Shown here: positions 1 to 64,000 of the stretch, in pieces
Position numbering within the stretch: position 1 is the first letter of the stretch
Layout of the letters: each line of letters begins with the position of its first letter
Position numbers and translations under genes: made by a program
The notes under the pieces: generated by a model
The model's input: only the letters and a program-made list of their open reading frames with translations
Told to the model about the DNA's origin: nothing
Databases searched by the model: none
From: Ornithinimicrobium pekingense DSM 21552
GTDB taxonomy: Bacteria > Actinomycetota > Actinomycetes > Actinomycetales > Dermatophilaceae
Assembly: GCF_000421185.1 (NCBI RefSeq)
Contig: NZ_ATWJ01000014.1
Coordinates: forward strand, 62,001-126,000
Reading direction: 5' to 3'
DNA length: 64,000 bases

Positions 1-389
1 AGGCCGGTCGCGATCTGCAGCTTGGCCTTGGGCTGCTCCTGGCGGGCGACGATCTGCTCGACGGCCAGCACCAGGTTGCCGCCCGCGATGCCGGCCTTGA
101 CCAGGTTGACGCCCAGCGTGACGTCGTTGCAGCCGTTGAGACGCGTCAGCAGGTCGTCGGGCACGGTGCCGGCGACCTGCCACTGGCCGAAGACCCGCAT
201 GATGTCGAACTGCTCGCCCTGGACGATCTTGACGAACATCCGCTGGTCCCTGACCTCGAAGGCGACGTCGCCCTCCTTGTCCAGGTCGGGGCTCATCTGC
301 AGGTCCTGCAGCGCGTCGAGCACGCGGCCGGACAGCGGGCGCTCCTGCGGCGGCGGGGGGAAGTTGGGAAGCGACGTGGGATCGGTCAT
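1..389 (-). CDS. YbjN-domain protein, partial at the window edge
   Basis: The reading frame starts at ATG 389 and stays open to base 1, so only the N-terminal ~129 residues are visible. The protein begins MTDPTSLPNFPPPPQERPL and continues with a fold typical of YbjN/type-III-secretion-chaperone-like proteins (alternating strands around FEVRDQRMFVKIVQGEQF, then a helix ending LTRLNGCNDVTLGVN). Members are small cytoplasmic proteins of unclear function, often annotated as putative sensory proteins. It is transcribed away from glgX. A TACGTT hexamer lies 7 nt before the ATG, suggesting a leaderless mRNA. The family call is by overall pattern and is moderately sure. Confidence 0.6.
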   Translation of the reverse strand, partial: MTDPTSLPNFPPPPQERPLSGRVLDALQDLQMSPDLDKEGDVAFEVRDQRMFVKIVQGEQFDIMRVFGQWQVAGTVPDDLLTRLNGCNDVTLGVNLVKAGIAGGNLVLAVEQIVARQEQPKAKLQIATG

Positions 390-396
390 GGGCACC

Positions 397-402
397 AACG
401 TA
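397..402 (-). promoter_or_regulatory. -10 element of YbjN gene, leaderless
   Basis: TACGTT on the minus strand, separated by 7 nt from ATG 389, places the expected transcription start on or next to the A of the start codon. No Shine-Dalgarno is present. Confidence 0.5.
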
Positions 403-488
403 CCCGTCGCCCTGCGGCCGCCCCAGCCGACCCGGGACGGGTACGGAGCATGCCGGGGTGGCCGCGTCCACGGCGCACGCGCGCTGCA

Positions 489-494
489 TACCCT
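489..494 (+). promoter_or_regulatory. -10 element of glgX, leaderless
   Basis: TACCCT ends 6 nt before ATG 501, so +1 is predicted at the start codon itself. No clear -35 and no Shine-Dalgarno are visible. Confidence 0.5.
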
Positions 495-500
495 GGCCCC

Positions 501-2648
501 ATGCCCGCCCCGCTCCGCCCCCGCCGCAGCCTCGAGACACCTCCCCCGCTGGGGGTGACGATGTCGGTGCTGGGCACGGAGGTGGCGGTCGTCGCGCGGC
601 ACGCCACCGCCGTGGACCTGTGCCTCTTCACCGAGGGCAGCGAGAAGCGCCTGCCGCTGCGCCGCACCGCCCACGGCATCTGGTGGGACCTGGTCCCCGA
701 CGGCGCGCTGGTGCCGGGCACCCGCTACGGCTTCCGGGTCGACGGGCCCTGGGACCCGCACGTCGGGCACCGGCACAACGCCGCCAAGCTGCTGCTCGAC
801 CCCTACGGGCAGGCCGTGGACGGGTGGGTGCACTGGGAGCCGGAGGTCTACGGCCACGTGGTGGACGGGCGCGACCAGCACGACCACGACACCCGGGACG
901 ACCGCGACTCCGCGCCGTTCGTGCCCCGCTCCGTGGTGGTGGACCAGGCCTTCGACTGGGGCGACGACGTGGCCCCGGCGGTGCCGTGGTCGGAGACGGT
1001 CGTCTACGAGGCGCACGTGCGCGGGCTGACCATGCGCCACCCCGCGGTCCCGCCGCACCTGCAGGGGACCTATGCCGCCCTGGCCCACCCGGCCGTCCTC
1101 GAGCACCTCACCGGGCTCGGGGTCACCACCCTGGAGCTGCTGCCGGTGCACGCCTTCGCCTCCGAGGCGGCGCTCGTGCAGCGCGGGCTGCGCAACTACT
1201 GGGGCTACAACTCCCTGGGCTTCTTCGCCCCGCACGCCGGGTATGCGGCCGCGAACGACCCCCAGGGCGTGGTCGACGAGCTCAAGGGCGCGGTCCGGGC
1301 GCTGCACGCGGCCGGCATCGAGGTCCTCCTCGACGTCGTCTACAACCACACCGCCGAGCAGTCCTCGCACAACGGGCCGACCCTGTCCTGGCGTGGCCTG
1401 GACAACCGGACCTACTACCGCCTCGACGACCGGGGCCGTGACATCGACGTCACGGGCACCGGTAACACCGTCGACCTGCGCGACCCGCTCGTGGTCCGGA
1501 TGGTGCTGGACTCGCTGCGCCACTGGGTGCAGGAGTTCCACGTCGACGGCTTCCGCTTCGACCTGGCGCCGGCGCTGGCCCGCGGCGACGACGGCTACCG
1601 CCCCGACCACCCCTTCCTCGTCGCGCTGCAGACCGACCCGGTGCTCTCGGGCGCCAAGCTGGTCGCCGAGCCGTGGGACGTCGGGGTCCACGGGTGGCGC
1701 ACGGGGCAGTTCCCGCCGCCGTTCGCCGAGTGGAACGACCGCTACCGCGACACCGTGCGCACCTTCTGGCTGGCCGACACCGGCCGCTCGCTCGCCGGGC
1801 AGCCAGGGCACGGCGTGCGCGAGCTGGCCACGCGCATCGCGGGGTCGGCCGACATGTTCGCCGCGGCCGACCGGGGGCCGGTGGCCTCGGTCAACATCGT
1901 CACCGCCCACGACGGCTTCACGATGGCCGACCTCACCGCCTACGAGACCAAGCACAACCTGGCCAACGGCGAGGACAACCGCGACGGCCACAGCGACAAC
2001 CGTTCGTGGAACCACGGCGTCGAGGGTCCGACGACCGACGTGGCGGTGCTGGAGGCGCGGCAGCGGTCGGTACGCAACCTGCTGGCGACGCTGCTGCTGT
2101 CCACCGGCGTGCCGATGCTGGTCGCCGGGGACGAGCTCGGCCGCACGCAGGGCGGCAACAACAACGCCTACAACCAGGACAACTCGACCTCCTGGCTGCG
2201 CTGGACGCTGGAGCCGTGGCAGGAGGCGCTGCTGGGCGACACCCGGGCCCTGCTGGCCCTGCGGCGCGAGCTGCCGGTGCTGCGCCCTGCGACCTTCCCC
2301 ACCTACGAGCCGGTCGCCGGGCGATCACGCCTGCGGTGGTACGACGAGAGCGGGCACAGCGTCTCGGACGAGGCGTGGGCGGACCCCTCGCGCCGGACCG
2401 TCGTCGCGCTCTACGACTCCCTGCACGAGGTCGACGACCGTCAGGCGGTCGTCCTCGTCGTGCACGGCGGGCTCGACGCCGCCGAGGTGGTCGCCCCCGA
2501 GGTGCACGGCGTCGCGACGTGGCGGGTGCGGTGGAGCAGCACGGGGGCGGCGGGCGGAGCGCCGGCCTCCGGCGCGGTCGCTCCCGGGGAGCCGCTGCAG
2601 GTCGGCGCCACCAGCTTCACGGTCCTGGTCGGCGCCCTCGAGGGTTGA
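501..2648 (+). CDS. glgX: Glycogen debranching enzyme GlgX (isoamylase type, GH13)
   Basis: Predicted 715-residue cytoplasmic enzyme that hydrolyses alpha-1,6 branches of phosphorylase-trimmed glycogen. An N-terminal CBM48-like beta domain (about residues 10-110, with GFRVDGPWDP) precedes the GH13 barrel. Visible motifs are DVVYNHT, the nucleophile Asp354 in FRFDLAPAL, the acid/base Glu390 in LVAEPWD and Asp471 in TAHDGF. EDNRDGHSDNRSWN and GDELGRTQGGNNNAYNQDN are characteristic of the GlgX family. The start at 501 was chosen because a TACCCT -10 element sits 6 nt upstream; the frame is open further upstream but without a signal. It converges on glgP, its metabolic partner, across an array of 32-bp repeats. 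Confidence 0.93.
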   Translation: MPAPLRPRRSLETPPPLGVTMSVLGTEVAVVARHATAVDLCLFTEGSEKRLPLRRTAHGIWWDLVPDGALVPGTRYGFRVDGPWDPHVGHRHNAAKLLLDPYGQAVDGWVHWEPEVYGHVVDGRDQHDHDTRDDRDSAPFVPRSVVVDQAFDWGDDVAPAVPWSETVVYEAHVRGLTMRHPAVPPHLQGTYAALAHPAVLEHLTGLGVTTLELLPVHAFASEAALVQRGLRNYWGYNSLGFFAPHAGYAAANDPQGVVDELKGAVRALHAAGIEVLLDVVYNHTAEQSSHNGPTLSWRGLDNRTYYRLDDRGRDIDVTGTGNTVDLRDPLVVRMVLDSLRHWVQEFHVDGFRFDLAPALARGDDGYRPDHPFLVALQTDPVLSGAKLVAEPWDVGVHGWRTGQFPPPFAEWNDRYRDTVRTFWLADTGRSLAGQPGHGVRELATRIAGSADMFAAADRGPVASVNIVTAHDGFTMADLTAYETKHNLANGEDNRDGHSDNRSWNHGVEGPTTDVAVLEARQRSVRNLLATLLLSTGVPMLVAGDELGRTQGGNNNAYNQDNSTSWLRWTLEPWQEALLGDTRALLALRRELPVLRPATFPTYEPVAGRSRLRWYDESGHSVSDEAWADPSRRTVVALYDSLHEVDDRQAVVLVVHGGLDAAEVVAPEVHGVATWRVRWSSTGAAGGAPASGAVAPGEPLQVGATSFTVLVGALEG

Positions 2649-2649
2649 C

Positions 2650-2775
2650 TCCCGACCGACGACGCCGGACGTACGGCATACCCGCGACCGACGACGCCGG
2701 ATGTTCGCGGAGCGAACACCGGACGTCGTCGGTCGGCAGGAGAGCGTGCACCCGACGTCCTCGGTCGGGTGGCGG
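2650..2775. repeat. 32-bp-period dyad repeat, locus A (2 direct + 2 inverted units)
   Basis: Core CCGACGACG occurs at 2656 and 2688 (direct). Core CGTCGTCGG at 2724 and its variant CGTCCTCGG at 2756 are in inverted orientation. Both runs have an exact 32-bp step and the two central cores start 36 bp apart. The element fills the space between the convergent glgX and glgP genes and can fold into a long imperfect hairpin, so it may also act as a bidirectional terminator. Its flanks share GGTCGNCAGGAGAGCG with locus B. Confidence 0.85.
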
Positions 2776-2780
2776 GTGGG

Positions 2781-5363
2781 TCAGGGCAGCGTGACGAGCC
2801 CCAGCTCGGCGTCGGAGGACAGGTGCTCGTGGCGCGGCAGCACCCGCACGGTCCACCCCAGCGACCCGGTGCGGGCCAGGCGGAGGCTACCGTCGAAGCG
2901 GTGGCGGCCCTCCTCGTAGGACTGGGTCGGCTCCAGGTCGAGGTAGTCGACGTCGGTGAGCGTGTCCTCCGCGTTGGCGCGGCCGTAGGCCATCTGCACC
3001 TTCACCGAGCGCGGGTCCAGGTCGCCCAGCCCGACGTAGGCGTGCACAGCGACCTCGTCACCGATCTGCGGTGCGTCGGACAGGCCCTCGGCGTCGACGT
3101 GGTCGATGCGCACGTGCCGCCAGTTGTGCCTGACCTGTCCCACGTAGCGGGCCAGCGAGCGCGCGCCGGCGTAGTCGTCCTCGGCCACCGCCCAGGCGGC
3201 GTGGGCCGCCGGCCAGTAGAGGGCCTCGGTGTAGTCGCGCACCATACGGTCGGCCAGCACCTTGGGGCCCAGCGTCGACAGGGTGTGGCTGACCTTGTCG
3301 AGCCAGCGCTGCGGCAGGCCCTGGGCGTCGCGGTCGTAGAAGGTCGGCACCACCGTCTTCTCGAGCAGTTCGTAGAGCGCGGCGGCCTCGAGGTCGTCCC
3401 GGCGGTCGGGGTCCTCGACACCGTCGGCGGTCGGGATCGCCCAGCCGTTCTGCCCGTCGTACCACTCGTCCCACCAGCCGTCGAGGATCGAGAGGTTGAG
3501 CGCGCCGTTGAGCGCGGCCTTCATCCCGGACGTGCCGCACGCCTCGAACGGGCGCAGCGGGTTGTTGAGCCAGACGTCGCAGCCCGGGTAGAGCTGCTGG
3601 GCCATCGCGATGTCGTAGTTGGGCAGGTAGATGATCTTCCCGCGGACCTCGGGGTCGTCGGTGAAGCGCACCATCTCCTGGATGAGAGCCTTGCCGGTGT
3701 CGTCGGCCGGGTGAGACTTGCCCGCGATGATCACCTGCACCGGGCGGTCGGGGTCGCACAGCAGCTTCTTGAGGCGCTCGGGGTCGCGCAGCATCAGCGT
3801 CAGACGTTTGTATGTCGCGCCGCGCCGGGCGAAGCCGATGGTCAGCGCGTCGGGGTCGAGGATGTCCTCGGTCCAGCCGAGCTCGGCCTCGGTGGCACCG
3901 CGGTCGAGCAGCGACTGCCGGAAGCGGGCCCGGGCGTCCTCGATGAGCTGCTGGCGCAGCTCGCGCTTGGTGGCCCAGAAGGCGTCGATCGGCACCTCGT
4001 GCACGCGGGTGAAGACCGAGCGGGAGGCCACGTCCGGACCCAGGTGGGCCTTGGCCAGGTCGTAGAGCTTGCGGTCGACCCAGGTGCCGGCGTGCACGCC
4101 GTTGGTCACCGAGCCGATCGGCACCTCGTCGAGGTCGAAGCCCGGCCACAGGCCGCAGAACATCTCGCGGCTGACCGCGCCGTGCAGCTGGGAGACGCCG
4201 TTGACGCGCTGACCCAGCCGCATACCCATGACGGCCATGTTGAAGCGCGAGGCGTCGCCGCCCTCGTAGTCCTCGGCGCCGAGCGCGAGCAACCGCTCCA
4301 GCGGCACACCGGGCAGGGAGTTGCCCTCGTCGCCGAAGTGCGCGGCGATCGCGCCCACGTCGAAGCGGTCGATGCCCGCGGGGACCGGCGTGTGGGTGGT
4401 GAAGACCGTGCCGGCGCGGACCGCCTGCAGCGCCTCGTCGAAGGTCAGGTCGCCGCCGGTGACCAGCTCGCTGATCCGCTCCACGCCCTGGAAGCCGGCG
4501 TGGCCCTCGTTGGTGTGGTAGACCGTCGGCGCCGGCGCACCCGTGATCCGCGAGTAGGCGCGCAGTGCGCGCACGCCGCCGATGCCGAGCAGCATCTCCT
4601 GCTCCAGGCGCTGGTCGCCGCCACCGCCGTAGAGGCGGTTGGTGACCTCACGGCGGGAGGCGTCGTTGGTCTCGACGTCGGAGTCGAGCAGCAGCAGGGG
4701 CACCCGGCCGACCTGGGCACGCCACACGTGGGCGTCCAGGTGGCCCCCGCGCGGCATGGCCAGGCGGATGACGAGCGGGGAGCCGTCCTCCTCGCGCAGC
4801 AGCGACAGCGGCAGGTCGTCCGGATCCAGGACCGGGTAGGACTCCTGCTGCCAGCCGTCGGCGTTGAAGCGCTGGGCGAAGTAGCCCGACTTGTAGAACA
4901 GGCCCACTCCGACGATCGGGATGCCCTGGTCGGAGGCGGCCTTGAGGTGGTCGCCGGCCAGGATGCCCAGGCCGCCGGAGTACTGCGGCAGCACCGAGGT
5001 GATCCCGAACTCCGGGGAGAAGTAGGCGATCGCCTCCAGCGTGCGGCCGTCCCAGCGGCCGGCGCCCTGCTCGTGGTACCAGCGCGGCTTGGTCAGGTAG
5101 CGCTCGAGGTCCTCGTGCGCCTCGTGCACCCGGGTGACGAACTCCTCGTCGGCGGCGAGGCGCTCCATGTCGCGCGTGCGCAGGGAGGAGAGCACGGCGA
5201 CCGGGTCCTGGCCCGTCGACTCCCACAGCCGGGGGTCGATGCCCGCGAACAGGTCGCGGGTCGGCGGGTGCCAGGACCAGCGCAGGTTGAGCGCGAGGTC
5301 GTGGAGCGGGGCAAGGTTGCTGGGGAGCACGGTCCGGACGTGCAACCGACGAATAGCCTTCAC
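2781..5363 (-). CDS. glgP: Alpha-glucan (glycogen) phosphorylase, GT35
   Basis: 860-residue PLP enzyme releasing glucose-1-phosphate from alpha-1,4 glucan ends. The N-terminal part (NLAPLHDLALNLRWSWHP) is the extra domain found in the actinobacterial/archaeal-type alpha-glucan phosphorylases. Further on, YFSPEFGI, VYHTNEGHAGF and the PLP site EACGTSGMKAALNG (Lys615) are present. The start was set at GTG 5363: MKAIRRLHVRTVLPSNLAPL matches the family N-terminus, while the longer open frame upstream runs through the glgE promoter. A TATCCT -10 element lies 8 nt before the GTG and a TGCAAG-N2-CTTGCA palindrome just upstream of it. Divergent from glgE, convergent with glgX. Confidence 0.93.
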   Translation of the reverse strand: MKAIRRLHVRTVLPSNLAPLHDLALNLRWSWHPPTRDLFAGIDPRLWESTGQDPVAVLSSLRTRDMERLAADEEFVTRVHEAHEDLERYLTKPRWYHEQGAGRWDGRTLEAIAYFSPEFGITSVLPQYSGGLGILAGDHLKAASDQGIPIVGVGLFYKSGYFAQRFNADGWQQESYPVLDPDDLPLSLLREEDGSPLVIRLAMPRGGHLDAHVWRAQVGRVPLLLLDSDVETNDASRREVTNRLYGGGGDQRLEQEMLLGIGGVRALRAYSRITGAPAPTVYHTNEGHAGFQGVERISELVTGGDLTFDEALQAVRAGTVFTTHTPVPAGIDRFDVGAIAAHFGDEGNSLPGVPLERLLALGAEDYEGGDASRFNMAVMGMRLGQRVNGVSQLHGAVSREMFCGLWPGFDLDEVPIGSVTNGVHAGTWVDRKLYDLAKAHLGPDVASRSVFTRVHEVPIDAFWATKRELRQQLIEDARARFRQSLLDRGATEAELGWTEDILDPDALTIGFARRGATYKRLTLMLRDPERLKKLLCDPDRPVQVIIAGKSHPADDTGKALIQEMVRFTDDPEVRGKIIYLPNYDIAMAQQLYPGCDVWLNNPLRPFEACGTSGMKAALNGALNLSILDGWWDEWYDGQNGWAIPTADGVEDPDRRDDLEAAALYELLEKTVVPTFYDRDAQGLPQRWLDKVSHTLSTLGPKVLADRMVRDYTEALYWPAAHAAWAVAEDDYAGARSLARYVGQVRHNWRHVRIDHVDAEGLSDAPQIGDEVAVHAYVGLGDLDPRSVKVQMAYGRANAEDTLTDVDYLDLEPTQSYEEGRHRFDGSLRLARTGSLGWTVRVLPRHEHLSSDAELGLVTLP

Positions 5364-5371
5364 GAGGGGCA

Positions 5372-5377
5372 AGGATA
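5372..5377 (-). promoter_or_regulatory. -10 element of glgP
   Basis: TATCCT on the minus strand, 8 nt before GTG 5363, implies a leaderless or nearly leaderless mRNA. Confidence 0.5.
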
Positions 5378-5388
5378 GGCGACCGCGA

Positions 5389-5402
5389 TGCAAGAACTTG
5401 CA
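5389..5402. promoter_or_regulatory. MalR/LacI-type operator between glgP and glgE
   Basis: Perfect inverted repeat TGCAAG-AA-CTTGCA in the 154-bp divergent region, 12 bp upstream of the glgP -10 hexamer. The sequence resembles the CTTGCA-containing operators described for LacI-family maltose regulators of actinobacteria (established for Streptomyces MalR-type sites). Location suggests repression of glgP and possibly of glgE; the regulator is not in this window. Confidence 0.65.
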
Positions 5403-5504
5403 GCGGCGCGGCGTCGGTGCGCCCGGGGCTGCGGACGGACGAGGGCGGACGCCGGTCGGGCGGCGGTCGGGCACGTGCGGATGCTGCGACGCCCGGTTCA
5501 CGGG

Positions 5505-5510
5505 TAGCGT
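5505..5510 (+). promoter_or_regulatory. -10 element of glgE, leaderless
   Basis: TAGCGT is followed by 7 nt and GTG 5518. No Shine-Dalgarno is present before the GTG. Confidence 0.5.
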
Positions 5511-5517
5511 GAGCGGC

Positions 5518-7614
<2,097 letters not shown>

Positions 7615-7627
7615 GGAAGGACCGGCG

Positions 7628-9370
7628 ATGCGAGGCCTCAACCTGCACCAGCCAGGGCTGAAGAACGACCCCGACTGGTTCCGCAAGGCGGTCTTCTACG
7701 AGGTCCTCGTCCGGGCCTTCGAGGACTCCTCCGGCTCCGGCTCCGGCGACTTCAGCGGACTGGTCGGCCGGCTGGACTACCTGCAGTGGCTCGGCGTCGA
7801 CTGCCTGTGGATCCCGCCCTTCTACGCCTCGCCCCTGCGCGACGGCGGGTACGACGTCGCCGACTACACCGCGGTGCTGCCGGAGTTCGGCACGCTGCCG
7901 GACTTCCGCGAGCTGATCAGCCAGGCGCACGCCCGCGGGATCCGGATCATCACCGACCTGGTGATGAACCACACCAGCGACCAGCACCCGTGGTTCCAGG
8001 CCAGCCGTTCCGACCCCGAGGGGCCCTACGGCGACTTCTACGTGTGGTCCGACACCGACGAGAAGTACAGCGACGCGCGCATCATCTTCGTCGACACCGA
8101 GACCTCCAACTGGACCTTCGACGCGGTGCGGCGGCAGTTCTTCTGGCACCGCTTCTTCTCCCACCAGCCCGACCTCAACTTCGAGAACCCGGCGGTGCAG
8201 GAGGCGATGTTCGACGTCGTCCGCTTCTGGATGGACATGGGCATCGACGGCTTCCGGCTCGACGCGGTGCCCTACCTCTTCGAGGAGGAGGGCACCAACT
8301 GCGAGAACCTGCCGAGGACGCACGAGTTCCTCGCGGCGCTGCGCGCGATGGTCGACGAGGAGTACCCCGGGCGGGTGCTGCTGGCCGAGGCCAACCAGAT
8401 GCCGGCCGAGGTGGTCGACTACTACGGCACCGAGGAGGCCCCCGAGTGCCACATGTGCTTCCACTTCCCCGTCATGCCGCGGCTCTACTACGCGCTGCGC
8501 GAGGAGAAGGCCGAGCCGATCATCCGGGTGATGAACGAGACGCCGGCGATCCCCCGGGGCACCCAGTGGGGCACCTTCCTGCGCAACCACGACGAGCTGA
8601 CCCTGGAGATGGTCTCTGCCGAGGAGCGCTCGGCGATGTACGGCTGGTACGCCCCCGACCCGCGGATGCGGGCCAACATCGGCATCCGGCGGCGCCTGGC
8701 GCCGCTGCTGGACAACTCCCGCAGCGAGATCGAGCTGATCAACGCCCTGCTGCTGTCGCTGCCGGGCTCGCCCTGCCTGTACTACGGCGACGAGATCGGC
8801 ATGGGTGACAACATCTGGCTCTCCGACCGTGACGCGGTGCGGACCCCGATGCAGTGGACCCCCGACCGCAACGCGGGCTTCTCGACCGCCGACCCCGGCA
8901 AGCTCTACCTGCCGGTGGTCAGCTCGCTGGTCTACCACTACAACTCCGTCAACGTCGAGGCCCAGATGGCCAGCAGCGCCTCGCTGCTGCACTGGACCCG
9001 CGGGATGCTGCAGGTCCGCGGCGCCCACGACGTCTTCGGCATGGGCGAGTTCCACCTGTGCGAGACCGACAACGACGCGATGCTGGCCTTCGTGCGGGTG
9101 CTGCCCGAGGACGACGAGGGCGAGCGCGACGGCCACCCTGCCGTGCTCTGCGTCAGCAACCTCTCCTCCCGCCCGCAGGCGGCCACCGTCACGGTGCCCG
9201 AGCGGCTCCGCGGCGCCACCGTGCTCGACCTCTTCGGCGGCAACGGGTTCCCGGACATCGCCGACGACGGCACCGTCCGACTGACGATGGGCTCCCGCGA
9301 CTTCTTCTGGCTCGGCCTGGAGCCGCCGGTCGACGACACCCCCGCCCCCCGCGCCAAGGAGGACTCCTGA
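7628..9370 (+). CDS. treS: Trehalose synthase (maltose alpha-D-glucosyltransferase) TreS
   Basis: 580-residue GH13_16 enzyme interconverting trehalose and maltose, the entry to the GlgE pathway. Motifs: [16 protein letters not shown] at the N-terminus, [14 protein letters not shown], nucleophile Asp212 in GFRLDAVPY, acid/base Glu254 in LLAEANQMP, Asp322 in [10 protein letters not shown], and [14 protein letters not shown]. All residues expected for activity are present. The stop codon overlaps the next start (TGATG, ATG at 9370), indicating translational coupling to the maltokinase domain. In many bacteria TreS is fused to or paired with maltokinase; here they are adjacent but separate. Confidence 0.95.
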
Positions 9371-12300
9371 TGGCCACCCTGTCCCCCGGATTCGACGAGT
9401 TCCTGCCGGCCTGGGTCGCGACCCAGCGCTGGTACCGCGGCAAGGGCCGTGAGCCCCGGCTGCAGCGCATCGCCGGCTACCGGTGGGAGGACCCCCAGGG
9501 CGAGGTCGGCCTCGAGGACCACATCCTCGTCGACCGCTCGGGCGAGGAGGAGGTCGTCTACCAGGTGCCGCTGTCCTACCGAGCCGAGCCGGTCGACTTC
9601 CTGGCCGACGCCCTCGTCGCCGTCGCCGAGCACGACGAGCTGGGCACCCGTTACATCTACGACGCCACCCACGACCCGGTGTTCGTCCAGACCCTGCTGC
9701 AGCACATCTACGGCGAGCACGACGTGCCCTCCGTGCGCTCCCGGCGCGTCGTCGCCGGCGCCGCCGCGCCCGCGCTGCACACCTGCCGGGTCCTGCGGGG
9801 CGAGCAGTCCAACACCTCGATCGTGGTGGAGCCGTTCGGCCGGACGCGCCCGGTGATCATCAAGGTGTTCCGGGTGCTGCAGCCCGGCGACAACCCCGAC
9901 GTGACCGTGCCCAGCGCGATCGCGCCGCTGGGCAACCGCATGGTGCCGGGGCCGATCGGGTATGCCGAGGGTCGCTGGCCGCTGCCGGACAGCACCGAGG
10001 CCCGGGGGCACCTCGCCTTCGTCCAGGAGTTCCTGGCCGACACCCGCGACGCCTGGCAGGTGGCGCTGGAGTCCGCCCGGGCCGAGGAGGACTTCGCCGG
10101 GCCGGCCCGCACGCTCGGTGCCGCCACCGCGCGGGTGCACGCCTCGCTGCGGGAGGCGTTCGAGACGCGCACCGGCGACCGGGAGAGCCGCACGACGCTG
10201 GTGGACCAGATGCGCCGACGGGCCGAGGCGGCCTTCGCCGAGGTGCCCGAGCTGGAGTTCTACCGCCAGGACGTCGAGCGGCTCTACGGCGCTCTCGAGG
10301 AGCTCGAGCTGCCGCCGCTGCAGCGGGTGCACGGGGACTACCACCTCGGCCAGGTGCTCGAGGTGCCCGGCCGGGGCTGGGTGCTGCTCGACTTCGAGGG
10401 AGAGCCGATGCGGCCGCTGGCGGAGCGGACCGCGCCCGACCTCGCGCTGCGCGACGTCGCGGGCATGCTGCGCTCGTTCGACTACGCCGCGGCCTCGGTC
10501 GAGCTGGGCGGGGAGGGCGAGCGCCGCGACTGGGCCGACCGGGCCCGCACCGCCTTCCTCCAGGGGTATGCCGAGGAGACCGGGGAGGACCTCGACGCCC
10601 AGGAGCTGCGGTCCCTGCTCGACGCGCTCGAGCTCGACAAGGCGCTCTACGAGGTCGTCTACGAGGCCCGCAACCGTCCCGACTGGATGCCCATCCCCGT
10701 GGGCGCCGTCCAACGCCTCGTCAACCGAGCCGGGCGACGGCGCGACGACGCTGACCTCCGCGCCGCCTCGGGCGACCAGGGGCGGGTCGGCCGTCACCGC
10801 GCCCCGGAGCAGAACGACGTCGCTGCAACCGCCCAGCCCCCTGCGGCTGCCGGACAGCCCCCCGCGGCCGCCGCCGCTACCCGGCAGGGTGGGCCGACGG
10901 GGAGCGAGCCCCACGAGCCGGCCGCCGCCGACTTCGGCGTCGTCCACGCCCCGGGCTCCACCGGTGCCGGGTCGCTCACCGACGACGAGGGCCACGTGCG
11001 CACCGCGGCGCAGCCCGAGGACTACGCCGCCCGACCGGTTCATCACGAGCACCGCACGTCCCCCGTCGGCGAGACCCCCGCCGCCGGCGAGACCCACGCC
11101 GCCGGTGAGACGTCGGCGCCTGCAGCCGGCGTCTCCGGGCAGGAGGCACCCCGCGCCTACCCGCCGGCCAGCGGACGACCCACGAGCGCCAGCGGCGGCG
11201 TGCCGCACGCCCCCATCGCCCCGCCGGCCGCGATGGTCAGCGCGGGGGACGCGCAGGAGCAGCGCCCCGACGAGGAGACGGTGGAGACCACCGTGACCGG
11301 TGGCGAGGAGCCACCGCCCTCGGTGGACGCCAACGAGCCGGCCGAGGTCGAGTGGCGCTACCCCGGCGCGAGCGGCTCTGCCCCCGTCCTCGGTCCGGAC
11401 GGCCGCCCGGTCGACCCCGCCGTGCTGCGTGAGCAGGCGTGGTCCGACGCGCTGTCCTCCCCGGCCGTGGTCACCGGCCAGCTCGTCGGCGACGCCGACG
11501 GGCAGGACGCGACCGACGAGCACGCGGTCCCCGGCACCCGCTCGAGGACGGTGCGCCGCGTGCCGCTGAGCCCGCCCGCCTCGCCGCCGGCACCGCATAC
11601 CCGCCCGCTCGACCTCGAGGAGGCGACCGACGTCGCCTACGGCCTGCACCGCAGCCCGCACCTGGTCCTGGGCCCCCACCCGTTCGAGGGGCACGTGACG
11701 ATCCGGGCCCTGCAGCCCGCCGCCGAGGCCGTCACGGTCCGGCTGGCCGACGGCACCGAGCTGGCGATGACCGAGGAGACCGGCGGCATCTGGGTCGCGG
11801 TCGTGCAGCAGGAGGACGTGCCCGACTACCGCCTCGCCGTCACCGAGCGGGGTGGGCACCGGGTCGTCGACGACGCCTACCGGCACCGCCCGCAGATCGG
11901 CGAGATGGACCTGCACCTGCTCGGCGAGGGCCGCCACGAGGAGCTGTGGAAGGTCCTGGGCTCCCACGTGCGGACCGTGCGGGACGGGATGGGCGAGGTC
12001 ACCGGCACCCACTTCGCGGTCTGGGCGCCCAACGCGCTGGCCGTGCACGTCATCGGTGACTTCAACGACTGGGACGGCAGCACGCACGCGCTGCACGTCC
12101 ACGAGAGCGTCGGCGTGTGGGAGCTCTTCGTCCCCGGGGTCGGGGCAGGGGCCCACTACAAGTACGACATCACCGGCCCGGACGGCACGCGGCGCGCCAA
12201 GACCGACCCGATGGCGCGGGCCACGGAGGTGCCGCCCTTCAACAACTCGGTGGTGACCGTCTCCAGCCACCGGTGGAGCGACGGGGACGCCGCGTGGATG

Positions 12301-15300
12301 GAGCGCCGGGCGCGCACCGACATCCACCACGGCCCGATGAGCATCTACGAGGTGCACCTCGGCTCCTGGCGCCAGGGCCTGAGCTACGAGGAGCTGGCCG
12401 AGCAGCTGGTCTCCTACGTCAGCGAGATGGGCTTCACGCACGTGGAGTTCATGCCAGTCATGCAGCACCCCTACGGCCCCTCGTGGGGCTACCACGTCAC
12501 CGGCTACTACGCGGCCGACAGCCGCTTCGGGCACGAGGACGGGCTGCGCTACCTCATCGACCGCCTGCACCAGGTGGGCGTCGGCGTCATCCTCGACTGG
12601 GTGCCGGGGCACTTCGCGACCGACCCGTGGGCGATGGCGCGCTTCGACGGCACCCCGATCTACGAGCACCCGGACCCGCGCAAGGGCTGGCACCCCGAGT
12701 GGGGCTCCTACATCTTCGACTACGGCCGCCCCGAGGTGCGCAACTTCCTCGTCGCCAACGCCAGCTACTGGCTGGAGGAGTTCCACGCCGACGGCCTGCG
12801 CGTCGACGGCGTGGCCTCGATGCTCTACCTCGACTACTCCCGCGAGGCCGGCCAGTGGATCCCCAACCGCCACGGCGGGCGGGAGAACCTCGAGGCGGTC
12901 GAGCTGCTGCAGGAGACCAACGCCACGGCATACCGGCGCAGTCCCGGGGTGGTCATGATCGCCGAGGAGTCGACCTCCTGGCCCGGCGTCACGGCGCCGA
13001 CCGACGAGGGCGGCCTGGGCTTCGGCTTCAAGTGGAACATGGGCTGGATGCACGACACGCTCGGCTACCTCGCCGAGCTGCCCTACTCCCGCTCCCACCA
13101 CCACCACGCGCTGACGTTCTCGCTGGTCTACGCCTTCAGCGAGAAGTACATCCTGCCGATCAGCCACGACGAGGTCGTGCACGGCAAGGGCTCGCTGGTG
13201 CGCAAGATGGCCGGCGACGCGTGGCAGAAGTTCGCCACCACCCGCGCCTTCCTGGCCTACCAGTGGTCCCACCCGGGCAAGCAGCTGCTGTTCATGGGCT
13301 CCGAGTTCGCCCAGGCCCGCGAGTGGGCCGACGGCGGGACCCTGTCGTGGGAGCTCACCGAGCAGCCGATGCACGCCGGCGTCCAGCGCCTGGTCCGCGA
13401 CCTCAACCGCCTCTACGACGAGCTGCCGGCGCTGTGGCAGATCGACCACCACGAGGACGGCTTCGCCTGGCTCGACGCCAACGACGCCTCCCGCAACACC
13501 TACTCCTACCTGCGCTGGGGCAACGAGGGACCAGACGGGCTGCGCCCGGTGGTCGCGGCCATCGTCAACTTCAGCGGCATCGCCCAGGAGCGGGTGCACG
13601 TCGGGCTGCCCTACGGCGGCCGCTGGCGCGAGGTGCTCAACACCGACGCCGAGCACTACGGCGGGTCCGGCCAGGGCAACATGGGCTTCGTCGAGGCCTA
13701 TGACGTCGAGCACCAGCGCCAGCCGTTCTCGGCCCTGGTGACCGTGCCCCCGATGGCGGCGGTCTGGCTCGTGCCCGACCCGGTGGAGCCGGAGCCGGCA
13801 GCCCTGGAGGAGCCGGCCGAGCAGGACGCCGGGGCCACGGCCGGAGGGGCCGACGCCGGGGAGCCCGGCGGGCGCCACGACCGCGCCGGCGAGCCGGCCC
13901 GGGCCGAGGACCTCATCGACGTCGAGGCGGTCGTGCGGGCCTACACCGAGATCGTCCCCGACCCCGAGGACGTGGACCAGCAGGTCGCGTTCGGCACCTC
14001 GGGCCACCGCGGCAGCTCCCTGGACGGCGCGTTCAACGAGCACCACATCCTGGCCACGACGCAGGCGATCTGCGAGTACCGCACCGCCCAGGGCATCGAG
14101 GGTCCGCTGTTCATCGGCAAGGACACCCACGCACTCTCCGGGCCGGCCTGGCGCACCGCGCTGGAGGTGCTGGTCGGCAACGGCGTGGACGTGTGCATCG
14201 ACACCGGCGGGGCCGAGGCGTACACGCCGACCCCGGCGGTGTCCCGGGCGATCCTGGCGCACAACCGTGAGGTCGAGGGCGCGGTCGGGACCGCCGACGG
14301 CATCGTGGTGACGCCGTCGCACAACCCGCCCCGGGACGGCGGCTTCAAGTACAACCCGCCGCACGGGGGACCGGCCGACACCGACGCGACCGGCTGGATC
14401 GCCGACCGTGCCAACGAGCTGCTCCGTGCCGGCCTGGAGGGTGTGCGCCGGGTGCCCTTCGACCAGGCCCTGGAGGCGGCGGAGCCCTACGACTTCATGG
14501 GCGAGTACGTCCGTGCCCTCCCGCGGGTCGTCGACATCGACGCGATCCGCGAGGCCGGCGTGCGGATCGGCGCCGGACCGCTGGGCGGCGCCTCGGTCGA
14601 CTACTGGCAGGCGATCGCCGAGGAGCACGACCTCGACCTGACGGTCGTCAACCCCCGGGTCGACCCGACCTGGAGCTTCATGACGCTGGACTGGGACGGC
14701 AGGATCCGCATGGACTGCTCCTCCCCCGACGCCATGGCCTCCCTCATCGACATGATGCAGGGGGAGTCGTCGTTCGACGTGGCGACCGGCAACGACGCGG
14801 ACGCCGACCGCCACGGGATCGTCACCCCAGACGCCGGCCTGATGAACCCCAACCACTACCTCGCGGTCGCGATCGACTACCTCTACGGCGGGGCCCGCCC
14901 TGGCTGGCCCGAGGGGACGGCCATCGGCAAGACCCTCGTGTCGTCGTCGATGATCGACCGGGTCGCGGCCGCCCTGGGCCGGGAGCTGGTCGAGGTGCCG
15001 GTGGGCTTCAAGTGGTTCGTGCCCGGCCTGCTCGACGGCTCGGTCGGCTTCGGCGGCGAGGAGTCGGCGGGCGCGTCCTTCCTCTGCCGCGACGGCTCGG
15101 TCTGGACGACGGACAAGGACGGCATCATCCTGGCGCTGCTGGCGGCCGAGATGATCGCCCGGACCGGCAGGAGCCCCTCCCAGCGGTATGCCGAGCTCGT
15201 CGCCGAGCACGGCGACCCCGCCTACGCCCGGGTCGACGCCCCGGCAGACCGGGCCGCCAAGGACAAGCTCAAGAAGCTCACGGCCTCCGACGTCACCGCG

Positions 15301-15528
15301 GACACCGTCGCGGGCGAGGCGGTCACCGCCGTGCTGACCGAGGCGCCCGGCAACGGCGCGTCCATCGGCGGGCTCAAGGTCACCACGAAGTCCGCCTGGT
15401 TCGCCGCGCGGCCGTCGGGGACCGAGGACGTCTACAAGATCTACGCGGAGTCGTTCCGGGGCCCGGAGCACCTGGCCCGGGTCCAGGCCGAGGCGCAGCA
15501 GCTGGTGGACGCCGCACTGCAGGACTGA
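9370..15528 (+). CDS. mak-glgB-pgm: Trifunctional maltokinase - glycogen branching enzyme - phosphoglucomutase fusion
   Basis: One uninterrupted frame of 2052 residues. Module 1 (about 1-452) is full-length maltokinase: [14 protein letters not shown] cap, EQSNTS, catalytic loop [10 protein letters not shown] (Asp323) and metal-binding DFEGEP (Asp341). A Pro/Ala/Glu-rich, probably disordered linker covers about 453-745. Module 2 (about 746-1470) is a complete GlgB with N1 domain, [10 protein letters not shown], nucleophile Asp1146 in LRVDGVAS, Glu1199/1200 in MIAEEST and Asp1267 in [11 protein letters not shown]. An acidic linker (1471-1501) follows. Module 3 (about 1502-2052) is alpha-D-phosphohexomutase colinear with Escherichia coli Pgm, with active Ser1650 in TPSHNPP, metal loop Asp1809/1811/1813, EESAG (1897-1901) and RPSGTED (from Arg2014). 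No degenerate active site is seen. The ATG overlaps the treS stop. It would couple maltose phosphorylation, branching and glucose-1-P/glucose-6-P exchange. Confidence 0.93.
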
Positions 15529-15584
15529 CCGCACGCTGACGCGGGTCGGCCGGTCGCGCGGCTGGGCGACCCGTCCTGCTCGGG

Positions 15585-15590
15585 TAGGGT
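15585..15590 (+). promoter_or_regulatory. -10 element upstream of MFS gene and its micro-ORF
   Basis: TAGGGT, followed by 8 nt and GTG 15599. The predicted start of transcription coincides with the micro-ORF start, not with the MFS start. Confidence 0.5.
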
Positions 15591-15598
15591 GGCCCGCC

Positions 15599-15649
15599 GT
15601 GACCCCTCCCCCGCACGCGACCGCCCTCGCGTGCCGGGGCAGCCGGTGA
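15599..15649 (+). CDS. Leaderless 16-codon micro-ORF, coupled to the MFS gene
   Basis: GTG 15599 lies 8 nt after TAGGGT, the same geometry as the leaderless genes in this window. It encodes VTPPPHATALACRGSR and stops with TGA at 15647-15649, which overlaps the GTG start of the transporter as GTGA. This arrangement suggests a leader peptide that delivers ribosomes to the downstream start. Coding is inferred from signals only. Confidence 0.45.
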   Translation: MTPPPHATALACRGSR

Positions 15650-16989
15650 GGCGCCTGCGGCGCGGGCTGCTCGACCCACGGCCGCTGCGCGTCAGCACCG
15701 ACTTCCGGCGACTGTGGGCCAGCGGCCTGGTCTCCGGCCTGGCCGCCCAGATGTCGGTGGTCGCGGTCCTCTTCCAGGTGTGGGACCTGACCCGCAGCCC
15801 CGTCTGGGTCGGCACGATCGGCCTGGTCCAGGCGGTCCCGATGATCGTGCTCGGCCTGCTCGGCGGCGCCGTGGCGGACGCCCTGGACCGCCGCGACGTC
15901 GTGGTGCGGACGACGGCCCTGCAGGCGCTCGTCGCCGCCGGCCTGGCGGTGCAGGCCGCGCTCGACGTCGGCTCCCTGGCCCTGGTCCTCGGCCTGGTGG
16001 CGTTGCAGTCCGGGGCCGCGGCCCTCGGCGCCCCGGCCCGGCGCACCTTCGTCAAGCGGCTGTTGCCGGCCCACCTGCTGGCGGCCGGCGTCGCCCTGCA
16101 CATGATCGGCTTCCAGGCAGCGATGATGGCCGGCCCCGCGCTCGGCGGCCTCACGATCGCCGCGGCCGGCATCGGCGCGTGCTACGCGCTCAACGCGGCG
16201 AGCTTCCTCGTGGCGCTGTGGGCGGCATACCTGCTCCCCCCGATGCCGCCGGAGGGCGCGCGCGGGGCCGCCGGGCAGGAGGACCGGATGGCCGCCGACG
16301 CCGCGGAGGGCGGCGGCGACAAGCCCACCGGCGCCCCGCAGCCACGGCGTCGGCTACGGCACCGGGTGCGAGCCGTCCTCGCCTCGCTGGCGGACGGCAT
16401 CCGGCTGACGGTGCGACGCCCGGTGCTGCGCGGCAGCTTCGCCGTCGACCTGGCCGCGACGCTGCTGGCCTTCCCGGTGGCGCTGTTCCCGATGATCAAC
16501 GAGCTGCGCTTCGGTGGCGACCCGACGACGCTGGGACTGTTCCTGTCCGCGGTCGCGGTGGGCGGGTTGCTGGCCGGGGTCGCCTCCGGGCTGGTGACCC
16601 GCTCGGCCCACCTGGGCTGGATCCAGCTCGGAGCTGCCGTCGTGTGGGGTGCGGCGCTGGCCGGGTTCGGGCTCGCGGGGCCGCTGTGGCTGGCGCTGAC
16701 CTTCCTCGCCGTCGCGGGTGCGGCGGACACGACGTCGGTCACCTCGCGTGCCGCGATGGTGCAGCTGGACACCGAGGACCGGATGCTCGGCCGGGTCTCC
16801 TCCGTGGAGCACGTGATCGGCATCGCGGGCCCCGACCTCGGCAACTTCCGCGCGGGCGTGGTGGCGGGGCTGTGGTCACCCGCGGTCGCGGCCTTCAGCG
16901 GAGGGGTGCTGTGCGTGGTCGCCGTGGTGGCGGTGGGACTGACCCACCCGCAGCTGGCACGCTTCCGCGTGCAGGGGCAGCGCCCCTGA
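15646..16989 (+). CDS. MFS transporter (EntS-like exporter)
   Basis: About 447 residues with roughly twelve hydrophobic helices. DFRRLWASGLVSGLAAQ at the first helix, LLGGAVADALDRRDVVV (the MFS loop 2-3 motif) and a charged central loop (about residues 205-245) point to the enterobactin-exporter-like MFS_3 branch. The substrate is unknown. Candidate GTG starts are 15589, 15631 and 15646; 15589 overlaps the -10 element, so I chose 15646, which has GGGG upstream and overlaps the micro-ORF stop. It follows the glycogen operon but has its own promoter. Confidence 0.8.
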   Translation: MRRLRRGLLDPRPLRVSTDFRRLWASGLVSGLAAQMSVVAVLFQVWDLTRSPVWVGTIGLVQAVPMIVLGLLGGAVADALDRRDVVVRTTALQALVAAGLAVQAALDVGSLALVLGLVALQSGAAALGAPARRTFVKRLLPAHLLAAGVALHMIGFQAAMMAGPALGGLTIAAAGIGACYALNAASFLVALWAAYLLPPMPPEGARGAAGQEDRMAADAAEGGGDKPTGAPQPRRRLRHRVRAVLASLADGIRLTVRRPVLRGSFAVDLAATLLAFPVALFPMINELRFGGDPTTLGLFLSAVAVGGLLAGVASGLVTRSAHLGWIQLGAAVVWGAALAGFGLAGPLWLALTFLAVAGAADTTSVTSRAAMVQLDTEDRMLGRVSSVEHVIGIAGPDLGNFRAGVVAGLWSPAVAAFSGGVLCVVAVVAVGLTHPQLARFRVQGQRP

Positions 16990-17010
16990 GGCAGCTGACC
17001 TCGGCGGCGG

Positions 17011-17193
17011 TCAGCGCTCCTTGGGGATCATGATCCACAGGATGATGTAGACCAGCTCCCCGATGCCGGTGATCCCGAAGATCACGAAGCCCAGCCGCAC
17101 GAGGAAGGTCGGCAGCCCGAACCGCTCCGCGAGCGCGGCGCAGACGCCGGCGATGATCTTGCCCCTGCGGGGGCGGACGAGGCCGTCAGCCAT
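17011..17193 (-). CDS. PspC-domain small membrane protein
   Basis: 60 residues forming an isolated PspC domain: LVRPRRGKIIAGVCAALAER followed by two hydrophobic segments (LVRLGFVIFGITG, LVYIILWIMIP). PspC domains are found in phage-shock and envelope-stress proteins; stand-alone versions are common in actinobacteria. ATG 17193 is preceded by AAAGGA. It is convergent with the MFS gene, the stop codons being 21 bp apart. Confidence 0.88.
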   Translation of the reverse strand: MADGLVRPRRGKIIAGVCAALAERFGLPTFLVRLGFVIFGITGIGELVYIILWIMIPKER

Positions 17194-17257
17194 GACGCGG
17201 TCCTTTCCGTCGACTGCCGTCAGTCTGCCACCGCTGCCACCGGGGCCACCGGGGCGC

Positions 17258-18283
17258 TCAGAACAGCGCGCTCATCAAAGAGCTGCGGGCCTTCTGCACG
17301 CGCGGGTCGGAGGCGCCGATGACGTCGAAGAGACCGATCAGGTGCGTGCGGGCCGCGTCGCGGTCCTCCCCGGCCGTGCGGCGGACGACGTCGATGAGAC
17401 GCAGGAAGGCGTCCTCGACGTGGCCCCCGACCGCGTCCACGTCGGCCGCGTCGATCTGGGCCTGCACGTCGTCGGGACGGTCGGCAGCCGCCTGGCGCAC
17501 GGCCGCGAGGTCGAGCCGGCTGGTGCGCTCGAGCAGGCGGACCTGGCCCAGCCCCAGGGTGGCCAGCTCGTCGGCCGGGTCGGCCGCGAGCGCCTGCTCG
17601 TAGGCGTCGACGGCCGCGGCCCAGTCGCCCCGCTCGATCGCGTCGTAGGCGGCCTGGTGCAGGGGCGGCAGCTCCTGCTCCTGGTCCTCGTCACCGGTCT
17701 CGTCCGCCTCGCCGCCGTCGGCGGACACGTCGACCCGGCCGGTGATGGCGTTGGTGACCGCGGCCTCGAGGAACTTCTCCAGCAGCTGGTCGACCTGGGC
17801 CAGGTCCTGCACGCCCAGGTAGAAGGGCATCGGCTGGCCGCCGAGCAGGCCCAGAACGACCGGCAGGGCCGACACCTGACCGAACGTCTGCTGCAGGATC
17901 GGCGTGAGCGCCTGCATGATGCCGGGGTTGTCGGCCAGGTCCACACCGACCACCTGGAAGCGCCCGTCCTTGGCCCGGGCCGCCTCGGCCAGCTCACGCA
18001 GGTGCTGCAGCGACTCGGGCACCTGCGGGGTCCACAGGACCAGGACCAGCGGGGTGGTCAGGCTCGCGTTGACGACGGCCTCGAAGGTCGCGTCGCCGGC
18101 GTGCACCAGGGCCCCGCTGCGCCCCGGCACCCCGCCGGACGGCATACCCGAGCCCTGGGCCCCGGCGGAGCCGGCGGCGGCACCCGCGGACGGGGCCGGT
18201 CGCTGCGCCCCGGCACGGGCGCCCAGCCCGGACAGGTCGACGGCTCCCCGGAGCGCGGAGGTGCTGAACGGCTGCTGGGACAT
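17258..18283 (-). CDS. YbbN/CnoX-like thioredoxin-fold TPR protein, redox-inactive
   Basis: 341 residues. A Gly/Ala-rich N-terminus (1-55) is followed by a thioredoxin-like domain (about 60-165) and TPR-like helices (about 200-341, e.g. AAYDAIERGDWAAAVDAYEQ). Where thioredoxins carry WCGPC this protein has LWTPQVPES, so the active-site cysteines are absent. Homologues (YbbN/CnoX, Rv1324) are co-chaperone-like proteins that hold clients. ATG 18283 has Shine-Dalgarno GAGGAG. The position near the thiolase and glg genes matches the mycobacterial order. A 9-codon micro-ORF may precede it. Confidence 0.85.
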   Translation of the reverse strand: MSQQPFSTSALRGAVDLSGLGARAGAQRPAPSAGAAAGSAGAQGSGMPSGGVPGRSGALVHAGDATFEAVVNASLTTPLVLVLWTPQVPESLQHLRELAEAARAKDGRFQVVGVDLADNPGIMQALTPILQQTFGQVSALPVVLGLLGGQPMPFYLGVQDLAQVDQLLEKFLEAAVTNAITGRVDVSADGGEADETGDEDQEQELPPLHQAAYDAIERGDWAAAVDAYEQALAADPADELATLGLGQVRLLERTSRLDLAAVRQAAADRPDDVQAQIDAADVDAVGGHVEDAFLRLIDVVRRTAGEDRDAARTHLIGLFDVIGASDPRVQKARSSLMSALF

Positions 18284-18298
18284 CAAGGGCTCCTCGGC

Positions 18299-18328
18299 TC
18301 AGACGTGCGTGGTGTGCGAGAGGCGCAC
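18299..18328 (-). CDS. Possible leaderless 9-codon micro-ORF before the TPR-thioredoxin gene
   Basis: GTG 18328 follows TACCCT by 6 nt, as in leaderless genes here, and encodes VRLSHTTHV before TGA. The stop lies 15 nt upstream of ATG 18283. Coding is inferred from signal geometry alone. Confidence 0.35.
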   Translation of the reverse strand: MRLSHTTHV

Positions 18329-18334
18329 CCTCAC

Positions 18335-18340
18335 AGGGTA
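18335..18340 (-). promoter_or_regulatory. -10 element of the TPR-thioredoxin transcript
   Basis: TACCCT on the minus strand; transcription is predicted to begin near 18328, giving a leader of about 45 nt with a Shine-Dalgarno for ATG 18283. Confidence 0.45.
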
Positions 18341-18356
18341 TGGGGTGCGCCGGCGC

Positions 18357-19493
18357 TCACTCGCCCCAGGCTTCCACGAGCTGCTCGCGCGCGGCGATCA
18401 TCTCGGGCTTGAAGTCCACGCCCTCGGCCGGCACGCGCATCCCGACGAACACCATGGTCCGCAGCACGGCCTCGTCGGTGATCTCGTCGTCACCGGCGAG
18501 CGCGACGAAGGACTCGGGGGCGGTCAGCACGCTGTTGGCGTTCACCGTGAAGGTGGTGTCGCGCAGCAGGGTGCCGATGACGAAGGCCGACCCGTCCTCG
18601 AACATGAGGGTCTTGGTGTCATCGGAGACCAGCCAGTTCTTCTCCCGCAGGGAGGCCTGGTCGGCCACGGCCGCGGCCTGCTCCTCGGCCGCCTTGCGCA
18701 CGGCGGGGCTGTAGCCGTGGGTGCGGTAGTCGGGGATGTCCTCCGGCTGCGGCCAGCTGATGTAGGCCCCGAGCTCCTTGAGGGTGTCGCGCGGATTGGC
18801 CAGCAGGGTGCCCTGCCCCTCGCGCAGCACCGGGGTGCCGACCGAGCGCCGGTCGAACGTCGGCACCTCCGTGCCGGGGAGCATCCGGGCCTCCCAGATG
18901 ATGCGGAAGTCCTTGTCCTCGCCGGTCCGGCTCTCCAGGAGGTGCAGCACCGGGACCTCGTCCGCGGGCACCGTCTGCACGAGCAGGAACTCCGGCAGGT
19001 CGCCGTCCTCGCGGCTGATCGCCAGCACGTTGGGCTCCGGGGCGGCGTCCGCCTCGGTCTCAGCCGGCTCGCCGAAGACCTCCTCCAGCTGGTCGGCAGC
19101 CTCGACGGCCGTGCGCGCCGAGCCCATGAAGGCGCTGCGCTGGGCGTCGGTGACCTCGTCGCCGTCGCCCTGGAAGGACTCGTGGCGCGCCTCCATCACG
19201 GTGGCGGCGACGGCCTCGGCGTCCTCGACCGACATGGCGGCCTGGCCCTCGTCGGTCGTCATCGCCTCGCTGGTGGCGGCTGCGTCGTCGGTGGCGGCCG
19301 TGGCGGTCGCGGAGTCGCCGTCCGCGGCGGAGGTGGCCGAGCCGTCGTCACCGGGGCCGCCGGTGGCCGCCCCCTCGGAGGTCGCGCCGGAGGCGGGCGT
19401 GGAGGCGTCGTCGGTCTCGTCATCGCCGGAGCAGGCGGTCAGGACGAGCGCCGAGGCCAGGGTGACCGCAGCGGTCATTCGGGAGAACTTCAT
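18357..19493 (-). CDS. Uncharacterised lipoprotein
   Basis: 378 residues. The N-terminus MKFSRMTAAVTLASALVLTAC is a lipoprotein signal with lipobox LTAC and acylated Cys21. An acidic Ser/Thr/Ala-rich tether (about 22-75) follows, then a globular domain without recognisable catalytic motifs (FRIIWEARMLPGTEVPTFD; TLMFEDGSAFVIG). It should be anchored on the outer face of the cytoplasmic membrane. The ATG start is decided by TACCGT 6 nt upstream with a TTGGCG -35 box at 17-bp spacing. Function unknown. Confidence 0.75.
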   Translation of the reverse strand: MKFSRMTAAVTLASALVLTACSGDDETDDASTPASGATSEGAATGGPGDDGSATSAADGDSATATAATDDAAATSEAMTTDEGQAAMSVEDAEAVAATVMEARHESFQGDGDEVTDAQRSAFMGSARTAVEAADQLEEVFGEPAETEADAAPEPNVLAISREDGDLPEFLLVQTVPADEVPVLHLLESRTGEDKDFRIIWEARMLPGTEVPTFDRRSVGTPVLREGQGTLLANPRDTLKELGAYISWPQPEDIPDYRTHGYSPAVRKAAEEQAAAVADQASLREKNWLVSDDTKTLMFEDGSAFVIGTLLRDTTFTVNANSVLTAPESFVALAGDDEITDEAVLRTMVFVGMRVPAEGVDFKPEMIAAREQLVEAWGE

Positions 19494-19499
19494 AACGAA

Positions 19500-19528
19500 A
19501 CGGTAAACACTGCGCATTCACCCGCCAA
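19500..19528 (-). promoter_or_regulatory. Full -35/-10 promoter of lipoprotein gene, leaderless
   Basis: On the minus strand TTGGCG (19523-19528), a 17-nt spacer, then TACCGT (19500-19505), then 6 nt to ATG 19493. This is the clearest sigma70-type promoter in the window. Confidence 0.65.
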
Positions 19529-19599
19529 ATCAGGGATCTCCCAGGAACCGGCCCGGCAGGACGGGAAAGCCCTCCCGGGGTAGCCTCCGGCCCTCCGGC

Positions 19600-20352
19600 T
19601 CAGGCCCGGAGGCGGTCCTCCACCCGGACACCCTCCTCGTCGGCCGGCCCGCTGACCAGGCGCTCCAGGGCGAGGTAGGCGGCATACAGCACCAGGAGCA
19701 CGGCGGTCACGTGCAGCAGCAGCGCGAGGGAGACGCCCACGATGACCCCCGCGACCCGGTAGCGGCCCCAGAGCAGAGACAGGGCGCTCGGCACCAGCAG
19801 CGCGAAGAGGGCACCGAGGGCCAGCTCCTGCTCCCACGGCCGCTGCCCCATCCACGGCAGCACGTCGAGCACGTCGAAGAAGTCCAGCGTGGCCAGCACG
19901 CCGGTGACCGAGACGACACCGAGGAGCGCCACGAGCGCCCCGCGCCAGCGCAGGCTGCGGCTCCACCACAGCGTGCCCAGGGTGACGGCCGCCCACATCA
20001 GCCAGGCGCGGACCCGGCCGGTCCCGAGCCCGATCATCGCCCGCCGGAAGATCCGGTCGGCCTCGTGCCGCTCCACCCGCGGACCTCGGTAGCGCTCGGG
20101 CGCGACGAGCGCGTCGTGCAGGACCGCGGCGGGCAGGAAGTCGCCGCTGCGCGGCACCAGCCAGGTGAACAGGTCAGGCACGGAGGCGAGGTCGGTGCGG
20201 AAGGTGCTCAGGTCGGCCGGGACGACGAACGGCTCCTCGTGCTTGTCGTCGCGGTAGCCGAAGGTCCGCAGCAGGGTGAAGGCACGACCGTCGACGCTGC
20301 GCAGCTCCAGCCGCAGCACACCCCCGGTCTCGGCGTCGAAGAACTGCCCCAC
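19600..20352 (-). CDS. DUF1353 membrane protein
   Basis: 250 residues. The N-terminal half matches DUF1353 (FVVPADLSTFRTDLASVPDLFTWLVP; LHDALV), a family seen in phage and bacterial proteins of unknown role. The C-terminal half carries about four hydrophobic segments (LMWAAVTLGTLWW, GALVALLGVVSVTGVLATL, ALGALFALLVPSALSLL, VGVSLALLLHVTAVLLVLY). The GTG 20352 start was chosen because it lies 7 nt after the iminopeptidase stop with GGGG upstream; the open frame extends further into that gene. Probably cotranscribed with it. Confidence 0.7.
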   Translation of the reverse strand: MGQFFDAETGGVLRLELRSVDGRAFTLLRTFGYRDDKHEEPFVVPADLSTFRTDLASVPDLFTWLVPRSGDFLPAAVLHDALVAPERYRGPRVERHEADRIFRRAMIGLGTGRVRAWLMWAAVTLGTLWWSRSLRWRGALVALLGVVSVTGVLATLDFFDVLDVLPWMGQRPWEQELALGALFALLVPSALSLLWGRYRVAGVIVGVSLALLLHVTAVLLVLYAAYLALERLVSGPADEEGVRVEDRLRA

Positions 20353-20359
20353 GCCCCGG

Positions 20360-21337
20360 TCAGCCCCCGGCGAGCTCGTCGGTCGCGCGCACCAGCGCAT
20401 CGAGCGTGCCGGGCTCGGAGAAGGCGTGCCCGGCGTCGGGCACCACGACGAAACGTGCCCCGGGCAGGCGCTCGGCCAGGTCGAAGGCGGTGCGGGCGGG
20501 GGTGCACATGTCGAGGCGGCCCTGGACGATCACGGTCGGGATGTCCGCCAGCGCAGGCGCCCCGTCGATGAGCTGGCCCTCGCGCATCCAGCCACCGTGG
20601 ACGAAGAAGTGGTTCTCGATCCGCGCGAACGACAGCGCCTGGGCGTCCTCGACCGCCTTGCGGTAGCCCTCCTCGTCGGGCAGCACGGTGATGACGCGCG
20701 ACTCCCACCCGCTCCACGCCTTGGCCGCGGGAAGGTGCACGGCGGGGTCGGGGTCGAAGAGGAGCTCGTGGTAGGCGGTCTGCATGTCGCCGCGCCGCTC
20801 GGGCGCCACGGGCGCGACGTACTCGGCCCACAGGTCGGGGTAGACGTGCTCGAGGTGGCCCCGTTCGTACATCCACGCCAGCTCGCGGGCGCGCAGGGTG
20901 AAGATGCCGCGCAGCACCAGCTCGGTGACCCGATCGGGGTGCGCCTGGGCGTAGGCCAGCCCGAGGCAGGACCCCCAGGAGCCGCCGAAGACCTGCCAGC
21001 GCTCGATGCCGAGGTGCTCCCGGATGCGCTCCATGTCGGCCACGAGGTCCCAGGTGGTGTTGGTCGCCCACACCCGCGGGTCGACGGTCGTCGAGGCGTG
21101 CGGCCGCGACCGGCCCGCCATGCGCTGGTCGAAGAGGATGATCCGGTAGCGGGCGGGGTCGAAGACGCGACGTTGCTTCGGGCTGGTGCCGCTGCCGGGC
21201 CCGCCGTGCACGAAGACGACCGGCTTGCCCTCGGGGTTGCCGGACTGCTCGACATACACCTCGTGGCCGTCGCCGACCGCCAGGTGGAAGCTCTCGTAGG
21301 GCTCGATCTCGGGGTAGAAGGTCCGCAGCTCGCTCAC
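20360..21337 (-). CDS. pip: Proline iminopeptidase (alpha/beta hydrolase, S33)
   Basis: 325 residues, the usual length. It releases N-terminal proline from peptides in the cytoplasm. Oxyanion motif HGGPGSG, nucleophile elbow GGSWGS (Ser), PHAS after the DQR segment, GGWM and the catalytic Asp/His near VQGRLDMCTP and DAGHAF are present. The normally conserved DQRGCGRS reads DQRMAGRS here, a local deviation. GTG 21337 is the family N-terminus (MSELRTFYPEIEPYES). The gene follows the acetyltransferase by 35 bp on the same strand. Confidence 0.9.
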   Translation of the reverse strand: MSELRTFYPEIEPYESFHLAVGDGHEVYVEQSGNPEGKPVVFVHGGPGSGTSPKQRRVFDPARYRIILFDQRMAGRSRPHASTTVDPRVWATNTTWDLVADMERIREHLGIERWQVFGGSWGSCLGLAYAQAHPDRVTELVLRGIFTLRARELAWMYERGHLEHVYPDLWAEYVAPVAPERRGDMQTAYHELLFDPDPAVHLPAAKAWSGWESRVITVLPDEEGYRKAVEDAQALSFARIENHFFVHGGWMREGQLIDGAPALADIPTVIVQGRLDMCTPARTAFDLAERLPGARFVVVPDAGHAFSEPGTLDALVRATDELAGG

Positions 21338-21372
21338 GGCACCCTGCCTATCACGGCCCACCCTCCGGCGGG

Positions 21373-21921
21373 TCAGGCCGGGCGCACCATCCGCACCTCG
21401 ACGACGCCGTCGTCCTGCTGCACGCTCCGGGTCCCGTCGAGCACGAATCCGTTGCGCTCGTAGAAGCGGACCGCCCGGCCGTTGCCCAGGGCCACCCACA
21501 GGTAGGCCGGCCCCTGCCCCAGCGTCTCGTCCAGCAGCCGCTGGGCGATGCCCGTCCCCTGGTGCTCCGGGGCGACGTTGAGCGACCATACCTGGCGGGG
21601 TGCGGGGGCGTCCTCGTCCATGCCCGGGCCGATCATGAGGAAGCCCACGGGCTCGTCCTCGAGCAGCGCGACGCGGATGGCCCGGCCGTCGTCGGGGACC
21701 GTCCCCTCGGCGTAGGCCCGGGTGACGGCGTACCAGCGCGGCCGGAAGTCGTCGACGGACAGCCCGTCGACCACCTCGTCGTCCATGATGCCGCGGTAGG
21801 TCTCGGCCCAGATGCGCACGTGCAGCGCCGCGAAGCCCTCGACGTCCTCGGGCCGGGGCTCACGCACGAGGTATGCGGTCGCGCCGGCGGGGGCCTCATG
21901 CCCCTGCCCCTGGGTGCTCAC
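21373..21921 (-). CDS. GNAT family N-acetyltransferase
   Basis: 182 residues. The acetyl-CoA binding motif A is SLNVAPEHQGTGIAQRLLDE, followed by a motif B-like FYERNGFVLDGT. The substrate cannot be deduced. The GTG start lies 1 nt after the stop of the upstream thiamine-binding-type protein, implying translational coupling. Confidence 0.85.
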   Translation of the reverse strand: MSTQGQGHEAPAGATAYLVREPRPEDVEGFAALHVRIWAETYRGIMDDEVVDGLSVDDFRPRWYAVTRAYAEGTVPDDGRAIRVALLEDEPVGFLMIGPGMDEDAPAPRQVWSLNVAPEHQGTGIAQRLLDETLGQGPAYLWVALGNGRAVRFYERNGFVLDGTRSVQQDDGVVEVRMVRPA

Positions 21922-21922
21922 C

Positions 21923-22228
21923 TCAGCCCTCCCCGAGGTGGGCGTTGACCCGGTCGACCTTGGCGCTCAGCTGGCCGGTGCGTCCGGGCCGGATGTCGGC
22001 CTTGAGCACGAGCGAGACGCGCGGGCCGTGCTGGGCGACCGCGTCGCAGGCCGCCTTGACCACGGGCATCACCTCGTCCCACTCTCCCTCGATGGTGGTG
22101 AACATCGAGGTCAGCTCGTAGGGCAGCCCGGAGTCACGCACGACGCGCAGGGCGTCGGCGACGGCGGCGCTGACCGAGCCGGTGTCGTCGGAGGCGGACG
22201 GGGCGACCGAGAACGCGAAGAGTGCCAT
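21923..22228 (-). CDS. MTH1187/YkoF-type thiamine-binding family protein
   Basis: 101 residues with the ferredoxin-like fold of the DUF77/MTH1187 family: MALFAFSVAPSA at the N-terminus, YELTSMFTTIEGEWDEVM and ADIRPG. Members bind hydroxymethylpyrimidine or thiamine; no enzymatic activity is assured. ATG 22228 is the family start and lies 7 nt after TAGGGT, so a leaderless mRNA is likely. The acetyltransferase gene follows directly. Confidence 0.8.
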   Translation of the reverse strand: MALFAFSVAPSASDDTGSVSAAVADALRVVRDSGLPYELTSMFTTIEGEWDEVMPVVKAACDAVAQHGPRVSLVLKADIRPGRTGQLSAKVDRVNAHLGEG

Positions 22229-22235
22229 GACGCCC

Positions 22236-22241
22236 ACCCTA
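22236..22241 (-). promoter_or_regulatory. -10 element of MTH1187-family gene, leaderless
   Basis: TAGGGT on the minus strand, 7 nt before ATG 22228. Confidence 0.5.
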
Positions 22242-22287
22242 TGCACCCCTCGTCTTCCTCCTCCCCTCCCTTCCCCACTCCCTCCCC

Positions 22288-22485
22288 TCCCCACCGACGA
22301 CGTCGTGTGCACGTCACCTGCCCCACCGACGACGCGGTACGTACGATCCCGCCCCCACCGACGACGCGGTGTGCGCGCCAGGCGAGCACGCGCCGCCCCC
22401 GGTCGCCAGGAGAGCGGGCACACCACGTCCCCGGTCGCGGGGAGAGCGGGCACACCACGTCCCCGGTCGTGGGCGGGGGCGGGGG
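22288..22485. repeat. 32-bp-period dyad repeat, locus B (3 direct + 3 inverted units)
   Basis: Direct cores CCGACGACG at 22294, 22326 and 22358. Inverted-type cores at 22394 (CGCCCCCGG), 22426 and 22458 (CGTCCCCGG). All steps are exactly 32 bp and the central cores start 36 bp apart, as at locus A. It occupies nearly all of the 261-bp gap between meaB and the MTH1187 gene. 32 is not a multiple of 3 and no coding potential is seen. Confidence 0.9.
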
Positions 22486-22489
22486 CGTC

Positions 22490-23464
22490 TCAGGTGAGGT
22501 CGGCGACCACCCGGTCGGCCGCGGCGTAGGGGTCGAGGCGCCCGGCGAGCACCTCGTCGACCGCCTCGCGCAGCGCGCCGTCCTCGCGCAGCCCGCCCAT
22601 CCGTGAGCGCAGCCCCTCCAGCGCCAGCGCCTGCACCTCGCGGGCCGCCCGCACGCGCCGGCGCTGCTCGAGCTCCCCGTGCTCGGTCATCCAGTCCCAG
22701 TGCTTGTCGAGCGCCTCCAGCACCTCGTCGGCGCCCTCGCCCCGGTCCGCGACCGTGGTCAGCACGGGCGGGCGCCACAGGTGCGGCTCGGTGCGGTCGC
22801 CGAGAGAGATCATGTGCCGCAGCTCGCGCACCGTCGCCTGGACGCCGTCGCGGTCGGCCTTGTTGACCACGAAGACGTCACCGACCTCGAGGATCCCGGC
22901 CTTGGCCGCCTGCACCCCGTCGCCCATGCCCGGTGCGAGCAGCACGATCGTGGTGTCGGCCAGGCCCGCGACCTCCACCTCGGACTGCCCGACGCCGACG
23001 GTCTCGACGAGGATGACGTCGCAGCCGGCGGCGTCGAGGACCCGCAGCGCCTGCGGGGTCGCCCAGGCGAGGCCGCCGAGGTGGCCCCGCGAGGCCATCG
23101 AGCGGATGTAGACGCCCGGGTCGAGACCGTGCTCGCCCAGACGGATCCGGTCGCCGAGCAGGGCCCCGCCCGAGAACGGGCTCGAGGGGTCCACGGCCAG
23201 CACCCCCACCCGCAGGTCGCGCCGGCGCAGCGCCCCGACCAGCATCGACGTGCTCGTCGACTTGCCCACACCGGGGCTGCCGGTCAGCCCGACGATCCGC
23301 GCCCGGCCGGCGTGCGGGGCGAGCGCGGCCATGATCTCGCGCAGGGCGGGGTGACCGTTCTCGACGAGCGTGAGCAGCCGACCCAGTGCCCGGGGGCTGC
23401 CCGCGCGGGCCTGCTCGACCAGGGCGGGGACGTCGACCTCGCGGCGCGATCGCACCTGCTTCAC
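22490..23464 (-). CDS. meaB: MeaB/ArgK-type GTPase chaperone of methylmalonyl-CoA mutase
   Basis: 324 residues. It loads and protects adenosylcobalamin in methylmalonyl-CoA mutase using GTP. P-loop GSPGVGKST, AVDPSSPFSGGALLGDRIR, ETVGVGQSE and NKAD are all present. GTG 23464 was chosen: the protein then starts MKQVRSRREVDVPALVEQ and has GGAG 5 nt upstream. The epimerase gene at 26507 and the adenosyltransferase at 33491 serve the same pathway; the mutase is outside the window. Confidence 0.92.
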   Translation of the reverse strand: MKQVRSRREVDVPALVEQARAGSPRALGRLLTLVENGHPALREIMAALAPHAGRARIVGLTGSPGVGKSTSTSMLVGALRRRDLRVGVLAVDPSSPFSGGALLGDRIRLGEHGLDPGVYIRSMASRGHLGGLAWATPQALRVLDAAGCDVILVETVGVGQSEVEVAGLADTTIVLLAPGMGDGVQAAKAGILEVGDVFVVNKADRDGVQATVRELRHMISLGDRTEPHLWRPPVLTTVADRGEGADEVLEALDKHWDWMTEHGELEQRRRVRAAREVQALALEGLRSRMGGLREDGALREAVDEVLAGRLDPYAAADRVVADLT

Positions 23465-23517
23465 CTCGGCTCCGGGGACGGTTCGGGACGGACTGCACGG
23501 GAGGTGGTGCGCGACAC

Positions 23518-23541
23518 GGCGGCCGGGCGCACCCGGCCGCC
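23518..23541 (-). terminator. Hairpin after thiolase gene
   Basis: GGCGGCCGGG (23518-23527), loop CGCA, CCCGGCCGCC (23532-23541): a perfect 10-bp stem 27 bp past the thiolase stop. No T-tract follows, as for all hairpins in this window. Confidence 0.6.
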
Positions 23542-23567
23542 GCGCGACATACCTCTCGTGCCGGCTC

Positions 23568-24779
23568 TCAGGCCTGCTGGCCGGCAGGCACGCGCACGAC
23601 GAGCGCGTCGCCCTGCCCACCGCCGCCGCACAGCGCGGCCACGCCGACGCCGCCGCCGCGGCGCTGCAGCTCGAGGGCCAGGTGCAGCAGGATGCGTGCG
23701 CCGGACATGCCGATCGGGTGACCCATCGCGATCGCTCCGCCGTTGACGTTGACGCGCTCGGGGTCCAGGCCCAGCTCCTTGGTGGAGGCCAGACCGACGG
23801 CCGCGAACGCCTCGTTGATCTCGACGAGGTCGAGGTCGGTGGGCTCGATGCCCTCCTTCTTGCAGGCGAGCGCGATGGCGCGCGACGGCTGGCTCTGCAG
23901 CGAGGAGTCGGGCCCGGCGACCATGCCGTGGGCACCGATCTCGGCGATCCAGGACAGCCCCAGCTCCTGCGCCTTGGCCTTGCTCATCACCACGACCGCG
24001 GCGGCGCCGTCGGAGATCTGCGAGGCGGAGCCGGCGGTGATGGTGCCGTCCTTGCTGAAGGCCGGCCGCAGCCCGGCCAGGGACTCGACGGTGGTCTGCG
24101 GGCGGATGCCCTCGTCGTCGCGGAAGGCCACGGGGTCGCCCTTGCGCTGGGGGATCTCGACCGTGACGACCTCGTCGTCGAAGCGACCCTCCTGCCAGGC
24201 CTTCGCCGCGAGCTGGTGGCTGCGGGCGGCGAAGGCGTCCTGCTCCTCGCGGGTGAACTCGCGGTCAGCGGTGTTGGCGTCCTCGGTCAGGTTGCCCATC
24301 GCCTGGTCGGTGAAGGCGTCCCACAGCCCGTCGTAGGCCATGTGGTCGCGCACGGTGACGTCGCCGTACTTGTAGCCGCTGCGCGACTTCTCCAGCAGGT
24401 GCGGGGCGTTGCTCATCGACTCCTGGCCGCCGGCCACGACGATCTCGGCCTCGCCGGCGCGGACCAGCTGGTCGGCGAGCGCGATCGCGTTGATGCCGGA
24501 CAGGCAGACCTTGTTGATCGTCAGCGCCGGGACGTTCATCGGGATGCCCGCCTTGACGGCGGCCTGGCGCGCGGGGATCTGCCCGGCGCCGGCGGTGAGC
24601 ACCTGCCCCATGATCACGTAGTCGACCTGGTCGCCGGAGACGCCGGCCTTGTCCAGGGCGCCCTTGATGGCGAAGCCGCCCAGGTCGGCGGCGCTGAACC
24701 CGGACAGCGACCCGAGCAGCCTGCCCATCGGGGTGCGTGCCCCGGCGACCAGGACGGACGTGGTGGTGTCGGTGCTCAT
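23568..24779 (-). CDS. Acetyl-CoA C-acetyltransferase (thiolase)
   Basis: 403 residues of the degradative/biosynthetic thiolase family (Rv1323 FadA4-like by position). Catalytic Cys92 in NKVCLSG, His354 in AMGHPIG and Cys384 in LCGGGGQGD are all present. It condenses or cleaves acetoacetyl-CoA-type substrates. ATG 24779 has the strong Shine-Dalgarno GGAGGA, and TACGAT (24822-24827) is a good -10 element giving a 35-nt leader. With the 3-hydroxyacyl-CoA dehydrogenase at 28872 it could form a short acyl-CoA module. Confidence 0.92.
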
Positions 24780-24821
24780 GGCTGTCCTCCAGCGGCAGTG
24801 GTGGGAGCGGTTCCTCCCGCC

Positions 24822-24827
24822 ATCGTA
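24822..24827 (-). promoter_or_regulatory. -10 element of thiolase gene
   Basis: TACGAT on the minus strand, about 43 nt upstream of ATG 24779. This mRNA has a leader with a Shine-Dalgarno, unlike most neighbours. Confidence 0.45.
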
Positions 24828-24884
24828 GTGCGGCCCGGGGACGCTCCGGACCCGGGGCGGGAGGGGGTATGGGGTGCCGCGACG

Positions 24885-26414
24885 TCAGCCTCCGTGGACC
24901 ACGGCGCCGTCGAGCACCGTGGCCGACACCGTCGTCCCGCGCAGCGCGCGCGCCTGCTCGCGCGACGTCATACCCGGGGCGCCGAGGGGGTCGACGTCCA
25001 GCAGGACGAGGTCGCCGGGGGCACCTGCCCGGACCCGTCGTCCGTCGACCGACGCGGCGAGCGCGTCGCGCGGGGTGATCTGCTGCTCGGGGTGCCAGCT
25101 CTCGCCGTCGACCGGGCCGCGGTGCACGGCGACCGCCATGGCCAGCCAGGGGTCGAGCTCGGAGACCGGGGCGTCGGACCCGAGCGCCAGCTCGATGCCG
25201 GCGTCGAGGAAGCTGCGCACGGCGAAGGCCCGGTGCGTGCGGTCGGGCCAGCACTGCTCGGTGACGCTGCGGTCGTCGAGCAGGTGGGCCGGCTGCACGC
25301 TGGCCCGCACCGGCAGGCCCGCCCACCGGGGCAGGTCGGCGAGGTCGACGAGCTGGGCGTGCTCGATGGAGCCGGTGGCTCCCGTGGCGGCGAAGGCGTC
25401 GAGCACCGCCTTCACCGCGGCGTCGCCGATCGCGTGCAGCGCGGCGTGGAGACCGGCCCGGGTGGCCCGCCGCAGCAGCTCGACCAGCTGGTCGGCCGGG
25501 ACGTTGGCGGCACCGGCCGGGTGGGCGAGCTGGGCGGCGTCGGCGTAGGGCTGGCAGCACCAGGCGGTCCGGGTGTTCAGCGAGCCGTCGGTGATGACCT
25601 TGAACGGGCCGAGGGTGACCAACCCGTCGGTCGCGCGGACCGGGTCGCCGGTCCGGGCCCCGGAGCGGATGACGGTGTCCAGGCCCTCGGGGTAGACACC
25701 GGTGCGCACCCGCAGCGGTGGGGTGCTGCCGGCGGTGCGGTCGCGCCACTGCTCCCAGGGGGCGCCGAACTCGAGGTCGACGACGCCGACCACCCCCCGG
25801 GTGTGCGCCTCGGCGACAGCGGCGGCCACGCCCCGCTCCGCCTCCTGGGCGGCGCCGGGGAGGGTCTGCAGGCGGTCGTAGAGCGGGAACCAGTCGGCCT
25901 CGGCGACGATCCCGTCGACCGCCGGGCCGCCCAGCAGGCGCAGGGCCGCGGTGTTGAGCCAGCCGTGGTGCGCGTCGCCGCTGATCAGCGCCACGGGCAC
26001 GGGCCCGCTGACCGCGTCGAGCGCGGCGACGGTGGGCTGCTCCGCCCAGCCGGCGCTGCGGTGCCCGAAGCCGACGAGCACGCCCGTGGGGCTGTCCAGA
26101 CCTGCCCTCAGCCGCTCGGCGACCCGCTGCAGGACCGCCCGCGGGCCGTCCGTGCCGGAGGTGTCCAGGCGGGCACGCACCAGCCCCCACTGCGTCATGT
26201 GCACGTGCTGGTCCCACAGCCCCGGGACCGCCCAGCGGCCCTGCCCCTCGAGCACGGGGACCGAGGCTGCTGCACCGGCCGCGGCGTCCCGGGCGGACGG
26301 CCCCACGGCCGCCACGGTGCCGTCCAGCACGAGCACGTCGACCGGTTCGACGGCTGCCGGCGCGGAGGCGTCAAGGGGCACCAGGCGCACGTCGCGCACG
26401 AGCAGGTCAGCCAT
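24885..26414 (-). CDS. YtcJ-like metal-dependent amidohydrolase
   Basis: 509 residues of the amidohydrolase superfamily. Metal ligands are visible in WDQHVHM (HxH), in SGDAHHGWLN, HAIGDAA and SIEHAQ, and the final Asp in LALGSDAPV. YtcJ-family proteins hydrolyse formamide-type or imide bonds, but the substrate here is unknown. ATG 26414 (MADLLVRDVRLVPLD) lies 7 nt after TACATT. Divergent from the epimerase gene. Confidence 0.85.
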   Translation of the reverse strand: MADLLVRDVRLVPLDASAPAAVEPVDVLVLDGTVAAVGPSARDAAAGAAASVPVLEGQGRWAVPGLWDQHVHMTQWGLVRARLDTSGTDGPRAVLQRVAERLRAGLDSPTGVLVGFGHRSAGWAEQPTVAALDAVSGPVPVALISGDAHHGWLNTAALRLLGGPAVDGIVAEADWFPLYDRLQTLPGAAQEAERGVAAAVAEAHTRGVVGVVDLEFGAPWEQWRDRTAGSTPPLRVRTGVYPEGLDTVIRSGARTGDPVRATDGLVTLGPFKVITDGSLNTRTAWCCQPYADAAQLAHPAGAANVPADQLVELLRRATRAGLHAALHAIGDAAVKAVLDAFAATGATGSIEHAQLVDLADLPRWAGLPVRASVQPAHLLDDRSVTEQCWPDRTHRAFAVRSFLDAGIELALGSDAPVSELDPWLAMAVAVHRGPVDGESWHPEQQITPRDALAASVDGRRVRAGAPGDLVLLDVDPLGAPGMTSREQARALRGTTVSATVLDGAVVHGG

Positions 26415-26421
26415 GCTGCGC

Positions 26422-26427
26422 AATGTA
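26422..26427 (-). promoter_or_regulatory. -10 element of amidohydrolase gene, leaderless
   Basis: TACATT on the minus strand, 7 nt before ATG 26414. Confidence 0.5.
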
Positions 26428-26494
26428 ACCCCCTGCCCGCGGGCACGTGCACACGGTTCGTCGCGTCCTCTCCCCCGGTGTCAGGCCGCGGGCC

Positions 26495-26500
26495 TAGGCT
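26495..26500 (+). promoter_or_regulatory. -10 element of methylmalonyl-CoA epimerase gene, leaderless
   Basis: TAGGCT, 6 nt before ATG 26507; predicted +1 is the A of ATG. Confidence 0.55.
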
Positions 26501-26506
26501 GACGGT

Positions 26507-26998
26507 ATGAGTGCAACCCCTGGCACCGGCCCGGCAGACCCCGCCCTCGACGCGCTCCAGCCGCTCCTGCTGGGTATCGACCACGTCGGCATCGCCGTCC
26601 CGGACCTCGACGCGGCCATCGCCTTCCACGAGGACGTCCTGGGCAACAGGGTGGTGCACGAGGAGACCAACGAGGAGCAGGGCGTGCGCGAGGCCATGGT
26701 CGCCGTGGGCCCGGCCGACACCACCGGCGGCGGACCGGAGCCGGCCATGATCCAGCTGCTGGCGCCGACCGGCCCGGACTCCACCATCGCCAGGTTCATC
26801 GACCGCAACGGACCGGGACTGCAGCAGCTGGCCTACCGCGTCTCCGACGTGGACGCGGCCGGCGAGGTGCTGCGCGGGCGCGGGCTGCGCCTGCTCTACG
26901 ACCGCCCGCGCCGGGGCACGGCCGGCTCGCGCATCAACTTCATCCACCCCAAGGACGCCGGCGGTGTGCTCGTCGAGCTCGTGGAGCCCGCCGAGTGA
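26507..26998 (+). CDS. mce: Methylmalonyl-CoA epimerase
   Basis: 163 residues of the vicinal-oxygen-chelate (glyoxalase) fold, two beta-alpha-beta-beta-beta halves. GIDHVGIAVPDLDAAIAFHED carries the first metal His, QQLAYRV and VELVEP the later elements, and INFIHPKDAGGVLVEL is characteristic. It interconverts (2S)- and (2R)-methylmalonyl-CoA between propionyl-CoA carboxylase and the B12 mutase. Its stop overlaps the next start as GTGA. The position matches the epimerase gene near nucS in mycobacteria. Confidence 0.92.
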   Translation: MSATPGTGPADPALDALQPLLLGIDHVGIAVPDLDAAIAFHEDVLGNRVVHEETNEEQGVREAMVAVGPADTTGGGPEPAMIQLLAPTGPDSTIARFIDRNGPGLQQLAYRVSDVDAAGEVLRGRGLRLLYDRPRRGTAGSRINFIHPKDAGGVLVELVEPAE

Positions 26999-28530
26999 CC
27001 GGACCCAGGGTCGGGCGGGCGACGCCGCCGCAGCACGGGACCGTCGGCGACGGGGCCCCGGGCGGCCCGGCCGCGCCTGCCGACGGGTCCGGGCCGCCCG
27101 AGCCCACCTCGGCCCTCGCGGCGGACGAGACCACCGCCGGGCCCCACCCCGCCGGAGCAGCCGTGCGGGCGCCCGAGGCGCCGGGCGACGGGGGCGACCG
27201 GGGCGACGGGGGTGACGGGCTCGACGCGATGCCGCCCGGGGCGGGGAGGGCAGCACGACCCGCGAGGCGGGGTGGCGCGCTGCGCCGGCTGTCTCCCGTC
27301 CGCGGGGCCAGGGCCGGACGCGCGGCGGTGCAGCGCTGGCAGGACTACCGCGAGCGCCAGCTGTCCGTGCTCGCCGAGAGCAACCGGCTCCAGCGCGAGC
27401 TGCGCGAGCAGGAGCGCACCGTCGTCGCCTCCCCGGACGCCGACCCGGCCGGCACGCCGGACGCGTCGGCGGGGGCCCACACCGGTCGGCCCTGGCCCGC
27501 CGTCTCGCCGTTCTACGTCGGCTTCACCTTCGCCTTCGGTGCGCTGCTGGCCTGGCTGCTCTTCCAGAACCTGACCCGCCTGACCTCGGTCTTCACCTTC
27601 CTCCTCGTCGCCCTCTTCGTCACCCTGGCGCTGGAGCCGGTCGTGCAGTGGCTGACCCGTCGCGGGGTCGCCAGGCCCGCCGCCGTCTTCGTGGTCTTCC
27701 TCGGCCTCGTGGGCGTCGTAGCCGCGATCGGGGCGCTGGTGGTGCCCCCGATCGCCTCGCAGACGGCCATGCTGGTGGACCGGGCCCCGGCCTTCCTGCA
27801 GGAGCTGGCCAACGAGCCCTGGATCGCCGACCTCGACGAGCAGTACGCCGTCTCCGAGCGCATCACCGCCGAGATCGAGAGCCTCACGGTCGACGGCGCC
27901 ACGATCTCGACGATCTTCGGCGGCGTGCTCGGCGCCGCCGGCTGGGTCGCCGGCAGCCTGGTCGGGGTCCTGACCTCCGCCATCCTGACGCTCTACCTAC
28001 TGGCGACGCTGCCGCGGACCAAGGACGCGGCATACCACCTGCTCCCCCGCAGCAGGCGCGACCGGGTGAGCGCGATCGCCGAGGAGATCATGCGCCGGGT
28101 GGGCGGCTACGCCCTCGGCCAGGGCGCCGTGGCGACGATCAACGCCGTCTGCTCCTGGGTGATGATGCAGATCCTGGGCATCCCCTACCCCGAGATGCTC
28201 GCGGTGCTCGTCGGCCTGCTGGGCCTGATCCCCATGGTCGGCGCCACCCTCGGCGCCGTCGTGGTCGCGCTCGCCGCGCTGAGCGTCAGCCCCACGACCA
28301 CGCTCGTCGTCATCGTCTACTACGTCATCTACCAGCAGGTCGAGAACTACGTCATCGTGCCCAATATCATGCGCCGCACGGTGTCGGTGCCGGGCGCGGT
28401 CACCGTCGTCGCGGTGCTCATCGGCGGCACGCTGCTGGGCGTGATCGGCGCACTGATCGCCATCCCCGTGGCCGCCGGGCTGCTGCTGATCTACCACGAG
28501 GTGCTGGTGCCGCGCCAGGAGCGCCTGTAG
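26995..28530 (+). CDS. AI-2E (PerM/UPF0118) family transporter with disordered N-terminus
   Basis: 511 residues if translation starts at GTG 26995, which overlaps the epimerase stop. The first ~160 residues are Gly/Ala/Pro-rich and charged. After PFYVGFTFAFGALLAWLLF come about seven to eight membrane segments, with LALEPVVQWLTRRGVARP and ALIAIPVAAGLLLI typical of the family. Members export autoinducer-2 or act as Na+/H+ antiporters; which applies here is unknown. A later start would remove the extension without affecting the membrane domain. Confidence 0.85.
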   Translation: MTGPRVGRATPPQHGTVGDGAPGGPAAPADGSGPPEPTSALAADETTAGPHPAGAAVRAPEAPGDGGDRGDGGDGLDAMPPGAGRAARPARRGGALRRLSPVRGARAGRAAVQRWQDYRERQLSVLAESNRLQRELREQERTVVASPDADPAGTPDASAGAHTGRPWPAVSPFYVGFTFAFGALLAWLLFQNLTRLTSVFTFLLVALFVTLALEPVVQWLTRRGVARPAAVFVVFLGLVGVVAAIGALVVPPIASQTAMLVDRAPAFLQELANEPWIADLDEQYAVSERITAEIESLTVDGATISTIFGGVLGAAGWVAGSLVGVLTSAILTLYLLATLPRTKDAAYHLLPRSRRDRVSAIAEEIMRRVGGYALGQGAVATINAVCSWVMMQILGIPYPEMLAVLVGLLGLIPMVGATLGAVVVALAALSVSPTTTLVVIVYYVIYQQVENYVIVPNIMRRTVSVPGAVTVVAVLIGGTLLGVIGALIAIPVAAGLLLIYHEVLVPRQERL

Positions 28531-28543
28531 CGGCGCGGGAGCC

Positions 28544-28861
28544 TCAGGCCCAGGACCCGCCGGGGCGCCGGCGCTCCCGCGCGGCCCAGCAGACCGTGTG
28601 CCAGTGCCGTCGGTTGTCCACCTGGTTCATCGACTCCACCGGCCACACCACGGTGTGCGCCACGTCGGCGCCGACCTCCCCCTGGCAGCCGGGGCAGCGG
28701 TAGACCCGTCCGGTGTCGTTGGGCCGCACCTGCCGGGCGGCCCACACCTGCCCGGCCCAGCGGACCTGGCTGGGCGTCGGGTCGCGGCGCAGGGCGGGCG
28801 GGGCCTCGCCCCGGCCCCGCGCGGGGCGCCCCGACCTGCGGGGCCGGTTGGAGCGCGGCAC
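28544..28861 (-). CDS. Small conserved zinc-ribbon-like protein
   Basis: 105 residues, Arg/Pro-rich at both ends. The middle holds YRCPGCQGEV (CxxC) and HWHTVC, which together could bind one zinc. Similar short actinobacterial proteins are usually annotated only as ATP/GTP-binding without support. The GTG start at 28861 lies 10 nt after the dehydrogenase stop on the same strand, so cotranslation is likely. Function unknown. Confidence 0.65.
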   Translation of the reverse strand: MPRSNRPRRSGRPARGRGEAPPALRRDPTPSQVRWAGQVWAARQVRPNDTGRVYRCPGCQGEVGADVAHTVVWPVESMNQVDNRRHWHTVCWAARERRRPGGSWA

Positions 28862-28871
28862 GGCAGGGCCG

Positions 28872-30581
28872 TCAGGAGGTGAAGGGCCGGTCCAGGATGA
28901 CGTGCTCGACGAGCAGCGGGGAGGCCTCGACCGACTCCCGGGGCAGGCCGGAGCTGCCCGAGGCGAGCTCCTCGCACACCGCGAGGACGTCGTCGGCGCC
29001 GATGTGGTCGATCATCGCGAACGGGCCCATCGGGTAGCCCAGGCCGAACTGCGTCGCGGTGTCGATGTCCTCCACGGTGGCGTAGCCCTCGTCGAGCATC
29101 CGGACGGCGTCGTTGAGGTGCGGCACGAGCAGGGCGTCGACCACCAGGCCGGCACGGTCGCGGCAGACCACCGGCTCGGCGCCGACCTTGGTGACCAGCT
29201 CGCGCAGCACGGCCACGGCGTCGTCGTCGGTGACGCTGGTGCGGCCGATCTCGATCACCTGGCCGTTGTTGGTGGGGGCGTGGACGCGCAGGGCCAGGCA
29301 GCGGCCGGGCCGGCCCGACAGGGCGCCCAGCGCGACGGCCGCGGCGCTGTTGACCGTGGTCAGCACGGTGCCCGGACCGGTGATCTCGCCCAGCTCGGCG
29401 AAGAGGTCGTCGATGTCGCGGCCCGGGAGCAGGTCCTCGACCGGGTCCCCGGCCGAGGCCGGCTCCCCCAGCTCCAGCCCGTCGAGGTCGTCGACCTCGG
29501 TGTCCAGGTCCTGGGCCTCGATGACCACGCCCACGTCCGCGAGCGCCGCGAGCGCCTCGGAGTCAGCGGCCTCGGTGACGTGCACCACGGCATACCCGCC
29601 GTTCTCGAGGCGCTCGGCGAGGTCGTCGGCGACCTCGCCGGTGCCGACGACACCCACCGAGGTGACCCCGGTCGGCTCGGGCTGCGGCGGCGTCTGCGCG
29701 TCCGCGACGACCGTGCCGCCACCGGGGCGGTCGTAGGTGTAGAAGCCCCGGCCGCTCTTGCGGCCGAGCAGACCGGCGGTGACCATGCGGCCGAGCATCG
29801 CGCTGGGGGCGTGCATCGGCGAGCGCGTGTGGTTGTAGATGACGTCACCGATGTGGTGGCAGACGTCCAGGCCGACGAGGTCGACCAGGGTCAGCGGCCC
29901 CATCGGCAGGCCGGCGCCGACCCGCATCGCGGTGTCCAGGTCCTCCCGCGAGACATGGCCGTGCTCGAGCATCCGCAAGGCTGAGGTGAAGTAGCCGAAG
30001 AGGAGGTAGTTGGCCACGAAGCCGGCCCGGTCGCCCACGACCACCGGCTTCTTGCCCATCGACCGGGACAGCTCGACGACGCTGTCGACCACCGCCTGGT
30101 CGCTGCGCACCGTGGTGATGACCTCGACGAGCTTGAGCACGGGCGCGGGGTTGAAGAAGTGCAGGCCCACGACGCGCCCGGGGTGCTTCGTCGGCCCCGC
30201 GATCTCGGTGATCGACAGGCTCGAGGTGTTGGACGCCAGGATCGTGCCGGCGTCGCAGATCTCGTCCAGCCGCCCGAAGACCTCGTGCTTGAGCGACATC
30301 ACCTCGGGCACCGCCTCGACCACGAGGTCGGCGTCCTTGAGGTCCGCCAGGTCGGTGCTGATCGTGACCCGGTCCAGGATCTGCGCCTGCCCCGCCTCGT
30401 CGAGCCGGCCCTTGGCCACCGCACGGTCGGTCGAGCCCTGCAGGATCGCCCGGCCGCGCTCGGCATACTCCTGCGTCGTCTCCACCCCGACGACCCGCAG
30501 CCCTCCCCTCGCGAAGACCTCCACGATGCCGGCACCCATGGTGCCCAGTCCGATGACGCCGACGGTGCTGATCTCGCGCAT
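28872..30581 (-). CDS. Tandem 3-hydroxyacyl-CoA dehydrogenase (two modules)
   Basis: 569 residues, about twice the usual ~285. The first module is intact: NAD site [24 protein letters not shown], catalytic His in [11 protein letters not shown], and the C-terminal domain [20 protein letters not shown]. The second (about 310-569) begins with a degenerate NAD site ([12 protein letters not shown]), lacks a clear HFFNP (it reads [10 protein letters not shown]), but keeps the C-terminal fold ([19 protein letters not shown]). It likely oxidises 3-hydroxybutyryl-CoA-type substrates, with the second half structural or regulatory. CAGGAT lies 7 nt before ATG 30581. Confidence 0.88.
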
Positions 30582-30588
30582 GCTCCCG

Positions 30589-30594
30589 ATCCTG
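30589..30594 (-). promoter_or_regulatory. Possible -10 element of hydroxyacyl-CoA dehydrogenase gene
   Basis: CAGGAT on the minus strand, 7 nt before ATG 30581. GGGAG also lies just before the ATG, so leaderless and Shine-Dalgarno initiation cannot be separated. Confidence 0.35.
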
Positions 30595-30668
30595 CCAGAC
30601 GCGCACCCGCGGTATGCCGTGGGGCCGGGGCCCCTCGGCACGGCACGGGGGTGGCCCCGCGGGCGGGT

Positions 30669-30674
30669 TAGGGT
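30669..30674 (+). promoter_or_regulatory. -10 element of nucS, leaderless
   Basis: TAGGGT, 7 nt before GTG 30682. Confidence 0.55.
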
Positions 30675-30681
30675 TGCCCGC

Positions 30682-31377
30682 GTGCGTGTCGTGATCGCCC
30701 GGTGCTCCGTCGACTACCAGGGGGCCCTGGAGGCCCATCTGCCCCTCGCGACCCGGCTGCTGATGGTCAAGGCCGACGGGTCGGTGCTGGTGCACTCCGA
30801 CGGCGGCTCCTACAAGCCGCTGAACTGGATGGCCCCGCCGTGCTCCATGGCCGAGGTCGAGCCCGACGAGCTCGAGCGCGAGGAGGGGGTCGAGGCCGTC
30901 TGGCTGGTGCAGCACGGCAAGCGCGACGACCTGCTCCGCATCCGCCTGCACGAGGTCCTGTCCGACTCATCGCACGAGCTCGGCATCGACCCCGGTCTGG
31001 TCAAGGACGGTGTCGAGGCCCAGCTGCAGGCCCTGCTGGCCGAGCACATCGGCACGCTGGGCCAGGGGTGGACGCTGCTGCGGCGGGAGTACATGACCGC
31101 GATCGGGCCGGTCGACATACTGTGCCGGGACCAGGACGGCGCGACCGTGGCCGTGGAGATCAAGCGGCGCGGCGACATCGACGGGGTGGAGCAGCTGACC
31201 CGCTACCTCGAGCTGCTCAACCGCGACCCGCACCTGGCGCCGGTCCAGGGAGTCTTCGCCGCGCAGGTCATCAAGCCGCAGGCCCGGGTGCTGGCCACCG
31301 ACCGGGGCATCCGCTGCGTCACGCTCGACTACGAGGCGCTGCGCGGCCGGGACGACGCGGAGTCGCGGCTCTTCTGA
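30682..31377 (+). CDS. nucS: Mismatch-specific endonuclease NucS (EndoMS)
   Basis: 231 residues. NucS cuts both strands at mismatches and provides the non-canonical mismatch repair of actinobacteria that lack MutS/MutL. The N-terminal dimer domain starts [20 protein letters not shown]; the RecB-like nuclease site is GPVDILCRD, then [13 protein letters not shown] with the catalytic Asp, Glu and Lys, then [12 protein letters not shown]. The C-terminus ESRLF resembles the terminal Leu-Phe motif that binds the beta clamp. Start at GTG 30682 is supported by TAGGGT at -7; the longer open frame overlaps the divergent dehydrogenase. Confidence 0.94.
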
Positions 31378-31618
31378 CGGGCCTCTTCTGCCCACGGGCG
31401 CAGACCGGCCCCGAGACGCAGAGGCGGCACGAGGACGGGCTCCCGCCCGAGGCCGTGCCACGGACAAGGTTCCGCACCACGGACGAGGCGGGCACCATCG
31501 TCCCCGGTGCACACCCTGGTCCGCCGCCGTCCCGGCGCGAAGGCCGGTGCACCAGCTCCCCCGCGCGACGTCGCGCTGACCGGGACGGTCGTCCGGTCCC
31601 TGCGGCAGGATGGGGCGC
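31378..31618. other. Intergenic stretch nucS to gamma-glutamyltransferase
   Basis: 241 bp in which I see no gene, riboswitch, or 32-bp repeat. Only the CAGGAT hexamer (31606-31611) at the promoter of the next gene is worth marking; it lies 7 nt before ATG 31619. Confidence 0.4.
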
Positions 31619-33145
31619 ATGATCCGCCGCGCGGCGATCGCCGCCCCCAACGCGCACGCCACCCGCGCCGCCGAGCACGCGCTGTCGGAGGGCGGCACGG
31701 CCGTCGACGCCGCCATCGCCGCGATGGTCAGCGCCACCATCACCGAGCCGGGCATCGTCGCCCCGCTGGGCGGGTGCTACCTCAACGTCTGGCCGGTCGA
31801 CGGCGACCCCGTCGTCATCGACGGCAACGTCGAGATGCCCGGGCGGGGCCAGCCGGCGGAGCGGTTCGGGGCGGGGCTCATCGAGGCGGTCTCGGACTAC
31901 GGCGGGGGCATGACCACCTTCGTCGGGCCCGGGTCAGTCGCCACCCCCGGCATGCTGGCCGGGATGGGGCTGGCGCACGAGCGCTTCGGGACCGCGCCGT
32001 GGGCCAGCCTGCTGCAGCCGGCCGCCGAGGTGGCCCGCTCCGGCTTCGCCCTGAGCCGTACCGCCCAGTCCTACCTCGTCCTCGTCACCGACACCATCCT
32101 CGCCTGGGACCCGGCCACGCGGGCGCTGCTGACCGACGACGGCGCCGCGCCGCAGGTCGGCCACCCGGTCGCGAGCCCCGCCCTGGCCGACACGCTGGAG
32201 CAGATCGGGGCCGAGGGCTGGCAGTCGGTCTACACCGGCGACATCGCCCGCCGGATCGACGCGGACATGCGCGAGCGCGGCGGGCTGCTGTCCGCGACCG
32301 ACCTGGCGGCCTACCGGGCGGTGGAGCGGCCCGCGCTCCGCAGCCGCCTGGGGGCCTGGGACCTGGCCTGCAACCCACCGCCGTCCATCGGTGGGCCCGT
32401 GCTGACGGCGATGCTGCGCCTGCTGCACGCGGTGCGCGAGGAGATCACCCCGGCCCGTGCGGCCCAGGTCATGAAGGAGGTCCTCGACATCCGCCTGGAC
32501 CGGATCGACACGGCCGAGGACCTCGCCGCAGCGGGCGCCGAGCTGCTGGGGACCCTGCACACCATCGGTGCCACGGGGCTGCCGACCTCGCCCTCGACCG
32601 CGCACGTGTCGGTCGTGGACGCGCAGGGTATGGCGTGCGCGCTCACCGCCTCCGCCGGGTACGGGTCGGGGATGACCGTCGCCGGGACCGGGATGATCGC
32701 CAACAACGCGCTCGGGGAGCTCGAGCTCAACCGCCTCGGCCTGCACGCGCTCGAGCCGGGCACGCGGCTGGCCTCCAACATGGCGCCCACGACCGCGCGG
32801 CTGGCGGACGGCAGCGTGCTGGCCATCGGCACCCCCGGGGCCGACCGGATCACCACCGCGCTCACCCAGGTCATCATCCACGTCGCCCGGCACGGCGAGA
32901 GCCTGCAGACGGCGATCGACCGCCCGCGGATGCACCCGCGCCGGCTCGACGACGGCACCGACCGGATCGAGCACGAGCGGGACGAGTCCATCGCGGCCGA
33001 CCTCGACGCCGTCGGGATGCCGCGGCACGAGCACCCTCCTCAGGCGATGTACTTCGGAGGCGTCGGCGGGGCCTTCCTGCGTCCCGACGGCACGCTCGAG
33101 GCGGCCGCGGACCCCCGCCGGGCGGCGGCCACGCTGGTGACCTGA
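31619..33145 (+). CDS. Gamma-glutamyltransferase-family Ntn hydrolase, apparently cytoplasmic
   Basis: 508 residues. The family is made as a precursor cleaved before a catalytic Thr. Here the site reads SPSTAHVSVVDAQGMACALT, where Thr-Ala-His replaces the usual Thr-Thr-His; the nucleophilic Thr is kept. The oxyanion region is present as a shortened MTVAGTGMIANN and NMAPT. No signal peptide is found, although classical Ggt is secreted, so this may be an acylase-like or intracellular paralogue. The start at ATG 31619 has CAGGAT at -7; ATG 31610 is an alternative. Confidence 0.8.
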   Translation: MIRRAAIAAPNAHATRAAEHALSEGGTAVDAAIAAMVSATITEPGIVAPLGGCYLNVWPVDGDPVVIDGNVEMPGRGQPAERFGAGLIEAVSDYGGGMTTFVGPGSVATPGMLAGMGLAHERFGTAPWASLLQPAAEVARSGFALSRTAQSYLVLVTDTILAWDPATRALLTDDGAAPQVGHPVASPALADTLEQIGAEGWQSVYTGDIARRIDADMRERGGLLSATDLAAYRAVERPALRSRLGAWDLACNPPPSIGGPVLTAMLRLLHAVREEITPARAAQVMKEVLDIRLDRIDTAEDLAAAGAELLGTLHTIGATGLPTSPSTAHVSVVDAQGMACALTASAGYGSGMTVAGTGMIANNALGELELNRLGLHALEPGTRLASNMAPTTARLADGSVLAIGTPGADRITTALTQVIIHVARHGESLQTAIDRPRMHPRRLDDGTDRIEHERDESIAADLDAVGMPRHEHPPQAMYFGGVGGAFLRPDGTLEAAADPRRAAATLVT

Positions 33146-33194
33146 GCACAGGTGTGCCGGGGCGGTCCGGGACGCGCGCGGAGCCGCTCGTGCC

Positions 33195-33200
33195 TACGGT
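33195..33200 (+). promoter_or_regulatory. -10 element of small acidic gene
   Basis: TACGGT, 7 nt before ATG 33208. The spacer contains GGAGG, so initiation could be leaderless or Shine-Dalgarno driven from another start. Confidence 0.45.
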
Positions 33201-33207
33201 GGAGGCC

Positions 33208-33462
33208 ATGAGCCATCACCAGCACGACGGCGGCGACGCCGAGCCCGGCACCGAGGTGCAGCAGGCCAAGCAGGAGGCCGCCGAGAACGTGGTCGAGCGC
33301 GTCGAGTCCTGGCAGGACGGCGCCGAGGAGCAGACGGTCCGCGAGGAGCTCGCGGAGGGTATGCAGCGCGCCGGTGTCGAGGTCGACGACGCCCAGCTCG
33401 ACGAGACGGCCGAGCAGATCCACAGCCACGGCAGCGCGGACACCACGCCCGACCCGCGCTGA
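33208..33462 (+). CDS. Small acidic protein, unknown function
   Basis: 84 residues, strongly acidic and Gln/Glu/Asp-rich, starting MSHHQHDGGDAEPGTEV and predicted to be mostly helical (QQAKQEAAENVVERVESW; VREELAEGMQRAGVEVDD). No domain is recognised. It has its own promoter signal and lies 28 bp before the adenosyltransferase on the same strand. Confidence 0.65.
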   Translation: MSHHQHDGGDAEPGTEVQQAKQEAAENVVERVESWQDGAEEQTVREELAEGMQRAGVEVDDAQLDETAEQIHSHGSADTTPDPR

Positions 33463-33490
33463 ACCAGGGGCGGCGTGACACCATGCCGCC

Positions 33491-34180
33491 ATGGTCAACC
33501 TCACCCGGATCTACACCCGCACCGGCGACGACGGCACCACCGCCCTCGGCGACCTCGGTCGCACCTCCAAGAACGACCCCCGGCTGGTCGCCTACGCCGA
33601 CACCGACGAGGCCAACTCGCTCATCGGGGTGGCCATCGCGGCCGGCAACCTGCCCAGCCGCATGGAGGCGACGCTGACGCGGATCCAGAACGACCTCTTC
33701 GACGTCGGTGCCGACCTGGCGATGCCGCTGCGGGCGAGCTACGACTGGGAGCCGCTGCGGGTGCAGGCGGAGTGGGTCGACGAGCTCGAGGCCGACTGCG
33801 ACTCCTACAACAGCCAGCTCGAGCCGCTGCGCTCCTTCATCCTGCCGGGCGGGACGCCGGGCTCGGCGCACCTGCACGTGGCCCGGACGGTGGCCCGCCG
33901 CGCGGAGCGGGCGGCGTGGGCCGCGCTCGAGGCGCACGGCGACGAGCCGGCCGGCGAGGGCGACCCGAAGGGCGTCGGCGGGGTGAACCCGCTGGCCCCG
34001 AAGTACCTCAACCGGCTCTCGGACCTGCTCTTCATCCTGGCCCGCGTGGCCAACCTCGCCGGCGACGGCGACGTGCTGTGGAAGCCCGGTGGCGGCCGCG
34101 TCGAGGTGCCGCAGAAGCGTCGCCGCAAGGCCGCCCCGAGCGTCGACCCGGGTGACGACCCGGTGTCGGACGACGCCTGA
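33491..34180 (+). CDS. pduO: ATP:cob(I)alamin adenosyltransferase, PduO type
   Basis: 229 residues. It adenosylates cob(I)alamin to the cofactor of methylmalonyl-CoA mutase. TRIYTRTGDDGTTALGDLGR binds ATP, Y-A-D-T-D-E-A-N-S and RIQNDLFDVGADLA are family motifs, and FILPGGTPGSAHLHVARTVARRAER with LNRLSDLLFILAR forms the active-site helices. A charged C-terminal tail (about 198-229) is extra. CACCAT sits 6 nt before ATG 33491. It works with MeaB and the epimerase elsewhere in the window; the same neighbourhood occurs in mycobacteria. Confidence 0.92.
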   Translation: MVNLTRIYTRTGDDGTTALGDLGRTSKNDPRLVAYADTDEANSLIGVAIAAGNLPSRMEATLTRIQNDLFDVGADLAMPLRASYDWEPLRVQAEWVDELEADCDSYNSQLEPLRSFILPGGTPGSAHLHVARTVARRAERAAWAALEAHGDEPAGEGDPKGVGGVNPLAPKYLNRLSDLLFILARVANLAGDGDVLWKPGGGRVEVPQKRRRKAAPSVDPGDDPVSDDA

Positions 34181-34193
34181 CCGACCGCACCCC

Positions 34194-34284
34194 ACGCCCA
34201 CCGACGACGCGGTGTGCTCACCCCCACGCCCACCGACGACGCGGTGTGCTCACCCCCAGCCCCACCGACGACGCGGTGTGCTCA
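34194..34284. repeat. 32-bp-period repeat, locus C (3 direct units)
   Basis: Cores CCGACGACG at 34201, 34233 and 34265 within near-identical units (CCACCGACGACGCGGTGTGC followed by TCACC). The element lies between the convergent adenosyltransferase and citrate-synthase-like genes. The TCA of the last unit (34282-34284) is the stop codon of the latter gene on the minus strand. Confidence 0.9.
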
Positions 34285-35472
34285 CCGCGCCCCGGTGTAG
34301 ATGCCGGTGAGGCGGAACCGCATACCCGGCTCCTCGAGCTCTTCGAGCGCGTGGGCCGTCCAGCCGGCGGTGCGGGCGACCGCGAAGATCGCCGTCCCGG
34401 CGTCGCGCGGCAGACCGTCGACGAGGGCCCAGAGCGCAAGGGGGAGGTCCACCGTCATCGGCCAGCCACGTCGGGCGAGCAGCTCCTCGCGCAGCAGCTC
34501 GACGGCGTCGGTGACCTCGGTCGTGCAGCGGGGGGAGATCCGCCGGTAGAGCTCCTCGGCACGGGGGTCGGAGCGCTCGTAGACCAGGTGGCCGAAGCCC
34601 ACCGGCGGCCGGTCTGCGGCCAGCGCCTGCCCCAGGGCGGCCCGAGGGTCCTCGAGCGCGGTGCGCAGCCATCCGTACGCGGCAGCGGGCGCGGTCACGT
34701 GCAGGGGGCTGTCGGCGGTGGCCAGGGCGGCCAGGAGCGCGGAGCAGAGGTCGGCACCTCCGGAGACGGCCACCCGCAGGGCGGTCGTCGAGACGGCCAT
34801 GTCGTGGTCGGCCAGCAGGACGAGCGCGGCGTCGACGTCGGTGACCCGGCCGGTGCCGAGCGCAGCGGCCAGCCGGGCGGCGACCGGTGCGGTGCGCGGC
34901 AGGTCCGACGCCGGCGACGACCCGCCGAGACCCTCCAGCGCAGCGACGAGGTGGCCCAGGGCCCGGGACCCCGCCGTCACCGTCGCGGCCGGGCTGCGGT
35001 CGTGACGACCCGGGTCGGTCGTGCCGGCGACGAGGACCGCATGCTTGAACCGGTCGAGGACCGAGGTGTGCGGAGGCAGCGCCGCGAGCAGGCGGCGCAG
35101 CGCCCCCAGGTCCTCCCCCTCGGGCGGGCGCGGCTGCTCCTCGCTCCCCCACAGCAGGGCGCAGACGTCCTCGAAGGCGGCGGTGCGCGAGAGCTCGACG
35201 GCGTCCTTCCCCCGGTAGGCCAGCCGGTCGCCGTGGATGCGGGTGATCTGGGTCCTGACCTCCACCGGCCGAGCGCCCGAGCGCCGTGCCGGCCGGGCCA
35301 GCCCCTCGCGCAGAGCCTGCACCGCTGTCGCGTCGAAGAGACTTCCTCCCGGGCCGCCGCGCCGCGTCGGCGTGAGCAGGCCACGGCTGACGTAGGCGTA
35401 GACCGTCTCGACCTTCACCCCCAGGTATGCCGCCACCTGGGCGGTCGTGAGGGTGGCGCCGGGACGGCTCAC
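34282..35472 (-). CDS. Citrate synthase-like protein with N-terminal MerR-type HTH
   Basis: 396 residues. A helix-turn-helix (about 8-45: LTTAQVAAYLGVKVETVYAY, with SRGLLTPTR) precedes a citrate-synthase fold. PVGFGHLVYERSDPRAEEL keeps the GFGHxVY motif, and SPLHVTAPAAA keeps the first active His but replaces the usual GGAN. The catalytic Asp region reads TVDLPLALWAL. Activity may be altered, and a DNA-binding, possibly autoregulatory role is plausible. GTG 35472 has TACGAA 8 nt upstream, within a TTGATC-type promoter overlapping the operator array. Divergent from the second citrate synthase. Confidence 0.85.
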   Translation of the reverse strand: MSRPGATLTTAQVAAYLGVKVETVYAYVSRGLLTPTRRGGPGGSLFDATAVQALREGLARPARRSGARPVEVRTQITRIHGDRLAYRGKDAVELSRTAAFEDVCALLWGSEEQPRPPEGEDLGALRRLLAALPPHTSVLDRFKHAVLVAGTTDPGRHDRSPAATVTAGSRALGHLVAALEGLGGSSPASDLPRTAPVAARLAAALGTGRVTDVDAALVLLADHDMAVSTTALRVAVSGGADLCSALLAALATADSPLHVTAPAAAYGWLRTALEDPRAALGQALAADRPPVGFGHLVYERSDPRAEELYRRISPRCTTEVTDAVELLREELLARRGWPMTVDLPLALWALVDGLPRDAGTAIFAVARTAGWTAHALEELEEPGMRFRLTGIYTGAR

Positions 35473-35493
35473 CGCAGCGCTTCGTATGATCTG

Positions 35494-35534
35494 AACATTG
35501 ACTGGATCAACGTTGACACAGGATCAATGTTAAC
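35494..35534. promoter_or_regulatory. Operator array between the two citrate synthase genes
   Basis: AT-rich for this genome. It contains AACATTGA (35494-35501), the perfect palindrome TCAACGTTGA (35507-35516) and TCAATGTT (35524-35531), i.e. three copies of an ATCAAYGTTRAC-like site, two of them as direct repeats 17 bp apart. A consensus TTGACA (35513-35518) and TATGAT (35485-35490) lie in the same 76-bp gap. The binding protein could be the HTH-citrate synthase itself (inference). Confidence 0.65.
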
Positions 35535-35548
35535 GGCACGCTCGGGAC

Positions 35549-36685
35549 ATGGACACGATGATCGCCCCGGCCGGCCTCAAGGGCGTCGTGGTCGCCGACA
35601 CCACGACCGGAGACGTGCGCGGCCAGGAGGGCTTCTACCACTTCCGGCAGTACTCCGCGGTCGACCTCGCCCGCACCCGCGCCTTCGAGGACGTCTGCCA
35701 CCTGATGCTCGAGGGCGAGCTGCCCACGCCCCGGCAGGCCGCGTCCTTCCGCGCCCGGCTGGCCGAGGCGGCGGCTCTGCCGGACGGACTGACGGACCTG
35801 CTGCCCGCCGTCGCCCGTTCCGGCGCCGACCGGGCCTCGCTGGCCCGGTTGCGCACCGCCGTCTCCCACCTGGGGGCGCTGGAGCAGTTCACCCCGACCT
35901 GGGGCACCGACCGCGACCGGGTGAAGGCCGACGTGGTCCGCCTCGTCGGGGTCGTCCCCACGATCCAGGCCGCCCTGTTCCGGCTGCGGCGGGGCGACGA
36001 GCCGCTCGCCCCACGGCCAGAGCTGGGGGCCGCAGGCAGCTGGCTGTGGATGCTGACCGGTGCGGAGCCGGCGCCCGAGCACCGCGACGCGGTCGCGGCA
36101 TACCTGACCAGCACGATCGACCACGGCTTCAGCGCCTCGACGTTCACCGCGCGGGTGGTCACCTCCTCGGGCAGCGACGTCGCCTCGGCGGTCTGCGGGG
36201 CGATCGGCACCTTCGCCGGGCCGCTGCACGGCGGCGCCCCGGACCGGGCCCTCGACGCGCTCGACGAGATCGGCACGCCCGACCGGGCCCGGGCGTGGGT
36301 GCGTGAGCGGGTCGCGGCCGGCGAGCGCATCATGGGTTTCGGCCACGCCGTCTACCGGACCATGGACCCTCGGGCGGCGATGCTGCGCGAGATCGCGCTT
36401 GAGCTGGGTGGCCCGCTCGTCGAGCTGGCGGTGCGGGTCGAGTCCGAGGTCGTCGCGGCGCTCGCCGAGCTGAAGCCGGGCCGCGAGCTGCACACCAACG
36501 TCGAGTACTACGCCGGGGTGGTGATGGAGCAGTGCGGCATCCCCCGGGAGATGTTCACGCCCACCTTCGCCACGGCGCGGGTGGTCGGCTGGGGCGCCCA
36601 CGTCCTCGAGCAGACGACGAGCCCGCGCATCTTCCGGCCGGCCGCCCGCTACACCGGGCCCGAGGCCCCGGCCCCGCTGCCCTGA
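35549..36685 (+). CDS. Citrate synthase (CitA/citrate synthase 2 type)
   Basis: 378 residues, typical of short-chain citrate/2-methylcitrate synthases. Active-site His in GPLHGGAP, His in MGFGHAVYRTMDPRA, and the acidic residue in HTNVEYYAGVVM (Glu where Escherichia coli GltA has Asp, as in mycobacterial CitA-like proteins). It condenses acetyl-CoA or propionyl-CoA with oxaloacetate; propionyl-CoA use is possible given the nearby methylmalonyl genes. ATG 35549 was used; ATG 35558 is an alternative. No Shine-Dalgarno is visible. Confidence 0.9.
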   Translation: MDTMIAPAGLKGVVVADTTTGDVRGQEGFYHFRQYSAVDLARTRAFEDVCHLMLEGELPTPRQAASFRARLAEAAALPDGLTDLLPAVARSGADRASLARLRTAVSHLGALEQFTPTWGTDRDRVKADVVRLVGVVPTIQAALFRLRRGDEPLAPRPELGAAGSWLWMLTGAEPAPEHRDAVAAYLTSTIDHGFSASTFTARVVTSSGSDVASAVCGAIGTFAGPLHGGAPDRALDALDEIGTPDRARAWVRERVAAGERIMGFGHAVYRTMDPRAAMLREIALELGGPLVELAVRVESEVVAALAELKPGRELHTNVEYYAGVVMEQCGIPREMFTPTFATARVVGWGAHVLEQTTSPRIFRPAARYTGPEAPAPLP

Positions 36686-36694
36686 CGATCGGGC

Positions 36695-37129
36695 TCAGGC
36701 GACGTTGGAGCTCATCCACCCCGGGGGGACGGCCTCGACCCAGGCCCGCAGCGCGGTGTAGTGCTCCTCGTCCAGCGCCAGGTCGAAGGAGGAGGTGCCG
36801 TAGACGACCGGCACCTCGATCAGGCCTGCCCGCCCGATCTCGCGGGCGGTCTCGCCGTTGACGGTGCCGGCCACCCCCAGGTCGAGGTTGCCGCGCATCC
36901 ACGGCCCACCGGAAAGACCGCCCGGCCCACGCAGGGCCAGACGGTCTTCGGTGAAGCGCAGGGTGCCTCGGCGCCAGGCGCCCTGGGAGGCAGAGCTGCG
37001 GTAGGCCACCGGCATAGGCGGGCAGATCAGGCCCTGGTCGCCGAAGATCCGGAACATGACCAGGCCCAGCCCCAGGAGCACCAGCGCGCCGACGGCGGCC
37101 AGGAGCACCAGGACGAGGCTCTCCGACAT
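36695..37129 (-). CDS. DUF2550 membrane protein
   Basis: 144 residues. One N-terminal membrane helix (LVLVLLAAVGALVLLGLGLVMF) is followed by a soluble domain with WRRGTLRFTEDRLALRG, which matches DUF2550. These proteins are encoded directly after atpC in many actinobacteria; function unknown. ATG 37129 lies 6 bp past the atpC stop, so it is translationally linked to the ATP synthase gene. Confidence 0.88.
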   Translation of the reverse strand: MSESLVLVLLAAVGALVLLGLGLVMFRIFGDQGLICPPMPVAYRSSASQGAWRRGTLRFTEDRLALRGPGGLSGGPWMRGNLDLGVAGTVNGETAREIGRAGLIEVPVVYGTSSFDLALDEEHYTALRAWVEAVPPGWMSSNVA

Positions 37130-37135
37130 GAGCGG

Positions 37136-37417
37136 TCAGGCGGTGGGGGTGCTGGTGAGGCTGGCGGCGTCGACGTTGTCGGCGACGATGACCACGCGGT
37201 CGTGGTCCACGGACAGGAAGCCGCTGTCGATGGTGACCGTCTCGTCGCCGCCACCGGTCGCGATGCGGACGTCGCCGGTGACGAGGACACCCAGCAGCGG
37301 CGTGTGTCCGGGCAGGATACCGAGCTCACCGTCGATGCTCCGGGCGCTGACCATGGAGGCCTCGCCCTCCCAGACCTTGCGGTCCGCGGCGACCAGCTCG
37401 ACCTTCAGTGCACTCAC
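37136..37417 (-). CDS. atpC: F1F0-ATP synthase epsilon subunit, short form
   Basis: 93 residues: the beta-sandwich domain is complete (LKVELVAADRKVWEGEASMV, GELGILPGHTPLLGVL), but the C-terminal helical hairpin that inhibits ATP hydrolysis in longer epsilon subunits (~120-140 residues) is absent. Short epsilon subunits occur in some actinobacteria. GTG 37417 has GAGAGGA upstream. Unusually, a CoA-transferase gene separates it from atpD, so it probably needs its own promoter or read-through. Confidence 0.92.
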   Translation of the reverse strand: MSALKVELVAADRKVWEGEASMVSARSIDGELGILPGHTPLLGVLVTGDVRIATGGGDETVTIDSGFLSVDHDRVVIVADNVDAASLTSTPTA

Positions 37418-37505
37418 GTCGGTGTTGTCCTCTCGGGTGTTCGGCCAGACGGTCGGTCCAGTCTAGCGGTCGGCCGGTGCGCCTCCGAACGGGTCCACGG
37501 GGTGC

Positions 37506-38735
37506 CTACGCGAGGCCCAGGTGGGCGGCCTCCTCCCACAGCTCGGCACGCACCCGCGGGTGGGCCGCCTCCTCGATCAGGGCCCGGGCCTGGTCCTTCT
37601 CGCTGTGCCCGAACAGCGGCGCGACGCCCTGTTCGGTGACGATCGACGAGGCCTGGAAGGAGGTCACCGGCTCGTCGACCATCGGCACGATCGTGGAGAC
37701 GTCCGCCTTCGGGTGCCAGGAGCGCAACGCCATGATCGCCTGGCCGCCCTGGGAGTGCAGCGCGCCGACGATGAAGTCGGTCTGCCCGCCGAACCCGCTG
37801 TGGATCCGGGCGTCGATGCGCGAGGCGTTGGCCTGGCCGAACAGGTCGACCTCCAGGGCGGTGTTGATGGAGGTCATCGAGCGCTGCCGCGCGATGAGAC
37901 CGGGGTCGTTGGTGCGCTCGGTGCGCAGCATGTGCACGCGCCGGTTGCCGTCGAGCCACGTGTAGAGCTCGCTGGTGCCGAAGAGGAAGGAGGTCGTCAA
38001 GGGGTGTTCTGCGTCCAGGGCCCCCGCGGCGTCCAGGGCCAGCACGCCGTCGGAGAACATCTCCGTCCACAGCCGCAGCCCGCGATGGCCGGTGAGCGCG
38101 CCCAGCACCGCGTCGGGGACCGCCCCGATGCCCATCTGGAGCGTCGCACCGTCCGGCACCATGCCGGCGACGCGCTCGCCGATCGCCAGCGCGTCCTCGC
38201 CCAGCGGCATACCCTGAGGCGGCGTGGGCAGGGCGCTGCTGGCCTCGAGGGCGAGGTCGATGTGGTCGACCGGCACGAGCGCGTCGCCGTAGGTGTAGGG
38301 CATCTGGTCATTGACCTGCGCGACCACCAGCCCCCCGCGCTCACGGCACGCCTCGATCGCCGCCGGCAGCACGTTGACCTCGATCCCCAGCGACACGACG
38401 CCGTCGCGCGGGGGCGAGCAGTGCACGAACACGGCGTCGACCGGCAGGGACCGCCGGAAGAGGACCGGCACCAGCGAGAGCCGCGAGGGGACGTAGCGCA
38501 GCCCGGGGTGGCGCCGCTGACCCGCCCCCACGAAGCTGGTCTCGACGACGACCCCGTCGCGCTCGGGCAGCCCCGGGGGCCCGTTGAGGGTGTTGAGGAC
38601 GTAGCGCTCGACGTGCTCGTCCAGGACGCGCACCAGCTCCCAGGGGATGCTGTGGTTGCCGGAGGCGACGACGCGCGGGGTGTCGGGGAGGGCGCGCAGG
38701 GCCGCGGCCAGGGCGGAGGTGTCGACGGTGATCAC
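37506..38735 (-). CDS. Acetyl-CoA hydrolase/CoA-transferase (4-hydroxybutyrate/butyrate CoA-transferase type)
   Basis: 409 residues with the two-domain CoA-transferase family I fold. LQMGIGAVPDAVLGAL, LWTEMFSDGVLAL (candidate catalytic Glu), EVDLFGQANAS and SGFGGQTDFIVGA are characteristic. It transfers CoA between acetyl-CoA and a short carboxylate or hydrolyses acetyl-CoA. It sits inside the ATP synthase operon between atpD and atpC, on the same strand, with CACAAT 6 nt before GTG 38735 as a possible own promoter, and downstream of a strong hairpin and repeat array D. It is probably a lineage-specific insertion. Confidence 0.88.
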   Translation of the reverse strand: MITVDTSALAAALRALPDTPRVVASGNHSIPWELVRVLDEHVERYVLNTLNGPPGLPERDGVVVETSFVGAGQRRHPGLRYVPSRLSLVPVLFRRSLPVDAVFVHCSPPRDGVVSLGIEVNVLPAAIEACRERGGLVVAQVNDQMPYTYGDALVPVDHIDLALEASSALPTPPQGMPLGEDALAIGERVAGMVPDGATLQMGIGAVPDAVLGALTGHRGLRLWTEMFSDGVLALDAAGALDAEHPLTTSFLFGTSELYTWLDGNRRVHMLRTERTNDPGLIARQRSMTSINTALEVDLFGQANASRIDARIHSGFGGQTDFIVGALHSQGGQAIMALRSWHPKADVSTIVPMVDEPVTSFQASSIVTEQGVAPLFGHSEKDQARALIEEAAHPRVRAELWEEAAHLGLA

Positions 38736-38741
38736 GGGCCC

Positions 38742-38747
38742 ATTGTG
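38742..38747 (-). promoter_or_regulatory. Possible -10 element of CoA-transferase gene
   Basis: CACAAT on the minus strand, 6 nt before GTG 38735; fits the leaderless geometry but has C in place of the first T. Confidence 0.35.
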
Positions 38748-38785
38748 CTACGACGCGGCGTCGGACCCAGGGCCGGGCCGGTTCA

Positions 38786-38868
38786 CGCGACGTCCCCGGT
38801 CGGGGGTGGGGCGTACACACGGCGTCGTCGGTCGGGGGTGGGGCGTGCGCACGGCGTCGTCGGTCGGG
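38786..38868. repeat. 32-bp-period repeat, locus D (3 inverted-type units)
   Basis: Cores CGTCCCCGG (38791) and CGTCGTCGG (38823, 38855) at exact 32-bp steps, each followed by GGTCGGGGGTGGGGCG-like sequence. The orientation is opposite to locus C. It directly abuts the hairpin downstream of atpD. Confidence 0.9.
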
Positions 38869-38918
38869 TATGGCGAAGGGCCGGTGAGTCGTGCGACTCA
38901 CCGGCCCTTCGCCATACC
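38867..38918 (-). terminator. Perfect 25-bp hairpin downstream of atpD
   Basis: Arms 38867-38891 and 38894-38918 are perfectly complementary with a 2-nt centre; the arms begin GGTATGGCG and end CGCCATACC. The hairpin starts 16 bp past the atpD stop. No T-tract follows. It is the strongest stem in the window and should reduce read-through from atpD into the CoA-transferase gene and atpC. Confidence 0.75.
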
Positions 38919-38934
38919 TCAAGGGGTCAGGCGC

Positions 38935-40395
<1,461 letters not shown>

Positions 40396-40409
40396 TCAGT
40401 GCTTCCTTC

Positions 40410-41312
40410 TCACTTGGCGTCGGCGAGGGCGCTCGCGCCGCCCACGATTTCGCTGATCTCTTGGGTGATCTCGGCCTGGCGGGCCTGGTTGGCCAACCGG
40501 GTGTAGGTCTTGATGAGCTCCTCGGCGTTGTCCGTCGCCGACTTCATCGCCCGCTGGCGGGCGGCGAGCTCGGAGGCGGACGCCTGCAGCAGCGCGTTCC
40601 AGATGCGGGACGTGACGTACTTGGGCAGCAGCGCGTCCAGCACCTGCGCCCCGTCGGGCTCGAACTCGTAGAGCGGGTAGATGTCCTCGTCGGCCACCGG
40701 CGCCTCGTCCTCGACGACCTCCAGCGGCAGCAGGCGCACGACCTGCACCTCCTGGGTCACCATGTTGACGAACCGGGTGGAGACGATGTGCAGCTCGTCG
40801 ACCCCGCCGTTCTCGGAGCCGGCGATGAAGTCGGCCGTCAGCCGCTGGGCGATCTCCCGCGCCACCTCGAACGTCGGTGCGTCGGAGAACCCCGACCAGG
40901 ACTGCTCGAAGCTGCGCCCGCGGAAGCGGTAGTAGCCCTCGGCCTTGCGGCCGGTGAGGTAGGGCACCATCTCCTTGCCCTCGTCCTCCTCCAGCAGCTC
41001 GCGCAGCTGCTCGCTGCGCTTCATGACCGAGCCGGAGTAGGCCCCGGCCAGGCCACGGTCGCTGCTGATGATCAGGACACCGGCACGCCGGACCGTCTCA
41101 CGCTCGGTCGTCAGCGGGTGGTCCACGTCGGCGAAGCTGGCGACGGCCGACACCGCGCGGGTGATCGCGTTGGCGTACGGCGTCGTCTGGGCCACGCGCT
41201 GGCGGGCCTTGACCACGCGCGAGGCGGCGATGAGCTCCATCGCGCGCGTGATCTTCTTCGTCGACTGGACGGACCGGCTGCGCTGGCGGTACTCCCGCTG
41301 CTGCGCTCCCAT
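40410..41312 (-). CDS. atpG: F1F0-ATP synthase gamma subunit
   Basis: 300 residues forming the central stalk. Start [33 protein letters not shown] and the C-terminal helix [16 protein letters not shown] are typical. ATG 41312 lies downstream of a long inverted repeat in the atpA-atpG gap. Confidence 0.96.
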
Positions 41313-41366
41313 ATCTCGCCTCTCTTGCTCTGCTCGAGTCGTTGGTGTGGTCGGGGCTGACCCTCG

Positions 41367-41457
41367 GGTATGCCGTCGTGCTGGGCACCGGTGGCTGCCC
41401 GGCCGGGTGGGTGCTGCGCGGGGTGCGCGCCCGCACCCACCCGGCTCACGGCATACC
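41367..41457 (-). promoter_or_regulatory. Nested inverted repeat between atpA and atpG
   Basis: Outer 10-bp arms GGTATGCCGT (41367-41376) and ACGGCATACC (41448-41457) enclose inner perfect 12-bp arms CCGGGTGGGTGC (41403-41414) and GCACCCACCCGG (41433-41444). Lies 11 bp past the atpA stop. It could be an attenuator or an mRNA processing/stability structure that sets the atpA:atpG ratio. Confidence 0.65.
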
Positions 41458-41468
41458 TGCCGGCTGCG

Positions 41469-43118
41469 TCAGCGGCGACGGACCTTGATCTGCTCCTGGT
41501 CGACGTCCTCGCCCTCGAGGGCGTCGACGTTGTCGAAGTCCTCGTCGGAGCCGACACGCACCTCCTGGCTGGCGTCGGGGTTGAACTCCTGCTTGAAGGC
41601 CCGCATCGCCTCGACCAGGGCGGCCTCGGTGTCGTCGCCGAGCTTGCCGCTCTCCCGGATGCCGTCGAGCATCGCCTTGTGCTCGCGGCGCAGGTAGTCG
41701 ACCCACTCGGCCTCGAACCGGCGCACGTCGGAGACGGGCACGTCGTCGATGTGGCCGTTGGTGCCGGCCCAGATGACGCCGACCTGCTCCTCGACCGGGA
41801 CCGGGGAGGACTGCGGCTGCTTGAGGATCTCGACCATGCGGGCACCGCGCTCCAGCTGCGCCTTGGACGCGGCGTCGAGGTCGGAGGCGAACATCGCGAA
41901 CGCCTCCATCTCGCGGAACTGCGCCAGGTCGACCTTGAGACGGCCGGAGACCGACTTCATCGCCTTGATCTGCGCGGCGCCACCGACGCGGGAGACGGAG
42001 ACACCCACGTCGATCGCGGGGCGGACGTTGGAGTTGAACAGGTCCGACTGCAGGTAGATCTGGCCGTCGGTGATGGAGATGACGTTGGTCGGGATGTAGG
42101 CCGACACGTCACCGGCCTTGGTCTCGATGATCGGCAGACCGGTCATCGAGCCCGCGCCCATCTCGTCGGAGAGCTTCGCGCAGCGCTCGAGGAGCCGGGA
42201 GTGCAGGTAGAAGACGTCGCCCGGGTAGGCCTCACGGCCCGGCGGACGGCGCAGCAGCAGCGACACGGAGCGGTAGGCCTCGGCCTGCTTGGACAGGTCG
42301 TCGAAGACGATCAGGACGTGCTTGCCCTGGTACATCCAGTGCTGGCCGATGGCCGAGCCGGTGTAGGGAGCCAGGTACTTGAAGCCCGCCGCGTCCGAGG
42401 CGGGAGCCGCCACGATCGTGGTGTACTCCAGCGCGCCGGCCTCCTCCAGCGTGCCGCGCACGCCGGCGATGGTGGAGCCCTTCTGGCCGATCGCCACGTA
42501 GATGCAGCGGACCTGCTTGTCCGGGTCACCGGACTCCCAGTTGGCCTTCTGGTTCAGGATGGTGTCGACCGCGACCGTGGTCTTGCCGGTCTGACGGTCA
42601 CCGATGATCAGCTGGCGCTGGCCGCGGCCGATCGGGATCATCGCGTCGATCGCCTTGATGCCGGTCTGCAGCGGCTCGTGGACCGACTTGCGGGCCATGA
42701 CGCCGGGAGCCTGCAGCTCCAGCGCGCGGCGACCCTCGGTCTCGATCTCGCCGAGACCGTCGATGGGCTCGCCCAGCGGGTTCACGACCCGGCCCAGGTA
42801 GCCGTCGCCGACGGCCACGGACAGGACCTCACCGGTGCGGCGCACCGGCTGGCCCTCCTCCAGGCCGGAGAAGTCACCCAGGACGATGACACCGACCTCG
42901 TGCACGTCGAGGTTCAGCGCCAGGCCGAGCGTGCCGTCCTCGAACTGCAGGAGCTCGTTGGTCATGACCGAGGGCAGGCCCTCGACGTGGGCGATGCCGT
43001 CACCGGCGTCGACCACGCGCCCGACCTCCTCGCGGGAGGCGGCGCTCGGCTCGTAGGACTGGACGAACTGGTCCAGTGCGTCGCGGATCTCTTCCGGACG
43101 GATCGAAAGCTCCGTCAT
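41469..43118 (-). CDS. atpA: F1F0-ATP synthase alpha subunit with C-terminal extension
   Basis: 549 residues. P-loop [23 protein letters not shown] and [11 protein letters not shown] are present. Beyond the usual end near EFNP there are about 33 extra residues, acidic then basic ([15 protein letters not shown], ending KVRRR). Mycobacterial AtpA has a similar-length extension that suppresses ATP hydrolysis; the resemblance here is in position and length rather than proven function. ATG 43118 follows the atpH gene by 85 bp. Confidence 0.97.
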
Positions 43119-43203
43119 GTCTTTTCTCCTCGTCGTCGGTCCGTGCTCGTCATCGGCGGACCAGTGGTTTTCGGGGTGGGTGTGCGGGTCTGCAGGTCGG
43201 GGG

Positions 43204-44015
43204 TCAGCTGGTCATGCGGCGGTGGGCCTCGGCCAGCCGGTGGCTGACCGTGCCGTCGATGACCTCGTCACCGATCTCCACCCTGATGCCACCGACGACG
43301 TCCTCGTCGATGACCACGTTGGTGTGGACCTGGCGGCCGTACTGCGTGCTCAGCGAGCGCACGAGGCGGTCGTGCTGCTCCTGGGTCAGCGGGACGGCGC
43401 TGATGACCGTCGCCGTGACCTGGTCCTGACGGCTGGCCGCCTGCTCCAGGTAGGCGGCGAGGGCGTGGTCGAACCGCCGGCCCCGGGTGCTGGCGACGGC
43501 CTGCTTGGCCAGGCGCACCGACTCCGGAGCGGCCTTGACCGACAGCAGCCGGTCGACCAGCGTCGTCTTGGCGCGCACGTCGGCCCGTCGGTCGCTGAGC
43601 GCGGCCTGCAGGTCCGGGGTGCCCTCGACGATGCGTCCGAAGCGGAACAGCTCGTCCTCGACCTGGGTCAGCCGGTTGTTGCGCTGGGCGTGGGCCAGGA
43701 TCGCCTCGACGCTGAGCCGCTCGAGCGCGGAGACGAGGTCCCCGGTCTCGGGCCAGCGCTGGGAGACGACCGCCCCGACGACGCGCAGCGCCTCGTCGTG
43801 GATCTTGCCGTCGAGGAGGCGCTGGGCCAGGGCGGCCTTGTCCTCCCCCTCGCGCGACGGGTCGCCCAGGTTGCGCCGGAGCACCGGGTTGACGTCCACG
43901 GCGTTGGCGACGGCCCAGAGCTCGTCGGCCAGCCGCGAGCCGTCACCGGCCTGCAGCACCTGCTCGAGCGCCGTCTCGGCCTCGTGGTAGGCCCTGCGGT
44001 AGGCGCTGTTGTCCA

Positions 44016-44016
<1 letters not shown>
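43204..44016 (-). CDS. atpH: F1F0-ATP synthase delta subunit
   Basis: 270 residues, longer than the ~180 of many bacteria, as usual in actinobacteria. The C-terminal domain has [19 protein letters not shown] and [23 protein letters not shown]. Connects F1 to the peripheral stalk. The ATG overlaps the atpF stop (TGATG). Confidence 0.95.
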
Positions 44017-44657
<641 letters not shown>

Positions 44658-44724
44658 TCAGGCGCTCCGGTCGCACCGGTGCACCGCTTGCAGGACGGGT
44701 CTGGATGGGCGGAAGGGGGCGTCG

Positions 44725-44937
44725 TCAGACGAAGAACGCGATGAAGAAGAGGACCAGGCCGAAGATGGCGAGGGCCTCAGCCAGCGCGAAGCCGAGGATG
44801 GCGATCGGCTGCAGCTTGCCCTGCGCCTCGGGCTGGCGGGCGACGCCGTTGATGTAGGCCGCGAAGATCAGACCCACGGCGATGGCCGGGCCGATGGCGG
44901 ACACGCCGTAGCCGAGAAGGGTGATGTCACCAGTCAC
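44725..44937 (-). CDS. atpE: F1F0-ATP synthase subunit c
   Basis: 70 residues, two membrane helices joined by the polar loop ARQPE (Arg34-Gln-Pro-Glu37). Proton-binding Glu54 is in [11 protein letters not shown]. No sodium-binding signature is apparent, so H+ coupling is expected. GTG 44937 has AAAGAGA upstream and follows a perfect hairpin in the atpB-atpE gap. Confidence 0.96.
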
Positions 44938-44963
44938 GTCAAATCTCTTTCTGTGTGATGTCC

Positions 44964-44984
44964 CGACGGGGCGGCGCCCCGTCG
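44964..44984 (-). promoter_or_regulatory. Stem-loop between atpB and atpE
   Basis: CGACGGGGC (44964-44972), GGC, GCCCCGTCG (44976-44984): a perfect 9-bp stem with 3-nt loop, 27 bp upstream of the atpE start. Position fits a structure stabilising or insulating the abundant atpE message. Confidence 0.6.
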
Positions 44985-45030
44985 AAGGCTTCGAAACTAT
45001 TCAGTTGTCGGGTCGGGAGGCTGACGAGTC

Positions 45031-45852
45031 TTAGTGCTCGTCGGCCAGGGCGCCGCCGATGTAGGAGGCGGCGAGCAGGGCGAAGACGTAGGCCTGCAGG
45101 AACTGCACCAGGCCCTCGAAGGCGGTCAGCGCCACACCGAGGATCCAGGCGGGGATTGCCACGGCCATCAGCGCCGGGTCGAAGGTCTTGAACAGGTACC
45201 AGCCGCCGATGATGAAGACGACCAGCAGCATGTGGCCGGCGAACATGTTGCCGAAGAGTCGCAGGGCCAGCGTGAGCGGCCGCGTGATGAAGAAGGTGAT
45301 GAGCTCCAGCAGCAGGATGAACGGCTTGATCCACCCCGGCAGGCCGCCGGGCAGCAGCGAGCCGAGGTAGGGGCCGACGCCGCCCTTCTTGCGGATGCCC
45401 ACCCAGTGGTAGACGACGTAGACGATCAGCGTCAGCGCGATCGGGAAGCCCACGCGGGCCATCGTCGGGTTCTGGAACGGCGGGATGATGCCGAACAGGT
45501 TGTTGAGCAGGATGAAGGAGAAGAGCGCGAAGATGAACGGCACGAAGGGCATGAAGTCCTTGCTGCCGATCATGTCGCGGGCGATGCCGTTGCGGGCGAA
45601 GTTGTAGACCTGCTCGGTCACCCACTGGCTCTTGGAGGGCACGACCGCCGCACGGCGGGTGGTCATCCACAGCCAGGCCATGAGGATGACGGTCGCGACC
45701 GAGAGCAGCAGCATCGGCCGGGTGAAGTAGTACTCCGTCCCGGGGATGGCGAAGAGGGGCTGCCAGAAGTCTCCCGGCGTGGGCGGGAAGTGGCTCTCGC
45801 CCTCCTCGGCCATCGGCACCATCAGCCCAGCGGCCGCAGTGGTCACGCTCAC
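45031..45852 (-). CDS. atpB: F1F0-ATP synthase subunit a
   Basis: 273 residues with five to six membrane helices. The essential Arg lies in ITRPLTLALRLFGNMFAGH; FVFALLAASYIGGAL-like C-terminal helix is present. GTG 45852 has the strong Shine-Dalgarno AGAAGGAG. First of the canonical atpBEFHAGD series, 88 bp after the AtpZ-like gene. Confidence 0.96.
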   Translation of the reverse strand: MSVTTAAAGLMVPMAEEGESHFPPTPGDFWQPLFAIPGTEYYFTRPMLLLSVATVILMAWLWMTTRRAAVVPSKSQWVTEQVYNFARNGIARDMIGSKDFMPFVPFIFALFSFILLNNLFGIIPPFQNPTMARVGFPIALTLIVYVVYHWVGIRKKGGVGPYLGSLLPGGLPGWIKPFILLLELITFFITRPLTLALRLFGNMFAGHMLLVVFIIGGWYLFKTFDPALMAVAIPAWILGVALTAFEGLVQFLQAYVFALLAASYIGGALADEH

Positions 45853-45940
45853 GCGTACTCCTTCTCACAGGTTTCGACGGGTGTCGGGGCGAGCTCCCCA
45901 GCGGGGAAGGACGCCACGGGCTCGGGACGGCGCACGGACG

Positions 45941-46228
45941 TCACGCCCTACCGTACCTGAGCCAGATCACGTACAAGGACAGCACCATCCCGACCACGAC
46001 GCCCACCGGCAGCAGCAGCCGCAGGTCCAGCGCCCAGTCGGCCAGCCAGCCGAGGGCGCCGAAGGTCAGGGGGCCGGCGATGAGGTAGGCGATGACCGCG
46101 TTGCCGAGGTCGGTCTGCTTCGCCATGCCCGGCACGTGCGCCTCGCTGCCGCCGTGCGGGGAGGGGATGGAGGTATGGGGTGCGCGTGCGGGCTCGTCCG
46201 CCTGCGGCGACGGCGGGACCTGGCTCAT
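45941..46228 (-). CDS. AtpZ/AtpI-like small membrane protein
   Basis: 95 residues. A soluble Pro/Ser/His-rich N-terminus (about 1-38) precedes two membrane helices (VIAYLIAGPLTFGALGWLADW; LLPVGVVVGMVLSLYVIWLRYG), the layout of the AtpZ-type accessory proteins encoded ahead of atpB and thought to help c-ring assembly or Mg2+/Ca2+ movement. The ATG overlaps the preceding gene's stop by 4 bp. Confidence 0.8.
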   Translation of the reverse strand: MSQVPPSPQADEPARAPHTSIPSPHGGSEAHVPGMAKQTDLGNAVIAYLIAGPLTFGALGWLADWALDLRLLLPVGVVVGMVLSLYVIWLRYGRA

Positions 46229-46662
46229 CGTCCCTCCCCCGGCATCGCGACGTCGAGGGCCGAGCGCGAGCGGAGGTAGCCCACGACCAGACCGGCCTGG
46301 AAGACCAGGCCCACGAGGATGAAGGCGATCGCCAGCGGGACGACCTCGAGCCAGTCGGTCTGGCCGAGCGACCAGATCACGGCGGCCAGGGCCGCCATCT
46401 GGAGCACGAAGACGCCGAAGGCGCCGGCCATGGTGGCGGTCGTCGGGCCGGCCAGCACGCCGCGGATGCCGACGACCCCCAGCACGAACACGGTCAGGGA
46501 GATCACGGCGCCCAGGAGCGCCGAGACGGCGGCCCACGGTCCGGCGGCGGCCCAGGTCAGCAGGGGCACCAGCACCACCAGGGGCGCGGTCGGCACCAGA
46601 CCGCCCAGCAGCATCGAGCGCAGCGGCGTCCGCCGGGGGCGCGTCGGTGCGGTGGAGGTCAT
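46225..46662 (-). CDS. AtpI-like four-helix membrane protein
   Basis: 145 residues with four hydrophobic helices after a basic N-terminus (PTRPRRTPLRSMLLGGLVPT). By position (between wecA and atpB) it corresponds to Rv1303-type ATP synthase protein I. ATG 46662 has AGGAG upstream. First gene of the atp operon; a Crp/GlxR-type palindrome lies 31 bp before the ATG. Confidence 0.8.
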   Translation of the reverse strand: MTSTAPTRPRRTPLRSMLLGGLVPTAPLVVLVPLLTWAAAGPWAAVSALLGAVISLTVFVLGVVGIRGVLAGPTTATMAGAFGVFVLQMAALAAVIWSLGQTDWLEVVPLAIAFILVGLVFQAGLVVGYLRSRSALDVAMPGEGR

Positions 46663-46692
46663 GAGGAGGGGCTCCTGAGGTGGTCGGACGGC

Positions 46693-46714
46693 GCTTGTGA
46701 AAGTTATCACAAGC
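46693..46714. promoter_or_regulatory. Crp/GlxR-type site ahead of the ATP synthase operon
   Basis: GCTTGTGA-AAGTTA-TCACAAGC is a perfect 8-bp inverted repeat with TGTGA-N6-TCACA core (46696-46711), the textbook consensus of cAMP-receptor family regulators including actinobacterial GlxR. A TAACTT -10-like hexamer on the minus strand lies within it, and its TCA supplies the wecA stop codon. No regulator gene is in the window. Confidence 0.75.
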
Positions 46715-47858
46715 CCTGTGCGTCGGACGAAACCGCAGGTGGGGGCACCTTCCCTCCGGCGCTCGGTCCCGTGCCGTTCCAGGGGCGACGGGTGAGCACG
46801 GTCGCCACGACGACGAGCAGAAGGATGCCCAGCGCGGAGACCCACGGCGGCAGGTAGGCGAACGAGACGGCACCGACGGCGATCAGCCCGGCCCACAGGT
46901 AGAGCAGGACGACCGCGCGGCGATGGCTGTGGCCGATGTCGAGCATCCGGTGGTGCAGGTGGCCCCGGTCGGGCTTCCACGGCAGCTGCCCGGCGCGGGT
47001 GCGACGCAGGACGGCCAGCAGCATGTCGACGAAGGGCAGGCCCATGATCGCCAGCGGCATCGCGATCGGCAGCAGGATCGCCGCCGCGGCCGAGGCGCTG
47101 GCCAGCGAGGAGCTCGGGTCCACCGACCCCGTCATCGAGATCGTCGCGGCAGCCAGGAGCAGGCCGAGCAGCAGCGCGCCCGCGTCGCCCATGAACAGCC
47201 GCGCGGGGTGGAAGTTGTGCGGCAGGAAGCCGGCGCAGACCCCGATCAGCGCGGCGCTGATGAAGGTCGCCATCGAGAAGACGTTGGGCGGGTCGAAGTT
47301 GGTGCTCACCAGGTAGGACCAGCCGAAGAACGCGGCCGCGGCGATGAGCACGACGCCGGCGGCCAGCCCGTCCAGCCCGTCGATGAAGTTGACGGCGTTG
47401 GTGGAGATGACGACCACGAGGATCGTCAGGGTCACCATGACCGGCTCGGGCAGCACGGTGACGCCCCCGATGGGCAGCGAGAGCAGCTGCACCCCGAAGA
47501 AGGCCATGACGCCGCCGGCGATGACCTGCCCGGCCAGCTTGGTCATCCAGTCCAGCTCGCGCACGTCGTCGAGGGCGCCGAGGACGGTGATGATCGTGGC
47601 GGCCAGCAGCACCCCCCACAGCTGCGGCGAGGAGTCGAAGAGCTGGCCCAGGTAGGGCAGCTGCTCCCCCAGGGCGACCGCAGCGGCGAAGCCGACGAGC
47701 ATCGCCACGCCGCCGAGCCGCGGGATCGGGACGGTGTGCACGTCGCGGTCGCGCACGGCGGTCAGGGCACCGGTGGCCAGGGCGAGGCGGCGCACCAGCG
47801 GGGTCGCGAGGTAGGTCACGACCGCCGCTGTCAGCAGCACCATGAGGAACTCGCGCAC
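46707..47858 (-). CDS. wecA: Undecaprenyl-phosphate sugar-1-phosphate transferase (WecA/TagO/MraY family)
   Basis: 383 residues, about eleven membrane helices. VPIPRLGGVAMLVGF, the catalytic Asp-rich GALDDVRELDW, NAVNFIDGLDGLAAG, and the nucleotide-binding GHLHHRMLDIGHS are diagnostic. It starts a lipid-linked glycan (arabinogalactan or teichoic-type) by moving GlcNAc-1-P to undecaprenyl phosphate. GTG 47858 has AGGAG upstream. Conserved position upstream of the atp operon (Rv1302 in mycobacteria). Confidence 0.92.
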   Translation of the reverse strand: MREFLMVLLTAAVVTYLATPLVRRLALATGALTAVRDRDVHTVPIPRLGGVAMLVGFAAAVALGEQLPYLGQLFDSSPQLWGVLLAATIITVLGALDDVRELDWMTKLAGQVIAGGVMAFFGVQLLSLPIGGVTVLPEPVMVTLTILVVVISTNAVNFIDGLDGLAAGVVLIAAAAFFGWSYLVSTNFDPPNVFSMATFISAALIGVCAGFLPHNFHPARLFMGDAGALLLGLLLAAATISMTGSVDPSSSLASASAAAAILLPIAMPLAIMGLPFVDMLLAVLRRTRAGQLPWKPDRGHLHHRMLDIGHSHRRAVVLLYLWAGLIAVGAVSFAYLPPWVSALGILLLVVVATVLTRRPWNGTGPSAGGKVPPPAVSSDAQGL

Positions 47859-47890
47859 TGGAAGGCTCCTGCCCGACGCGCCCGACCCGG

Positions 47891-47927
47891 GCGTGCACCC
47901 CGTACCGCGCGGGTATGGGGTGCACGC
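47891..47927 (-). terminator. Hairpin after glyA
   Basis: Arms 47891-47906 (starting GCGTGCACCCC) and 47912-47927 pair over 16 bp with one G-T wobble and a 5-nt loop. Lies 6 bp past the glyA stop, before wecA. Confidence 0.65.
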
Positions 47928-47932
47928 GGGGC

Positions 47933-49234
47933 TCAGACGGTGGCCGGCTCCGGGTAGGCCGGGTGGGCGGCCATGAGCTCGGTGACCCGCTCGCGGATCT
48001 CCCGGGCGACCGGGTGGTCGGGGGTGCCGTCGGTCTCGGTGACGGCGCGGTGGATGAGGTCGGCCACGACGCGCATCTGCTCGGTCCCCATGCCCTGGGT
48101 GGTGACCGAGGGGCTGCCGACCCGGATGCCGGAGGCCACGTTGGGCTTCTCGGGGTCGAAGGGGATCGCGTTCTTGTTGAGCACGATGCCGGCGGCGTCG
48201 CAGCGCAGCTCGGCGTCGGCGCCGGTGACGCCCACGCCGCGCAGGTCGTGCAGCGACAGGTGGGTGTCGGTGCCGCCGGTGATCGGTCGGATGCCCTTCT
48301 CGCCCAGCGACTCGGCCAGGACGCGTGCGTTGTCGACGACCTGCTGGGCGTAGGCCTGGTAGGCCGGGGTCATGCACTCGGCGAAGTTGACCGCCTTGCC
48401 GGCGATGCCGTGCATGAGGGGGCCGCCCTGCATCATCGGGAAGACCGCGCGGTCGATCTTCTTGGCGTGCTCCTCCTTGCAGACGATCGCGCCGCCGCGG
48501 GGGCCGCGCAGCACCTTGTGCGTGGTGAAGGAGACGACGTCGGCGTGCGGCACCGGGGAGGGGATGACCTTGCCGGCGACCAGCCCGATGAAGTGCGCCG
48601 CGTCGACCCAGAAGATCGCGCCGACCTCGTCGGCGATGGCGCGGAAGCGCTCGAAGTCGATGAGGCGCGGGATGGCGGAGCCGCCGGCCAGGATGATCTT
48701 CGGGCGGTGCTCCCGGGCGAGCTTGGCGACCTGGTCGTAGTCGATGTCCTCGGTCTCGGGGTGCACGCCGTAGTGGACGGCGTTGAACCACTTGCCGGAG
48801 AAGCTCACCTTGAAGCCGTGGGTGAGGTGACCGCCGTGGTCGAGCGACATCGCCAGGATGGTGTCGCCCGGGGAGGCGAAGGCGCCGTAGACGGCCTGGT
48901 TGGCGCTGGCGCCGGAGTGGGCCTGGACGTTGGCGTGGTCGGCACCGAAGAGGGTCTTGGCCCGCTCGATCGCGAGCTTCTCGACCTTGTCCACCTCGGC
49001 GCAGCCGCCGTAGTAGCGCGCGTCGGGATAGCCCTCGGCGTACTTGTTGGACAACGTGGAGCCGACCGCGGCCAGCACGGCCGGGCTGGTCTGGTTCTCG
49101 CTCGCGATGAGCTGCAGGCCGCTGCGCTGGCGGTCGAGCTCGGAGACGAGCAGGCCGGCGATCTCCGGGTCCTGCTCGACGAGCGCCGCGAAGCTCGGGC
49201 CGTAGTAGGTGTCAGGGTTCACCGGCGTGGTCAT
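47933..49234 (-). CDS. glyA: Serine hydroxymethyltransferase
   Basis: 433 residues. PLP enzyme converting serine and tetrahydrofolate to glycine and methylene-tetrahydrofolate. LIASENQTSPAVL, NVQAHSGASANQAVY, SLDHGGHLTHG, PLP Lys in VSFTTHKVLRGPRGG. Start ATG 49234 was preferred to GTG 49243 because TAGAGT (49242-49247) ends 7 nt before it. A 37-bp hairpin follows the stop. Confidence 0.95.
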   Translation of the reverse strand: MTTPVNPDTYYGPSFAALVEQDPEIAGLLVSELDRQRSGLQLIASENQTSPAVLAAVGSTLSNKYAEGYPDARYYGGCAEVDKVEKLAIERAKTLFGADHANVQAHSGASANQAVYGAFASPGDTILAMSLDHGGHLTHGFKVSFSGKWFNAVHYGVHPETEDIDYDQVAKLAREHRPKIILAGGSAIPRLIDFERFRAIADEVGAIFWVDAAHFIGLVAGKVIPSPVPHADVVSFTTHKVLRGPRGGAIVCKEEHAKKIDRAVFPMMQGGPLMHGIAGKAVNFAECMTPAYQAYAQQVVDNARVLAESLGEKGIRPITGGTDTHLSLHDLRGVGVTGADAELRCDAAGIVLNKNAIPFDPEKPNVASGIRVGSPSVTTQGMGTEQMRVVADLIHRAVTETDGTPDHPVAREIRERVTELMAAHPAYPEPATV

Positions 49235-49241
49235 GATGGTC

Positions 49242-49247
49242 ACTCTA
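49242..49247 (-). promoter_or_regulatory. -10 element of glyA, leaderless
   Basis: TAGAGT on the minus strand, 7 nt before ATG 49234; it overlaps the alternative GTG start and therefore argues against it. Confidence 0.55.
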
Positions 49248-49269
49248 GGGGGTCGGTCTCGTCCGGGCC

Positions 49270-50118
49270 TCAGGGCGTGAGCGTGCGCAGGGCGGTGCCC
49301 GGCACGGTCACGCCGCTGGGCACGACGCTGCCCACGAGCCGGGCCTGGTCCGCACCGTCCTCCTCCGCGTCGACGAGGCCCCCGGACGCCTCGGGCCCGG
49401 TGGCCGAGCCCCTGGGGTCAGCAGCCGCGTCCCGCGCGGCGGGGCTGTCGTGCAGCATCGTGGTGCCGAGGACCTCGCGCAGCCGGTCGGCCGAGAGCGC
49501 GCCGAGACGCAGCACGACGGGCTCCTGCCCGGTGCAGTCCACGATCGTGGAGGGCAGCCCGCCGGTGCGCGGACCGTCCTCGAGGTAGACCGAGACGGCC
49601 CCGCCGAGCTGGTCGAGCGCCTCCTGACCCGTCGTCGCCGCCGGCTGCCCGGTGACGTTGGCGCTGGTCACGGCCATCGGCCCGACCTCTGAGAGCAGGG
49701 CCAGGGCGACCTCGTCGTCGGGCATGCGCAGGGCGACCGTGCCGTTGGTCTCCCCCAGGTCCCAGTGCAGCGAGGGCTGGGCACGCACCACCACGGTGAG
49801 CGGCCCGGGCCAGAACTGGCGCATGAGGATCTTGGCGTACATCGGCACGTCCACCGCGAGCCCGTCGACCGTGCGCGGGTTGGGCACCAGCACGGGCGGG
49901 GGCATGTCGCGGCCGCGGTGCTTGGCGGCGAGCACCATCGCGACCGCGACCACGTCGAAGGCGTCCGCACCCACGCCGTAGACCGTGTCCGTGGGCAGCA
50001 CGACGACCCTGCCCTCCCGCACGGCGGTCGCGGCCCGCTCCAGCGCCGCGGGGCGGGCCTGCGGGTCGGTGCAGTCCAGCAGCCGGTCCTGCAGCGACGG
50101 CGCGGAGCCATCGGACAT
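49270..50118 (-). CDS. L-threonylcarbamoyladenylate synthase (Sua5/TsaC)
   Basis: 282 residues. Makes threonylcarbamoyl-AMP for t6A37 in ANN-reading tRNAs. VVVLPTDTVYGVGADAF, MRQFWPGPLTVV and AVTSANVTGQPAATT are the YrdC-domain motifs. After about residue 215 there is an Ala/Gly/Asp-rich tail rather than a full Sua5 domain. ATG 50118 has GAGGAGGA upstream. Confidence 0.92.
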   Translation of the reverse strand: MSDGSAPSLQDRLLDCTDPQARPAALERAATAVREGRVVVLPTDTVYGVGADAFDVVAVAMVLAAKHRGRDMPPPVLVPNPRTVDGLAVDVPMYAKILMRQFWPGPLTVVVRAQPSLHWDLGETNGTVALRMPDDEVALALLSEVGPMAVTSANVTGQPAATTGQEALDQLGGAVSVYLEDGPRTGGLPSTIVDCTGQEPVVLRLGALSADRLREVLGTTMLHDSPAARDAAADPRGSATGPEASGGLVDAEEDGADQARLVGSVVPSGVTVPGTALRTLTP

Positions 50119-50300
50119 GGGTGGTCCTCCTCGTGTGTCAGGTGCCGGCCGGACCGCCGACCGACCGGGGAACAGTCTGGCACCTCACCGCACCGGGGAC
50201 ACGGCGTGTTTGAAGTTGCGCCTGGGGCCGCGGTTCGCAAGAGTGCTGCCATGCCGTAGGCGCAGATCGCGTCTTCGTCTACAGAAGGAGTGTGGAATCT
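50119..50300. promoter_or_regulatory. Divergent promoter region, tsaC and small membrane protein
   Basis: On the plus strand TTCGCA-17 nt-TAGGCG (near 50236-50264) is a candidate promoter for the 24-codon gene. On the minus strand CAGACT precedes the tsaC leader. No repeat or RNA gene is seen in the stretch. Confidence 0.35.
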
Positions 50301-50375
50301 ATGCGCGGAAGCGGACTGATCTGGACGATCGTGGGCATCCTGCTCATCATCGCCCTGCTGATCTTCATCTTCTGA
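50301..50375 (+). CDS. 24-residue hydrophobic membrane peptide
   Basis: ATG 50301 is preceded by AGAAGGAG at suitable spacing. The product starts MRGSGLIWTIVGILLII and ends ALLIFIF, one membrane helix with a positively charged N-terminus. A promoter-like pair lies upstream and a GC-rich hairpin downstream, so it is a complete transcription unit in a gap between divergent-convergent housekeeping genes. Similar tiny hydrophobic proteins occur in actinobacteria; function unknown. Confidence 0.7.
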   Translation: MRGSGLIWTIVGILLIIALLIFIF

Positions 50376-50399
50376 GGTCGATCGAACCTCCTGACACAG

Positions 50400-50434
50400 C
50401 ACCGCCCCGGCCGCCGCACGGCGCCGGGGCGGTG
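50400..50434. terminator. Bidirectional hairpin between small peptide gene and prmC
   Basis: CACCGCCCCGGC (50400-50411) pairs perfectly with GCCGGGGCGGTG (50423-50434). It lies 25 bp past the peptide stop and 12 bp past the prmC stop, serving both strands. Confidence 0.7.
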
Positions 50435-50445
50435 TTCGTGCGTGC

Positions 50446-51300
50446 TCAGCTGCGGACGGCCCGCGTCACGCGGGGCTTGCCCGCCAGGTCGCGGTGGTCG
50501 GCCACCTCGCGCCACACGCCCTGGGCCCGCAGCGCCCGCGGCAGCTCCTCCCCCTGCACGTCGGCGTGCTCCATGAGCAGCACGCCGCCCGGGCGCAGCA
50601 GCAGCCCGGCACGCTCCGCCACCTCCAGCGGCACCCGCAACCCGTCCTCGCCGCCGCCGTAGAGCGCCAGCTGCGGGTCGTGCTCGCGCACCTCGACGTC
50701 GACCGGCACGGCGTCCGCCGGGATGTAGGGCGGGTTGCTCGTGACCACGTCCACCCGACCGGCCAGGTCGCCGAACGCCTCCTGGGCCCTCCCCTGCCGC
50801 AGGTCGACGGCGAGGCCCGTCGCCTCGACGTTGGCGACGGCATACCGGTGCGCCTCGACAGAGAGCTCCACGGCGCCCACGACGGCGTCGGGGCGGGCGT
50901 GCGCGAGGGCCAGGGCGATGGCCCCGCTGCCGGTGCACAGGTCGACCACGGTCGGCCGGTCCAGGCCGTCGAGGGCCTGCAGCGCCAGGTCGACCAGCAC
51001 CTCCGTCTCGGGGCGGGGCACGAAGACACCTGGCCCCACCACGAGCTCGAGGCCGGCGAAGTGCGCCGACCCCGTCAGGTGCTGCAGCGGCACGCGGGAG
51101 CGACGCCGCTCGACCAGCTGCAGGTATGCCGTGCGCGTCGCCTCGGGCAGGTCCTCGCCCAGGATCCGCGCCCGCCGCACGTCGGCGAGGTCGCGCCCGG
51201 TCACGTGGGCCAGCAGCAGCTCGGCGTCCACGGCGGGGCTGGGCACCCCCGCCTCGGCGAGCGCCGTCGTCGCGGTGCGCAGCAGCCGGTCGAGCCTCAC
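50446..51300 (-). CDS. prmC: Release factor glutamine methyltransferase
   Basis: 284 residues. N5-methylates the Gln of the GGQ motif in release factors. SAM site [16 protein letters not shown], catalytic SNPPYIP, and [15 protein letters not shown] are diagnostic. GTG 51300 overlaps the prfA stop by 4 bp (GTGA), coupling the enzyme to its substrate gene. Confidence 0.95.
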
Positions 51301-52388
51301 GCGTCGTCGAGCCCGGCGAGGCGGGCCGCCTCGTCGGCGTCGACGGCCGACTGCAGGACCGGGTCCAGGTCGCCGTCGAGCACCTGGTCGAGGTTGTAGG
51401 CCTTGAACCCGGTGCGGTGGTCGGCGATGCGGTTCTCGGGGAAGTTGTAGGTGCGGATCCGCTCGCTGCGGTCGACCGTGCGGACCTGGCTGCGGCGCTG
51501 CTCGCTGGCGGCGGCCTCCGCCTCCTCCACGGCGATCTGGTGCAGCCGCGCGCGCAGGACGCGCAGGGCCGACTCCTTGTTCTGCAGCTGGGACTTCTCG
51601 TTCTGGCAGGAGACGACCAGACCGGTCGGCAGGTGGGTGATCCGCACGGCCGAGTCCGTGGTGTTCACCGACTGGCCGCCGGGGCCGGAGGAGCGGAAGA
51701 CGTCGATCTTCAGGTCGTTGGCGTCCAGCTCGACCTCGGCGGGGTCGTCGATGTCCGGCATCACGAGCACGCCCGCCGCCGAGGTGTGGATGCGCCCCTG
51801 GCTCTCGGTGACGGGGACCCGCTGCACGCGGTGGACGCCACCCTCGTACTTCAGGCGGGCCCACGGCGCCTCACCGGGTGCCGGGGTGCCGGTCGCCTGG
51901 ATCGACACCCGGGCGTCCTTGTAGCCGCCCAGGTCCGAGGGGGTGCCGTCGAGGACCTCGGTACGCCACCCGCGGCGCTCGGCGTAGCGCAGGTACATGC
52001 GCAGCAGGTCGCCGGCGAACAGCGCGGACTCCTCACCGCCCTCGCCCGCCTTGACCTCGAGGATCACGTCGCGGTCGTCGTCGGGGTCGCGGGGCACCAG
52101 CTGGCGTCGCAACACCTCCGCGGCCTCCTTCTCGGCGACCTGCAGCCCCGGCACCTCCTCGGCGAAGGACACGTCGTCGGCGGACAGCTCGCGGGCGGTG
52201 GCGAGGTCGTCGGCGGCGCGCTCCCAGGCCCGGTATGCCGCCACGGTGGGCGAGAGCGCGGCATACCTCTTGTTGAGCCGGCGCAGCGCGGTCGGGTCTG
52301 CGTGGACGGCCGGGTCGGCGAGCTGCTGCTCGATCTCCGCGTGCTCGGTCAGGAGCGGGAGGGCGGAGCCGAAGGGCGAGCTGGACAC
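51297..52388 (-). CDS. prfA: Peptide chain release factor 1
   Basis: 363 residues. GGQ motif in [41 protein letters not shown]; the stop-codon anticodon loop region reads [18 protein letters not shown] 52388 has AAAAGAGG upstream. Within the gene a GGTATGCCGC/GCGGCATACC inverted pair occurs (52229-52266), likely a product of the general over-use of that word. Confidence 0.95.
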
Positions 52389-52444
52389 GCCATACCTCTT
52401 TTCACTGGTGGGCCGGGAGGCGCGGTGCCGCTGGGAACGGCGAA

Positions 52445-52479
52445 CGCCGGCCCCGTGACGTGGTGTCACGGGACCGGCG
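52445..52479 (-). terminator. Hairpin after rpmE
   Basis: CGCCGGCCCCGTGAC (52445-52459) pairs with GTCACGGGACCGGCG (52465-52479) with one mismatch and a 5-nt loop, 9 bp past the rpmE stop. Confidence 0.65.
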
Positions 52480-52488
52480 TGGGAAGCC

Positions 52489-52704
52489 CTACTTGCCGGC
52501 CTTCTTGCCGTAGCGCTCCTGGAAGCGGGCCACGCGGCCACCGGTGTCCAGGATCTTCTGCTTGCCCGTGTAGAACGGGTGGCAGTTGGAGCACACGTCG
52601 GCGCTGATCTTGCCCGACGTCGAGGTGCTGCGGGTGGTGAACGAGGCACCGCAGGTGCACGTCACCTGGGTCTCGACGTACTCGGGGTGGATGTCCTTCT
52701 TCAT
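52489..52704 (-). CDS. rpmE: Ribosomal protein bL31, zinc-binding form
   Basis: 71 residues: [20 protein letters not shown] and [15 protein letters not shown]. Cysteines in TCTC and CSNC form the zinc site of the C+ type. ATG 52704 has AGGAGAG upstream; the frame is open upstream but without homology. Conserved between rho and prfA. Confidence 0.95.
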
Positions 52705-52839
52705 GTCTCTCCTAGGGTGGTGGTTCCTCCGGGTCGGCTGCGCTGGGTGCGCGCCGTGAACCGGTAGGCCAACTGGCACATTCTGCCAAACCGTGGGCGG
52801 GGCGGCAAAATTCCGCCGGCCCCGCTCCGGCCCGTCAGC

Positions 52840-54963
52840 TCAGTCCTCGTCGTCGAGCCGGACCGAGGAGGTCTGCTGGACCTGGGTCAGGAACTCGTAG
52901 TTGTGGCGGGTCTTCTTGAGCCGGTCGATGAGCAGCTCGATGCCCTGGGTCTGGTCGAGCGCGGACAGCACCCGGCGCAGCTTCCACATGATCTTCAGCT
53001 CGTCGCCGCCCATGAGGATCTCCTCGCGGCGGGTGCCGGAGGCGTTGACGTCGACGGCGGGGAAGGTGCGCCGGTCGGCGAGCTGGCGCGAGAGGCGCAG
53101 CTCCATGTTGCCGGTGCCCTTGAACTCCTCGAAGATCACCTCGTCCATCTTGGAGCCGGTCTCGACCAGCGCCGTGGCGAGGATCGTCAGCGAGCCGCCG
53201 TTCTCGATGTTGCGGGCGGCGCCGAAGAACTTCTTCGGCGGGTAGAGCGCCGAGGAGTCCACACCGCCGGAGAGGATGCGGCCCGAGGCGGGGGCGGCGA
53301 GGTTGTAGGCACGGCCCAGGCGGGTGATGCCGTCGAGCAGCACCACGACGTCCTGGCCCAGCTCGACCAGGCGCTTGGCCCGCTCGATGGCCAGCTCGGC
53401 GACGATCGTGTGGTCGGTCGCGGGGCGGTCGAAGGTGGAGGCGATGACCTCACCCTTGACGCTGCGCTGGAAGTCGGTGACCTCCTCCGGACGCTCGTCC
53501 ACCAGGACGATCATCAGGTGCACCTCGGGGTTGTTCTCGGTGATCGCGTTGGCGATGGCCTGCATGATCATCGTCTTGCCCGCCTTGGGCGGGGAGACGA
53601 TGAGCCCACGCTGGCCCTTGCCGATCGGGGCGACCAGGTCGATGACCCGGGTGGTGAGGTTCTTCTGCTCGGTCTCCAGGCGCAGCCGCTCCTGGGGGTA
53701 GAGCGGGGTGAGCCGGGTGAAGTCCGGACGGCTCCGGCTCTGCTCCGGGCTCTGGCCGTTGACGCTGTCCAGGCGCACCAGGGCGCTGAACTTGCCCCGG
53801 TCGCGCTTGTTGCCGGTCGAGGAGATCGTGTGCTGGTTCTGCCCGTCCTCCTCCGGCGCCTTGATGACACCGGTGACGGCGTCCCCCTTGCGCAGGCCGG
53901 CCTTGCGCACCATGTTCATCGGGACGTAGACGTCCGTAGGCCCGGGCAGGTAGCCCGTGGTGCGGATGAAGGCGTAGCTGTCCAGGAGGTCGAGCACGCC
54001 GCCGACGGGGACGAGCACGTCCTCGTCGGTGTAGCCCTCCTCGTCCTCGCGCTGGGGGCCGCCCTGGCCCTGGCCGCCGCCCTGCGGGGCGCCGGTGCGT
54101 CCGCGCTTGCGGTCGCGGCCGCGCTGACGGCTGCGGCGGCGACGACCGCGGCCGTCGCCGTCCTCGTCGTCGTAGCCGCCATGGCCGCCGTCGTCCTGGC
54201 GGCCGCCCTGCTGCCGGTCGTCCTGCTGCCGGTTGCCATGCTGACGCTCGCCCTGCTGCCGGTTGCCCTGCTGACGCTCGCCCTGCTGACGCTCGCCCTG
54301 CTGACGCTCGCCCTGCTGACGGTCGCCCTGCTGGCGGTCGTCCTCACGGTCCGGCCGGCGCTCGTCCTGCTGGCGGTTGCCCTGCTGACGGTCCGGCTGG
54401 TCACTGCGACGGTCCTGTTGCCGGCGGTCCTGGGCCTCCTGCTGACCGCCCCGGCTGTCTCCCGCCTCGCGGTCCTCACCGCTGCGGGGGGCACCGGCGT
54501 GCGACCCGGCGCGGCGGGTCCGGCGGCCGGAGCTGCGCCCCTCGCGCTCGGCCTGGGCGCGGTCGAGGGCGGCCTGCAGGCCGTCCGCCGCGTCCGGCCC
54601 GGACGCGGCGGCCTCGGTGCGCTGGGCGTCACGTGCGGGGGTGCGGCCGTCGGCCGGGGTCTCGGTGGCAGCGGCGTCGCCCCTGCGCCCGTCGGCGGGC
54701 GCAGCGCTGCTGCTGGTCTCTGCGCGCTCGACGCTGCGGCTCTCGGAGGCGCGGCCCGCGGCACCCCGGGCGGCGGGCCGGTCCGCGGCGGCCGCGCCGG
54801 CGGCTCCTCCTCGACGCTCACGGATGGCGGAGACGAGGTCGGCCTTGCGCATCTTCGCGTCGACGGCGATGCCCATGCTCCCGGCCAGCTGCTGGAGCTC
54901 GGCGAGGCGGAGGGTGCTGAGCGAGCCGGTCTTGGTCGCTGCAGACTGGGTGGTCTCGGTCAC
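52840..54963 (-). CDS. rho: Transcription termination factor Rho with long disordered insert
   Basis: 707 residues. An N-terminal Rho_N helical domain (about 12-52) is followed by about 270 residues of low-complexity sequence rich in Arg, Gln, Asp and Gly, containing tandem [10 protein letters not shown] pentads. The RNA-binding CSD ([20 protein letters not shown]) and ATPase ([31 protein letters not shown]) are intact. Long Rho inserts are usual in actinobacteria. GTG 54963 has GGAAGGA upstream; a TATGTT -10 suggests a ~213-nt leader, where Rho autoregulation is plausible. Confidence 0.96.
54205..54350 (-). repeat. 15-bp coding tandem repeat in rho
   Basis: Units encoding [10 protein letters not shown] or QQGDR recur about nine times, with the 15-bp DNA unit CTGCTGACGCTCGCC repeated almost perfectly on the plus strand. 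Copy number could vary between strains without a frameshift. Confidence 0.85.
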
Positions 54964-55267
54964 GTGGTTTGTCCTTCCCCCTCAACCGGGCCTGCGGCCC
55001 GGTGCGCGGGGTTCTCGGGTGATGGTCCGGTGCCGTGGAGGCGACCGGACGGATACGTGCCACGGACGGACAGGCTCGACGGCCGGCACAGAAACGGGAC
55101 GTCGGGTTGGACGCCGGTCCGTGGGGTGGGATTGCTCCGGAGCCGACCGGACGAGCGGCCGCCCATGCTCACGGGGCGATCCCAACATAACACGGTGCAG
55201 GTGTCGCACCCCACCCCGGCGCGCCCGTCCTGACCTCGTGTCCTGCCCCCGGCCGGGGGCGCCGGCG
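54964..55267. promoter_or_regulatory. rho leader and promoter region
   Basis: 304 bp between hom and rho. TATGTT on the minus strand at 55184-55189 is the best -10, giving a leader of about 213 nt. The 3' part near 55200-55267 is the hom downstream region. thrC and thrB, expected here in many actinobacteria, are absent. No other gene is seen. Confidence 0.5.
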
Positions 55268-56275
55268 CTACCGGCCGCGGGCGGCCCGCACGATGTCGCC
55301 GAGCACCGCGGAGGCGGTCGCGTCGCCGCCGGCGCCGGCTCCCTGCAGACGCAGCGAGCCGGCCGAGCGGGCCTCCACGATGAGGACGTTGGTGCCCTCC
55401 CGGGCCTGCGCCAGCGGGTCGTCCTGAGGCAGCGCCACGGGGCGCACCGCCACCTCGACGCGGTCGCCGCCCCCCGCGGCCGAGCGCCACGCCGAGGCCA
55501 CGAGCTTGATGACGCTCCCGTGGGCGGCGGCCTGCTCGAAGTCCGCGTCGGTCAGGCCGGTGATGCCCTGGCGCTGCACGTCCTCCATCGACACCGGCAG
55601 GTCCCAGGCGGTGCGGGCCAGGATGACGATCTTGGCGGCGGCGTCGAGCCCCTCCAGGTCCTCGGTGGGGTCCGCCTCCAGGTAGCCGAGCTCCCCGGCC
55701 TGACGCACCGCCTCCTCGAACGGCACGCCCTTGCGCGCGACCAGGTCCAGGACGTAGTTGGTGGAGCCGTTGACGATCCCCGAGATCGAGGCGATCTCGT
55801 CACCCGCCAGGCTCTCGCCCACGACCGCCATGACCGGGACGGCGGCCATGACGGCCGCCTCGTAGTGCAGCCCCGCACCGTGCTCGTCGGCGACGGCCTG
55901 CAGCTGCGGTCCCTGCTGGGCGATCAGCTGCTTGTTGGCGGTGACGACCGGGACCCCGCGACGCAGCGCCCGCTCGATCAGCCCGCGGGCGGGCTCCAGC
56001 CCGCCCATGACCTCCACGACGAGGTCGGCCCGCTCCACCAGGCCCTCGACGTCGTCGGTGAGCAGCGCCGGGTCGACACCGTCGCGCACCCGGCCGGTGT
56101 CCCGGACCGCCACGCCGGCCAGCTCCAGGGGCCGACCCGCCCGGGCCGCCAGGAGCTCGGCGCGCTCCCCCAGCAGCCTGGCCACGGACGCCCCCACCGT
56201 GCCGGCGCCGAGCAGCGCGACACGCAGCGCTGCGGGGTCGGAGGAGGGCGTGGGTGCGGACGTCGGCATCGTCAT
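55268..56275 (-). CDS. hom: Homoserine dehydrogenase lacking the ACT domain
   Basis: 335 residues against ~430-445 for typical actinobacterial Hom. NAD(P) site LLGAGTVGASVA, VVTANKQLI, SISGIVNGSTNYVL, and catalytic Asp/Lys in EADPTEDLEGLDAAAKIVILA are complete; the protein ends soon after (ATASAVLGDIVRAARGR) without the C-terminal ACT regulatory domain. Feedback control by threonine may therefore be lost or carried elsewhere. ATG 56275 was chosen as family N-terminus. Confidence 0.93.
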   Translation of the reverse strand: MTMPTSAPTPSSDPAALRVALLGAGTVGASVARLLGERAELLAARAGRPLELAGVAVRDTGRVRDGVDPALLTDDVEGLVERADLVVEVMGGLEPARGLIERALRRGVPVVTANKQLIAQQGPQLQAVADEHGAGLHYEAAVMAAVPVMAVVGESLAGDEIASISGIVNGSTNYVLDLVARKGVPFEEAVRQAGELGYLEADPTEDLEGLDAAAKIVILARTAWDLPVSMEDVQRQGITGLTDADFEQAAAHGSVIKLVASAWRSAAGGGDRVEVAVRPVALPQDDPLAQAREGTNVLIVEARSAGSLRLQGAGAGGDATASAVLGDIVRAARGR

Positions 56276-56376
56276 GGCGTGCTCCAGACGGTCGGGTGCG
56301 TGGGTCGTGGTGTGCGTGGGGTTCGGCGCGTCGTCGGGGAGCCGCGCGCCGCGGCGCCCCGTGGACGGACGGGTCG

Positions 56377-58026
56377 TCACATGCGCTCGGGGGCCGAGAC
56401 CCCAAGCAGGTGCAGACCGTTGGCGAGCACCTGGCGGGTGGCGTCGTTGAGCCACAGCCGGGTGCGGTGCAGGTCGGTGATCTCCTCGTCGGCGGTGGTC
56501 GGGCGGACCCGGCACTCGTCGTACCACTTGTGGAAGCGGCCCGCGAGCTCCTCGAGGTACCGGGCCACCCGGTGCGGCTCCCTGAGCTGGGCAGCCTGCG
56601 CGACGACCCGCGGGAAGTCGCCCAGGGCGGCCAGCAGGGCCGCCTCGGTCTCGTGCTGCAGCAGCGAGGGGTCGAAGCCGTCCTCGCGGCTCACCCCGTC
56701 CTCGCCGGCGAGGCGGGCGACGTTGCAGGTGCGGGCGTGGGCGTACTGGACGTAGAAGACCGGGTTGTCGTTGGAGCGCTTGCGCAGCTCCTCGCCGTCC
56801 AGGTCCAGGGGGGTGTCGGCCGGGAAGCGGGCCAGGGAGTAGCGGACGGGGTCGGTGCCGATCCACTCGATGAGGTCGGAGAGGAAGACGGCGTTGCCGC
56901 GCCGCTTGCCCATGCGCTCGCCGCTGATGTTGATCAGCTGGCCGATGAGCACCTCGATGTTCTTCTCGGGGTCGTCGCCCGCGCAGGCCGCGATCGCCTT
57001 GAGCCGCCCCACGTAGCCGTGGTGGTCGGCACCGAGCATGTAGATCTTCTCGGGGAAGCCGCGGTCCTTCTTGTCCAGGTAGTAGGCGGCGTCGGCGGCG
57101 AAGTAGGTGGGCTCGCCGTTGGCGCGGATGAGCACGCGGTCCTTGTCGTCGCCGAAGTCGGTGGTGCGCAGCCAGACGGCGCCGTCCTGGTCGAAGACGT
57201 GGCCCTGCTCGCGCAGCCGGGCGACCGCCTCCTCCACCTTGCCGCCCCGGTGCAGCGTCGACTCCGGCAGCCACACGTCGAACTCCACGTTGAAGTCGGT
57301 CAGGATGCCGCGGATCTGCTCGAGCATCCACGCGTAGCCCAGCTCGCGCGTCACCGCGAGGCGCTCGCTCTCGGGCAGCTCGAGGACGTCGGGGCGCTCT
57401 GCGAGCAGCCGCTCCGCCAGGGGTATGACGTACTCGCCCGGGTAGCCGCCCTCGGGGATGTCGTCCCCGGTCGCCCGGGCCAGGATCGAGGCGGCGAACT
57501 TGCCCATCTGTGCGCCGTGGTCGTTGATGTAGTGCTCGGTGGTCACGTCGGCGCCGCTGGCGCGCAGCAGCCGGCCGAGGGCGTCGCCCAGGGCGGCCCA
57601 GCGGGTGTGGCCGATGTGCGGCGGGCCGGTGGGGTTGGCGGAGACGAACTCGAGGTTGACCACGTGCCCGGCCAGCGCGTCGTTGGTGCCGTAGCGCTCG
57701 CCCCCCTCGACGATCGTGCGCGCCAGCTCCCCGGCCGACGCGGCGTCGAGGGTGATGTTGAGGAACCCGGGCCCGGCCACGTCCACCGCGGCGACGCCGG
57801 GGACCTTCCCCAGGCGGGCGGCGAGCTCCTCGGCCAGCTGCCGTGGCGGCATACCTGCGCCCTTGGCCAGCTGGAGGGCGACGTTGGTCGACCAGTCGCC
57901 GTGCTCGCGGATGCGCGGACGCTCCACCCGGACCGCGCCGCGGGCGGGCACCTCCAGCGCGAGGCCGTCGGAGGCGGCCTCGGTCAGGAGTGCGTGGATG
58001 GCGTCGGCGAGCTGCTCGGGGGTCAC
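56377..58026 (-). CDS. argS: Arginyl-tRNA synthetase
   Basis: 549 residues. Class I motifs PTGPPHIGHTRW (HIGH) and ERMGKRRGN (KMSKS position), and the DALR anticodon domain with RVARYLEELAGRFHKWYDECRV. GTG 58026 lies 7 nt after TAGACT, implying a leaderless mRNA. Next to the tRNA-Arg gene, as in mycobacteria; lysA, usually between argS and hom, is missing. Confidence 0.96.
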   Translation of the reverse strand: MTPEQLADAIHALLTEAASDGLALEVPARGAVRVERPRIREHGDWSTNVALQLAKGAGMPPRQLAEELAARLGKVPGVAAVDVAGPGFLNITLDAASAGELARTIVEGGERYGTNDALAGHVVNLEFVSANPTGPPHIGHTRWAALGDALGRLLRASGADVTTEHYINDHGAQMGKFAASILARATGDDIPEGGYPGEYVIPLAERLLAERPDVLELPESERLAVTRELGYAWMLEQIRGILTDFNVEFDVWLPESTLHRGGKVEEAVARLREQGHVFDQDGAVWLRTTDFGDDKDRVLIRANGEPTYFAADAAYYLDKKDRGFPEKIYMLGADHHGYVGRLKAIAACAGDDPEKNIEVLIGQLINISGERMGKRRGNAVFLSDLIEWIGTDPVRYSLARFPADTPLDLDGEELRKRSNDNPVFYVQYAHARTCNVARLAGEDGVSREDGFDPSLLQHETEAALLAALGDFPRVVAQAAQLREPHRVARYLEELAGRFHKWYDECRVRPTTADEEITDLHRTRLWLNDATRQVLANGLHLLGVSAPERM

Positions 58027-58033
58027 CCCGGCA

Positions 58034-58039
58034 AGTCTA
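58034..58039 (-). promoter_or_regulatory. -10 element of argS, leaderless
   Basis: TAGACT on the minus strand, 7 nt before GTG 58026. Confidence 0.55.
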
Positions 58040-58096
58040 GATGCGCCCCGGCGCGGCCCCGACCACGGGCGTTCGGAGCGGGGGCCTGCACGCTGC

Positions 58097-58102
58097 TACA
58101 GT
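58097..58102 (+). promoter_or_regulatory. -10 element of tRNA-Arg
   Basis: TACAGT, 12 bp before the mature 5' end; TTCGGA about 19 bp upstream is a weak -35. Confidence 0.5.
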
Positions 58103-58113
58103 GTGTCGCTGTT

Positions 58114-58185
58114 GCCCCCGTAGCTCAGGGGATAGAGCACCGCCCTCCGGAGGCGGGAGCGCAGGTTCGAATCCTGCCGGGGGCG
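58114..58185 (+). tRNA. tRNA-Arg (anticodon CCG)
   Basis: Full cloverleaf by hand: acceptor GCCCCCG with CGGGGGC and discriminator G, D arm GCTC/GAGC, anticodon stem CCGCC/GGCGG with loop CTCCGGA (anticodon CCG at 58147-58149), T arm GCAGG/CCTGC with loop TTCGAAT. The CCA end is not encoded. It reads CGG, a common codon in this GC-rich genome. Confidence 0.97.
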
Positions 58186-58194
58186 CAACGGGCA

Positions 58195-58232
58195 AGAGGC
58201 CGCTGACCTGGGAGGACCGGTCGGCGGCCTCT
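58195..58232 (+). terminator. Hairpin after tRNA-Arg
   Basis: AGAGGCCGC (58195-58203) and GCGGCCTCT (58224-58232) are perfectly complementary around a 20-nt loop. Confidence 0.6.
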
Positions 58233-58275
58233 CGCGTCGCCGGGTACGGCGAGCGCCGGGCCCCGGGGCCGCCCG

Positions 58276-58563
58276 TCAGGTCAGGGGTGGGGCCAGCCGC
58301 GACCGCAGGCCGCCGTGGAGCCGTCGCTGCAGGCGCAGCTCGTCCCGCAGCCGGGGCGGGACCGGCAGGTGCCGTGCCGTGAGCTCACGGGCGAGGGACT
58401 CCATCGCCACCAGCAGCGAGCCCTGGGCGTCGCGCAGGTCCTGCCAGACCACCGGCGCCGTCCGCAGGCCGTTCACGGCCTCGCGGGCCAGGTGGATGTC
58501 CGCCGCAAGATCGTTCAGACTCCTGGGGGGGGCACCGGGCAGGTCCGTCGAGCTGCGCTCCAT
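58276..58563 (-). CDS. Conserved small helical protein, unknown function
   Basis: 95 residues, largely helical and Leu/Arg-rich (LNDLAADIHLAREAVNGL; LLVAMESLARELTARHLPVPPRLRDEL). No domain is recognised. ATG 58563 has GGAGCGGAG upstream, and TAGGGT (58618-58623) gives a leader of about 48 nt that contains a CGTCCGGC/GCCGGACG hairpin. Confidence 0.65.
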   Translation of the reverse strand: MERSSTDLPGAPPRSLNDLAADIHLAREAVNGLRTAPVVWQDLRDAQGSLLVAMESLARELTARHLPVPPRLRDELRLQRRLHGGLRSRLAPPLT

Positions 58564-58666
58564 CGGGCACGACTCCGCTCCGTTGCCGGCGTCCGGCGGA
58601 AGGCCGGACGTGCTCCGACCCTACTCCTGCCCGGGAGTGCGCCGCGAGCCGTCGGCCGCGACGGCA

Positions 58667-58672
58667 TACCGT
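58667..58672 (+). promoter_or_regulatory. -10 element of aldehyde dehydrogenase gene, leaderless
   Basis: TACCGT, embedded in GGCATACC, 6 nt before ATG 58679. Confidence 0.55.
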
Positions 58673-58678
58673 GTGCTC

Positions 58679-60121
58679 ATGGCAGGCACGGACGCGCACA
58701 CCACCCACTCCTTCGTCGCAGGGACGGACCTGGCGGCGCAGGACACCTACGACAACATCGACCCCGCGGACGGCTCGGTGCTCGGCGCGGTCGGGCGCGG
58801 CGGCGAGCGGGAGGTCGACGCGGCGGTCGAGGCGGCCGCCGCGGCGCAGAAGGGGTGGGCCGCGACCAGCCCCGAGCACCGCAGCACGGTGCTCACCCGT
58901 CTGGCCGACCTCATCGACCGCGACCGCGACGGGCTCGCGCGCCTGGAGTCCGAGGACACCGGCAAGCCGCTGAGCCAGGCCGTCACCGACGCCACCGTGG
59001 CCGCGCGCTACTTCCGCTTCTACGGCCACGCCATCGACGCCTACTACGGCACGACGATCCCGCTCGGCCCGGACCTGCACGCCTACACCCGTCGCGAGCC
59101 CTACGGCGTCGTCGGCAGCATCGTCGCCTGGAACTACCCGATGCAGCTGCTCTCGCGCGCCGTGGCCGCCTCCACCGCGGTCGGCAACGCGATCGTCGCC
59201 AAGCCGGCCGACGAGACCCCGCGCACCGCGGTGGCGATGGCGCGTCTGTCCGTCGAGGCGGGCATGCCCCCGGGCGTCGTCAACGTCGTCACCGGCCTGG
59301 GCGCCGAGGCCGGGGCGGCGCTCGCCCGGCACCCCCGCGTGGCGCACCTGGGCTTCGTCGGCTCCACCGAGACCGGCTCGCTCATCGCCCACGCGGCCGC
59401 CGACCGGGTCGTGCCCACGGTGCTGGAGCTGGGCGGCAAGTCGGCCCAGGTCGTCTTCGCCGACGCCGACCTCGAGAAGGCCGCGCGGTTCGTGGCCCGG
59501 GGTGTGCTGCAGAACGCCGGTCAGACCTGCTCGGCGGGCTCACGCCTCGTCGTGCACGAGAGCGTGCGCGCCGAGCTCGTCGAGCGCGTCGCCGCCCACT
59601 TCCGCCAGGTCGGCCTGGGAGCCGGCCTGGAGGACCCCGACCTCGGCCCGCTCGTCTCGGCCCGGCAGCAGGAGCGGGTGCGCGGGTATGTCGAGGGCGC
59701 GGGCTCCGGCGAGCTGGTCCTCGGCGGCACCCCGCCGCAGGACGAGCGGCTGGCCTCCGGCTCGTTCTGGCTGCCCACGCTCATCGACGGCGTGGACCCG
59801 GCGTCGGCGATCGCCCAGGAGGAGGTCTTCGGCCCGGTGCTCGTCACCATGCCCTTCACCGAGGACGAGGAGGCCGTCGCGCTGGCCAACGCCACCGACT
59901 ACGGCCTGCTGGCGGCGGTGTGGACCCGCGACCTGGCGCGGGCGCACCGGGTCGCCGCGGAGGTGGAGGCCGGGCAGGTCTTCGTCAACACCTACGGCGC
60001 GGGCGGCGGGGTGGAGCTGCCCTTCGGCGGGTTCAAGAGGTCCGGCTACGGCCGGGAGAAGGGCGTCGAGGCGCTCGACCACTTCACCCAGACCAAGACG
60101 GTCGTCGTCCGCCTCGACTGA
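58679..60121 (+). CDS. NAD(P)-dependent aldehyde dehydrogenase (betaine aldehyde type)
   Basis: 480 residues. Catalytic Cys in NAGQTCSAGSR, Glu in LELGGKSAQ, Rossmann GFVGSTETG, and C-terminal PFGGFKRSGYGREKG, all intact. The closest groups are betaine-, gamma-aminobutyraldehyde- and succinate-semialdehyde dehydrogenases; substrate is uncertain. ATG 58679 is fixed by TACCGT at 6 nt; a long upstream open frame is antisense to the neighbouring gene. Confidence 0.9.
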   Translation: MAGTDAHTTHSFVAGTDLAAQDTYDNIDPADGSVLGAVGRGGEREVDAAVEAAAAAQKGWAATSPEHRSTVLTRLADLIDRDRDGLARLESEDTGKPLSQAVTDATVAARYFRFYGHAIDAYYGTTIPLGPDLHAYTRREPYGVVGSIVAWNYPMQLLSRAVAASTAVGNAIVAKPADETPRTAVAMARLSVEAGMPPGVVNVVTGLGAEAGAALARHPRVAHLGFVGSTETGSLIAHAAADRVVPTVLELGGKSAQVVFADADLEKAARFVARGVLQNAGQTCSAGSRLVVHESVRAELVERVAAHFRQVGLGAGLEDPDLGPLVSARQQERVRGYVEGAGSGELVLGGTPPQDERLASGSFWLPTLIDGVDPASAIAQEEVFGPVLVTMPFTEDEEAVALANATDYGLLAAVWTRDLARAHRVAAEVEAGQVFVNTYGAGGGVELPFGGFKRSGYGREKGVEALDHFTQTKTVVVRLD

Positions 60122-60218
60122 CCGTCCCGTCCGCCCGACGTCTCATCCGCTCGGCGGAGACCGATCTCCGCCCGCGGTGGGATGTGCCGCCCCCGGGGCG
60201 CCTGGTTGACTGACGCCC

Positions 60219-61166
60219 ATGACCGACGCCCCACGTGAGGGCACGGGGATCAGCGCCCGGGGGTTGACCAAGACCTTCGGGCCGCTTCGTGCCGTCGACA
60301 ACCTGACCTTCGAGGTCCGACCCGGCAGGGTCACCGGCTTTCTCGGCCCCAACGGTGCCGGCAAGACCACGACCCTGCGCATGCTGCTCGGGCTCATCCG
60401 GCCGACGTCCGGCGAGGCCCTGATCGGCGGCCGGCGCTATGCCGACATCGACCGGCCCATGCAGGTGGTCGGCTCCGCCCTCGAGGCCACCGGCTTCCAC
60501 CCGGGCCGCTCCGGCCGGGACCACCTGCGCGTCCTCGCCGCCACGCACGGCATACCGGACAGCCGCGTCGACGAGCTCCTCGAGCTGGTCGGGATCCCCG
60601 CGGCCGCGCGCAAGCGGGCCGGCGCCTACTCCATGGGTATGCGGCAGCGCCTCGGCCTGGCCGCCGGGCTGCTCGGTGACCCCCAGGTGCTCCTGCTCGA
60701 CGAGCCGGCCAACGGGCTCGACCCGGAGGGGATCCGTTGGATGCGCGGCTTCCTGCGCCACCTCGCCCAGGACGAGGGCCGCACCGTCGTGGTCAGCTCC
60801 CACCTGCTCTCCGAGGTCGAGCAGACCGTCGACGACGTCGTGATCATCGCCAACGGCCACCTGGTCCGCGAGGGCACGATGGACGAGCTGCACGGCGACC
60901 CCGCCGTCCTGGTGCGCACGCGTGACGCCTCGGCGCTCGCCGACGCCCTCGTCCGCTCCGGCCTGGCGGTGCAGCCGGAAGGTCCTGCGGCGCTCCGGGT
61001 GCAGACCGGCGACCTCGCCCGGGTCGGTGACGTCGCCCTGGCGGCCGGCCAGCCGGTCTACGAGCTGCGGGCCCTGCGCACCGACCTCGAGCGGCTGTTC
61101 CTGGACCTGACCGAGGCCCCCGAGCACAGCAACCGCAACCGCCTCCCCGAGGAGATCGACCGATGA
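60219..61166 (+). CDS. ABC transporter ATP-binding protein
   Basis: 315 residues. Walker A GPNGAGKTT, signature YSMGMRQRLGLA, Walker B VLLLDEPANGLDPEG, switch His in VVSSHLLSEVE. The C-terminal ~90 residues are an accessory domain typical of BcrA/NatA-type exporters. It pairs with the next gene, whose ATG overlaps its stop. Substrate unknown. Confidence 0.92.
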   Translation: MTDAPREGTGISARGLTKTFGPLRAVDNLTFEVRPGRVTGFLGPNGAGKTTTLRMLLGLIRPTSGEALIGGRRYADIDRPMQVVGSALEATGFHPGRSGRDHLRVLAATHGIPDSRVDELLELVGIPAAARKRAGAYSMGMRQRLGLAAGLLGDPQVLLLDEPANGLDPEGIRWMRGFLRHLAQDEGRTVVVSSHLLSEVEQTVDDVVIIANGHLVREGTMDELHGDPAVLVRTRDASALADALVRSGLAVQPEGPAALRVQTGDLARVGDVALAAGQPVYELRALRTDLERLFLDLTEAPEHSNRNRLPEEIDR

Positions 61167-61999
61167 CCGGGCTCGTCCGCTCCGAGCTGCGCAAGGCCCT
61201 GACCACCAAGATGGCCTGGGGCATGCCGCTGGCCCAGTTCGTCCTCGCCGCCGTCTTCGCGGCCATCACCGGCGGCTTCCTGCTCTTCGTCGACATCCCC
61301 GGCGCCGACGGGACCCCGATCCCGGCCCGAGAGCTGTTCGAGGACGGTGTCCTGGCCCGGATGACCTACACCGGCGGGCTGCAGGTCGGCTACCTGCTGG
61401 CCCTCGTGCTCGGCATCCTGGCGATGGGCAGCGAGTACCGCCACAAGACCCTCACCGCCACCTTCCTCGCCGAGCCGCGCCGCGGCCGGGTCGTCGCGGC
61501 CAAGGTCGTGGGACTGAGCGTCGTCGTCGTCCTCAACGGGCTGGCGCACCTGGCGGGGGCGGTCGTGGGCGGCGGGATCATGCTCCTGCTCGCCGACGTG
61601 CCGCTCTTCCCCGACGCCGGTGACCTGGCCGGGGTGATGCTCCGGCTGCTGCTGGTGCTGGTGCTGTGGGGCCTGATGGGCCTGGGCCTCGGCGTGCTCC
61701 TGCCCAACCAGGTGGTGGCGCTCTTCGTGGGCGTCGCCTTCGCCTTCCTCATCGAGCCGCTGCTGAGCTTCGGCATCACCTTCGTCGACGCGCTCGCCGA
61801 CGCCGCCCGCTTCTTCCCGAGCCAGGCGAGCACCGCCGCGCTGAGCGTCTTCGAGGGCGTGGACCCCGCGACGGCGCAGAACATGGGGTTCAACCCCGAC
61901 CAGCTCGACTGGTGGGCCGCGGCCCTCACGCTGCTGGTCTACGCGGCCGTCATGACCGCGGTGGGCTGGGTGCTCACCCGCCGCCGCGACGTGGCCTGA
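61163..61999 (+). CDS. ABC-2 type transporter permease
   Basis: 278 residues with six membrane helices (FVLAAVFAAITGGFLLF; LALVLGILAMGSEYRHKTLTA; later LVLVLWGLMGLGLGVLL and VVALFVGVAFAFLIEPL). GSEYRHKTLTATFLAEPRR is typical of ABC-2 permeases. ATG overlaps the ATPase stop (ATGA). Exporter of unknown substrate, possibly lipid or peptide antibiotic. Confidence 0.9.
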   Translation: MTGLVRSELRKALTTKMAWGMPLAQFVLAAVFAAITGGFLLFVDIPGADGTPIPARELFEDGVLARMTYTGGLQVGYLLALVLGILAMGSEYRHKTLTATFLAEPRRGRVVAAKVVGLSVVVVLNGLAHLAGAVVGGGIMLLLADVPLFPDAGDLAGVMLRLLLVLVLWGLMGLGLGVLLPNQVVALFVGVAFAFLIEPLLSFGITFVDALADAARFFPSQASTAALSVFEGVDPATAQNMGFNPDQLDWWAAALTLLVYAAVMTAVGWVLTRRRDVA

Positions 62000-62027
62000 C
62001 CGGCCGCGTCCGGACCCCGCCCGGACC

Positions 62028-62060
62028 GGGGTGACGCCGTTCCGACGCGGCGTCACCCCG
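62028..62060 (+). terminator. Hairpin after ABC transporter operon
   Basis: GGGGTGACGCCG (62028-62039) pairs perfectly with CGGCGTCACCCC (62049-62060) around a 9-nt loop, 29 bp past the permease stop. Confidence 0.7.
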
Positions 62061-62087
62061 TCCCGCAGGCACGGGGGGCCTCGGGCT

Positions 62088-62093
62088 AGGCTT
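62088..62093 (+). promoter_or_regulatory. -10 element of kgd
   Basis: TAGGCT, predicted start near 62100, giving a leader of about 60 nt before GTG 62162. ATG 62114 (in frame, GGAGG upstream at long spacing) is an alternative kgd start. Confidence 0.45.
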
Positions 62094-62161
62094 GGCGGAG
62101 GCGTGCAGTGTCGATGCTGCACCCGAGGCAGCCCCCGGACGTGAGAGTAGGCGCAGACCCA

Positions 62162-64000
62162 GTGGCCAACCCCCCGAGCGACAACAGCCTCGCGGACTTC
62201 GGAGCCAACGAGTGGCTCGTCGAGGAGATGCGAGAGCGCTTCGACCAGGACCCCGGGTCGGTGGACCCCTCCTGGCGCAGCTACTTCGAGGGAGGTGCCC
62301 CCAGCGACAACGGCCGAGCGAGCTCTGAGCAGCCCTCCGCCGCCCGCGCCGAGACCACGTCGGCGACCGGCACCAAGGTCCGCACCGCTCCCCCGCGCGG
62401 CAAGGTCGGGCAGGCCCCGCCGCGGCAGACCACCTCCCGGTCCGAGAGCGACACCCAGGCCGTCCAGGCCCGCAGCGCGGGCACGGCCTCCGAGCCCGCG
62501 GAGGCCCAGCCGAAGAAGGCTGCGGCCAACGCCTCCGAGCCGAGGAAGACCGAGCCGAAGGCCGCCCCCAACCAGAAGGCGGCAGAGTCCGGCCCGCCGC
62601 GCACGGAGTCGCGCAACGACGGCGGGCAGCACCGCAGCCAGCAGAAGAACAAGGACAACGCGGCAGCCCAGGAGACGCCGATGACGCGTGACGCTCCCGC
62701 ACCCAAGAAGGCCGGTCCGCAGAACGACGTGACCCTCACCCCGCTGCGTGGCGCCACCGCCCGGGTCGTGGCCAACATGGAGAGCAGCCTCGAGGTCCCC
62801 ACGGCCACCAGCGCGCGCAACCTGCCCGCCAAGCTGCTCATCGACAACCGCACGGTGATCAACAACCACCTGTCCCGGTCCCGTGGCGGGAAGGTGTCGT
62901 TCACCCACATCATCGGCTACGCCATGGTCAAGGCGCTCAAGGCGCTGCCGGAGATGAACAACGGCTTCTCCACCAGCGACGACGGCAAGCCCGTGCTCGT
63001 GGTGCCCGCCCACGTCAACCTGGGCCTGGCCATCGACGTGCCCAAGTCCGACGGCACCCGCCAGCTCCTCGTGCCCAGCATCAAGAGCGCCGAGAACATG
63101 ACGTTCTACGAGTTCTGGACGGCATACGAGAAGGTCGTGCGCAAGGCCCGCGACGGCAAGCTGACGATCGAGGACTTCCAGGGCACGACGATCTCGCTGA
63201 CCAACCCCGGCGGCATCGGCACGCTGCACTCGGTCCCCCGCCTGATGAAGGGGCAGGGCACGATCATCGGCGTCGGCTCGCTGGACTACCCGGCGGAGTG
63301 GCAGGGCGCCGCGCTGGAGCGGATCGCCGCCGCCGGCGTCAGCAAGATCCTCACCCTGACCTCGACCTACGACCACCGCATCATCCAGGGCGCCCAGTCC
63401 GGGGAGTTCCTGCGCCAGATGCACCAGCTGCTGCTGGGCGCCGACGGCTTCTACGACGAGATCTTCACCTCGCTGCGCATCCCCTACGAGCCGATCCGGT
63501 GGAACCCGGACATCGCGGCGACGCACGACGACGACATCTCCAAGGCCAGCCGCATCCAGGAGCTCATCCACGCCTACCGCGTGCGCGGGCACCTCATGGC
63601 CGACACCGACCCGCTGGAGTACGTCCAGCGTCGTCACCCCGACCTGGCGATCGAGAACCACGGCCTGACGCTGTGGGACCTCGACCGCGAGGTCGCGACG
63701 GGTGGGTTCGGCGGCAAGGCGCGGCTGACGCTGCGCCAGATCCTGGGGATCCTGCGCGACTCCTACTGCCGCACGATCGGCGTGGAGTACATGCACATCC
63801 AGAACCCTGAGGAGCGGGCCTGGTTCCAGGAGAAGCTGGAGGTGCCCTTCCAGAAGCCCTCCCCCGCCGAGCAGCTGCGCATCCTGCGCCGCCTCAACGC
63901 CGCGGAGGCCTTCGAGACCTTCCTGCAGACCAAGTTCGTCGGGCAGAAGCGGTTCAGCCTGGAGGGCGGCGAGTCGGTCATCGCGCTGCTCGACAAGGTG
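62162..64000 (+). CDS. kgd: Multifunctional 2-oxoglutarate decarboxylase/dehydrogenase E1-E2 fusion (Kgd), partial
   Basis: 613 codons up to the window edge. The N-terminus [23 protein letters not shown] is the E1 peripheral-interaction helix. A low-complexity linker (about 40-180) leads to an E2-type succinyltransferase domain with catalytic His405 in [17 protein letters not shown], then the ThDP-dependent E1 (from about 460: [24 protein letters not shown]). This is the actinobacterial Kgd/SucA architecture linking isocitrate to succinyl-CoA in the TCA cycle. GTG 62162 matches the family N-terminus; the 3' half lies beyond the window. Confidence 0.93.

Follow-up and report, generated by a model that had tools for sequence, protein, structure and literature searches.

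A predicted maltokinase, branching enzyme and phosphoglucomutase in one reading frame of Ornithinimicrobium: an enzyme fusion that may have arisen repeatedly

In Ornithinimicrobium pekingense DSM 21552, the coding regions of a predicted maltokinase (Mak), the branching enzyme GlgB and a phosphoglucomutase (Pgm) appear to form a true translational fusion, with no stop between the modules and no start codon at the position of the old pgm start. Judged from sequence comparison, the frame probably encodes one trifunctional polypeptide, in which this Pgm would be tethered, perhaps to some benefit, to enzymes of the GlgE pathway. Joining of Pgm appears to have occurred more than once within the genus. 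The relevant features of the window (the whole stretch of 64,000 nucleotides that was analysed) are the following.

2781..5813, minus strand: open reading frame of glgP, alpha-glucan phosphorylase, divergent; the true start is probably further in
5134..7614, plus strand: open reading frame of glgE, maltosyltransferase; the domain match begins at residue 165 and the true start is probably further in
7628..9370, plus strand: treS, trehalose synthase, whose stop overlaps the ATG of the fusion
9370..10725, plus strand: maltokinase (Mak) module, residues 1-452, Mak_N_cap and kinase, with HGD at 321-323 and DFE at 341-343
10726..11604, plus strand: linker 1, residues 453-745, rich in Ala, Pro and Gly (P, A, G, S, T, E, D and Q make up 75%)
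11182..11235, plus strand: 18-residue motif in linker 1, residues 605-622
11605..13770, plus strand: GlgB (branching enzyme) module, residues 746-1467, N domain and CBM48
13771..13869, plus strand: linker 2, residues 1468-1500, 33 codons
13870..15528, plus strand: phosphoglucomutase (Pgm) module, residues 1501-2052, and stop

Translation of 9370-15528 gives 2,052 residues without a stop (calculated mass 222.7 kDa), as expected from the single uninterrupted gene described in the initial annotation, and the ATG (9370-9372) overlaps the TGA of treS (9368-9370) by one base. The modules were assigned by domain and motif. Pfam matches cover residues 15-102 (Mak_N_cap), 751-1469 (GlgB_N, CBM48 and amylase) and 1540-2041 (PGM I-IV), and relatives in the PDB span residues 14-454 (maltokinase), 746-1469 (GlgB) and 1490-2049 (Pgm). 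Mak_N_cap (PF18085) scores 90.3 bits against a cut-off of 22, and the HGD and DFE motifs are present, containing D323 and D341, respectively; maltokinase activity is predicted on this basis. The GlgB module exceeds the NCBIfam cut-offs of PRK05402 (919.6 versus 741) and TIGR01515 (862.3 versus 463.95) and has in place D1146, E1199/E1200 and D1267, which I take to be the catalytic Asp/Glu/Asp. The Pgm module exceeds the cut-off of TIGR01132 (882.2 versus 778.05) and contains TPSHN at 1648 and DADAD at 1809 (S1650; D1809, D1811 and D1813), presumably the phosphoserine loop and the DxDxD metal loop. Every residue previously named in support of three modules with intact catalytic residues was therefore found in its motif.

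An open frame alone would be little proof of a gene here, since the G+C content of the sequence is 73.5% and an antisense ORF over the same DNA is longer (2,387 aa). The frame is nevertheless considered real, and a chance origin rejected, because of codon-position G+C, selection and conservation. G+C at the third codon position is 0.87-1.00 in every 90-codon block, linkers included. All three modules are under purifying selection: in five pairs of fused genomes, three of which have members in common, dN/dS is 0.15-0.47 for Mak, 0.04-0.19 for GlgB and 0.09-0.22 for Pgm. In addition, GlgB and Pgm are joined to Mak in one unbroken frame in 10 further genomes, a recurrence that also answers the earlier proposal that a sequencing error might refute the fusion. 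Frame breaks do occur in the genus (in G014, G016 and G024, and in treS of G008), but it is hardly credible that an assembly or sequencing error joined two genes, given that the ten further joins, four of them in single-contig genomes, have linkers of differing lengths and that the start codon at the old pgm site has gone as well.

Within the genus, which includes Ornithinimicrobium laminariae, Mak and GlgB lie in one frame in 26 of 31 genomes. Pgm is fused at the C-terminus in one frame in 11 of the 31, and a separate pgm lies downstream, just after mak-glgB, in 20. The pgm start codon of the split genomes stands behind a Shine-Dalgarno-like core in 20 of 20 cases (17 scored computationally, 3 by eye). 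Conversely, none of the 11 fused genomes has a start codon at the old pgm start, and the final codon of linker 2, GGC, occupies the pgm start-codon position of most split relatives. A 1,492-aa frame in G022 is not a GlgB-Pgm fusion, glgB and pgm lying there in different open frames.

The loss of start codon and Shine-Dalgarno sequence argues against an internal start in the linker at residues 1471-1501, a possibility raised in the initial annotation. It is improbable that separate enzymes exist in the cell because proteolysis severs the chain or translation also begins at internal starts. Long linkers rich in Ala, Pro and Gly are often protease-sensitive; an in-frame start with a core of at least four bases is found near the junction (180 bases before to 120 after) in 6 of 11 fused genomes, and in the fused G011 a GTG with GGAGG lies 24 bases upstream of the Pgm module. 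As background, inside GlgB a core of at least four bases precedes 121 of 918 in-frame start codons and one of at least five precedes 9 of 918. Near the junction, however, a core of at least five bases before a start occurs in 1 of 11 fused genomes only, and the window contains no in-frame ATG from residue 1462 to residue 1710.

The search for this architecture in Actinomycetota that had been suggested earlier found it in the genus, in the 11 genomes described above, and no Pgm fusion was seen outside the genus in samples of the family (186 genomes, 179 matching, the result resting on the matches listed), the order (149 genomes, 144 matching; longest other open frame 1,120 aa) or the class (138 genomes, 80 matching; longest other open frame 954 aa), three draws that overlap and all include the window's genome. 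In a further 15 family genomes, pgm lies within long frames (1,023-1,501 aa), but glgB and pgm occupy different open frames in 15 of 15, and these frames are therefore regarded as chance extensions at high G+C.

The fused genomes do not constitute one clade, a single fused clade being rejected (AU p 0.000105). The concatenated, GlgB and Pgm trees each require 4 changes between the fused and split labels, and a single change suffices in none of 200 bootstrap trees, whether of GlgB or of Pgm. If only well-supported branches are counted, 4 changes are forced in the GlgB tree but no more than 1 to 3 in trees built from short sub-regions. A homologous GlgB tail is present in the split G008, G012, G013 and G016 and absent from fused sister groups, which points to repeated fusion by deletion: in-frame deletions would remove the GlgB tail, its stop, the Shine-Dalgarno sequence and the pgm start. 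These comparisons suggest two or more origins of the fusion inside one clade, four being the simplest count. It seems unlikely that the 17-genome clade began with one fusion, later reversed four times, or that one fusion spread by recombination, even though junction residues around G-R-H-(P)-R-A-G are common to fused lineages and could mean one origin spread by recombination. Exchange of pgm does happen in the genus, since G007 falls with the 17-genome clade by its pgm and outside it by its GlgB; moreover, one gain and four reversals amount to five changes, one more than four gains, and well-supported branches of the Pgm tree force 2 changes only. A reversal, on the other hand, must rebuild the stop, the Shine-Dalgarno sequence, the start and M-A-R-H-E-R-A-G, with which pgm also begins in G010, a split genome outside the 17-genome clade, and must restore the homologous tail in the four split genomes that have it, while the best trees on either side of the junction each need the four changes.

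As for function, the N-terminal maltokinase would produce maltose-1-phosphate from maltose supplied by TreS, the central branching enzyme would carry the glucan-binding CBM48, and the C-terminal phosphoglucomutase would interconvert glucose-1-phosphate (G1P) and glucose-6-phosphate, the linkers that join them looking disordered by composition. The kinase may dock to TreS in the manner of the separate mycobacterial enzymes (TreS:Pep2 docking in the mycobacterial complex, as described in passages of PMC6509496), and CBM48 may keep the chain on glucan, which would place Pgm at the site of alpha-glucan synthesis, where it would either provide GlgC and GlgM with G1P or remove the G1P released by GlgP. 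A genome search found no other close copy of Mak, GlgB or Pgm; a second hexose-phosphate mutase, 29% identical, might share the Pgm activity. The chain may, as the initial annotation proposed, physically unite the GlgE route with the GlgP/G1P route, but G1P could feed maltose-1-phosphate synthesis instead, since the genome has GlgC and a GlgM relative elsewhere; the direction of G1P flow and any channelling are inferences. According to sections of PMC7935935, a fused domain can be dead, as is GlgB in GlgA-GlgB of Waddlia, which counts against assuming that all modules here work.

There is almost an even chance that the fusion is a neutral by-product, in which chance deletions fuse adjacent operon genes and flexible linkers tolerate the join with no benefit from tethering; with start and Shine-Dalgarno sequence gone, the join would then be hard to undo. 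In the split genomes mak-glgB is closely followed by pgm, and a deletion would thus be enough to fuse them. Linker 2, besides being short and variable, shows roughly neutral evolution (over few codons), and the join is missing from 20 of 31 genomes. This account has nevertheless to accommodate several apparent gains in one clade against none, among the matches listed, in 155 other family genomes, even though glgB and pgm are immediate neighbours, in that order, at 14 of the 15 family loci retrieved.

The initial annotation had taken the whole chain as novel. Its Mak-GlgB half turned out to be known already: NCBIfam PRK14705/NF011293 (1,224 positions) has the same order, kinase then GlgB; the Mak module aligns with its positions 4-475 and the GlgB module with 502-1222. 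That model is without Pgm, whereas the protein here has it and a much longer first linker; the whole-protein score, 1326.9, is below the curated cut-off of 2376. Only the Pgm at the C-terminus looks new, a Mak-GlgB-Pgm chain being mentioned nowhere in the portions of the open-licence literature searched. TreS-Mak (TreS-Pep2) fusions and the mycobacterial complex likewise pair this kinase with TreS, in the same pathway (passages of PMC6509496 and PMC2885305), but here TreS is separate, with a one-base overlap, and it is GlgB and Pgm to which the kinase is fused. GlgA-GlgB of Waddliaceae and Criblamydiaceae likewise unites a branching enzyme with another glucan-synthesis enzyme; the partner is different, and its GlgB is reported, in the same sections of PMC7935935, to be apparently non-functional, in contrast to the strong purifying selection on GlgB here. 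Neisseria suica has a glgB-malQ fusion, which also belongs to glycogen metabolism but in which the partner of GlgB is a glucanotransferase (excerpts of PMC11046441). Closest in sequence, and identical in gene order, is the arrangement elsewhere in the genus of mak-glgB followed by a separate pgm, which differs in that pgm has a stop, a Shine-Dalgarno sequence and a start codon of its own.

The genus thus harbours an apparently repeated natural experiment in enzyme fusion, and because split and fused versions exist in sister species, it is directly testable how covalent tethering affects alpha-glucan metabolism. Should the chain stay intact in the cell, the genome's only close phosphoglucomutase, an enzyme of general sugar-phosphate metabolism, would be bound to glycogen synthesis enzymes, tying storage and central metabolism together unexpectedly. 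Annotation may be affected too, as the name given to such a chain could reflect just one of its modules.

A more specific scenario, possible but doubtful, is that about four independent Pgm joins in one clade were favoured by tethering the only close Pgm to a TreS-docked, glucan-bound complex, an earlier change having prepared the clade for this and left its mark in the accelerated stem of GlgB and in a long linker 1 with a conserved ASGGxPHAPVPPP that may be a docking site. In other proteins of the genome the linker motif has weak matches only (best other E 0.07). Its form HAP[VIL]xxP is found in 0 of 9 other linkers and in all 17 of the clade's linkers examined.

Translation of window positions 9370-15528 gives a stop-free frame of 2,052 residues (calculated mass 222.7 kDa), the ATG of which overlaps the TGA of treS by one base. 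The order at the locus is glgE, treS and then this gene, with glgP upstream and divergent, in a genome of 3.85 Mb. Three modules are delimited by Pfam, NCBIfam and PDB relatives:

residues about 1-454, + strand: maltokinase (Mak)
residues 746-1469, + strand: branching enzyme (GlgB) with N domain and CBM48
residues about 1490-2050, + strand: alpha-D-glucose-1,6-bisphosphate-dependent phosphoglucomutase (Pgm)

The initial annotation had claimed intact catalytic residues for all three, and each residue that it listed was found within its motif. For GlgB and Pgm, the roles are those generally assigned to such residues. The kinase HGD and DFE roles follow the description of mycobacterial Mak in PMC4306142.

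At a G+C content of 73.5%, long open frames arise easily. An antisense ORF of 2,387 aa (window 8938-16101, minus strand) spans the entire fusion gene and is probably a shadow of G+C-rich codon usage. In the sense frame, third-codon-position G+C is 0.87-1.00 in each 90-codon block, and it is 0.90 for linker 1 (residues 453-745, Mak to GlgB) and 0.94 for linker 2 (residues 1468-1500, GlgB to Pgm). From five pairs of fused species (three pairs have members in common), dN/dS comes to 0.15-0.47 in Mak, 0.04-0.19 in GlgB and 0.09-0.22 in Pgm. Linker 1 gives 0.40-0.66 and linker 2 gives 0.5-5.5, a range that is noisy since it comes from just 22-33 codons. In 11 of the 31 genomes sampled from the genus, the window's included, a single frame carries both GlgB and Pgm. 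The single uninterrupted three-module gene of the initial annotation is borne out by codon-position G+C, dN/dS and recurrence of the join: 9370-15528 is a genuine gene fusion.

The remaining 20 genomes carry a separate pgm just downstream of glgB; 17 are readable, and G014, G016 and G024, which have frame breaks elsewhere, were judged by inspection. The breaks affect pgm in G014 (locus L125), treS and glgB in G016 (L127), several genes in G024 (L135) and, in a further genome, treS in G008 (L119); sequencing indels or decay could account for them. A common Mak-GlgB frame is seen in 26/31 genomes; in the other five, the contig stops short of mak (G009, G022, G023) or frames are broken (G016, G024). 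Outside the genus, a one-frame Mak-GlgB occurs in Leekyejoonella (L002), which together with a genus member (L001) makes up the only such cases among 80 loci. In another genus of the family (L163, genome G166; one of 15 family loci fetched), Mak-GlgB is a single frame and pgm lies some 2.4 kb beyond it. Mak-GlgB is in fact an already known architecture, modelled by NCBIfam PRK14705 (positions 4-475 match the kinase, 502-1222 GlgB), so that this part of the novelty proposed initially does not stand. The full chain with Pgm fares better: the consulted portions of the literature on glycogen-enzyme fusions describe TreS-Mak, GlgA-GlgB and GlgB-MalQ fusions, as well as a pgm located in a cluster of glg genes, and contain no mention of it. 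Mak-GlgB-Pgm is a new form of a known type of glycogen-enzyme fusion. No further fusion was found among the matches listed for the family sample (186 genomes, 179 with a match), nor in the order (149, 144 with a match) and class (138, 80 with a match) samples. The three samples overlap, and fusions may exist beyond them. Fifteen long frames in family loci were fetched as candidates and rejected. On a contig labelled Helicobacter cetorum (L007), a label that may be wrong, glgB and pgm are adjacent and 48% and 56% identical to those of the window.

Among the 17 readable split genomes, pgm keeps to the glgB frame in 2 and uses a different one in 15. It starts in all 17 with ATG or GTG preceded by a Shine-Dalgarno-like core, of five to seven bases in 14 and four bases in three (G007, G012, G013); by eye, G014, G016 and G024 also have an ATG after such a stretch. 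A start codon is missing from this position in all 11 fused genomes (the window has GGC), and Pgm therefore cannot initiate where the split relatives initiate. A weak internal start elsewhere is possible. As a background for such cores, 121/918 in-frame start codons within GlgB have one of at least four bases and 9/918 one of at least five. In the stretch reaching from 180 bases upstream to 120 bases downstream of the junction, six of the 11 fused genomes have at least one in-frame start with a core of at least four bases; a core of at least five occurs there in G011 only, at a GTG 24 bases upstream. In the window's frame, the stretch from residue 1462 to residue 1710 contains no ATG.

A concatenated TreS, GlgB and Pgm tree (28 genus and 4 outgroup rows; a quick tree with SH-aLRT only, TreS missing for G009, G022 and G023 and reduced to 2 residues in G008) places every fused genome in a single clade of 17, in four clusters that each adjoin split genomes:

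G030, adjoining split G026
window and G011, adjoining split G001 and G022
G018 and G029, adjoining split G008
six genomes, adjoining split G012 and G013

Careful GlgB and Pgm trees each require four changes between fused and split, of which well-supported branches force 4 and 2, respectively; a single change sufficed in 0/200 bootstrap trees for either protein, and constraining the fused rows together cost 338 log-likelihood units (AU p 0.000105). The GlgB tails of the clade's six split genomes are 91-173 residues long (122 in G014, off the tree), the fused linkers 22-44 (n=11). Homologous tails occur in G008, G012, G013 and G016 (best E 7e-27); of these genomes, G008 is sister to one fused cluster and G012/G013 to another. 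Most simply, the tail would be ancestral in these lineages and would have been deleted at least twice, together with stop, Shine-Dalgarno and start, with four fusions overall. Against four fusions, however, the junctions of the fused lineages have residues around G-R-H-(P)-R-A-G in common, and the pgm of G007 (L118), but not its GlgB, sits with the 17-genome clade, a sign of pgm exchange within the genus. Likewise, five short sub-region trees (20 rows) need 4 or 5 changes, but their starred branches force just 1 to 3. On the stem of the clade, the GlgB tree has 0.55 changes per column and the Pgm tree 0.073; before the fusions, GlgB apparently evolved fast. An apparently repeated origin among sister species makes the fusion more interesting than one odd gene.

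With an E threshold of 0.001, one close copy each of Pgm, GlgB and Mak is found in the genome, with no second Mak match; the next-best matches are 29% (Pgm) and 34% (GlgB) identical. Being the sole close Pgm, the fused module is probably the one on which the whole cell relies, unless the 29% identical protein has the same activity. GlgC is also encoded, adjoining a GlgA-type enzyme that matches the maltose-1-phosphate synthase GlgM nearly full length (6tvp, E 1.2e-116). According to PMC4981310, mycobacteria make maltose-1-phosphate through TreS-Pep2 and, from ADP-glucose and G1P, through GlgA (renamed GlgM); GlgE polymerises it and GlgB branches the product. Mycobacterial TreS and Pep2 form a complex (PMC6509496). 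By analogy, the kinase end of the chain may dock to TreS while CBM48 holds glucan, which would bring Pgm to the site of G1P use or release. The chain would then act as a tethered complex, a reading that has a serious rival in neutral fusion.

The length of linker 1 is 217-304 residues in 17 clade linkers (those of the 16/17 tree members whose locus includes mak, and that of G014, assigned to the clade by its tail and GlgB identity). It is 25-107 residues in nine others, and five genomes have no usable linker 1. An ASGGxPHAPVPPP-like motif (window 11182-11235) is present in all 17 clade linkers, fused or split, twice in three genomes, and in 0/9 others. Shuffling predicts 0.06 occurrences in total, for a pattern picked after the linkers had been inspected. 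Kept within an otherwise fast-evolving linker (L112-L141), this motif may be a docking site.
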